Source: Clostridiaceae bacterium (GTDB taxonomy: Bacteria > Bacillota > Clostridia > DSM-8532). Taken from it: 37,712 nucleotides of DNA. The notes beneath the pieces are model-generated. The model was not told the origin of the DNA, did not search any database, and saw only the letters and a program-made list of their open reading frames with translations. The translations under genes were made by a program, and so were the position numbers. Shown here piece after piece: positions 1-37,712 of this stretch (within the stretch, counting starts at the first letter, position 1; every line of letters starts with the position of its first letter). Location: positions 1 through 37,712 of the forward strand of contig JAAYTP010000136.1 of the NCBI GenBank assembly GCA_012518025.1, in the 5' to 3' direction.

Positions 1-74
1 CTGTGTGATCTGTATTTGATGCAGTTTGGCTCACAATGAATGTGACGGTTATGAATGAGGAGGGATCTGTGACC

Positions 75-1172
75 ATGTTCCCAGCAGATAGTTTGGACGC
101 TATAAGAAAAGAAATTGATAGGGTGGATGAAGCTATAGCACGGCTTTTGGAGGAAAGGATGGACTATGTCCGGGAAGTTGTTGGATATAAGAAGAGCACT
201 GGCATGGCCATACTTGATTCGTGCCGGGAGCAGAAGATCCTGGATCACATTCTGGCAAATGTGCAGAATCCTGAATACATTGAGTCCATTAAATCAGTTT
301 ATACTGAGATCTTGAAAACTTCCCGGGAATTTCAGGGAAGGTTTATAGCCTGTGATTCAAGATCGCGTTCAGACAGATACGGACTCGTTGGCGAAAAACT
401 ATCCCATAGCCTCTCACCAGGGATTCATTCCTTTTTGTTCAAAGAGTTGAAAATTAATGCGCAATATGACCTGCTGGAGGTTAAACCCGAGGAACTTACA
501 AATCTTTTAGACAACTTAAAGTCCCGTGGCTATCTTGGAGTAAATGTGACCATTCCCTATAAAAAAGAGATTTTAGCTCATCTGGATTCCCTGTCGGATG
601 AGGCTGTTCATATTGGAGCCGTAAACACCATCTGTATTGCAGACGGTTACAGGGGTTATAACACCGATTATGATGGGTTTGGCATGGCTCTTGAAGAATA
701 TGGTGTCAATACAGAAGGAGCAAGATGTGCCGTTTTGGGCAGCGGTGGCGCCGCCCGGGCTGTTGTGGCGTATCTTGAAGATCATGGAGCCTCAGGCATA
801 ACCATAGTATCACGTGATCCCGACAGCGCCATCCTAAAATTCCCCGGGCTCTCAGGCATGGACATTGCCTCATTTCATGCCATGGACTATGATCTTTTAA
901 TAAATACCACACCTGTTGGCATGTACCCCGACATTAACCAAAGCCCGCTTCAAAAAGAGCAGCTTAAAGGGGTGGGATTTGTGATGGATCTCATCTATAA
1001 TCCCGTAAGAACCGTGCTACTCCAGTATTCGGAAGAGCTGGGCATACCACATGCCAATGGCCTATATATGCTGGTGGCGCAAGCCTTCCGCTCCGAAGAA
1101 ATCTGGCAGGGGAGAACCCTTGATAGATCCCTCATAACTAAAGCGATGGACGAGATGAGGGGGAATCTATGA
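75..1172 (+). CDS. aroE: Bifunctional chorismate mutase (AroQ type) - shikimate 5-dehydrogenase fusion
   Basis: N-terminal LDAIRKEIDRVDEAIARLLEERMDYVREVVGYKK...SCREQKIL...TSREFQ matches the AroQ chorismate mutase pattern. C-terminal SHSLSPGIH, NVTIPYK, GAVNT, GYNTD, GSGGAARAV match AroE. Start set at ATG 75 after a GAGGAGGG SD; the ORF track starts at 36. Confidence 0.9.
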   Translation: MFPADSLDAIRKEIDRVDEAIARLLEERMDYVREVVGYKKSTGMAILDSCREQKILDHILANVQNPEYIESIKSVYTEILKTSREFQGRFIACDSRSRSDRYGLVGEKLSHSLSPGIHSFLFKELKINAQYDLLEVKPEELTNLLDNLKSRGYLGVNVTIPYKKEILAHLDSLSDEAVHIGAVNTICIADGYRGYNTDYDGFGMALEEYGVNTEGARCAVLGSGGAARAVVAYLEDHGASGITIVSRDPDSAILKFPGLSGMDIASFHAMDYDLLINTTPVGMYPDINQSPLQKEQLKGVGFVMDLIYNPVRTVLLQYSEELGIPHANGLYMLVAQAFRSEEIWQGRTLDRSLITKAMDEMRGNL

Positions 1173-1678
1173 AAAAGAACATTGTTCTGATCGGTATGAT
1201 GGGCTGCGGTAAAACTACCGTTGCTGAACGTTTGAGTCAGGAACTGAACAGGCCTTTTATGGACACCGATGCTTTGATAGAAGAAGCTTATGGTCCCATC
1301 CCAAAACTCTTTGAAAGGGGAGAGGACTGCTTCCGGGATGCTGAAAGCAGGATTGTGTCCCAAATAGCAAACCACGAGGGTGCGATTATTTCCACCGGCG
1401 GTGGAGTGGTATTGAGGGAAGAAAATATTAAAGCCCTGAAGAAGAGTGGAGTCCTCATCTTTATAGACAGGCCCATTCACTATATTGTGGACAGCATTGA
1501 CTGCGACGGCCGTCCCCTTTTAAGGAATGGGCCTGAAGCCCTCTATGAATTGATGGAAAAGCGCTATCCACTTTACAAGGCCTTCTGTGATTATCATGTG
1601 GTCTCTGATAATAATTTATCCCATACGATTCAGACCATTATGGAAATATTGAAGAATGATGGTGTTATAAGTCTCTGA
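1169..1678 (+). CDS. aroK: Shikimate kinase
   Basis: Walker A GMMGCGKTT, MDTDALIE, STGGGVV, RPLL lid; overlaps the aroE stop by 4 nt. Confidence 0.93.
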   Translation: MKKNIVLIGMMGCGKTTVAERLSQELNRPFMDTDALIEEAYGPIPKLFERGEDCFRDAESRIVSQIANHEGAIISTGGGVVLREENIKALKKSGVLIFIDRPIHYIVDSIDCDGRPLLRNGPEALYELMEKRYPLYKAFCDYHVVSDNNLSHTIQTIMEILKNDGVISL

Positions 1679-1725
1679 AAAACATATAAATGACACTGGG
1701 TAGTACAATTTTCGGAGATACCGTT

Positions 1726-2982
1726 TTGAAAGCAAGAGATCTATTCTACCTCCTGGCCGTCATTCTCATTCTGAATCTGGCTTTCGGAAACTTATTCAAC
1801 ATGTCGCATGAGTCCCCATCGGATAATATAGCGGCTCCTCCTGCATCATTGGAGATTTCTGAGGATTTTCCCATCCATATAGATCCATTCTATCAGGATA
1901 ACGTCTACGGAGAGCAGACTCTTGCCGTATCGGCTCCCAATATTAATGCACGTTCAGCTTGTGTGATAGATTTTGATACCGGAACCATTCTCTATGAAAA
2001 AAACGCCTATATAAAGAGGCCCATGGCCAGTACCACTAAAATAATGACTGCTATTTTGGCAATTGAAAACTGTTCTTTGGATGCTCGTGTGCCCATAAGC
2101 GGCAAGGCTGCCGGAATGGGCGGCTCTGTAATGGGACTCAGGGTAGGCTCAAACGTTCGTATGGAGGATCTTCTATACGGGCTGCTACTATGCTCGGGAA
2201 ACGATGCAGCTGTAGCCATAGCGGAGTATTGCGCCGGAAGCACTCATGAGTTTGCAATAATGATGAACGAGAAAGCAAAAGAAATTGGTGCTTATGAAAC
2301 CAGTTTTTCAAATCCACATGGTCTGGATGCAGAAGGGCACTATACCACAGCCTATGACCTGACCAAAATAGCCCGTTACGCCTTGCAGAATCCCGTTTTC
2401 AACAGGATTGTCAAGACTAGGGAGCACTATTACGATGGGAGAGTGCTGAGAAATACCAATGAAATGCTTGATATGTATGAGGGCGCCGACGGTGTTAAAA
2501 CAGGATATACAGGCCTTGCGGGAAGATGTCTTGTAACCTCGGCTACCAGAAACAATCTTCGCCTCATATCTGCGGTATTGTTCTGCGACTCGAAAAGCCA
2601 AAGATCGCAGAGCAGCATGAGAATTCTGGATTATGCATTTTCAAACTACAGTTATGTCCAGCTTCTTAATAAGGGAAGCATAATGGGACAGGTTCCTGTA
2701 ATGCGTGCCCGTTCAACGCAGACCATTTCGGCAGGTGTATCCGATGATGTGAAGGCCATCATGAAGAATGAGGAGAAAGATATGCTCTCGACAAGGATAT
2801 CACTTCCTCGTGAACTGCAGGCGCCAATTCGAAAGGGAACCATTCTGGGAACGGTATCTGTTTACAAGGGAGATGAGATAATAGGGGAGAGTTCGATAAT
2901 CGCCATGGAAAATGCTGAGAGGAAGGTATTTACCGATTATCTAAGCCAGGTTATTGATCATTGGGTACATATCCTTAATTGA
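1726..2982 (+). CDS. D-alanyl-D-alanine carboxypeptidase, DacF-like (S11 family)
   Basis: STTKIMTAILA (SxxK), SGN, KTGYTG motifs. Likely TTG start at 1726 after CGGAGA, giving an N-terminal signal/TM segment; the ORF track starts at 1690. Confidence 0.87.
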   Translation: MKARDLFYLLAVILILNLAFGNLFNMSHESPSDNIAAPPASLEISEDFPIHIDPFYQDNVYGEQTLAVSAPNINARSACVIDFDTGTILYEKNAYIKRPMASTTKIMTAILAIENCSLDARVPISGKAAGMGGSVMGLRVGSNVRMEDLLYGLLLCSGNDAAVAIAEYCAGSTHEFAIMMNEKAKEIGAYETSFSNPHGLDAEGHYTTAYDLTKIARYALQNPVFNRIVKTREHYYDGRVLRNTNEMLDMYEGADGVKTGYTGLAGRCLVTSATRNNLRLISAVLFCDSKSQRSQSSMRILDYAFSNYSYVQLLNKGSIMGQVPVMRARSTQTISAGVSDDVKAIMKNEEKDMLSTRISLPRELQAPIRKGTILGTVSVYKGDEIIGESSIIAMENAERKVFTDYLSQVIDHWVHILN

Positions 2983-3179
2983 TGGCTTATTCTTTGTCTT
3001 GCGTTCATGTACTTCAAACTGTGTGTATCGCAACCATGCCGCAAAGTTGTATATGAATCGCATAGCCTGCCTTCATGCAAAAAGCAGGTGGGTTAATTTC
3101 AAGATGTTAAGTGAGAGTTCATGCTGCTTTTAGCCTTTGAATCAGATTATACAGACAGTCAATAATAACTAACACAAAA

Positions 3180-3217
3180 CCTATTTGCAATATTTAAAAA
3201 TTGAACTTGCAAATAGG
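3180..3217. repeat. 11-bp perfect inverted repeat CCTATTTGCAA-N16-TTGCAAATAGG
   Basis: Read directly: arms 3180-3190 and 3207-3217, upstream of the aminotransferase RBS. Confidence 0.85.
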
Positions 3218-3271
3218 GCATGCTTTAGATAGAATATAACAAAGCTTAAAATACACTCAGGAGGAAGAATA

Positions 3272-4540
3272 ATGGAAGCTGGTATGGGCATGCCGTCAAG
3301 TGGACTGTCTGAAAGAAGAGCAGAGCTCTTGAAGGAATATGAAGGATATAAGAACCAGGGTCTTAAACTGGATATGTCCAGAGGAAAACCCGGCAGTGAC
3401 CAGCTTGATCTTTCCATGGCTCTTTTCAATAATCTTGAAAACCTTGTTTCTGAAGATGGAATTGATTGTCGCAATTATGGAGCACTGGACGGAATATGTG
3501 AAGCAAAAAGGTTCTTCGCCACTCTTTTCAATCTCTCCGAAGATCAGATTTTCATAGGCGGTAATTCCAGCCTGAATTTGATGTATGACCTCATCAGCAA
3601 GGCCTTTATTCATGGTCTGAACGGCTTTAAAAAGCCATGGGGTAAGCTTGAAAAAGTAAAGTTTTTATGCCCCAGTCCGGGGTATGACCGTCATTTTGCA
3701 ATTACAGAGTTTTTTGGCGTTGAAATGATAACCATTCCCATGACTGAAGAGGGTCCCGATATGGACATGGTGGAAGAACTGGTCTCTAAGGATCCTGATA
3801 TCAAAGGAATCTGGTGCATACCCATGTACAGCAATCCCACCGGGATAACCTATTCGGACAATGTGGTAAGACGCCTTGCGGCAATGGAGACCGCTGCAGA
3901 TGACTTCATAATCATGTGGGATAATGCCTATGCCTTTCATCATCTTTATGACACTCCCGACACGCTGCTGGACCTAATAGGGGAATGCAGGCGAGCGGGA
4001 CATCCCAACAGAACCTATATGTTTTCATCCACCTCAAAGATAACATTTCCTGGGGCGGGGATAGCCCTTATGGCATCCAGTCCGGAAAATATTGCCTGCC
4101 TTAAGAAACAGGTCTCTATCCAAACAATTGGATACAACAAGATAAATCAATTGCTCCATGTTCGTTTTCTGAAGGATTCGGAGCACCTGAAGGCTCATAT
4201 GAAAAAGCACGCCGAGATTCTCAGGCCAAAGTTTGAAGCCGTTATTGATATATTGGACAGAAATCTTGGGGGGAAAAATATTGCCCATTGGCATAAGCCA
4301 CGGGGAGGATACTTCATCAGTCTTAATGTGATGAAGGGATGTGCCCGTCGGGTCGTGGAACTGGCAAAAGCTGCGGGGGTAACATTAACTCCGGCGGGTG
4401 CCACCTTCCCATACCGAAATGATCCTGATGATACCAATATAAGGATTGCACCAACCTATCCGCCGCTCCATGAACTTAAGAAGGCAATAGAAATACTATG
4501 TGTATGCGTTGAGCTGGCAGCTCTGGAACGGCTGAGATAA
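3272..4540 (+). CDS. PLP-dependent aminotransferase class I/II (aspartate aminotransferase-like)
   Basis: LDMSRGKPGSDQLDLS, MYSNPTGIT, DNAYAFH, FSSTSKITFPGAGIA; SD AGGAGG. Confidence 0.85.
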   Translation: MEAGMGMPSSGLSERRAELLKEYEGYKNQGLKLDMSRGKPGSDQLDLSMALFNNLENLVSEDGIDCRNYGALDGICEAKRFFATLFNLSEDQIFIGGNSSLNLMYDLISKAFIHGLNGFKKPWGKLEKVKFLCPSPGYDRHFAITEFFGVEMITIPMTEEGPDMDMVEELVSKDPDIKGIWCIPMYSNPTGITYSDNVVRRLAAMETAADDFIIMWDNAYAFHHLYDTPDTLLDLIGECRRAGHPNRTYMFSSTSKITFPGAGIALMASSPENIACLKKQVSIQTIGYNKINQLLHVRFLKDSEHLKAHMKKHAEILRPKFEAVIDILDRNLGGKNIAHWHKPRGGYFISLNVMKGCARRVVELAKAAGVTLTPAGATFPYRNDPDDTNIRIAPTYPPLHELKKAIEILCVCVELAALERLR

Positions 4541-4579
4541 GACCTTCTCAACGTTACTGATCCCATTTAAAATTGTACA

Positions 4580-4612
4580 GAGTGAATAAACTTTTATATT
4601 CACTCTTTTTTT
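4580..4612 (+). terminator. Intrinsic terminator after the aminotransferase
   Basis: GAGTGAATA-N8-TATTCACTC followed by TTTTTTT. Confidence 0.85.
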
Positions 4613-4741
4613 ACTGGATTTTTCCCTTGTTTAGTTATATAATTACTACTACACCGATTAGATGAACATGATATATTAATGTATTGACGTAGTGATGTCA
4701 TGTTGGCACACTTATATTTTGCTTGCCCGGAGGTACATGCC

Positions 4742-6172
4742 TTGTCCAGAAACTCTTACGAAAGCCCATTCAGTTCGAGATATGCCAGTCAAGAGATGCT
4801 GGAACTTTTTTCTCCCGATACAAAATTCAAAACCTGGCGCACCCTTTGGATAGCTCTTGCAGAAGCCCAGAAGGAGTTGGGGCTTAACATAACCCAGGAA
4901 CAGATAGATGAACTGAAAGCCAATCGTGATAATATTGATTACGATTTGGCAGAGAAGATTGAAAAAGAAACACGTCATGATGTCATGTCCCATATCCGCG
5001 CCTATGGCGCCCACTGTGAAAAGGCAAAGGGCATTATACATCTTGGTGCCACATCCTGCTATGTATGCGACAATACCGACATCATCATTTTCCATAAAGC
5101 CCTGAAACTTATCAGGGAAAAAGTCCTTTCGGTTATTCTGAAACTCAGCCGGTTTGCATCAGCCTATAAGGATATGCCTACCTTGGGCTATACTCATTTT
5201 CAGCCTGCCCAACTGGTAACTGTCGGTAAAAGGGCATGCCTCTGGATACAGGATTTACTCTTGGATGTTGAGGAATTGGACTTTGTTATTACAAACCTCA
5301 AGTTATTGGGGAACAAGGGCACAACGGGAACCCAGGCAAGCTTTTTAGCCCTTTTTGATGGTGATCATGACAGGGTCAAAAAGCTGGAACGTCTTGTCGC
5401 CGAAAAAATCGGTTACCATGAAGTTATACCTGTTTCTGGCCAAACCTATTCCAGAAAGCAGGATTCTAGAATACTCAATGCCTTGAGCGCAGTTGCCCAA
5501 AGCGCTTATAAATTCAGTAATGATATGCGTCTTCTGGCAAATCTGAAGGAGTTGGAAGAACCTTTTGAAAAGAATCAGATAGGCTCTTCAGCCATGGCAT
5601 ATAAGAGAAACCCAATGCGTAGCGAGAGGATTTCATCACTGGCCAGGTATGTGATCGTCAGTTCATTAAATCCTGCTATAACCGCATCTACACAATGGCT
5701 GGAGCGAACTCTGGATGATTCCGCCAACCGACGGATCAGTATTCCTGAGGCTTTTCTGGCAGTGGATTCAATATTAAATATCTACCAGAACATCGCCGAT
5801 GGCATTGTAGTTTATCCCAAGGTCATTGAAAAGCATGTTATGGAAGAACTCCCCTTTATGGCCACAGAAAACATCCTCATGGCAGCGGTTAAAAGAGGGG
5901 GAGACCGGCAGGAACTTCATGAGAGGATCAGACAGCATTCCATGGCTGCGGCCAGCAGAGTAAAGAATGATGGGCTGCCCAATGATCTGATAGATAGAAT
6001 TTCTGAAGACCCGGCCTTTGGTTTGTCCCTGGAGGATGTCAAAGGGATTTTGAAACCCAGCAATTTTGTTGGGCGTAGTCCTCAGCAGGTGGATGAGTTT
6101 CTGGAAGAAATTGTCCATCCCTTGCTCAAGGAAAACCAGGTCAGGGATGTTCATGTGGATCTTAAAACATAA
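4742..6172 (+). CDS. purB: Adenylosuccinate lyase
   Basis: RNSYESPFSSRYAS, GATSCYVCDNTD, TLGYTHFQPAQ, IGSSAMAYKRNPMRSE. Likely TTG start at 4742 with GGAGG 8 nt upstream; the ORF track starts at 4700. Confidence 0.93.
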   Translation: MSRNSYESPFSSRYASQEMLELFSPDTKFKTWRTLWIALAEAQKELGLNITQEQIDELKANRDNIDYDLAEKIEKETRHDVMSHIRAYGAHCEKAKGIIHLGATSCYVCDNTDIIIFHKALKLIREKVLSVILKLSRFASAYKDMPTLGYTHFQPAQLVTVGKRACLWIQDLLLDVEELDFVITNLKLLGNKGTTGTQASFLALFDGDHDRVKKLERLVAEKIGYHEVIPVSGQTYSRKQDSRILNALSAVAQSAYKFSNDMRLLANLKELEEPFEKNQIGSSAMAYKRNPMRSERISSLARYVIVSSLNPAITASTQWLERTLDDSANRRISIPEAFLAVDSILNIYQNIADGIVVYPKVIEKHVMEELPFMATENILMAAVKRGGDRQELHERIRQHSMAAASRVKNDGLPNDLIDRISEDPAFGLSLEDVKGILKPSNFVGRSPQQVDEFLEEIVHPLLKENQVRDVHVDLKT

Positions 6173-6190
6173 AATAGTTAAATAGTCCTA

Positions 6191-6232
6191 TTGAATCTGA
6201 TATTGATTAATGTTATATTGTCATTACGTCAT
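6191..6232 (+). promoter_or_regulatory. Predicted promoter of the GntR gene with an adjacent palindromic site
   Basis: TTGAAT-N17-TATATT (6191-6219), followed immediately by TGTCATTACGTCAT (6219-6232). Confidence 0.5.
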
Positions 6233-6258
6233 TATGTTATGTGGTGGAGGGTTTTGGT

Positions 6259-7002
6259 ATGGTAGACATAAACAAGTATAGTAATGTGCCATTGTATTGC
6301 CAACTGAAGAATCTCATCCTGGACAAGATAGAGAAGGGTGAATTCAAGGCAGATTCCAAAATCCCTTCAGAACAGGACTTTTGTGAAAGATATGATATCA
6401 GCAGGCCAACGGTTCGTCAGGCCATCAATGAACTGACAGCCAGCGGGCATCTATATAAACTCAAGGGAAAGGGTACATTTGTTTCTACCCGAAAGACCCA
6501 TATTCATATTAAGGATTACTCTGGTTTCACCGATTCCATTCTGGACAGTAAGGATCCGGCTGAAAAGAATATTGTATCCATGGAGATTACCAGCAGTGAC
6601 AAGGATAAGAAGCTGTCTGAACTGTTTGGTTTAAAGCCTGATATGCCTGCCGATTTTGCTGCTATTACTTATATCAACAATCATGGGGGCGAAGTAATCT
6701 CACTGAATACCTCATATATTCCTCTGTATCATTTTCCAGATATCTGCGAGGATATCAAATTAAAGAAGCCCTCCCATGACATATTGAGGGGGAAATACCC
6801 CTTGATTCCCAATACTTCTAAAAGCGTGCTTGAAGTGATCTATACTGATCAAAGGGACGCGGCCTATTTGAAGGTTCAGCCCGGTCAGCCCCTCATCCGG
6901 GTGAACAATATACTTTTTGCAAAAAACGGTCAGCCCGTGGAGTATATCGTTACTAAATACAGGGCCGACAAATGCCTGCTGTCATTTGAGAACCATAAAT
7001 AA
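6259..7002 (+). CDS. GntR-family (HutC/UTRA-type) transcriptional regulator
   Basis: N-terminal wHTH VPLYCQLKNLILDKIEKGEF..KIPSEQDFCERYDISRPTVRQAINEL...GKGTFV; C-terminal UTRA-like domain; SD GGAGGG before ATG 6259. Confidence 0.9.
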   Translation: MVDINKYSNVPLYCQLKNLILDKIEKGEFKADSKIPSEQDFCERYDISRPTVRQAINELTASGHLYKLKGKGTFVSTRKTHIHIKDYSGFTDSILDSKDPAEKNIVSMEITSSDKDKKLSELFGLKPDMPADFAAITYINNHGGEVISLNTSYIPLYHFPDICEDIKLKKPSHDILRGKYPLIPNTSKSVLEVIYTDQRDAAYLKVQPGQPLIRVNNILFAKNGQPVEYIVTKYRADKCLLSFENHK

Positions 7003-7044
7003 CAATTCTCATATCTTTGGCATGTCATTGAGATCGAGTGAAGC

Positions 7045-7071
7045 GCGGCTAAACAGCCGCTCTTTTATTTT
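7045..7071 (+). terminator. Intrinsic terminator of the GntR gene
   Basis: GCGGCT-aaac-AGCCGC followed by TCTTTTATTTTT. Confidence 0.75.
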
Positions 7072-7114
7072 TACTCATATATCCATAAAGAAGATAAATT
7101 AAAAATAAAATTGA

Positions 7115-7145
7115 TCATATCTCACCCACACGGCCAATATACTAT
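7115..7145 (+). promoter_or_regulatory. Possible sigma-E-type promoter of spoIVA
   Basis: TCATATC...TATACTAT partially matches the sporulation sigma-E consensus; spoIVA is sigma-E dependent in B. subtilis. Confidence 0.3.
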
Positions 7146-7208
7146 TACTGACCCATGGGCCATGCTTTTGGTGCATGTGCCTCAGGCTTTAACAGAGGGG
7201 GATTGGCC

Positions 7209-8690
7209 GTGGAAGCTTTGTACAGCATATACAGTGATATTGCTGAAAGGACAAATGGCGATATATACATAGGAGTGGTAGGTCCTGTCAGGACCGGAAA
7301 ATCAACATTTATAAAGCGTTTTATGGATTCCCTGGTCTTGCCCAATATCAAAAACTCCTATGATCGGGAAAGAGCAGTAGATGAAACACCCCAGAGCGCA
7401 TCAGGGCGGATGATCATGACTACAGAGCCAAAATTCGTCCCCAACGAGGCTGTTACCGTGACCATGGACGACAATGTGAGTATGCGGGTCAGGCTTGTGG
7501 ATTGTGTCGGCTACATGGTTAAGAGCGCTGTAGGCCATATGGAGGGCGAAATGCCAAGAATGGTGAAGACGCCCTGGTATGATTATGACATACCATTTGA
7601 AGAGGCGGCTGCCATTGGTACAAGGAAGGTTATCAACGACCACTCCACCATTGGTGTGTTGATTACTGCTGACGGCTCCTTCACCCATATTCCCAGAGAA
7701 GAATATGAAGAAGCTGAAGAACAGGTAGTCAATGAACTCAAGGCATCCGGTAAGCCCTTTGTGATCCTGCTCAATTCAACTACCCCCGAAAGCACAGACA
7801 CCAAGACAATGGCCGATGAATTGAGCAATAAATACCATAAACCTGTTATTCCTGTTGACTGTCTCAATCTGGGGATACAGTCCATTAACAGGATTATTAA
7901 TGGTATTCTTCTAGACTTCCCGGTACGTGAAATCTGCTTCAACCTTCCAGGCTGGATTCTTTCTTTGGATAACAATCACTGGCTCAAGAAGGACTTGATC
8001 ACTGCCATAAGGGATTCCTTCCAGGACAGGTCAACGGTGCAAAATGTATATGATGCCGCGGATAAATTCAGCGTATATGAATTTTTGAGCAAGACATCCA
8101 TTCAGGACGTCAAGATGGGTACGGGTGAGGTCAGCCTTGAAATGAAACCGTCGGACGGACTTTTCTTCAAGGTTGTCAAGGAGGAAACCGGTCTTGAGAT
8201 TGATGGAGACCAGCGCCTGTTCTCAGTTCTGAAAGAATTATCTGCTATAAGGTCGGAGTACACCAAGGTTGCAAATGCTCTTGCTGAGGTCAGAGACAAG
8301 GGCTATGGAGTGGTTACGCCCAGCATTGATGAATTGACACTGGAGCCCCCGGAAATAATAAGACAGGGAAGCCGTTTCGGAATTAAGCTCAGAGGAAGCG
8401 CTCCTTCCATCCATATGATCAGGGCAGATATTGAAACAGAGATAGCTCCCCTGGTTGGTTCCGAAAAACAATCCGAGGAGTTGGTCAATTATCTTCTGAA
8501 GGAATTTGAGGGAGCTCCGGAGAAACTCTGGGAATCCAATATATTCGGAAAGTCACTCCATGAGCTGATTTCTGAAGGACTTCAGAACAAGCTTTTCAGG
8601 ATGCCTGAGGATGCCCAGCTTAAGCTTCAGGAGACCTTGCAGAAGATCATAAATGACGGCAGCGGCGGTTTGATCTGTATAATCCTCTAG
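7209..8690 (+). CDS. spoIVA: Stage IV sporulation protein A (spore coat morphogenetic ATPase)
   Basis: DIAERTNGDIYIGVVGPVRTGKSTFIKRFMD and full-length family resemblance; GTG start at 7209 after AGAGGGGG; the ORF track starts at 7155. Confidence 0.95.
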   Translation: MEALYSIYSDIAERTNGDIYIGVVGPVRTGKSTFIKRFMDSLVLPNIKNSYDRERAVDETPQSASGRMIMTTEPKFVPNEAVTVTMDDNVSMRVRLVDCVGYMVKSAVGHMEGEMPRMVKTPWYDYDIPFEEAAAIGTRKVINDHSTIGVLITADGSFTHIPREEYEEAEEQVVNELKASGKPFVILLNSTTPESTDTKTMADELSNKYHKPVIPVDCLNLGIQSINRIINGILLDFPVREICFNLPGWILSLDNNHWLKKDLITAIRDSFQDRSTVQNVYDAADKFSVYEFLSKTSIQDVKMGTGEVSLEMKPSDGLFFKVVKEETGLEIDGDQRLFSVLKELSAIRSEYTKVANALAEVRDKGYGVVTPSIDELTLEPPEIIRQGSRFGIKLRGSAPSIHMIRADIETEIAPLVGSEKQSEELVNYLLKEFEGAPEKLWESNIFGKSLHELISEGLQNKLFRMPEDAQLKLQETLQKIINDGSGGLICIIL

Positions 8691-8900
8691 CCTGCCTGAT
8701 ACTCAAGATATAAAAAGCCTTTCGCATTTCTGATCCTGGGCGCGTCACAGTTTTGCTGTGACCGCTTCTTTATTATCTTATTTTATTGGTAATATTAACA
8801 TTGATAAAAAGTGGTATAATAAAAGGTGTAAATTTTGATCCGATTATACCATTGTCTTGAGGATACATGGATTCCAGAGTATAGAAAGGAGAACCCATAT

Positions 8901-10424
8901 ATGGCTGAAGAGAAAAGAAAACGCGGAAGACCGAGAAAGAATCCAGAGCCCGTAGTTGAAGCTGCCGAAAAACCCGTTAGAAGAAGAGGAAGACCTCCAA
9001 AGAATAGGGTTCAGGAAACAGCGATTACTCCGGAAAAGCTGGTTTATAAAACAGAGAACGCCTGGGATAATAAATCCATGAGCGAACGACAGATAGAAAA
9101 ATTCTGCAAAGGCTATAAAGCCTTTTTGGACAAGGCCAAGACCGAAAGGGAATTTGTGCGGGAAGCCGAGGAACTGGCCATAGCCAATGGCTTTATCGAT
9201 CTTGACAAAAGTTTAAGCGAAAATGCATCCTTAAACCCCGGCGATAAGGTCTATCGCATTGTAAAAAAGAAGCTGATCATGCTGGCTGTTATAGGCAAGA
9301 AACCTTGTGAAGAAGGAACAAAAATGGTCGGCGCCCACATTGACGCTCCGAGGGTGGATATCAAGCAGAACCCTCTCTATGAATCGACCGATATGGTGTT
9401 CTTTAAGACCCATTATTATGGTGGAATCAAGAAATACCAGTGGCTTACAATCCCCCTGGCTCTTCATGGTACAATCATGAAAGCAGATGGTTCTGTTATA
9501 GACATCAGCATCGGCGAAGATCCGGGCGATCCTGTGTTCACCATGACCGACCTGTTGCCCCATCTCGCTAAGGATCAGATGGATAAGAAATTGAGCGAGG
9601 CCTTCAAGGGCGAAGCCATGAACGTACTGGTAGGATCCCGTCCGGATCCTGACAAGGACGCCAAGGACAGGTTCAAGCTTAATATCCTGAAGATTCTCAA
9701 CGAGAAATATGGCATTACCGAAGAGGATTTCATATCTTCTGAGCTGGAAATGGTTCCTGCCTTCAAGGCTCAGGATCTGGGATTCGACCGGAGCATGATT
9801 GGCGCCTACGGCCATGATGACAGGGTATGCGCTTATCCGGCTCTGATGGCCATTCTTGATACAAAGAAGCCCGAATACACAGCAGTATGCGTCCTTACCG
9901 ACAAGGAGGAAATCGGCAGTGTTGGAAACACAGGCGCTCAGTCGAGAGCTTTGGAGAACTTCCTGGCCGATCTCTGCGCACTCACAACCCAGGGCGACTA
10001 CAGCGACCGTCTGCTACGCTCCTGTCTTGACAAGTCGAAGATGCTGTCGGCAGACGTGAATGCAGCCCTGGATCCTAATTTTGAGGGTACCCACGATAAG
10101 CTGAACGCTGCCTATCTTGGAAAAGGACTTGCTATTTTAAAATTCAGCGGATCAAGGGGTAAATCAGGTGCCAGTGATGCTCATGCCGAGTTTGTAGGAG
10201 AGATACGCAGGCTGTTTAATGAGAACCAGATACCCTGGCATACCACCGAGCTGGGAGCAGTTGATAAGGGCGGCGGTGGTACCATCGCCATGATGATTGC
10301 CAACCTGGGTGTGGATGTGCTCGACGTGGGCGTACCGGTATTATCCATGCATTCACCCTTCGAGGTGGTCAGTAAGGCGGATGTATATGCGGCATACAAA
10401 GGCTATTATGTCTTTATAAAATAA
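8901..10424 (+). CDS. M18-family aminopeptidase with N-terminal AT-hook motifs
   Basis: GAHIDAPRVD, TDKEEIGSVGNTGAQS, GAYGHDDRVCA, C-terminal MHSPFEV. ATG 8901 preceded by AAAGGAG. Residues 5-15 KRKRGRPRKNP and 27-36 RRRGRPPKNR. Confidence 0.9.
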   Translation: MAEEKRKRGRPRKNPEPVVEAAEKPVRRRGRPPKNRVQETAITPEKLVYKTENAWDNKSMSERQIEKFCKGYKAFLDKAKTEREFVREAEELAIANGFIDLDKSLSENASLNPGDKVYRIVKKKLIMLAVIGKKPCEEGTKMVGAHIDAPRVDIKQNPLYESTDMVFFKTHYYGGIKKYQWLTIPLALHGTIMKADGSVIDISIGEDPGDPVFTMTDLLPHLAKDQMDKKLSEAFKGEAMNVLVGSRPDPDKDAKDRFKLNILKILNEKYGITEEDFISSELEMVPAFKAQDLGFDRSMIGAYGHDDRVCAYPALMAILDTKKPEYTAVCVLTDKEEIGSVGNTGAQSRALENFLADLCALTTQGDYSDRLLRSCLDKSKMLSADVNAALDPNFEGTHDKLNAAYLGKGLAILKFSGSRGKSGASDAHAEFVGEIRRLFNENQIPWHTTELGAVDKGGGGTIAMMIANLGVDVLDVGVPVLSMHSPFEVVSKADVYAAYKGYYVFIK

Positions 10425-10428
10425 GGTT

Positions 10429-10686
10429 ATGGAATGCAGGCCAGGCTGCGGCGCATGCTGCGTCGTCATCTCCATATCATCTCCAATCCCCGGGATGCCT
10501 GAGGGGAAGAGGGCAGGGGAAAGGTGTGTTAACCTTACAGAGGACAACCGATGCAGGTTGTTTGGAAAACCCGAACGACCTGCTGTTTGCATTGCCCTTG
10601 AACCTAATCCCGAAATGTGCGGAGACGATGACGCCCATGCCTGGAGTTATCTGAGCATGCTGGAAGAAGCCACAAAGCCCGAATAA
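10429..10686 (+). CDS. YkgJ-type cysteine cluster protein (putative Zn/Fe-chelating domain)
   Basis: CRPGCGACC...ISISSPIPGMPEGKRAGERCVNLTEDNRCRLFGKPERPAVC; starts 4 nt after the upstream stop. Confidence 0.75.
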   Translation: MECRPGCGACCVVISISSPIPGMPEGKRAGERCVNLTEDNRCRLFGKPERPAVCIALEPNPEMCGDDDAHAWSYLSMLEEATKPE

Positions 10687-10745
10687 GTATATTCTGAATT
10701 GCCGAGTACTCTATCTCCGTGCCTGCAATGACTACCTATCAATAT

Positions 10746-10847
10746 GTCATTACGAGGAACTTTATTTCTGTCATTGCGAGAAGGCGAAGCCGACGAAGCA
10801 ATCTCGTAGATCGCCGCGCTTAGCTATCGCTACGCTCGCGATGACAT
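10746..10847. repeat. Dispersed palindromic repeat copy R1
   Basis: Core 10769-10805 tgtcattgcgagaaggcgaagccgacgaagcaatctc is the reverse complement of the R3/R4 core with one mismatch. Confidence 0.85.
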
Positions 10848-10857
10848 ATAAATCTCA

Positions 10858-11847
10858 TTATTTTTTCTTCTTTTGTGATGAGCCGGAATAGCGTGATAGG
10901 GGATTGCTTTCAACAGCCCTGCGAAGCTGCTCGTCATCCAAATGGGTGTAGATTTCAGTGGTAGCTATGCTTTCATGTCCCAGAATTGACTGCAGGGCGC
11001 GGATATCCACATTTCCATGCTTGTACATGAGGGTGGCTGCCGTGTGTCTTAGCTTGTGGGTCGAATACTTTCGAGTGTCAAGACCGGCTGCAGCTATGTA
11101 TTTCTTAACAAGGTACTGAACAGTTTTCGGACTTATTCTTTGCTTTCTTTCGCTGAGAAAGAGCGCATCTTTATCCTTAACACCTTCAACAGGCCTGATG
11201 CGCCTATAGGCGTCTATGGCTTCCAAACAGGCCTGGTTCAGGTATATGGTACGTTCTTTTTTTCCTTTTCCCATGACTGTAAGGGTGTCACCGCGTATGT
11301 CTGACAGGTTTATTCCCACAAGTTCAGACAATCTGAGGCCGCAGTTTAAGAAGAGAACCAGTATAGCATAATCCCTTACCTTATTCTTACCTTCAACACT
11401 TTCCAATAATTGGATACTTTCGTCCACATTGAGATATCTGGGCAAGCGATGAACCACCTTTGGAGAATCAAGCTCTGCGGCAGGATTATATTCAATCAGT
11501 TTTGCCTTAGAAAATAGATATTTATAGAATGATCTGAGGGAAGCGACCTTTCTGGCACGAGTTACGGCCGTGTTTTCACGGATCCGGCTGGTAAATGACA
11601 TAAAGCTGTACAGATCGGCCAAATCGATTTTCTTGATATCATCTAAAGTTATATCACAAACATCAATGGAATTAAAATCTGTATCCTTGAATCCAGGGCG
11701 AGTAGTCAGTTTGATATAGCGAAAGAAGGTACGAAGATCATAATAGTATTCCTGAATAGTTTTCTCAGATTTGCCTTTGATGGTGAGCATATAGTTGAGA
11801 AACTCAATAGCAATTTCGGGCATATCATCATATGAAACAACCGACAT
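10858..11847 (-). CDS. xerC: Tyrosine recombinase, XerC-like
   Basis: N-terminal SAM-like domain; catalytic GLRLSEL (R), GKGKKERTI (K), HKLRH (HxxR), LGHESIATTEIYTH (H, Y). Confidence 0.85.
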   Translation of the reverse strand: MSVVSYDDMPEIAIEFLNYMLTIKGKSEKTIQEYYYDLRTFFRYIKLTTRPGFKDTDFNSIDVCDITLDDIKKIDLADLYSFMSFTSRIRENTAVTRARKVASLRSFYKYLFSKAKLIEYNPAAELDSPKVVHRLPRYLNVDESIQLLESVEGKNKVRDYAILVLFLNCGLRLSELVGINLSDIRGDTLTVMGKGKKERTIYLNQACLEAIDAYRRIRPVEGVKDKDALFLSERKQRISPKTVQYLVKKYIAAAGLDTRKYSTHKLRHTAATLMYKHGNVDIRALQSILGHESIATTEIYTHLDDEQLRRAVESNPLSRYSGSSQKKKK

Positions 11848-11928
11848 AAAAACATCCTTTCAGCGTGAGATTGGTAATAACTACATAAGTAATCATTTGT
11901 CACTGATATTTTATTACCACATACCCTT

Positions 11929-11964
11929 CCACATTAAACAAAATTTTTATTTTGTATAATGTGG
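11929..11964. repeat. 36-bp inverted repeat, 16-bp arms with one mismatch, TTTT loop
   Basis: CCACATTAAACAAAAT-TTTT-ATTTTGTATAATGTGG, read directly. Confidence 0.9.
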
Positions 11965-11984
11965 ACTTTAGTTTTCAGTAATAC

Positions 11985-12341
11985 TTATTTTTTTATCAGG
12001 CCTTGCCCCTGCTCTTCGGACACAGTAAAATCTTCCGGAATCCATAAACAACTCTTCATATCAATACATCCATTATCTTTGAACAGTATACCTTCATCAA
12101 TAAGCATTTCACGCTGGATCTGTTCCCCGCCAAAGGCATAATCCGGCGCAAGGCTTCCGTTTTTATTTACAACTCTGTGACAAGGAAGATCCAAAAATCC
12201 AGGAGCATTACGCATAGCCCAACCCACTGCGCGGGCTGCAAGCGGATTTCCGCAAAGCGAAGCTATCTGTCCATAGGCAGCTACCTTCCCCCTGGGTATG
12301 AGTGACACTGTATGATAAACCTTTTCTCTGAATGAATTCAT
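11985..12341 (-). CDS. MGMT-family protein (O6-alkylguanine DNA alkyltransferase / Ogt C-terminal domain type)
   Basis: PRGKVAAYGQIASLCGNPLAARAVGWAMRNAP, PCHRVVNKNG. Start moved to 12341 because the upstream ORF extension is repeat-derived. Confidence 0.88.
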   Translation of the reverse strand: MNSFREKVYHTVSLIPRGKVAAYGQIASLCGNPLAARAVGWAMRNAPGFLDLPCHRVVNKNGSLAPDYAFGGEQIQREMLIDEGILFKDNGCIDMKSCLWIPEDFTVSEEQGQGLIKK

Positions 12342-12358
12342 GCTTGTTTCACCTTTTC

Positions 12359-12420
12359 TCGGAGATTGCTTCGTCGGCCTGGTGTCATTGCGAGCGGAAC
12401 GGCAGTGGAGCGTGGCAATC
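12359..12420. repeat. Dispersed palindromic repeat copy R2
   Basis: gagattgcttcgtcgg + tgtcattgcgagcggaacggcagtggagcgtggcaatc. Confidence 0.85.
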
Positions 12421-12489
12421 AAAGGATATCCCTAATATGCGATTGCGGTAAGAGGATTATTTCGTCTCGTATATTAAGGATGTCCGGGG

Positions 12490-12520
12490 TTGTTTCGTCG
12501 CATAGCTCCTCACAATGACA
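12490..12520. repeat. Degenerate dispersed repeat copy R2b
   Basis: ttgtttcgtcgcatagctcctcacaatgaca. Confidence 0.65.
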
Positions 12521-12656
12521 ATTTGGTACACCATAATTACAGAACTAACTGCGTTATGACGTAATTACATCACTATATCATCAATACTATAGTCGATGTC
12601 GTACATATGCAGGTGCTTAGATGCTCTTGTTATAATGTAATGACAACTTTATTGGG

Positions 12657-13292
12657 CTATTCAGCACGTGATGCCAGTAATAATCCTTCCTTTGCCGGCA
12701 CCATCAGCTTTCTTACAGCATCGGAACGATGATCTTCATAAAGCCATATCCCCTTGTTTTCCCGATCAATCACCACGGGCATCCTGTCGTGAAGTGGGCT
12801 GATATCCTCATTGCCCCTTGTGGTGATGATAGTAAAGCTGGGAATCAGCTTCCCCTCCCCATCCCTGAAGAACCAATAGATACCAGCCAGATAGATCAGG
12901 CTTGAATCGGGAGGCGCAATATAGAATTTTGTCTTTTTCCTGCCGGTTTTGCTGTCCTTCCACTCAAAAAACCCCCTTGCAGGTATCAGGCATCTGCGTG
13001 AGGCAAAGGGTCTTTTAAACATGGGCTTCTCCGCTATAGTTTCAGAACGGGCATTTATGATGAGCCTTCCCCGGCTTGTGGGAAAACCCCATTTCAAAGC
13101 GTGGATCTGATCCTCCCCTCCCACGGTATCTGATTCGGAACCAGTTTTTTCAGGATCGCCTGGAGTTATCACTGGAGCATAATCACCTGGATAGATCTCC
13201 CCTGCCTTTTTTAATAAATGCTTTTCCACTCTGTTGACCAATGCAGCGAAGTCATCGAGGTCCTTCTCAGCTACATAAAACCTTCCGCACAT
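12657..13292 (-). CDS. SOS response-associated peptidase (SRAP; YedK/HMCES-like)
   Basis: MCGRF N-terminus with Cys2, NARSET, RRCLIPARGFFEW, LHDRMPVV. Start at 13292 because the family uses an exposed Cys2; the ORF track extends to 13319. Confidence 0.93.
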   Translation of the reverse strand: MCGRFYVAEKDLDDFAALVNRVEKHLLKKAGEIYPGDYAPVITPGDPEKTGSESDTVGGEDQIHALKWGFPTSRGRLIINARSETIAEKPMFKRPFASRRCLIPARGFFEWKDSKTGRKKTKFYIAPPDSSLIYLAGIYWFFRDGEGKLIPSFTIITTRGNEDISPLHDRMPVVIDRENKGIWLYEDHRSDAVRKLMVPAKEGLLLASRAE

Positions 13293-13331
13293 TCCCATCA
13301 CCTGTAATATTAAAATCAACCATAATTTTCT

Positions 13332-13368
13332 GAGATTGCTTCGTCGGCTTTGCCTTCTCGCAATGACA
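13332..13368. repeat. Dispersed palindromic repeat copy R3
   Basis: gagattgcttcgtcggctttgccttctcgcaatgaca. Confidence 0.9.
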
Positions 13369-13422
13369 TATAATAAGGGGTCAAGAATGTTTCACCGTTC
13401 CTATTCCCGCATTGACGTATCT

Positions 13423-13500
13423 GGTGTCATTGCGAGTGGAATGGTAGTGGAGCTTGGCAATCCCTGAGATAGCTTCGGCGATTCTCTTCTCGCAATGACA
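13423..13500. repeat. Dispersed palindromic repeat copy R3b
   Basis: tggtgtcattgcgagtggaatggtagtggagcttggcaatccctgagatagcttcggcgattctcttctcgcaatgaca; outer and inner arms both present. Confidence 0.85.
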
Positions 13501-13692
13501 TACATTAAGGATATCCGTGGTTGAATCGTTACTTTGTTATCTTCTCACGCAATAAACATACATAAAATCTCATATTCAGCCCAAAACGTAACATAACACT
13601 GTTACATTATCATCCTATTTCATGTATTACTGGGTAAAAGCAGTGATCCGGCCAGATACATGAGCCATATCATATTACCCCTTCTTATTAAA

Positions 13693-13728
13693 ATGACTAA
13701 GTGGAGCTATTAGCACCCACTTAGTCAT
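13693..13728 (-). terminator. Terminator downstream of frr
   Basis: 12-bp stem ATGACTAAGTGG/CCACTTAGTCAT followed by TTTT on the minus strand. Confidence 0.75.
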
Positions 13729-13757
13729 CAATTATCTGCTATGTAGCCTGACTCCCG

Positions 13758-14315
13758 TCAGACTTCCATAATCTCTTCTATTTTAGCTTCAACAATCTGA
13801 TCTACTTTCTCAATGAATTCATCGGTTAATTTCTGGATGTCCTTTTCGGCATTCTTAAGATCATCCTCTGTGATCTCCTTGTTTTTCTCCATCTTTCTGA
13901 AGTCATCCAGGGCATCTCTCCTGATCTGGCGAATGGCCACCTTATCCTTTTCCCCAAGCTTTTTTACTTCCTTTGTGAGTTCACGTCTTCTTTCCTCGGT
14001 AAGGGGCGGGAAAATCAAACGTATGACTTTACCGTCGTTATTGGGGTTCAGGCCGAGATCCGATATGTGTATAGCCTTTATTACATCGTTGATGATTTTC
14101 TCATCCCAAGGCTGGATGGTGATCTGTCGTGCTTCAGGTACCGCAATATTGGCCAACTGAGTGATGGGTGTAGGTGTTCCGTAATAGTCCACAGTCACCT
14201 TGTCGAGCAAGCGCGGATTGGCTCTCCCGGCACGAATTCCTGCAAGTTCTTCTCTTAGGACCTGCAGACTCTTTTCCATTTTTACCTCATATTCCTTGTA
14301 ACTGTCTTTTGTCAT
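13758..14315 (-). CDS. frr: Ribosome recycling factor
   Basis: ELAGIRAGRANPRLLDKVTVDYYGTPTPITQLANI; GGGAGG SD; classic rpsB-tsf-pyrH-frr order. Confidence 0.97.
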   Translation of the reverse strand: MTKDSYKEYEVKMEKSLQVLREELAGIRAGRANPRLLDKVTVDYYGTPTPITQLANIAVPEARQITIQPWDEKIINDVIKAIHISDLGLNPNNDGKVIRLIFPPLTEERRRELTKEVKKLGEKDKVAIRQIRRDALDDFRKMEKNKEITEDDLKNAEKDIQKLTDEFIEKVDQIVEAKIEEIMEV

Positions 14316-14317
14316 AA

Positions 14318-15031
14318 CTAGACCTCCCTTGCTACAAATGTACCAACATTAACACCATTCAAAACCTTGATGATGTTTTCCGGCTCCCTTATACTGAACA
14401 CTACTAAGGGAATGTTATTATCCATACACAATGATGTAGCGGTTGAGTCCATAACGCCCAGTTGTTTGCTAAGCACATCCATAAAGCTGATCCTGTCATA
14501 CTTGAGCGCATTCGGGTTTATTTTCGGGTCGCTGTCATAAACAGCATCGACATTTTTGGCCAATAGAATGACCTCGGCTTCGATCTCCGCTGCACGCAAA
14601 ACAGCGGCGGTATCTGTTGAGAAATATGGATTTCCTGTGCCGCAGGCGAATATGACAACCCGCTTTTTCTCGATGTGACGGATGGCTCTTCTTCTGATAT
14701 AGGTCTCTGCCACCCGGGGCATTTCCAGAGCTGTCTGAACTCTTGTAGGCACTCCCCTCTCTTCCAGGGCATCCTGAAGGGCAAGCGCATTAATAACGGT
14801 CGCCAGCATTCCCATATGGTCAGCAGTTGTACGATCCATTCCCGTACTGCTTCTGCCCCGCCAGAAGTTGCCGCCTCCTACCACTATGCCGATATCAACA
14901 CCCATATCATGGGCTTCCTTAATTTTGGAGCTGATATTATTGAGTATGGTCTGGTCAATCCCAAATCCCTTTTCTCCAGAAAGGGCTTCTCCGCTGATCT
15001 TTAGCATTATGCGTCTGTACTTTAGATCCAT
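14318..15031 (-). CDS. pyrH: UMP kinase
   Basis: [47 protein letters not shown] before ATG 15031. Confidence 0.97.
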
Positions 15032-15093
15032 AACTGCCTCCAAAATATATTAAATATATAAATGGTATTGATGACGGCTTTAGATGTATACCA

Positions 15094-15125
15094 AAAGGGT
15101 ATTTTGAAAAATCAAAATACCCTTT
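15094..15125. terminator. Intercistronic hairpin between tsf and pyrH
   Basis: 14-bp perfect stem AAAGGGTATTTTGA/TCAAAATACCCTTT. Confidence 0.7.
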
Positions 15126-15132
15126 AAGCCAA

Positions 15133-15780
15133 TTATTTCATCTGCTTGGCAACTTCTTCAGCGAAGTTCTCGTTCTTCTTTTCCAAGCCCTCGCCCATCT
15201 CAAAGCGGGCGAATCTGCGAACACTGATATTCTCACCGATGAGAGCGATTCTCTCCTTGAGTACCTCCTCAACGGTCTTATCACTATCCTTAATGAAGGG
15301 CTGCTCCATGAGGCAGATATCATTATAGTACTTCTCGATTCTGCCGTTTACCATTTTCTCTGCGATATGCTCAGGCTTGCCTTCATTGATGGCCTGTGCC
15401 TTGAGAATTTCCTTCTCCCTCTCGATAACTTCGGCAGGGACATCTTCTCTTCTGACATAAAGCGGATTCATAGCTGCAACCTGCATAGCAATATCCTTAA
15501 CAAAGGCTCTGAAATCTTCGTTCTTTGCAGCAAAATCTGTTTCGATATTGACCTCAACAAGAACCCCGATACGTCCGCCTCCATGGATGTAGGCATCCAC
15601 AATACCCTCGGAAGCAAGCCTTCCGGCCTTCTTGGCGGCCTTGGCAAGTCCTCTCTCCCTCAATATCTCAATAGCCTTTTCAATATCGCCCTGTGTATCA
15701 ACAAGAGCCCTTTTACAATCCATCATACCTGCACCGGTACGATCACGCAAATCCTTTACCATTGCTGCACTAATTTCCAT
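15133..15780 (-). CDS. tsf: Elongation factor Ts
   Basis: [33 protein letters not shown]. Confidence 0.97.
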
Positions 15781-15812
15781 TTGATCATCCTCCTGAATCT
15801 GTTATTCCCGTC

Positions 15813-16631
15813 TTAAGCTTCCTCTTTTACAGTATCTTCTGCAATATTTTTGTTTTCATCAGCGTTATCTCCGGATCCTTCATCGGAGACAGGTGCCTCT
15901 TCCACAGGGGCTTCACCCATATCTTCTTCCTGGGCGGCAGAACCCATCTCTCCCTGCTTTGCCTCTACGACTGCATCGGCAATCTTTCCGGAAATCAGCT
16001 TGACAGCTCTAATAGCATCATCGTTTCCGGGAATTACATAGTCTACTTCATCAGGATCGCAGTTGGTATCAACTATGGCAACAATGGGGATACCCAGTTT
16101 CCTTGCTTCAAGGATGGCGTTCCTTTCTTTCTTGGGGTCTACGATGAACAGAGCTGCAGGCAGCCTTCTCATTTCAACGATACCGCCGAGGTTTTTCTCA
16201 AGCTTTTCCATTTCCAGCTTAAGCTTGATGACCTCTTTCTTGGGAAGCACTTCAAAAACGCCTTCCTCTTCAAACTTTTTAAGTTCATTCAAGCGATCGA
16301 TGCTCTTCCTGATAGTTTTGAAGTTGGTCATCATACCACCGAGCCATCTGTTGTTGACATAGAATTGTCCACAACGCTCAGCCTCTTCCTTAATGGCATC
16401 CTGAGCTTGTTTCTTTGTACCTACAAAGAGAATACTACCGCCTTCCATAACTACGTCGCGGACAAAATAATAAGCCTCTTCGATTTTCTTGACTGTCTTC
16501 TGAAGGTCGATAATATAGATACCGTTTCTCTCGGTGAAGATGTATTCAGCCATCTTCGGGTTCCATCTTCTGGTCTGGTGACCGAAATGCACACCTGCTT
16601 CAAGCAGCTGCTTCATAGAAATTACTGACAT
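15813..16631 (-). CDS. rpsB: 30S ribosomal protein S2 with an acidic C-terminal tail
   Basis: [56 protein letters not shown]. Confidence 0.97.
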
Positions 16632-16672
16632 GTTAATGTCCTCCTTCTTGTTTTTCCTCCGTTGTCTTCCTC

Positions 16673-16706
16673 TTTACAGTACACTTAAATAAGCACAAAC
16701 TGTAAA
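16673..16706 (-). promoter_or_regulatory. Hairpin in the rpsB 5' leader
   Basis: Minus strand TTTACAGT...ACTGTAAA 8-bp stem with inner CTTA/TAAG. Confidence 0.55.
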
Positions 16707-16739
16707 TCGAACAACGTGTGTAATAAAAACACCCGTAAT

Positions 16740-16768
16740 ATTATAACACAGGGTTAATGCCGTGACAA
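16740..16768 (-). promoter_or_regulatory. rpsB promoter
   Basis: Minus strand TTGTCA-N17-TATAAT. Confidence 0.8.
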
Positions 16769-16826
16769 CAAGCAATATTTATGGCCCACAATCTATTGAA
16801 TATAAAGTTCTTCCTGGTAGCGAAAC

Positions 16827-17108
16827 CTACTGCTCTGCTGGATCATTATGCATGGGATTTCTTTTAACCAGAATGGCTGCTTTGGTTATAGCAGCTATGA
16901 CATCCACTTCAAACTGAGCCTTCAGGTTTTTGATCTTCGAGTAGATTTCACCCTTCTCGGTCACTATGTACTGAGGAGGTAAATCATTCAAGGCCTTTGC
17001 AGCGATGTCCAGCTTGCATTTCTCGCATTTGCACATATTGATGTCCTTCAGGATATCGTCCATGGTACTCATGACTATAACTTCCATATAATTTCTCATT
17101 GACAGCAT
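16827..17108 (-). CDS. ComFB-domain (late competence development) family protein
   Basis: MCKCEKCKLDIAAKALNDLPPQYIVTEKGEIYSKIKNLKAQFEVDVIAAITKAAILV; start 17108 after GAGGAGGGG; the ORF track extends to 17213. Confidence 0.75.
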   Translation of the reverse strand: MLSMRNYMEVIVMSTMDDILKDINMCKCEKCKLDIAAKALNDLPPQYIVTEKGEIYSKIKNLKAQFEVDVIAAITKAAILVKRNPMHNDPAEQ

Positions 17109-17166
17109 GGGCTTCCCCTCCTCACTGTTTTCATCTGGATTATAGCACAACCTAAACAACAAATCA

Positions 17167-17670
17167 CTAATATTTATCAAGATAGTTCTTACCCATGAGG
17201 AAAGGCTTTTCAAAAATTCGTTTTATCTTGATGGGAAAGGGTTCGTTGCAGTCTATGGGCTTTATGAGAAGTGTTTTCATTCCCAGAAGGTTTCCTCCAA
17301 GAATATCTGTAAACAGCTGATCTCCAGCAATGGCAACATCACGGGGTTCCAACCCCATGCTTTCAACAGCTTTAAGGTATCCTTTCTTAAAAGGTTTCAA
17401 AGCCTTGTAGAAATAATCAATATCAAGATGGCGGCAAAACTGCTCCACTCTCTCCTGTTTTGCATTTGAGACAATGACTGTTTTGATGCCGTTTTTCTTA
17501 AGACTATCCACAAAGGTTTTAACCTTTATATCTGCATCCCTGGTATAGGTGGGCACAAGGGTATTGTCAATATCAAGGATAAGTCCCTTGATACCCTCTT
17601 TTTTCAGGCCTTCCGGACTTATTGAATATATGGACTTAATATAGGCATCAGGGGTCAATAATCGTCCCAT
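17167..17670 (-). CDS. YqeG-family HAD-IIIA phosphatase
   Basis: LILDIDNTLVP, VIVSNAKQERVEQF, KPFKKGYLKA, VAIAGDQLFTDILGGN. Confidence 0.9.
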   Translation of the reverse strand: MGRLLTPDAYIKSIYSISPEGLKKEGIKGLILDIDNTLVPTYTRDADIKVKTFVDSLKKNGIKTVIVSNAKQERVEQFCRHLDIDYFYKALKPFKKGYLKAVESMGLEPRDVAIAGDQLFTDILGGNLLGMKTLLIKPIDCNEPFPIKIKRIFEKPFLMGKNYLDKY

Positions 17671-17910
17671 TTAAATACTCTCCGTAAAATTATTTTCTTC
17701 TGGCACTTTATAAGCTTACCATTCCCCTGCCTGCTGCGCAACATCGGTTATAAATACTGAAAAACAGGGAATTTACATAGATCTCTTCCATAATTAAAGT
17801 ATTTGGCCTATTGATACGTGAATTCTGTTAATTTGTGCTATTTTCTTTGTTGTGCTGTATTTTATAATATGATATAGTATTGAAAAATAATGTAATAAGG
17901 AGGCCTCTTC

Positions 17911-18849
17911 ATGAAACCATCTGCTATTGTGAGGAAAACCATTCCTTTCATGTTGATCCGTCTTGCCGCCTATGTCATTTTCTTTATTGGGATGTGCATC
18001 TATGCTTTCATCGTCCTTAAGATACTTGGCGCTATTGAGCCAAAGGGATTCATGGCAATAATCTTAGTAGCTCTTTTCGGCGGTGGTGGCTGGTACATTT
18101 ACAGACTTCTTCGTGAGTACATCACATACATGATCAAAGCTGCCCATGTTGCTGTTGTTGCGGATATGGCAATTCATGGCGGTGTTCCTGAAGACTTCAG
18201 CATGTATCAGTATGGTGTGTCAAAGGTTAAAAAATTCTTTGTAGCTTCCAATGCCCTCTTTGTTTTGGATAGGCTGATGGCAGGGGCTGTAAGGCAGATT
18301 CAAAGGGCAATCGGCGGAATAGGCTCATTGTTAAGCTTCATCCCGGGTGTTAAAGGTATCGTTAATATACTTAATAAATTCGTTGACATCATACTTAATT
18401 ATGTTGACGAGTGTATAATGGCCTACATATTCCTCCATGAAGGGCAGAATGTTTGGAAGAGTGCATGCGATGGTGTTGTCCTCTATGTACAGAACTGGAA
18501 GACCGTTTTGAAAACAGGTGCTAAGATCCTCCTCTTCCTTGTCCTGTTCTATGTGGTAGCTTTCTTTGTTTTCAACGGTATCTTCCTGGGAATCATATCA
18601 GGAGCCGGAGCTGCTGGTAGAATCATCGCTTATATACTGACCATCCTGTTTATAACCGTGATCAAATGGGGTGTTATAGATCCCATCATCATGATCAATA
18701 TGATGTGTGGTTACCTGAAAGTGGCCTATGGTGCTGAGCCCAGCTATGACCTCCATGGAAAGCTTCAGGGCATGAGCAAGAAGTTCAAGGAAATGGTGGG
18801 CAAGTCAAACGAGGCTCCTTCAACCGGAACAGGAGCAAATCCTGCTTAA
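17911..18849 (+). CDS. Polytopic membrane protein of unknown function
   Basis: Long ORF with AAGGAGG SD and several hydrophobic segments; no family confidently recognised. Confidence 0.75.
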   Translation: MKPSAIVRKTIPFMLIRLAAYVIFFIGMCIYAFIVLKILGAIEPKGFMAIILVALFGGGGWYIYRLLREYITYMIKAAHVAVVADMAIHGGVPEDFSMYQYGVSKVKKFFVASNALFVLDRLMAGAVRQIQRAIGGIGSLLSFIPGVKGIVNILNKFVDIILNYVDECIMAYIFLHEGQNVWKSACDGVVLYVQNWKTVLKTGAKILLFLVLFYVVAFFVFNGIFLGIISGAGAAGRIIAYILTILFITVIKWGVIDPIIMINMMCGYLKVAYGAEPSYDLHGKLQGMSKKFKEMVGKSNEAPSTGTGANPA

Positions 18850-18874
18850 GCTTTAATACTGAGCAAATCATTCA

Positions 18875-18903
18875 GGCAGTACAATCCATGTACTGCCTTT
18901 TTA
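18875..18903 (+). terminator. Intrinsic terminator after the membrane protein gene
   Basis: GGCAGTACA-atcca-TGTACTGCC followed by TTTTTAT. Confidence 0.88.
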
Positions 18904-19091
18904 TTTGAAAGCAGGATGTTTCACCAGACCGTCATAGCGAAGAAGCGTTCTTGTAAAATAGAAGCAAGGTGCTATATGCTGGAAATTTGTGTATTGGAAG
19001 GGGCTTTCCGTCTGGGATTGCGCAGTAATCTTAAATAAACAAAAAAGTGGATTTTTTATGAATAAAGGTGTAAGATATTTTTCGAAGGAGA

Positions 19092-20162
19092 GTGATAGAT
19101 ATGGATATAAAGATTGAATTAACCAGGAATCCAAAGGAAAAACCATCCGCAGAAAACCTTGGATTTGGACAGGTTTTTTCAGACCACATGTTCTTGATGG
19201 AGTATACAGAAGGCAAGGGATGGCATGATCCGAGAATCATCCCCTATGGTCCCATAGCCTATGATCCTTCCATCATGGTGGTTCATTATGGACAGACCAT
19301 ATTTGAAGGCCTGAAGGCATACAGAACCAAGGACAACAAGGTTGTAATGTTCCGTCCTGATGAAAACATGAAGCGTCTTAATCAATCCTGTGACAGACTC
19401 TGCATCCCCAGGATCGATGAAGAACTAGCCCTTCAAGCCCTGAAAAAACTGGTTGATATTGACAGGGACTGGGTACCGGATGCACCGGGTACATCACTGT
19501 ATATAAGGCCTTTTATTTATGCCACTGATCCATACCTGGGAGTCCGCCCTTCTAGCACATATCATTTCCTGATCATAACCGGACCCGTTGGCGCCTATTA
19601 TAAGGAAGGTCTCAACCCGGTGAAGATATATGTGGAATCCAAATATGTCCGTGCTGTAACCGGGGGTATAGGCGCAGCAAAGACTGCAGGCAATTACGCT
19701 GCCAGCCTGAAGGCACAGCAGGATGCCAAGGAGCTTGGTTACACACAGGTATTGTGGCTTGATGGTGTTGAGAGAAAATACGTTGAAGAAGTCGGTACCA
19801 TGAATGTATTCTTTGTTATCGGCGATGAGGTCATCACTCCCGAATTAAATGGTAGCATTCTTCCCGGTATCACAAGAAAATCCTGCATTGAGCTGTTAAG
19901 ATCCTGGGGACTTAAGGTTTCTGAAAGAAAGATCTCCATTCAGGAAATCAGTGATGCCAATGAAAAGGGTTTATTGAAGGAAGCCTTTGGTACTGGTACT
20001 GCTGCAGTTATCTCACCCATTGGGGAACTGTTCTGGAATGATCAGCGCATGACATTGAGCGGCGGAAGAATAGGTGAAATTTCTCAAAGGCTCTATGACG
20101 AACTGACGAGCATCCAGTACTGCGAAAGACCCGATCCATTTGGATGGATATTCCCAGTATGA
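19092..20162 (+). CDS. ilvE: Branched-chain amino acid aminotransferase
   Basis: FGQVFSDHMFLMEYTEGKGWHDPRI, GQTIFEGLKAYR, GGIGAAKTAGNYAASL, VEEVGTMNVFFV, LPGITRKS, EAFGTGTAAVISPIG. Confidence 0.95.
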   Translation: MIDMDIKIELTRNPKEKPSAENLGFGQVFSDHMFLMEYTEGKGWHDPRIIPYGPIAYDPSIMVVHYGQTIFEGLKAYRTKDNKVVMFRPDENMKRLNQSCDRLCIPRIDEELALQALKKLVDIDRDWVPDAPGTSLYIRPFIYATDPYLGVRPSSTYHFLIITGPVGAYYKEGLNPVKIYVESKYVRAVTGGIGAAKTAGNYAASLKAQQDAKELGYTQVLWLDGVERKYVEEVGTMNVFFVIGDEVITPELNGSILPGITRKSCIELLRSWGLKVSERKISIQEISDANEKGLLKEAFGTGTAAVISPIGELFWNDQRMTLSGGRIGEISQRLYDELTSIQYCERPDPFGWIFPV

Positions 20163-20181
20163 TCGGAAAAAGATAGTAAAT

Positions 20182-20210
20182 TAAGGGGCGGAGTTTCTTT
20201 CCGCCCCTTA
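20182..20210 (+). terminator. Hairpin downstream of ilvE
   Basis: TAAGGGGCGGA-gtttctt-TCCGCCCCTTA; weak U-tract. Confidence 0.65.
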
Positions 20211-20291
20211 CTGTTCCAAAAATTTTCGTAATTTTATACTTGAAATGCTCACATAATCATATTATAATAGTTTTCGTCATGTTAAATATGT

Positions 20292-20365
20292 TGCGGATTG
20301 GTGTAATGGTAGCACGACTGACTCTGGATCAGTTTGTCAGGGTTCAAATCCTTGATCCGCAGCCA
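20292..20365 (+). tRNA. tRNA-Gln (anticodon CTG), CCA encoded
   Basis: Acceptor tgcggat/atccgca, anticodon arm actga-ctCTGga-tcagt, T arm caggg-ttcaaat-ccttg, discriminator g + CCA. Confidence 0.93.
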
Positions 20366-20376
20366 TATAAATTATT

Positions 20377-20404
20377 AGCCGGTTTCCAGAGAACCGGCTG
20401 TTTT
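20377..20404 (+). terminator. Terminator after tRNA-Gln
   Basis: AGCCGGTT...AACCGGCT followed by GTTTT. Confidence 0.75.
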
Positions 20405-20502
20405 AATACCTTTTTTTGATTCGTTTCTTAGTCTTCACCCTCGCAATAACAGGCAACATTCGCCCAACCTAGATTTAAGACAATTGATGTTGGAATTTAG
20501 AT

Positions 20503-21003
20503 TTAATACTGTCTGATCCTGAGCCTGTTGCCCATTCCGCTGCTATGGGCATGGCATATGGCAACAGCCAGCGCATCGGCCGCATCATCGGGCTTGGGTA
20601 TGCTGTCCAGCGATAGAAGAATCTTGACCATATACTGTACCTGTTCCTTTTTTGCTCTTCCATACCCCACCACTGATTGTTTAACCTGTAAAGGCGTATA
20701 TTCAAAGACGGGTATCCCGGCCTTTGCCGCTGTCAGCAGTACCACACCCCTGCCATGCCCCACCGCTATGGCGGTTTTTATGTTGGTATTGAAGAACAGT
20801 TCCTCAACAGACATGACATCGGGTTTGTACTGCCCCAGAAGCTCCTGAAGCTTGTCGTTAATGACATAAAGCCTTTGGGGCAAATCAGTCTTTGCATCGG
20901 TTGTAATAACGCCATAATCGATGGTTTTAAATTTATTGTTTTTGTATTCTATTACACCATATCCAGTGATAGCAAATCCCGGATCCACTCCGAAAATGAT
21001 CAT
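20503..21003 (-). CDS. ruvC: Crossover junction endodeoxyribonuclease RuvC
   Basis: [53 protein letters not shown]. Confidence 0.95.
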
Positions 21004-21043
21004 ATTCGTATCCTTTCATTCCATTGTGTGACAAAAAAATGTT

Positions 21044-21073
21044 GTTGAATATTTATTCATTACGATGTATAAT
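21044..21073 (+). promoter_or_regulatory. ArgR-like box overlapping a predicted argG promoter
   Basis: GTTGAATATTTATTCATT (21044-21061) resembles TNTGAATWWWWATTCANW; TTGAAT-N17-TATAAT at 21045-21073. Confidence 0.65.
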
Positions 21074-21180
21074 TATTATATCTTAAGGTCTAAGGTATTG
21101 TTATCATGTTATATATGTTATAATTTGACCTTATTAATAAACCTTTTTCATTAATATTAGCACAGATTGGAGAGATTTTC

Positions 21181-22398
21181 ATGAGTAGCAGGGAAAAAGT
21201 TGTACTCGCTTATTCAGGAGGACTGGATACATCCATCATCATCCCCTGGCTTAAGGAAAACTATAATTATGAAGTGATCGCCATGGCGGCAGATGTGGGA
21301 CAGGGCGAGGAATTGGAGCCCTTACATGAGAAGGCTATTAAAACCGGTGCCTCAAAGATCTACATAGAGGATCTTACCGAGGAGTTCATAACAGATTATG
21401 TCTACCCCACCCTGAAGGCAGGAGCCGTATATGAAGGTAAATATCTTCTGGGAACATCCTTTGCACGCCCCATTATTGCTAAACGCCTTGTGGAGATTGC
21501 AAAGAAGGAAGGCGCCGTTGCAATTGCCCATGGTGCCACCGGAAAGGGTAACGATCAGGTTAGATTTGAGCTGACAATCAAGGCACTTGCACCCGAACTC
21601 AAGATTATTGCTCCCTGGAGGATCTGGGATATCCGTTCAAGGGAGGATGCCATAGACTATGCTGCTGCAAGGGATATTCCCATCCCCGTTACTAAGGAAT
21701 CCAATTATAGCCGCGACAGGAACATCTGGCATCTGAGCCATGAAGGACAGGAGCTTGAAAACCCTGCCAATGAACCCTTGTATGACAGGCTGCTACAACT
21801 TTCGGTAACCCCTGAAAAGGCTCCCGATGAACCTACCTATATCGAACTGGGCTTTGAACAGGGTATCCCTGTCAGCCTTAATGGCGAAAAACTGAGTCCG
21901 GTCAGGATGTTGGAGGAGCTCAACAGCATTGGTGGAAAGAACGGAATTGGTATCACTGATATCGTGGAAAACCGTCTCGTGGGTATGAAATCCAGGGGTG
22001 TATATGAAACACCTGGAGGAACCATTCTTTATGCAGCGCACAGGGAACTGGAGCTCATCTGTATCGACCGTGACACACTGCATTATAAGGATATTGTCGC
22101 TCAGAGGTTTGCCGAGCTTGTCTACTATGGACAGTGGTTTACGCCATTGAGGGAAGCCCTTTCCGCCTTTGTTGATGTTACTCAGAAGTATGTCACCGGT
22201 AATGTAAGGCTGAAGTTGTATAAAGGCAATATCATCCCTGCAGGCGTGGAATCCCCCTATTCTCTTTTCAGTGAAGATCTTTGCACCTTCGGTGAAGATG
22301 AAATATACAACCAAAAAGACGCAGAGGGCTTTATCAATCTGTTTGGACTTCCCATGAAGGTTCAGGCCACCATGAAAAAAGCCAATAATATAGATTAA
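21181..22398 (+). CDS. argG: Argininosuccinate synthase
   Basis: [50 protein letters not shown]. Confidence 0.97.
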
Positions 22399-22404
22399 GC
22401 CTGT

Positions 22405-22470
22405 GTTGCCGGAAGCAGCCCCTATATGGATTCTCCCCCCCCATCATATAACTGGTTGTCTTCCGGCAAC
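22405..22470 (+). repeat. Inverted repeat between argG and argH
   Basis: GTTGCCGGAAG (22405-22415) / CTTCCGGCAAC (22460-22470), 11-bp perfect arms, 44-nt loop. Confidence 0.85.
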
Positions 22471-22514
22471 GGCAAGGCGTTTTGCAGGCGAAAAAGCATT
22501 GGGAGAGAAAAGAC

Positions 22515-23897
22515 ATGAAGCTTTGGTCTGGAAGGTTTAAAAAAGAAACAGACTCATTGATGGATGATTTTAATGCATCCATCAGATTTGACAGCAGGAT
22601 GTATCGTCAGGATATTCTGGGAAGCGCAGCCCATGTAAGAATGCTTGGGGAGTGCGGGATCATATCTTCGGCTGATGCACAGCTAATAAGAAAAGCCCTG
22701 TTTGAAATCCTTGATGATATTGAGAAGGGTAAAATCGAATTTGATGTGGCGGCCGAGGATATTCATATGAATATTGAGAACATCCTGATTGACAGGATCG
22801 GCCAGGTGGGAAAAAAGCTGCATACCGGCAGAAGCCGTAATGATCAGGTGGCTCTTGATTTTCGTATGTTTCTTCGGGATGAGATCAAAGCTATTAAAGC
22901 ACTGTTGATTGACCTTGAGAGCATACTATTAAAGCTTTCTGAAAACAATCTTGACACCATCATGCCCGGCTATACCCACCTCCAAAGGGCTCAGCCCATC
23001 ACCCTGGCACACCATCTCATGGCATACTTCCAGATGTTCAGGCGTGATATTGAGCGTCTGAATGACTGCTACAGGCGGATGAATGTCATGCCCCTGGGTT
23101 CCGGTGCCCTCGCCTCAACCACTTACCCCATAAACCGTATGATGGTAGCTGAGGAGTTGGAATTTGAGCGAATTACAGAAAACAGCCTGGACGGCGTCAG
23201 TGACCGTGACTTTGCCATTGAGCTTGCCTCCTGCCTGTCCATTATCATGGTTCATCTGAGCCGTTTCAGTGAGGAGATCATCCTTTGGAGTTCTCTCGAA
23301 TTCGGCTTTATTGAACTGGATGATGCCTACAGTACCGGTTCAAGCATCATGCCCCAAAAGAAGAACCCGGATGCTGCAGAATTGGTGCGTGGTAAGAGCG
23401 GGCGCGTCTTTGGAAGCCTCATGTCCCTCCTCACCGTTATGAAGGGTCTTCCCCTGGCCTACAACAAGGACATGCAGGAGGATAAGGAGGCCATGTTCGA
23501 TGCGGTGGATACTGTGAAGGGCTGTCTCATGGTTTTTAACAGGATGCTTGATACCATGAAAATAAACAAGTCCTGTATGCTAAACGCCGCCAAAGGAGGC
23601 TTTACAAATGCTACGGACCTGGCAGATTATCTAGTTAAGAAGGGTGTTCCCTTCCGTGACAGTCATGAGATTGTGGGCAAGATGGTAGCCTATTGCATCG
23701 AAAAAAAAATAGCTTTGGAGGATCTGACTTTAGAAGAGATGCAAAATTTCTCCGGTCACATCTCAAATGATGTATATGATGAGATCAGTCTTGATGCCTG
23801 CGTCAATGGAAGAAGGGTTCCAGGCGGGCCTGCCGCGGAAAGTATACTGGTTTCCATTAAGAGCGGAAAAGCCTTTCTTGATGAGCAGAAAAAGTGA
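22515..23897 (+). CDS. argH: Argininosuccinate lyase
   Basis: [51 protein letters not shown] 22515. Confidence 0.97.
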
Positions 23898-23964
23898 TGC
23901 ACAGGTTTATATAGAGTAGCTTCTCCCTCCACGATGACATCGGTGTATACGATGCATCGTAACC

Positions 23965-24005
23965 ATATTAAAAACCCCGATTATTATAATCGGGGTTTTT
24001 AATAT
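23965..24005. terminator. Bidirectional terminator: perfect 20-bp-arm palindrome
   Basis: ATATTAAAAACCCCGATTAT-T-ATAATCGGGGTTTTTAATAT between convergent argH and a small ORF; T-tracts on both strands. Confidence 0.92.
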
Positions 24006-24319
24006 GGCCCAGCTTTTTTCTCCAGGGCTCTTCCGAAACTATACCATGAGTTTCTGAGCTTGGTTCGCATCTCTTCGTCCAGAGTACTTTCTATAACACT
24101 GTTCAGCTGTCTTCTCATGCGATGGTATTCCTTAATATCAAAATCCTCTGCCTTAAGTAGTTCATCCATTTCCTCCAGCCATGCAACCAGGTATTCGATT
24201 CCCATATATTCTTTAGAAACCTTTCTCTTAAGGTGAGCAATTACCAGTTTGATAGCCTTCTTCTTAACTTCGTTGTCTTCCATTTGTTTTTCCAGGTTTT
24301 TGGATTCCCTAAGTGACAT
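23999..24319 (-). CDS. Small hypothetical protein, predominantly charged/helical
   Basis: 106-aa ORF, stop inside the bidirectional terminator, upstream AGGAGG-like SD. Confidence 0.65.
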   Translation of the reverse strand: MSLRESKNLEKQMEDNEVKKKAIKLVIAHLKRKVSKEYMGIEYLVAWLEEMDELLKAEDFDIKEYHRMRRQLNSVIESTLDEEMRTKLRNSWYSFGRALEKKAGPY

Positions 24320-24470
24320 TTATAAAGACCTCCTTCAAAAAAGCATGATAAAAAGACTCTGGACTTGCAGAGCGCAGAGTGAATCTAGAAATACAAAAAT
24401 ACCATCCTTATATCATATTGTACATCAATTATTAAAAATAATCAATGTTTCCCAGTTGCTGCGACCCGCT

Positions 24471-25661
24471 CTAGTACTGTATGAGAGTTTTGCCGTTGAG
24501 CCTGGATTCATCCACCCTGTCTCTCCTGCTTTCAGGAACCACTATGGTATTGGGATCACCGTCGCTCACAAACATCCTATCAGGTGTCATCTTCGGAAGC
24601 CACCAAGTCAGATCCTGAATTACCGGCTCCATCCCCTGCATCCTGATCCTTGGAACATAGCCCGGATTATAATCCGGAGAAATGGTTGGTTTTGATGGGT
24701 TTGAGCCAACCGCCATGATGCTTTTGTGCTCATAGCTAATATCTTTGTATGTTCCTTCCCTCAAAAGTGCCTTGAGGTCATCAGATCCTGGAATACTGCC
24801 GTAGGGCAGAGCCAATGAATAAAACTCAAGATCGGGAATTACGGAATAGGCAGCCTCCTGATTCTTACCAAGACTCTCTATAACCTGTTCCGCAGTTTTT
24901 ACCTGTGTTTTATAGTTCACATGTCCCCAGGTGTGGGTTCCCAGCTCAAGCCCATTATCCTGCAAGAACCGGAAACGATCCTCCAGGCTGCCGGCACCCT
25001 TGAAGGTATTGTCGCCAATATCCATATTGACATAGAAGATACCCTTCAGCCCGAAATCAGGATGCTTTTCGTTAAAGGCCATCATGATGCCTACCGCGGA
25101 TTTGGGGTTAACCTTTAGGATGCCATCCTCTTCAATCAGGTTAAACTGTCCTGGTGTGCCATCGTCAAAGGTAAACACCATGGGCATTGTGCCCGCAGGC
25201 ACGTCTATATTGCATTCGATGAAGTCACGCATGCTGATCAACCTAAAGCCCTGGTTATACAAGGTCTCCAGTATAGCCTCAAATTCACTGAAGGTAGTGG
25301 TGTATTCCTTGTCAGATCCATCATATTCTTCCACAAACCGATGAAACATGATAATGGGGATTTCCCCCGATTCATTGGGCAGGAAGTCTTCATAATCGGT
25401 TCTGATCAAGTGCCCAGGCCTTTCATCCTGCGGCTCGGGTGTAACCTCGGGAGTTGTCTCAGGTGTTTCTATGGGAGTTTCTATTGGCGTTTCCATAGGT
25501 TCCTGAGATGGCGTTGGGATAACCGTTGGCGATGCCTCAGGAGTGGGTGTGTTTTGGGACATATCGGGTTCCGGCTGGGTTCTGAATACAAGATACAGGA
25601 TGCCGGAAATCAGCAATAATATAACCAATACTGCCAAAGTTGCCTTAAATCTTTTATCCAT
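24471..25661 (-). CDS. Membrane-anchored polysaccharide deacetylase (NodB-like)
   Basis: N-terminal TM, Pro/Thr-rich linker (TPIETPIETPETTPEVTPEP), IIMFHRF, VFTFDDGT, LGTHTWGH. Confidence 0.9.
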   Translation of the reverse strand: MDKRFKATLAVLVILLLISGILYLVFRTQPEPDMSQNTPTPEASPTVIPTPSQEPMETPIETPIETPETTPEVTPEPQDERPGHLIRTDYEDFLPNESGEIPIIMFHRFVEEYDGSDKEYTTTFSEFEAILETLYNQGFRLISMRDFIECNIDVPAGTMPMVFTFDDGTPGQFNLIEEDGILKVNPKSAVGIMMAFNEKHPDFGLKGIFYVNMDIGDNTFKGAGSLEDRFRFLQDNGLELGTHTWGHVNYKTQVKTAEQVIESLGKNQEAAYSVIPDLEFYSLALPYGSIPGSDDLKALLREGTYKDISYEHKSIMAVGSNPSKPTISPDYNPGYVPRIRMQGMEPVIQDLTWWLPKMTPDRMFVSDGDPNTIVVPESRRDRVDESRLNGKTLIQY

Positions 25662-25754
25662 TTCAGCGTTCCTTTCGATAACGAAGTGAGAAGTATGTTC
25701 CCCGCAATCTTTTAAGGGATGTACCGATCTACCTGGGCTTGTAGGCAGAATATA

Positions 25755-26288
25755 TCAATACTCAACCCCTTGTCTTGCCTTGATTCCCTTTTGAAAAGGA
25801 TGTCTGACAGGTTCCATCCGGGTAATATAATCGGCCTGGTTCATAAGGGTTTCAGATGCTGTTCTCCCGGTCAGAACCCATTCGGATGGGTTTTGGTAAA
25901 TCAAACTGCATATATGGCTCTCCGGGATGAGTCCTGAATGAATTACATCCAATACCTCATCCATCACAATCATGTCGAAGGGCTGGTTCTCAACCATCTC
26001 CATGATTTTATTCAAACCCTGCTCAAGATCGGCTCTGGTTTCCTCCATTTGTTGCGGAGTCTGATTCCATAAAAAGCCTTTATGCCTCATGGTGGGACGA
26101 AACAGTGTGATTCTGTCCTTCAATTCCTTCATGATCATCAGTTCTCCGGTATCAGCAGATTTCAGGAATTGGCAAAACAAAACCGACCAGTTCCGTCCTG
26201 CGGCTCTTATTGCCATGCCTACGGCAGACGTGGTCTTCCCTTTTCCCTCACCTATATAAAGATGTAAGAAACTCTGTCTGCTTCCCAT
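25755..26288 (-). CDS. Cob(I)yrinic acid a,c-diamide adenosyltransferase (CobA/CobO/BtuR family)
   Basis: LYIGEGKGKTTSAVGMAIRAAGR, QFLKS, DMIVMDEVLD, EWVLTGR. Confidence 0.9.
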   Translation of the reverse strand: MGSRQSFLHLYIGEGKGKTTSAVGMAIRAAGRNWSVLFCQFLKSADTGELMIMKELKDRITLFRPTMRHKGFLWNQTPQQMEETRADLEQGLNKIMEMVENQPFDMIVMDEVLDVIHSGLIPESHICSLIYQNPSEWVLTGRTASETLMNQADYITRMEPVRHPFQKGIKARQGVEY

Positions 26289-26441
26289 ATCTTACCCGGC
26301 TCTTACTGCCCAAATGCACACAGCAAGCGCTTTTTTAATATAAAAACGACAAGAGACAATCATCCCCTGTCATCCTTATTATAACTTATCCCATGTTCAA
26401 ATTCAATTACATTATATGGCTGAGGGCTGCCATACGACGGG

Positions 26442-26945
26442 TTAACTGCTCTTTCCCAATTTGTATCCTGTACTGCCCTTTTTGAACCTATGAGGAAGCA
26501 TACCTGAACCGCCCTTGTATTTGCTTGTGGGCTTTTTAGTCCTGCCAGCCAGAATTCCTCCGATCGCCGCCGTAATCAGTACAATTGCTGCAAAGAGCGC
26601 TGTATTGCTGCTTATCATAATCTTTCCCTGGACAAGGCATCCGATGAAATAGGCCATGATCGCATATATCACAGCCAGTATCAATGCCGATATAATACGC
26701 CTGTCCTGATTCCTCCTGGCAGCCTTGTAGCTTCCGGCCAGAACCCCCAGCACCGTGGCTGCGATAGCCGAAGGAAGCGTGTATTTCTCAGGAAAATCGG
26801 TAAAACAAAGAAGAAGAGCTGCAAATACGAGGATCACAAAGGTGAGAATGAATGAGACTGAAACGCATTTAAGCAAGCTTCTCAAATAGTCCCCTGTGCT
26901 GCTGGTTGAAGTGTATGACCCGTCTTTCACAAACAATTCCCCCAT
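26442..26945 (-). CDS. TIGR04086/YrzE-like integral membrane protein
   Basis: About four TM segments; LGVLAGSYKAARRN...GGILAGR typical of this family; start within the 26945-26954 ORF extension uncertain. Confidence 0.65.
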   Translation of the reverse strand: MGELFVKDGSYTSTSSTGDYLRSLLKCVSVSFILTFVILVFAALLLCFTDFPEKYTLPSAIAATVLGVLAGSYKAARRNQDRRIISALILAVIYAIMAYFIGCLVQGKIMISSNTALFAAIVLITAAIGGILAGRTKKPTSKYKGGSGMLPHRFKKGSTGYKLGKSS

Positions 26946-27015
26946 TATGTCCAATCCACAGTCTTATCCTATTCAACAGTACTGAAACATAGAACAAAAA
27001 GCGTAGTGGTTGTTC

Positions 27016-27142
27016 AGGATTTTAAGTGCGGCGTTCGGGATGCCACCTGCCCACTAATAAATAATCAGACATGGCTGGTTTGATTGATAAGGCAGGTCCA
27101 AAAGGCACCTTCTATGGCTTGTTCAAAATCCTATGACCTGTC
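27016..27142. other. Candidate structured intergenic element with nested and competing inverted repeats
   Basis: AGGATTTT(27016)/AAAATCCT(27125); ACCTGCC(27045)/GGCAGGT(27091); alternative GGCAGGTC(27091)/GACCTGTC(27135). Confidence 0.45.
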
Positions 27143-27208
27143 TTGTAACCCATTTGTATGGATTGGAATAGAATGTATTGAGTTCAAAAAGGCATGGGAG
27201 GTTATTAT

Positions 27209-27319
27209 ATGGGATTCTTTAAAGGTTTGGGTGACAATTGCGAAGTTCTTATGTTCATCATCCTTTTCCTGCTGCTTTTCTGGGATAGGGGCGGCTGCTC
27301 TAACATATCACCCTGTTGA
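27209..27319 (+). CDS. 36-aa hydrophobic microprotein A (MGFFKGLGDNCEVLMFIILFLLLFWDRGGCSNISPC)
   Basis: GGGAGG SD 7 nt upstream of ATG 27209, stop TGA 27317-27319; shares the C-x-V-L..ILFLxLFWDRG motif with the downstream ORF; not in the supplied track. Confidence 0.8.
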   Translation: MGFFKGLGDNCEVLMFIILFLLLFWDRGGCSNISPC

Positions 27320-27360
27320 CAAGGTTGGTGAATTGACTTTTCCCGGAAGGAGGTGCCGTT

Positions 27361-27483
27361 ATGGATAATGTCTTGGGAGCAAGAACCGGTTTTGGAAGCG
27401 ATTGCACTGTACTGTTCTTTATTCTTATATTCCTTTGTCTTTTCTGGGACAGGGGTCTCTTTAGCGGCGGATGCTGCAATTAA
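27361..27483 (+). CDS. 40-aa hydrophobic microprotein B (MDNVLGARTGFGSDCTVLFFILIFLCLFWDRGLFSGGCCN)
   Basis: AAGGAGG SD before ATG 27361, stop TAA 27481-27483, immediately followed by a strong terminator; paralogous to microprotein A. Confidence 0.82.
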   Translation: MDNVLGARTGFGSDCTVLFFILIFLCLFWDRGLFSGGCCN

Positions 27484-27490
27484 AATGCTA

Positions 27491-27517
27491 AAAGCGGGAT
27501 GTAATCCCGCTTTTTTT
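27491..27517 (+). terminator. Intrinsic terminator after the tandem microprotein genes
   Basis: AAAGCGGGAT-gta-ATCCCGCTTT followed by T-run. Confidence 0.93.
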
Positions 27518-27544
27518 GATGAATCCACTAGCCTTCTTTAGACC

Positions 27545-28096
27545 TTAAGACACCGTCTTATTCTCAACTTGCTTTTTCTCCACCTGCTTAAAGTAATTCC
27601 TGATATACATGATGGATGCGAATACAGCCATGCCCACGCATATCCACAACATCACATCGGTAATGTTCCTGGAAACTCCCAGAAAAGCCATCATGATGGC
27701 AACAAAGAATAAAACCGACGTAAGCTTTCCAAACCATTTGGATGACATATCTATATTCTTTCTGATAAGATAGAGCCCTGAAATCAGGAGGAACAGCTCC
27801 TTAAACAGAACCAGATAAGGAATGATAGCGGGAATCATATCCTTGCCTCCCAATACAAATAGCGCTGTCAGCTGCATCATCTTGTCGGCAACCGGATCGG
27901 CGATCTTGCCAAAGGGAGTTTCAAGGTTGAATTTTCTTGCTATTATTCCGTCAAGCACATCGGTAAACTCTGCAAATAAAAATACCCATACCGCAGCAGT
28001 TATTTTATCGTCCCTCATCAACACATAGAAAACCGGGACTGCCGCCATCCTCAATATTGTAAGCAAGTTGGGAACGTGTTTGAATATCGTACTCAT
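27545..28096 (-). CDS. pgsA: CDP-diacylglycerol--glycerol-3-phosphate 3-phosphatidyltransferase
   Basis: PNLLTILRM, FTDVLDGIIARKFNLETPFGKIADPVADK (CDP-alcohol phosphatidyltransferase motif); ATGA overlap with the upstream gene. Confidence 0.92.
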   Translation of the reverse strand: MSTIFKHVPNLLTILRMAAVPVFYVLMRDDKITAAVWVFLFAEFTDVLDGIIARKFNLETPFGKIADPVADKMMQLTALFVLGGKDMIPAIIPYLVLFKELFLLISGLYLIRKNIDMSSKWFGKLTSVLFFVAIMMAFLGVSRNITDVMLWICVGMAVFASIMYIRNYFKQVEKKQVENKTVS

Positions 28097-28533
28097 CTTT
28101 CGGTTTTTTCTCCTGTTGCTTCATTAAACATTGGGATCAACCGTTCATAAACATCAGGTCTATATTTTGAAAGATTAACAGGCTTCAGATCCGAAGAAGT
28201 CCAGGCATGCTCTGTAAACCCCCTGGCTCTGAGCTGAGGATCTCCATCCACATATACGTCATAGGAGATTAAAAGTCTGACCTTTGTTGCTTCGGTGATG
28301 TATGTGCGGATAATCACTATATCGCCGTACTGGACAGGCCTCTTGTACTCCACTCCCAGTCGGACAAGGGGAAGCATGATACCCGATTTCTCAAGTTCAT
28401 GGTAGGGAAACCCATATGATTTGATATGTTCAGTTCTTCCACACTCAAACCATACAGGATAGACCGAATGGTGAACCACTCCCATCTGGTCTGTTTCAGC
28501 ATATCGTACGGGGAATCTGGTCTCTGTTGCCAT
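28093..28533 (-). CDS. Acyl-CoA thioesterase, YbgC/FadM hotdog family
   Basis: FPVRYAETDQMGVVHHSVYPVWFECGRTE; start 28533. Confidence 0.88.
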   Translation of the reverse strand: MATETRFPVRYAETDQMGVVHHSVYPVWFECGRTEHIKSYGFPYHELEKSGIMLPLVRLGVEYKRPVQYGDIVIIRTYITEATKVRLLISYDVYVDGDPQLRARGFTEHAWTSSDLKPVNLSKYRPDVYERLIPMFNEATGEKTER

Positions 28534-28546
28534 AATAAAACACACC

Positions 28547-29518
28547 TTATAACGCCAGAATTTTACCAATATTGATGAGTTCCTCATCAATCGTCTTCTT
28601 CATATTGAGCGCCTCATCAATGTCGTAATCCACAATCCTTCCGCCCTTGGAGGCCACAACCCGGTTAAACTGTCCATTTTTAAGGAGTTCAACCGCATAT
28701 ACACCCATTCTGCTTGCCATAACCCTGTCGGTCATGGTGGGGGATCCTCCCCTTTGTATGTGCCCCAGGATTGTTTCCCTGGTAATAATATCGGTTTTTT
28801 CTTCAATGTATTTTGCTATTTCTGCAACTCCGCCAATTCCTTCGGCTACGATCACCAGGTAGTTCTTCTTACCGCGGTTTCTTCCTTCAATTATGGGGAG
28901 TATTATATCCTTGTCGATATCAAAATCGTGTTCCGGTATGATCACAGCTTCGGCACCGCCTGCAATACCGCAGTTTACAGCAATCCATCCGGCATGCCTT
29001 CCCATGACCTCCATCACACTGCAGCGTTCGTGGGAATAAGCCGTATCACGAATTTTGTCTATGGCGTCCAGCACTGTATTCATTGCTGTATCATATCCGA
29101 TGGTGTAATCGGTGCAGGATATATCATTGTCAATAGTACCCGGAATGCCTACAACCTTCATCCCAAGCCGAGCCAGATCCCTTGCGCCGCGGAAGGAACC
29201 ATCGCCGCCGATTACCACCAGAGCATCAATCCCGAAAACCCTGGCCATGGATATACCCCTTTTCACACCTTCTTCAGTGCCGAATTCGGCTGAACGTGCT
29301 GTTTGGAGGACCGTTCCCCCACGCTGGATGATATCGCCAACCGAACGAAGGGTGAACTCCTTGATATTTCCATTGAGAAGTCCATCATATCCTTTATGAA
29401 TTCCATATACCTTGAATCCGTGATATATTCCGGCTCTTGTCACAGCTCTTATTGCGGCATTCATGCCCGGGGCATCCCCGCCACTGGTGAGAACGCCAAT
29501 GGTACCCACACTGCCCAT
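28547..29518 (-). CDS. pfkA: ATP-dependent 6-phosphofructokinase
   Basis: GVLTSGGDAPGMNAAIRAV, IGGDGSFRGA, GIPGTIDNDI, VMEVMGRHAGWIA, LGHIQRGGSPT; GGAGG SD before 29518. Confidence 0.97.
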   Translation of the reverse strand: MGSVGTIGVLTSGGDAPGMNAAIRAVTRAGIYHGFKVYGIHKGYDGLLNGNIKEFTLRSVGDIIQRGGTVLQTARSAEFGTEEGVKRGISMARVFGIDALVVIGGDGSFRGARDLARLGMKVVGIPGTIDNDISCTDYTIGYDTAMNTVLDAIDKIRDTAYSHERCSVMEVMGRHAGWIAVNCGIAGGAEAVIIPEHDFDIDKDIILPIIEGRNRGKKNYLVIVAEGIGGVAEIAKYIEEKTDIITRETILGHIQRGGSPTMTDRVMASRMGVYAVELLKNGQFNRVVASKGGRIVDYDIDEALNMKKTIDEELINIGKILAL

Positions 29519-29560
29519 ATTTCGCAAACCTCCATCATCGTGTTTCCCTGCATTTACGCT

Positions 29561-29706
29561 GAGATTGCTTCGTCGGCTTTGCCTTCTCGCAATGACGTTT
29601 TTGGTGTCATTTCAGGTGCAGAGATTGCTTCGTCGGCTTTGCCTTCTCGCAATGACGTTTTTGGTGTCATTGCGAGCGGAACGGTAGTGGAGCGCGGCAA
29701 TCTCAG
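29561..29706. repeat. Tandem dispersed-repeat copies R4a/R4b
   Basis: 51-bp identical unit (gagattgcttcgtcggctttgccttctcgcaatgacgtttttggtgtcatt) at 29561 and 29621, followed by tgcgagcggaacggtagtggagcgcggcaatctc. Confidence 0.92.
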
Positions 29707-29783
29707 ACCTCGAAGCCAATCTATTACTCCAACCTCCAACCACTCGTCTCTAACCATCGCCTTCCACTCTTGCTTTTGCAAAA

Positions 29784-29804
29784 GCCCGTGTTTGGAACAC
29801 GGGC
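29784..29804 (-). terminator. Terminator downstream of mtrB and the small ORF
   Basis: GCCCGTGTT-tgg-AACACGGGC; T-tract (cTTTTgc) on the minus strand. Confidence 0.7.
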
Positions 29805-29933
29805 CGATTGCTGTTTAAAACATTGTTTTTGCCTTTCTGTAATAAACCACGGCTGCCTCCGCTTTTTGGTTACCAGGCTTGTCCGTGATTTGACATAACC
29901 TTGTACCGAAGCGGGTTGATAAATCAATAAGCA

Positions 29934-30128
29934 TCAAAATCCTTTTTCTATGATAATACCATGCGCTTCTTCCACCTCGGCTTCAGGAACAGAAACCTCA
30001 AAATAATCGTCTACTTTTTCTTTGCGATTAATGGGGTTGATCCTAACAAGTATACCACTCTCTTCAAGGATTGACTTCAGCTTTTCAGCCATTTCCTTGT
30101 TTTGTGCCATGTAAACGACCGTCCACAT
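29934..30128 (-). CDS. DUF2007-like small protein (putative signal-transducing protein)
   Basis: WTVVYMAQNKEMAEKLKSILEESGILVRI...YFEVSVPEAEVEEAHGIIIEKGF; starts 2 nt after the mtrB stop. Confidence 0.65.
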   Translation of the reverse strand: MWTVVYMAQNKEMAEKLKSILEESGILVRINPINRKEKVDDYFEVSVPEAEVEEAHGIIIEKGF

Positions 30129-30130
30129 AA

Positions 30131-30385
30131 TTATGGATGCCCTCCCTGTTTGCTTCCGGACTCAATTACACCATGACTGCTATAAATCTTTGCTTTACCT
30201 CTGATCTTGATAGCTGATGTTTGCTCGGTAAACTGGGCAACCAGCACCTCACCCTTATCGATAATCTCTGTATGATGTAGTCTGGTATCCTTACCCCTTG
30301 TAAGTCCAATAACATTGACTCCGTTTTCTTCGGCGGCAATGACTATATAATCAGAATAAGCCTTTTCAAGATCAAACTTTTCCAA
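30131..30385 (-). CDS. mtrB: Trp RNA-binding attenuation protein (TRAP)
   Basis: [56 protein letters not shown] closely resembles B. subtilis MtrB, including the K/K/R RNA-contact positions (DKGE, IKIRG). Confidence 0.95.
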
Positions 30386-30455
30386 TTCATCACCCCAGAT
30401 TAATATATATTATTTTAGTTAAAAGTGCAAGTAGAACAATTCCCCGAAAAGACTT

Positions 30456-33400
30456 CTAGCAAAGTTTCACCAGGTTATTTCCCAGTATCTCAACAAGCTC
30501 GGAATAAACATTGGGGTCTACCCTTGTATTCATCTTCATGGCAGGTTTTGTGGCATTCTGAAGGTAGATAAGAGCCCGATCCGTACCTTCAAAATACCTT
30601 AGCAGGGAAAGAACTGCCCTGCGTTTTATTTCCGGGACATCCTCGGAGAACATTATCTTTATTATTTTCCCGCGGACGGCCTGGTTCATATCTGGAAGAT
30701 TATCCGGACAATCAGATTGATATTGCATGGCATCTTCTTTTGCAGCATGGCTTCCGTCACCATTGGTATGGCCAAATTCGAGTATCAGAGGTCTTATCTG
30801 GCTGGCCAGAATCTTAGCCTGCTCATCCTCTTTAAGATTTATGCGGCCTTCCACCCATATCGGGGAATCTGAATCCAGAAATCTGGAGCATTCCTCGTAG
30901 ATATTCGGAAATACCACAACTTCCATCTGACCGTAAAGGTCTTCAACGGTAACGAAGGCCATCAACCTGTTATTCTTGGTACTGATTGTCTTGACATCCG
31001 CCACAAGTCCCGCTATGCGAACAAACTGGTTGTCGGAAAGCTTGTTTTCATGGTGATCCTCTTCCTCCGATACCTCAAACTCATATGAAAAATGAGTGAC
31101 ATGCTGCCTGATCTGGTCTTCAAAGGTATCAAGGGGATGTCCTGTCAGGTACAATCCCAGCATATCCTTCTCCATGGCAAGGAGTAGCCTTTTATCGTAT
31201 TCCTCCATCTGTGGCCATTCTATGGTGGCGATCCTGTCTTCTTCGGGCATGACATCAAAGAGGGAGAATTGGCCTGTCATCATGCTCTTTCTCTTTGCGG
31301 ACACTCGCTCCAGAATTTTCTCATAGGAGGCCATAAGCCGTGACCTGTATACGCCAAAGCCATCGAAGGCACCACATTTTATGAGGCTCTCAACAGCCCT
31401 CTTATTCAGATCCTTGCCATCCATCCTCTCGCAAAAGTCGATGAAGCTCGTAAACGGACCATTCTTGTCCCTCTCTTCAATTATATTCCTCACCAGGCTA
31501 TCACCCACATGCTTGACAGCAGTGAGCCCAAACCGGATCTTATCCATGGAAACAGAGAATCCGCCAAGGCTTTCATTGATGGCAGGTGCCAGTACTTCGA
31601 TCCCCATCTTTTTGCATTCAAGGACATACTGAGACACTTTGCCAAGGCTTCCTACAAAGCTATTGAGCAGCGCTGCCATGAATTCCACAGGATAGTGGCA
31701 CTTTAGCCAGGCAGTTTGGTATCCCACATAGGCATAGGCGGCGGCATGGGATTTATTGAAGGCATAGCTGGCAAAATCCATCATCTCATCAAAGATCCTG
31801 TGGGCAGTTTTTTCGTCCACACCGTTGCGTATGGCACCTGGGATAAGTACATTCCCCTCTTCATCGGTACTGCCGTAGACAAAATTCTTTCTCTCGGCAT
31901 CCATCACGTCCTTCTTCTTTTTGGACATGGCTCTTCTCACGAGATCCGAGCGTCCGAGGGAATACCCTGCCAGATCTCGGCATACCCGCATGACCTGTTC
32001 CTGATAGATCATACATCCATAGGTCACGTCAAGGATGGGTTTAAGTTTTTCTGTGGTATAGGAAATATGTTCAGGATTTCTCTTGTTCCTTATATATCTT
32101 GGAATCTGATCCATGGGGCCCGGTCTGTAGAGGGAGATGCCAGCAATGATATCCTCCAAGGTGGATGGCTGGAGTTCACGGAAGAACTGGGTCATGCCGG
32201 TGCTTTCAAGCTGGAAGACTCCCGATGTCTCTCCCCTGCTTATCATTTCATAAACAGCTGGATCATCATAGTCAATCTGCTCAATATCTATTGAAATTCC
32301 CCTGTGATCCCTGATGAGATTCAGGGTATCCCTTATCACCGTTATTGTTCTAAGGCCCAGAAAATCCATCTTCACAAGTCCCAGTTCTTCAAGGGTGTTC
32401 ATGGGAAACTGGGTGGAAATCAGGTCTTCATTGCGATATAGGGGTACAAGGTCTGTGATGGGGCGGCTGGAAATAACCACGCCCGCTGCATGGGTGGACG
32501 CATGGCGTGGCATGCCCTCAAGGCTTTTAGCCATATCAAGCAATTCCTTCATCACATTGTCCTTGCTATAAAGAGCCTTGAGTTCCGGATTGGCTTCTAT
32601 GGCACTTTCAATAGTAATATGCTTGCCGGGCATCATGGGTATCATTTTGGCCACCTTGTCCACATCATTGTAGGGTATGGCCAGGGCTCTTCCCACATCC
32701 CGGACGGCTGCCCTTGCAGCCATGGTTCCAAAGGTTATTATTTGGGCAACCCGGTCCTCGCCATATTTTCTCACCACATAGTCTATTACCTCCTGCCTTC
32801 TCACGTAGCAGAAGTCTATATCTATGTCGGGCATGCTAATTCGTTCCGGGTTGAGAAAACGTTCAAAGATCAGGTCGTGCTTTATAGGATCCACATTGGT
32901 AATCCCAAGGCAATAGGCCACAAGGCTTCCGGCTGCCGATCCCCTTCCGGGTCCGACCATGATGCCATTGTCCCTGGCATACCTTATAAAATCCCATACA
33001 ATGAGAAAATAGTCCACATACCCCATCTGGCTTATGACAGACAGTTCATACTCCAGCCGCTTATAATGCTCATCATTATCACCATAGCGGCTCTTATAAC
33101 CCTTATCGCATTGCAGTTTGAGATATTCATAGTGAGTATAGCCATCAGGTATATCAAAGCTTGGAAAATGCAGCTCTCCAAAAGTGATCTCCACGTTGCA
33201 GCGATCGGCTATCCGCAGGGTATTTTCAAGGGCCTGGGGACATCCCTCAAAATGCTCCCACATCTCATCGGGAGATTTCAGATAGAAGGCATCGGTTTCA
33301 AACATGAGACGGTCAGGATCCTCAATAGTCTTGCCTGTCTGGATGCATATAAGGATTTCCTGGGCTTTTGCGTCTTCCTTGCTGATATAGTGGACATCAT

Positions 33401-34013
33401 TTGTAGCCACAAGGGGAATGCCCGTTTCCTGTGACAGTTTTATGAGTTGTGTATTGACTAGCTGCTGCTCCCGTAGGCCATTATGCTGAAGTTCCAGATA
33501 GAAATTACCCTTTCCCATAATGGATTCAAGGCGCAGGGCAAGCTCTTTTGCCCTTTCATATTCATGCTGGAGAATCATTTGGGGAATATCGCCGGCCAGG
33601 CACGAGCTTAATGCAATGAGCCCTTCCGAGTGTTCAGCCAGCTGGTCATAATCAATACGGGGCTTATAGTAGAAACCATCAGTAAAGCCCAGGGATACCA
33701 GCTTGATGAGATTACGGTATCCAATGTTGTTTTCGGCAAGAAGGATCAAATGTCCCTGTTCAGCATCAAGACGCGGATCCTTATCGGTATGGGATCTTCT
33801 CGCAGTGTAGACCTCGCAGCCCAGTATGGGCTTTATGCCCGCTTTTTTGCATGCCTTGTAAAAGTCTATCACGCCATACATAACACCATGATCGGTGATG
33901 GCAAGACTCTTCATCCCCATCTCAGCGGCTTGCTCCACCAGTTTCGGAATTCTGCACGCACCGTCCAAAAGGCTGTATTCGCTATGAAGATGCAGATGGA
34001 CAAAATCTTTCAA
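30456..34013 (-). CDS. dnaE: DNA polymerase III alpha subunit
   Basis: FVHLHLHSEYSLLDGACRI (PHP), GPGRGSAAGSLVAYCLGIT, MPDIDIDFC, GVFQLES; 1185 aa. Confidence 0.98.
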   Translation of the reverse strand: MKDFVHLHLHSEYSLLDGACRIPKLVEQAAEMGMKSLAITDHGVMYGVIDFYKACKKAGIKPILGCEVYTARRSHTDKDPRLDAEQGHLILLAENNIGYRNLIKLVSLGFTDGFYYKPRIDYDQLAEHSEGLIALSSCLAGDIPQMILQHEYERAKELALRLESIMGKGNFYLELQHNGLREQQLVNTQLIKLSQETGIPLVATNDVHYISKEDAKAQEILICIQTGKTIEDPDRLMFETDAFYLKSPDEMWEHFEGCPQALENTLRIADRCNVEITFGELHFPSFDIPDGYTHYEYLKLQCDKGYKSRYGDNDEHYKRLEYELSVISQMGYVDYFLIVWDFIRYARDNGIMVGPGRGSAAGSLVAYCLGITNVDPIKHDLIFERFLNPERISMPDIDIDFCYVRRQEVIDYVVRKYGEDRVAQIITFGTMAARAAVRDVGRALAIPYNDVDKVAKMIPMMPGKHITIESAIEANPELKALYSKDNVMKELLDMAKSLEGMPRHASTHAAGVVISSRPITDLVPLYRNEDLISTQFPMNTLEELGLVKMDFLGLRTITVIRDTLNLIRDHRGISIDIEQIDYDDPAVYEMISRGETSGVFQLESTGMTQFFRELQPSTLEDIIAGISLYRPGPMDQIPRYIRNKRNPEHISYTTEKLKPILDVTYGCMIYQEQVMRVCRDLAGYSLGRSDLVRRAMSKKKKDVMDAERKNFVYGSTDEEGNVLIPGAIRNGVDEKTAHRIFDEMMDFASYAFNKSHAAAYAYVGYQTAWLKCHYPVEFMAALLNSFVGSLGKVSQYVLECKKMGIEVLAPAINESLGGFSVSMDKIRFGLTAVKHVGDSLVRNIIEERDKNGPFTSFIDFCERMDGKDLNKRAVESLIKCGAFDGFGVYRSRLMASYEKILERVSAKRKSMMTGQFSLFDVMPEEDRIATIEWPQMEEYDKRLLLAMEKDMLGLYLTGHPLDTFEDQIRQHVTHFSYEFEVSEEEDHHENKLSDNQFVRIAGLVADVKTISTKNNRLMAFVTVEDLYGQMEVVVFPNIYEECSRFLDSDSPIWVEGRINLKEDEQAKILASQIRPLILEFGHTNGDGSHAAKEDAMQYQSDCPDNLPDMNQAVRGKIIKIMFSEDVPEIKRRAVLSLLRYFEGTDRALIYLQNATKPAMKMNTRVDPNVYSELVEILGNNLVKLC

Positions 34014-34037
34014 TCCTCATACCCCTTCTTATGATCT

Positions 34038-34643
34038 TCATTCTATTTTACCATACGAACGAGCCTTTTCTAATGAAATGTGAATGATCTCCTTCTCGGT
34101 TACAACCAGATCCGCCGGTTGGTCAAAAGCCTCAGAAGGGACATGTTCCAACACTTGAAAATCATAGGCGGGTGCCAGCAGTATGCAGTCATCTCTGAGC
34201 TGCGTTATGAATCGATCATAATAACCACCGCCAAAGCCTATACGATATCCCTTCCTGTCGAATGCGATTCCCGGAAGGATGACAAGATCAATGGTCTGAG
34301 GATTTGCGGCGGGTATGGAAAGATCAGGTTCCATGATTCCCATGGACCCTTTATTGAGGTCTGAATGCAGGTTTTTAATGGGAACTGCCTCCATTGTTTC
34401 CGCATCTTTTACGCGCGGTAGCAGTATTGTCTTTCCTGAGGCAATCCCCCTCTCTATAAGGAGATCAGTCCTTATCTCGTTCTGTATTGGCATATAGGCC
34501 ATGATTACCGAACTTTCTTTAAAAAACCGGCTTTCCACAATTCTTTTTTGGATTATATCTGATAGCGCCAGCACAGAGCCATTGTCAAGATTCCTTCTGC
34601 GCTTCATCATGGCCGCCCGTATATCTTTTTTATTGTTCTGCAT
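34038..34643 (-). CDS. 5-formyltetrahydrofolate cyclo-ligase
   Basis: LPGIAFDRKGYRIGFGGGYYDRF. Confidence 0.93.
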   Translation of the reverse strand: MQNNKKDIRAAMMKRRRNLDNGSVLALSDIIQKRIVESRFFKESSVIMAYMPIQNEIRTDLLIERGIASGKTILLPRVKDAETMEAVPIKNLHSDLNKGSMGIMEPDLSIPAANPQTIDLVILPGIAFDRKGYRIGFGGGYYDRFITQLRDDCILLAPAYDFQVLEHVPSEAFDQPADLVVTEKEIIHISLEKARSYGKIE

Positions 34644-34733
34644 CGTCCATCACCCGGTTATTCCAATACTCCAGCCTTGGGCTGACGCAAAAAAAGAAGC
34701 GGCCAAAGGCCGCAGGTTTGGTTATTCCAGCAA

Positions 34734-35078
34734 TTACTCGCCAAGCTTTGCGCCACATTTAGGACAGAAGGCATTCTCCTTGGTTACCTCTGTGCCACAG
34801 CTGGGGCATTTAAGTGCGTTTTTCAGCTCAAGAACCTTGTCGGAGAGTTCCTGGATCTTGGTCTCGATCTCAGCTATCTGACCGCAAAGCTCTGCATATG
34901 GGCTTTCGGTGCCGTTCTTGAATTCCTGATAAACCTGTTCACCAATCTTGAGATAGATTCCCTTAATGGTTTCCTTTTCAGTGCTGATTTGGGAATTGAG
35001 CTTGGTAATCTCAACAATGTCTTTACCCTTATCTGTCAGGTTCTTTCCAAACTTTTTTACATCGTCTAAGAATGACAT
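34734..35078 (-). CDS. Coiled-coil protein with C-terminal zinc ribbon
   Basis: CPSCGTEVTKENAFCPKCGAKL; Lys/Glu-rich helical N-terminus. Confidence 0.8.
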   Translation of the reverse strand: MSFLDDVKKFGKNLTDKGKDIVEITKLNSQISTEKETIKGIYLKIGEQVYQEFKNGTESPYAELCGQIAEIETKIQELSDKVLELKNALKCPSCGTEVTKENAFCPKCGAKLGE

Positions 35079-35201
35079 AAATAAGACCTCCTTATAGGAT
35101 TATTATTTGCTTTATTATCCTGCTGCCTCAACAGCTTTTTTCACACTACTATCATACCACAGGTTATTTCAGTATAACATTAAAAATTTCTAATCTTTGG
35201 A

Positions 35202-36458
35202 TTATAAACCGCTTTCCGCTGTTTTACCAGTACTACCGTTTGATGATCTCCTTCTTAAAATACTATTCACGGGAAATGGAGGAATGCCCGCCAATAGCAC
35301 CTTCATCTGGGGATGGGGTGCTGATTCTATTTTGTTCCCTTCTTCGTCATATAATTCCTTAAGGGTCAATTGTGTAAAAGAACCTTTCGGCGGCAGTATC
35401 TCTATGGTATCACCGGATCTGAAATGATTCCTCTGCTCCACAATGAGCCTTCCTGCCTCTTTATCATAACCTGTAACAAGGCCTATGAAATCGTAGCGAC
35501 GGATATATGAACTGGTGTTGTAATTATGGGCTTCAGATCCAGGCTTTCCATAGAAAAAGCCCGTTGTGAAATCCCTGTTGCTTACCTTTCCCACCTCTTC
35601 CATCCACTGGTCCGCATCCTGAAACCTGCCCTCATAAAAGGCGTCAATGGCTTCCCTGTACGCCTTTACAACCGTGGCCACATAGAAGGAACTCTTCACC
35701 CTTCCTTCGATCTTCAGGCTGGTCACACCGCTTTGGATGAGTTCGGGCAGATGGGGCAAAAGGCAAAGGTCTTTTGAATTAAAAACAAAGGTTCCCGAAC
35801 TGTATTCTTCAATAGGGTAATATTGCCCGGGTCTTTTTTCCTCCACCAGATGGTAGCGCCACCTGCAGGGATGGGCACAGTCGCCCTGGTTGGCATCACG
35901 GCCGGCCATGTAATTGCTTAAAAGGCACCTGCCCGAATAGGATATGCACATGGCTCCGTGGATGAAGACCTCCAGCTCCGCATCGGGCACCTTTTGACGG
36001 ATCTCACGGATCTCATCATAAGACAGCTCCCTGGCAAGAACAATCCTTTTTGCGCCAAGCCTGTGCCAGAATTCCACCGTCCTGTAGTTGGCGGTGCTGG
36101 TCTGGGTGCTGATATGAATGGGCAGATCGGGCTGGGTCTCCCTTATGATCTGGAATATACCGGGATCAGATACGATCACCCCGTCAATCCCGGTTTCTAC
36201 TGCCTCCTCTAAAAAGGACACAACATTACCGACGTTTTGATTATGGGCAATGATATTCATGGTCAGGTATGCCTTTTTCCCATGTTCATGGGCATAGGAT
36301 ACCCCTTCTTTCATCTCGTCAAAGCTGAAATTATCGGAAGCTGTACGAAGCCCAAATAGTTTACCGGCAAGGTATACTGCATCGGCTCCGTACTGCACAG
36401 CCATCTTAAGTTTTTCCAGGTTGCCTGCCGGCGCCAGAAGTTCAACTCTTTTTTTCAA
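35202..36458 (-). CDS. Peptidase U32 family protein (TrhP/YrrO-like, tRNA U34 hydroxylation)
   Basis: ELLAPAGNLEKLKMAVQYGADAVYLAG, HGAMCISYSGRCLLSNYMAGRDANQGDCAHPCRWRY, SLKIEGRVKS. Confidence 0.9.
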   Translation of the reverse strand: MKKRVELLAPAGNLEKLKMAVQYGADAVYLAGKLFGLRTASDNFSFDEMKEGVSYAHEHGKKAYLTMNIIAHNQNVGNVVSFLEEAVETGIDGVIVSDPGIFQIIRETQPDLPIHISTQTSTANYRTVEFWHRLGAKRIVLARELSYDEIREIRQKVPDAELEVFIHGAMCISYSGRCLLSNYMAGRDANQGDCAHPCRWRYHLVEEKRPGQYYPIEEYSSGTFVFNSKDLCLLPHLPELIQSGVTSLKIEGRVKSSFYVATVVKAYREAIDAFYEGRFQDADQWMEEVGKVSNRDFTTGFFYGKPGSEAHNYNTSSYIRRYDFIGLVTGYDKEAGRLIVEQRNHFRSGDTIEILPPKGSFTQLTLKELYDEEGNKIESAPHPQMKVLLAGIPPFPVNSILRRRSSNGSTGKTAESGL

Positions 36459-36493
36459 GGCACACCTCCGTATTATTTGCGCTCTGTGTTGTA

Positions 36494-36571
36494 TGTCATT
36501 ACAAGGGGAACGAAGTGAAGCGCGGCAATCTGCAAGATTGCTTCGTCAGTTGCACCTCCTCGCAATGACGT
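36494..36571. repeat. Dispersed palindromic repeat copy R5
   Basis: tgtcattacaaggggaacgaagtgaagcgcggcaatctgcaagattgcttcgtcagttgcacctcctcgcaatgacgta; both halves in one nested palindrome. Confidence 0.85.
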
Positions 36572-36586
36572 ATTGTGGTTTAATCC

Positions 36587-37240
36587 TCAATCTCCCCGCC
36601 TGTAGCTCACAGCCAAACCATCACCGATGGGAATGATGGCCGTGTCCAGCAAGGGATTCTTGCACAGGCTGTCCAGGTATTCTCCCAGTCTTACCGCAAT
36701 GGTTCTGTGTTTGTGGTCCACATGTCCTTTTTGAGCCACAAGGCCCCTGTAGAGAACATTATCGGAAAGGATGACCCCACCTTCCCTGATAAGTCTTAAA
36801 CACTCGGGCAGGTATTCCGGGTACTGACCCTTTGAGGCATCCAGAAATATCATATCATATGGCGTTGTAAGGCATTGCAGGATTTCAAATGCATCGCCTC
36901 TCAGGACACGGATGTTGCTGCCAAAGCCCGATCTTTGAATATTCCTTTCAGCAAGGCTTGCGGTCTCTTCAAGGATTTCAATGGTATCGATATGGAACTT
37001 TCCTTTAGAAGCAGCGGCCATAATAAGGGCTGAATACCCTATGGCCGTGCCAACCTCAAGGATTCTTGCAGGCCTTTGTATTTTAACCATTATTCTTAAA
37101 AGTGCAGCTGTTTCCGGGGGAATGATGGGAATATGGTTTATAGCGGCATATTCCTCCAACTCCTTAAAGATGCCCTCTTCCCGGGCTATGGTCTTTCTTA
37201 TGAATTCATCTATCTCCGGATACCTGATTCTGTCCTCCAA
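36587..37240 (-). CDS. SAM-dependent O-methyltransferase (TrmR/YrrM-like)
   Basis: ILEVGTAIGYSALIMA, DMIFLDASKGQYPEYL, GGVILSDNVLYRGLV; adjacent to a U32 protein and mltG as in the B. subtilis yrr cluster. Confidence 0.88.
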   Translation of the reverse strand: MEDRIRYPEIDEFIRKTIAREEGIFKELEEYAAINHIPIIPPETAALLRIMVKIQRPARILEVGTAIGYSALIMAAASKGKFHIDTIEILEETASLAERNIQRSGFGSNIRVLRGDAFEILQCLTTPYDMIFLDASKGQYPEYLPECLRLIREGGVILSDNVLYRGLVAQKGHVDHKHRTIAVRLGEYLDSLCKNPLLDTAIIPIGDGLAVSYRRGD

Positions 37241-37318
37241 AACCTTTCACCTTTCCCATGGCAAAGGAGTATCAAAATGATATGCAGTGAATTAAGGCGG
37301 CTGTTAGCCGCCTCAATC

Positions 37319-37712
37319 TCAGTTAAATCCGCTTACTCCGTATTTTCTCTGATCATTCAGATGTCCTTCAAATGTCTCGTTATAGATATTGACGCCATCC
37401 GGTGTGGCAAAGAAGTACAGGTATTTGGTTTCTTCCGGATACAGGGCCGCTTCTATAGCATCCACCCTTGGAGAGCATATGGGTCCCGGCGGGAGTCCAA
37501 AATTCCTGTAGGTGTTGTAGGGACTGTTTATCTCCAGATCCTTATTGAGAACAGCCGTAGTCCTTCCCAAGCCCTGATAAATTCTGGCATATTGTATGGT
37601 AGCGTCGCACTGCAGCATCATGGGAGGATCAAGGTTCAGCCTGTTGTGGAAGACACTGGAGATCTTCTTATAATCGGCAGGGTATTTTGCCTCCATCTCA
37701 ATGAGGGATGCA
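37319..37712 (-). CDS. mltG: Endolytic transglycosylase MltG, C-terminal part (5' end beyond the window)
   Basis: Reading frame continues upstream of the ORF-track Met as ASLIEMEAKYPADYKKISSVFHNRL; LQCDATIQYA, SPYNTYRNFGLPPGPICSP, YLYFFAT. Confidence 0.93.
   Translation of the reverse strand, partial: ASLIEMEAKYPADYKKISSVFHNRLNLDPPMMLQCDATIQYARIYQGLGRTTAVLNKDLEINSPYNTYRNFGLPPGPICSPRVDAIEAALYPEETKYLYFFATPDGVNIYNETFEGHLNDQRKYGVSGFN

Follow-up and report, generated by a model that had tools for sequence, protein, structure and literature searches.

Very short sporulation proteins such as SpoVM and those of the CmpA type are made in the mother cell and act at the forespore surface. In Bacillus, the YjcZ family (PF09680, YjcZ_2) comprises tiny proteins with a Gly/Tyr-rich N terminus and one hydrophobic helix, while the CotJ/YmaF group consists of small Cys- or Gly-rich clostridial coat peptides. 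The two clostridial genes analysed here, A and B, encode proteins that share with YjcZ the small size, the single helix and a Gly-rich N terminus, but have another helix sequence, a polar cap, a C-terminal tail and a pairing of A with B. Membership of the YjcZ family was rejected, as no YjcZ_2 match exceeded the cut-off in 7 genomes while the B. subtilis control did. The SpoVM helix is amphipathic and surface-bound, whereas that of A and B, compared by description only, is hydrophobic throughout and exists as two types that look obligate. The CotJ/YmaF proteins are soluble coat proteins with no sequence relation to A and B, although YmaF genes in two genomes have the same promoter element.

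Searches of Pfam, NCBIfam, PHROG and PDB have returned only chance-level matches for A and B, the Pfam model EPV_E5 (E 0.021, below the cut-off) being dismissed as a match of composition. For LFWDRG and the helix motif, nothing relevant was found in the literature, and an unnamed cluster may exist in collections such as sORFdb, outside the databases searched. An earlier reading of the DNA from its sequence alone (hereafter, the sequence-only reading) had been unable to assign the two peptides to a family, and these searches agree with it. We file A and B as putative small spore membrane peptides of a previously undescribed family, separate from YjcZ.

The window, i.e., the whole stretch of 37,712 nt that was analysed, carries both genes on the forward strand. 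Gene A (27209–27319, 36 aa, MGFFKGLGDNCEVLMFIILFLLLFWDRGGCSNISPC) is of type A with helix order IL, and gene B (27361–27483, 40 aa, MDNVLGARTGFGSDCTVLFFILIFLCLFWDRGLFSGGCCN) is of type B with helix order LI; both assignments rest on homologues, selection and typing, and that of B also on AlphaFold2. The Shine-Dalgarno sequences, GGGAGG for A (27196–27201, within a conserved GGCATGGGAGG block) and AAGGAGG for B (27347–27353, within a conserved GGAAGGAGGTGCC block), are kept in relatives, and in both genes the ATG lies 7 nt past them. Two small reading frames of 36 and 40 aa, each with a strong Shine-Dalgarno sequence, are thus present exactly as the sequence-only reading described them. An intrinsic terminator predicted by folding (27490–27517, forward strand; 11-bp stem, 3-nt loop, T tract) closes the two-gene unit, as had also been claimed. 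Its hairpin at 27490–27514 has a folding energy of −14.8 kcal/mol (z −4.3 vs shuffles), and was missed by a simple terminator scan because the stem extends into the T tract; in the aligned regions of relatives, a G+C hairpin recurs at the same position.

When the own genome of the window (2.02 Mb, 164 contigs) was searched with B, A was found at E 8.8e-7 and nothing convincing appeared besides B and A. The two share 59% identity over aligned columns, which bears out the earlier description of them as diverged duplicates; judged by this similarity, A and B are paralogues. Elsewhere in the window, spoIVA lies at 7221–8687, ~19 kb upstream of the pair. In addition, an intergenic 54-nt sequence occurs twice at 29558–29671 (98% identical, 60-nt spacing); its reading frames resemble the start of the ORF at 11985–12422 (SARNDT...), and it may be a dispersed repeat.

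The tandem pair is present in all five genomes of the genus (5/5) and in most of the family, i.e., the relatives of Thermoclostridium; Thermoclostridium caenicola DSM 19027 has the pair with a B that is 93% identical. A search with B gave a match at E <= 0.1 in 37 of 61 related genomes. Among 392 Clostridia, the profile A2 detected the family in 82 at E <= 0.01 and in 40 at E <= 1e-8 (the strong-hit genomes), and single genomes had as many as 9 matches. A draw of 399 genomes intended to span the phylum gave no match at E <= 1e-6 except the window's own genome, and the plasmid and phage collections gave no family match. On these searches, A and B belong to a multicopy family found in a subset of Clostridia. 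The nearness to pgsA, to which the sequence-only reading drew attention, reflects a synteny kept within this bacterial family; other lineages place the genes elsewhere.

Across the family, dN/dS for A is ~0.07, while for B synonymous change is saturated. Over a 12-codon core, pN/pS is 0.11 for A and 0.04 for B. These low ratios, together with the conservation of the tandem arrangement in relatives, exclude chance ORFs, and the estimates indicate that A and B are under strong purifying selection. The sequence-only reading had staked itself on the reading frame, Shine-Dalgarno sequence and motif being kept in related genomes, and had proposed dN/dS as a check; they are kept, and the ratios are low.

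Family members start with a short Gly/Asn/Arg-rich segment, followed by a polar cap ([DN][SC][ET]), a near-invariant helix, an aromatic residue and a variable tail, which is Cys-rich in the window's lineage and Gly/Tyr-rich in others. The helix, LFFI(IL or L[IV])FLxLF, is common to the family and almost invariant. The core sequence is [IV]L.FI-IL-FLLLF for type A and [IV]LFFI-L[IV]-FL[CL]LF for type B; the two are told apart by an IL/LI swap within the helix. The LFWDRG motif, on which the sequence-only reading had centred, is good for the window's lineage, while elsewhere the helix is followed by YNRG, FNG, WDNG or CNG. Likewise, Cys on both sides of the helix is a trait of the lineage, and the N-side Cys is often Ser in others. 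Judged from these alignments, it is the helix LFFI..FLxLF, not LFWDRG with its cysteines, that is conserved. Obligate Cys pairs were considered and rejected, since many members lack a Cys ahead of the helix and some are free of Cys altogether.

Conservation within the core shows a period of 100–110 degrees (p ~0.015 for A and B together, 0.002 for A alone, 0.18 and not significant for B alone), which is not that of a beta strand and agrees with an alpha helix constrained on one face. The core was extracted with a regular expression, which restricts the variety shown, and 93 of 94 profile hits satisfied that expression. For B, AlphaFold2 gives one helix at residues 14–33 with low to moderate confidence (mean pLDDT 65 overall, about 76–81 in the central blocks). 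The claim that these are single-pass hydrophobic peptides has so far held up; what counts against a membrane-spanning reading is that a helix core of 12–13 residues is short for a bilayer span.

Adjacent genes, defined as lying on the same strand less than 700 nt apart, always combine the two types. Among 40 distinct adjacent pairs from all fetched loci, 31 are A-B, 5 are B-A and 4 are a fused BB-A, and none (0/40) is A-A or B-B. The type is set by one helix residue, independently of adjacency; the count includes related genomes, and many of the pairs are linked by descent. In the fused form, two B-type helices are joined in one chain of 53–71 residues. Since the rule holds for either gene order and for the fused form, the pairing has been kept through rearrangement, and it is well supported at the level of gene arrangement. 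The charge bias of A and B looks opposite in three genera (g3, g5 and g7), where the two may insert in opposite orientation. In g1, g2 and f22 it is not opposite, and a universal opposite topology was dropped because the bias looks parallel in some genera.

In alignments of upstream regions from the genus and its sister genus, TTGTAACCC and GAATAGTATATATTGAGTT stand out as two conserved blocks ahead of the Shine-Dalgarno sequence of A, while upstream of B the same alignments show no comparable block besides its Shine-Dalgarno sequence. In the window, the footprint together with the enrichment in the family marks a putative mother-cell sporulation promoter at 27145–27177 on the forward strand, made of GTAAC (27145–27149), a gap of 17 nt and AATAGAATGTA (27167–27177). 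The element occurs only once in the window, at 27145–27176 (0.01 expected), and no vegetative sigma-70 promoter was found on the forward strand. Of 94 distinct members, 43 have the pattern GTAAC-N17-[CA]ATA upstream (shuffles average 0.17), and the 17-nt spacing is strongly preferred, other spacings giving 0–5 among the same members. In a second set, 11 of 24 members have the GTAAC form. The exact motif is missing from about half of the members, in part because one promoter also serves the downstream gene of a pair.

Sigma-E and sigma-K promoters of C. difficile have a common −10 and differ in the −35, which is ATA for sigma-E and AC for sigma-K (PMC3789822). The sigma-K promoters of B. subtilis have a similar layout, and yjcZ is in the sigma-K regulon (PMC517825). 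In the present family, the distance from AC to [C/A]ATA is 17 nt. Perfect AC-N17-CATAnnnTA sequences are found in members such as L078 and L085–L087, and the window's own −10, AATAGAATG, is two letters away from CATAnnnTA. The putative promoter is close to the sigma-K consensus, AC-N16/17-CATAnnnTA; this regulation is well supported by sequence, and sigma-K is the factor that we infer. As a control of the sigma-E type, 20 spoIVA upstream regions were inspected; none has the element (0/20), and a sigma-E-like one is seen in some.

Across whole genomes, the element has few matches, most of them ahead of genes that are plausible for a sporulating mother cell. Besides the YmaF genes of two genomes, the element precedes genes for an unnamed repeat-rich protein, a SipL/SPOCS protein and a MurA-like protein of the EPSP-synthase fold. 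In Thermoclostridium, it lies ahead of genes for a Hydrolase_2 (SleB/CwlJ-like) cell-wall hydrolase, an asparagine-synthetase-like protein, a rubrerythrin and a carboxypeptidase-regulatory-domain protein; a relaxed pattern used in this search is barely above its reversed control, so the matches to that pattern are suggestive only. A YmaF-like gene of C. difficile is sigK-dependent and its product spore-associated. Promoter sharing does not fix the sigma factor, because in C. difficile both rubrerythrin and sleB belong to the forespore genes.

Three sets of loci deserve separate mention. In Petroclostridium sp. X23 (G204, identified by matching positions), a near-identical 32-nt match to the promoter pattern occurs six times (L092, L095, L101, L103, L105 and L106), some copies preceding an ORF of ~250 aa; it resembles a repeated element rather than a promoter set, and the six matches are not to be counted. 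At four Thermoclostridium loci (L154, L155, L161 and L162), a conserved protein of 50 aa, MKPMNNEQEQILVLQLLLLQQKILQLAFIKGLVRDELVRLYYEEQNG.., that matches nothing in Pfam starts 26 nt past GTAAC-N17-CATA and is possibly another sporulation microprotein. At L097, in the genome that we take to be Acetivibrio thermocellus ATCC 27405 (G365), a tiny hydrophobic ORF, MSERGFVGNEIIWIIVLIILFCCLCGGFRY, with an AGGAG Shine-Dalgarno sequence and no family match follows a type A gene, 222 nt past the motif.

The distribution of the family among genomes was compared with that of sporulation genes. SpoIVA is found in 36 of the 40 strong-hit genomes, against a background of 282 in 392. Among the other four, two (G085 and G182) have sigK over the cut-off and a third (G344) has two sigK/sigE-like hits below it; the fourth (G160), which is 61% complete, has neither spoIVA nor sigK/sigE-like hits. 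This co-occurrence agrees with a sporulation role, but it is confounded by phylogeny. A putative role in the spore envelope, which had been offered as a speculation, has gained support from the sigma-K-like promoter, the genes sharing it and the co-occurrence.

We propose that A and B would be two subunit types of one clostridial sporulation microprotein family, cotranscribed late in the mother cell from a sigma-K-type promoter. Each peptide would put one hydrophobic helix into a developing-spore membrane, with the outer forespore membrane or one associated with the coat as the likeliest site. There, A and B would pack side by side via the shared near-invariant helix face, with the IL versus LI swap favouring mixed A/B contact. 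Their flexible tails, rich in Gly, Tyr or Cys, would become bound to the coat or cross-linked with it, and coat material would in this way be tethered to the membrane. To late expression in the mother cell, with helix pairing of A and B in a spore membrane and a coat that engages the tails, we give a probability of about 0.5; the membrane, the A-B contact and the tethering are its conjectural parts. A more specific form, in which the two helix types build an obligate heteromer in the spore membrane as a two-component transmembrane system, sometimes as a fused BB hairpin plus A, is a tentative possibility.

The main rival holds that the peptides are made during sporulation but, like many single-pass microproteins, regulate a larger machine of the spore membrane or serve in it as accessory subunits, for instance in GerA-type germination receptors or a transporter, instead of tethering the coat. 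It draws equally on the promoter evidence, and a single invariant helix face suggests a fixed protein partner. In two genomes (L077 and L084), moreover, the fused two-helix gene and a type A gene are divergent from a gerA-gerB-gerC germination operon; downstream at these loci are unassigned proteins with a hydrophobic tail, GIDDLILIGLIFIIxQEE. However, most copies, including that of the window, are not next to a germination operon, and the high copy number and variable tails better suit a structural role, so we regard this explanation as rather doubtful.

Expression in the mother cell might instead depend on sigma-E or another factor, with action in the cortex or engulfment stages, and the element ahead of the Hydrolase_2 and MurA-like genes would suit this. 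The −35 GTAAC at its fixed spacing matches the AC of sigma-K rather than the ATA of sigma-E, though, and the absence of the element from the spoIVA control also makes this alternative unlikely. Small hydrophobic toxins of tandem type I toxin-antitoxin systems (Fst/Ldr/TisB-like) resemble A and B in size, hydrophobic helix, tandem duplication and multicopy occurrence. Against such toxins stand the strong Shine-Dalgarno sequences, open leaders and conserved sporulation-type promoter, the maintained A+B pairing, the chromosomal synteny within the family and the failure to find plasmid or phage matches; no Rfam antitoxin RNA family was found in the window, where an undescribed RNA may exist, and we judge the toxin explanation very improbable. 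That the ORFs are spurious, or a conserved RNA element instead of proteins, would fit leader and Shine-Dalgarno blocks conserved more than a Shine-Dalgarno sequence requires, but has a negligible chance given the core pN/pS values, the near-saturated synonymous change and the same peptide in distant genera with different codons and tails.

In clostridial sporulation beyond C. difficile and the solvent producers, proteins of fewer than 50 residues are poorly mapped and tend to escape annotation pipelines. The present family, whose helix is near-invariant, whose two types pair strictly and whose copies number up to nine per genome, offers a testable case of specific helix-helix recognition with minimal sequence, and it provides candidate parts of the spore envelope in industrial thermophiles, Acetivibrio thermocellus among them.
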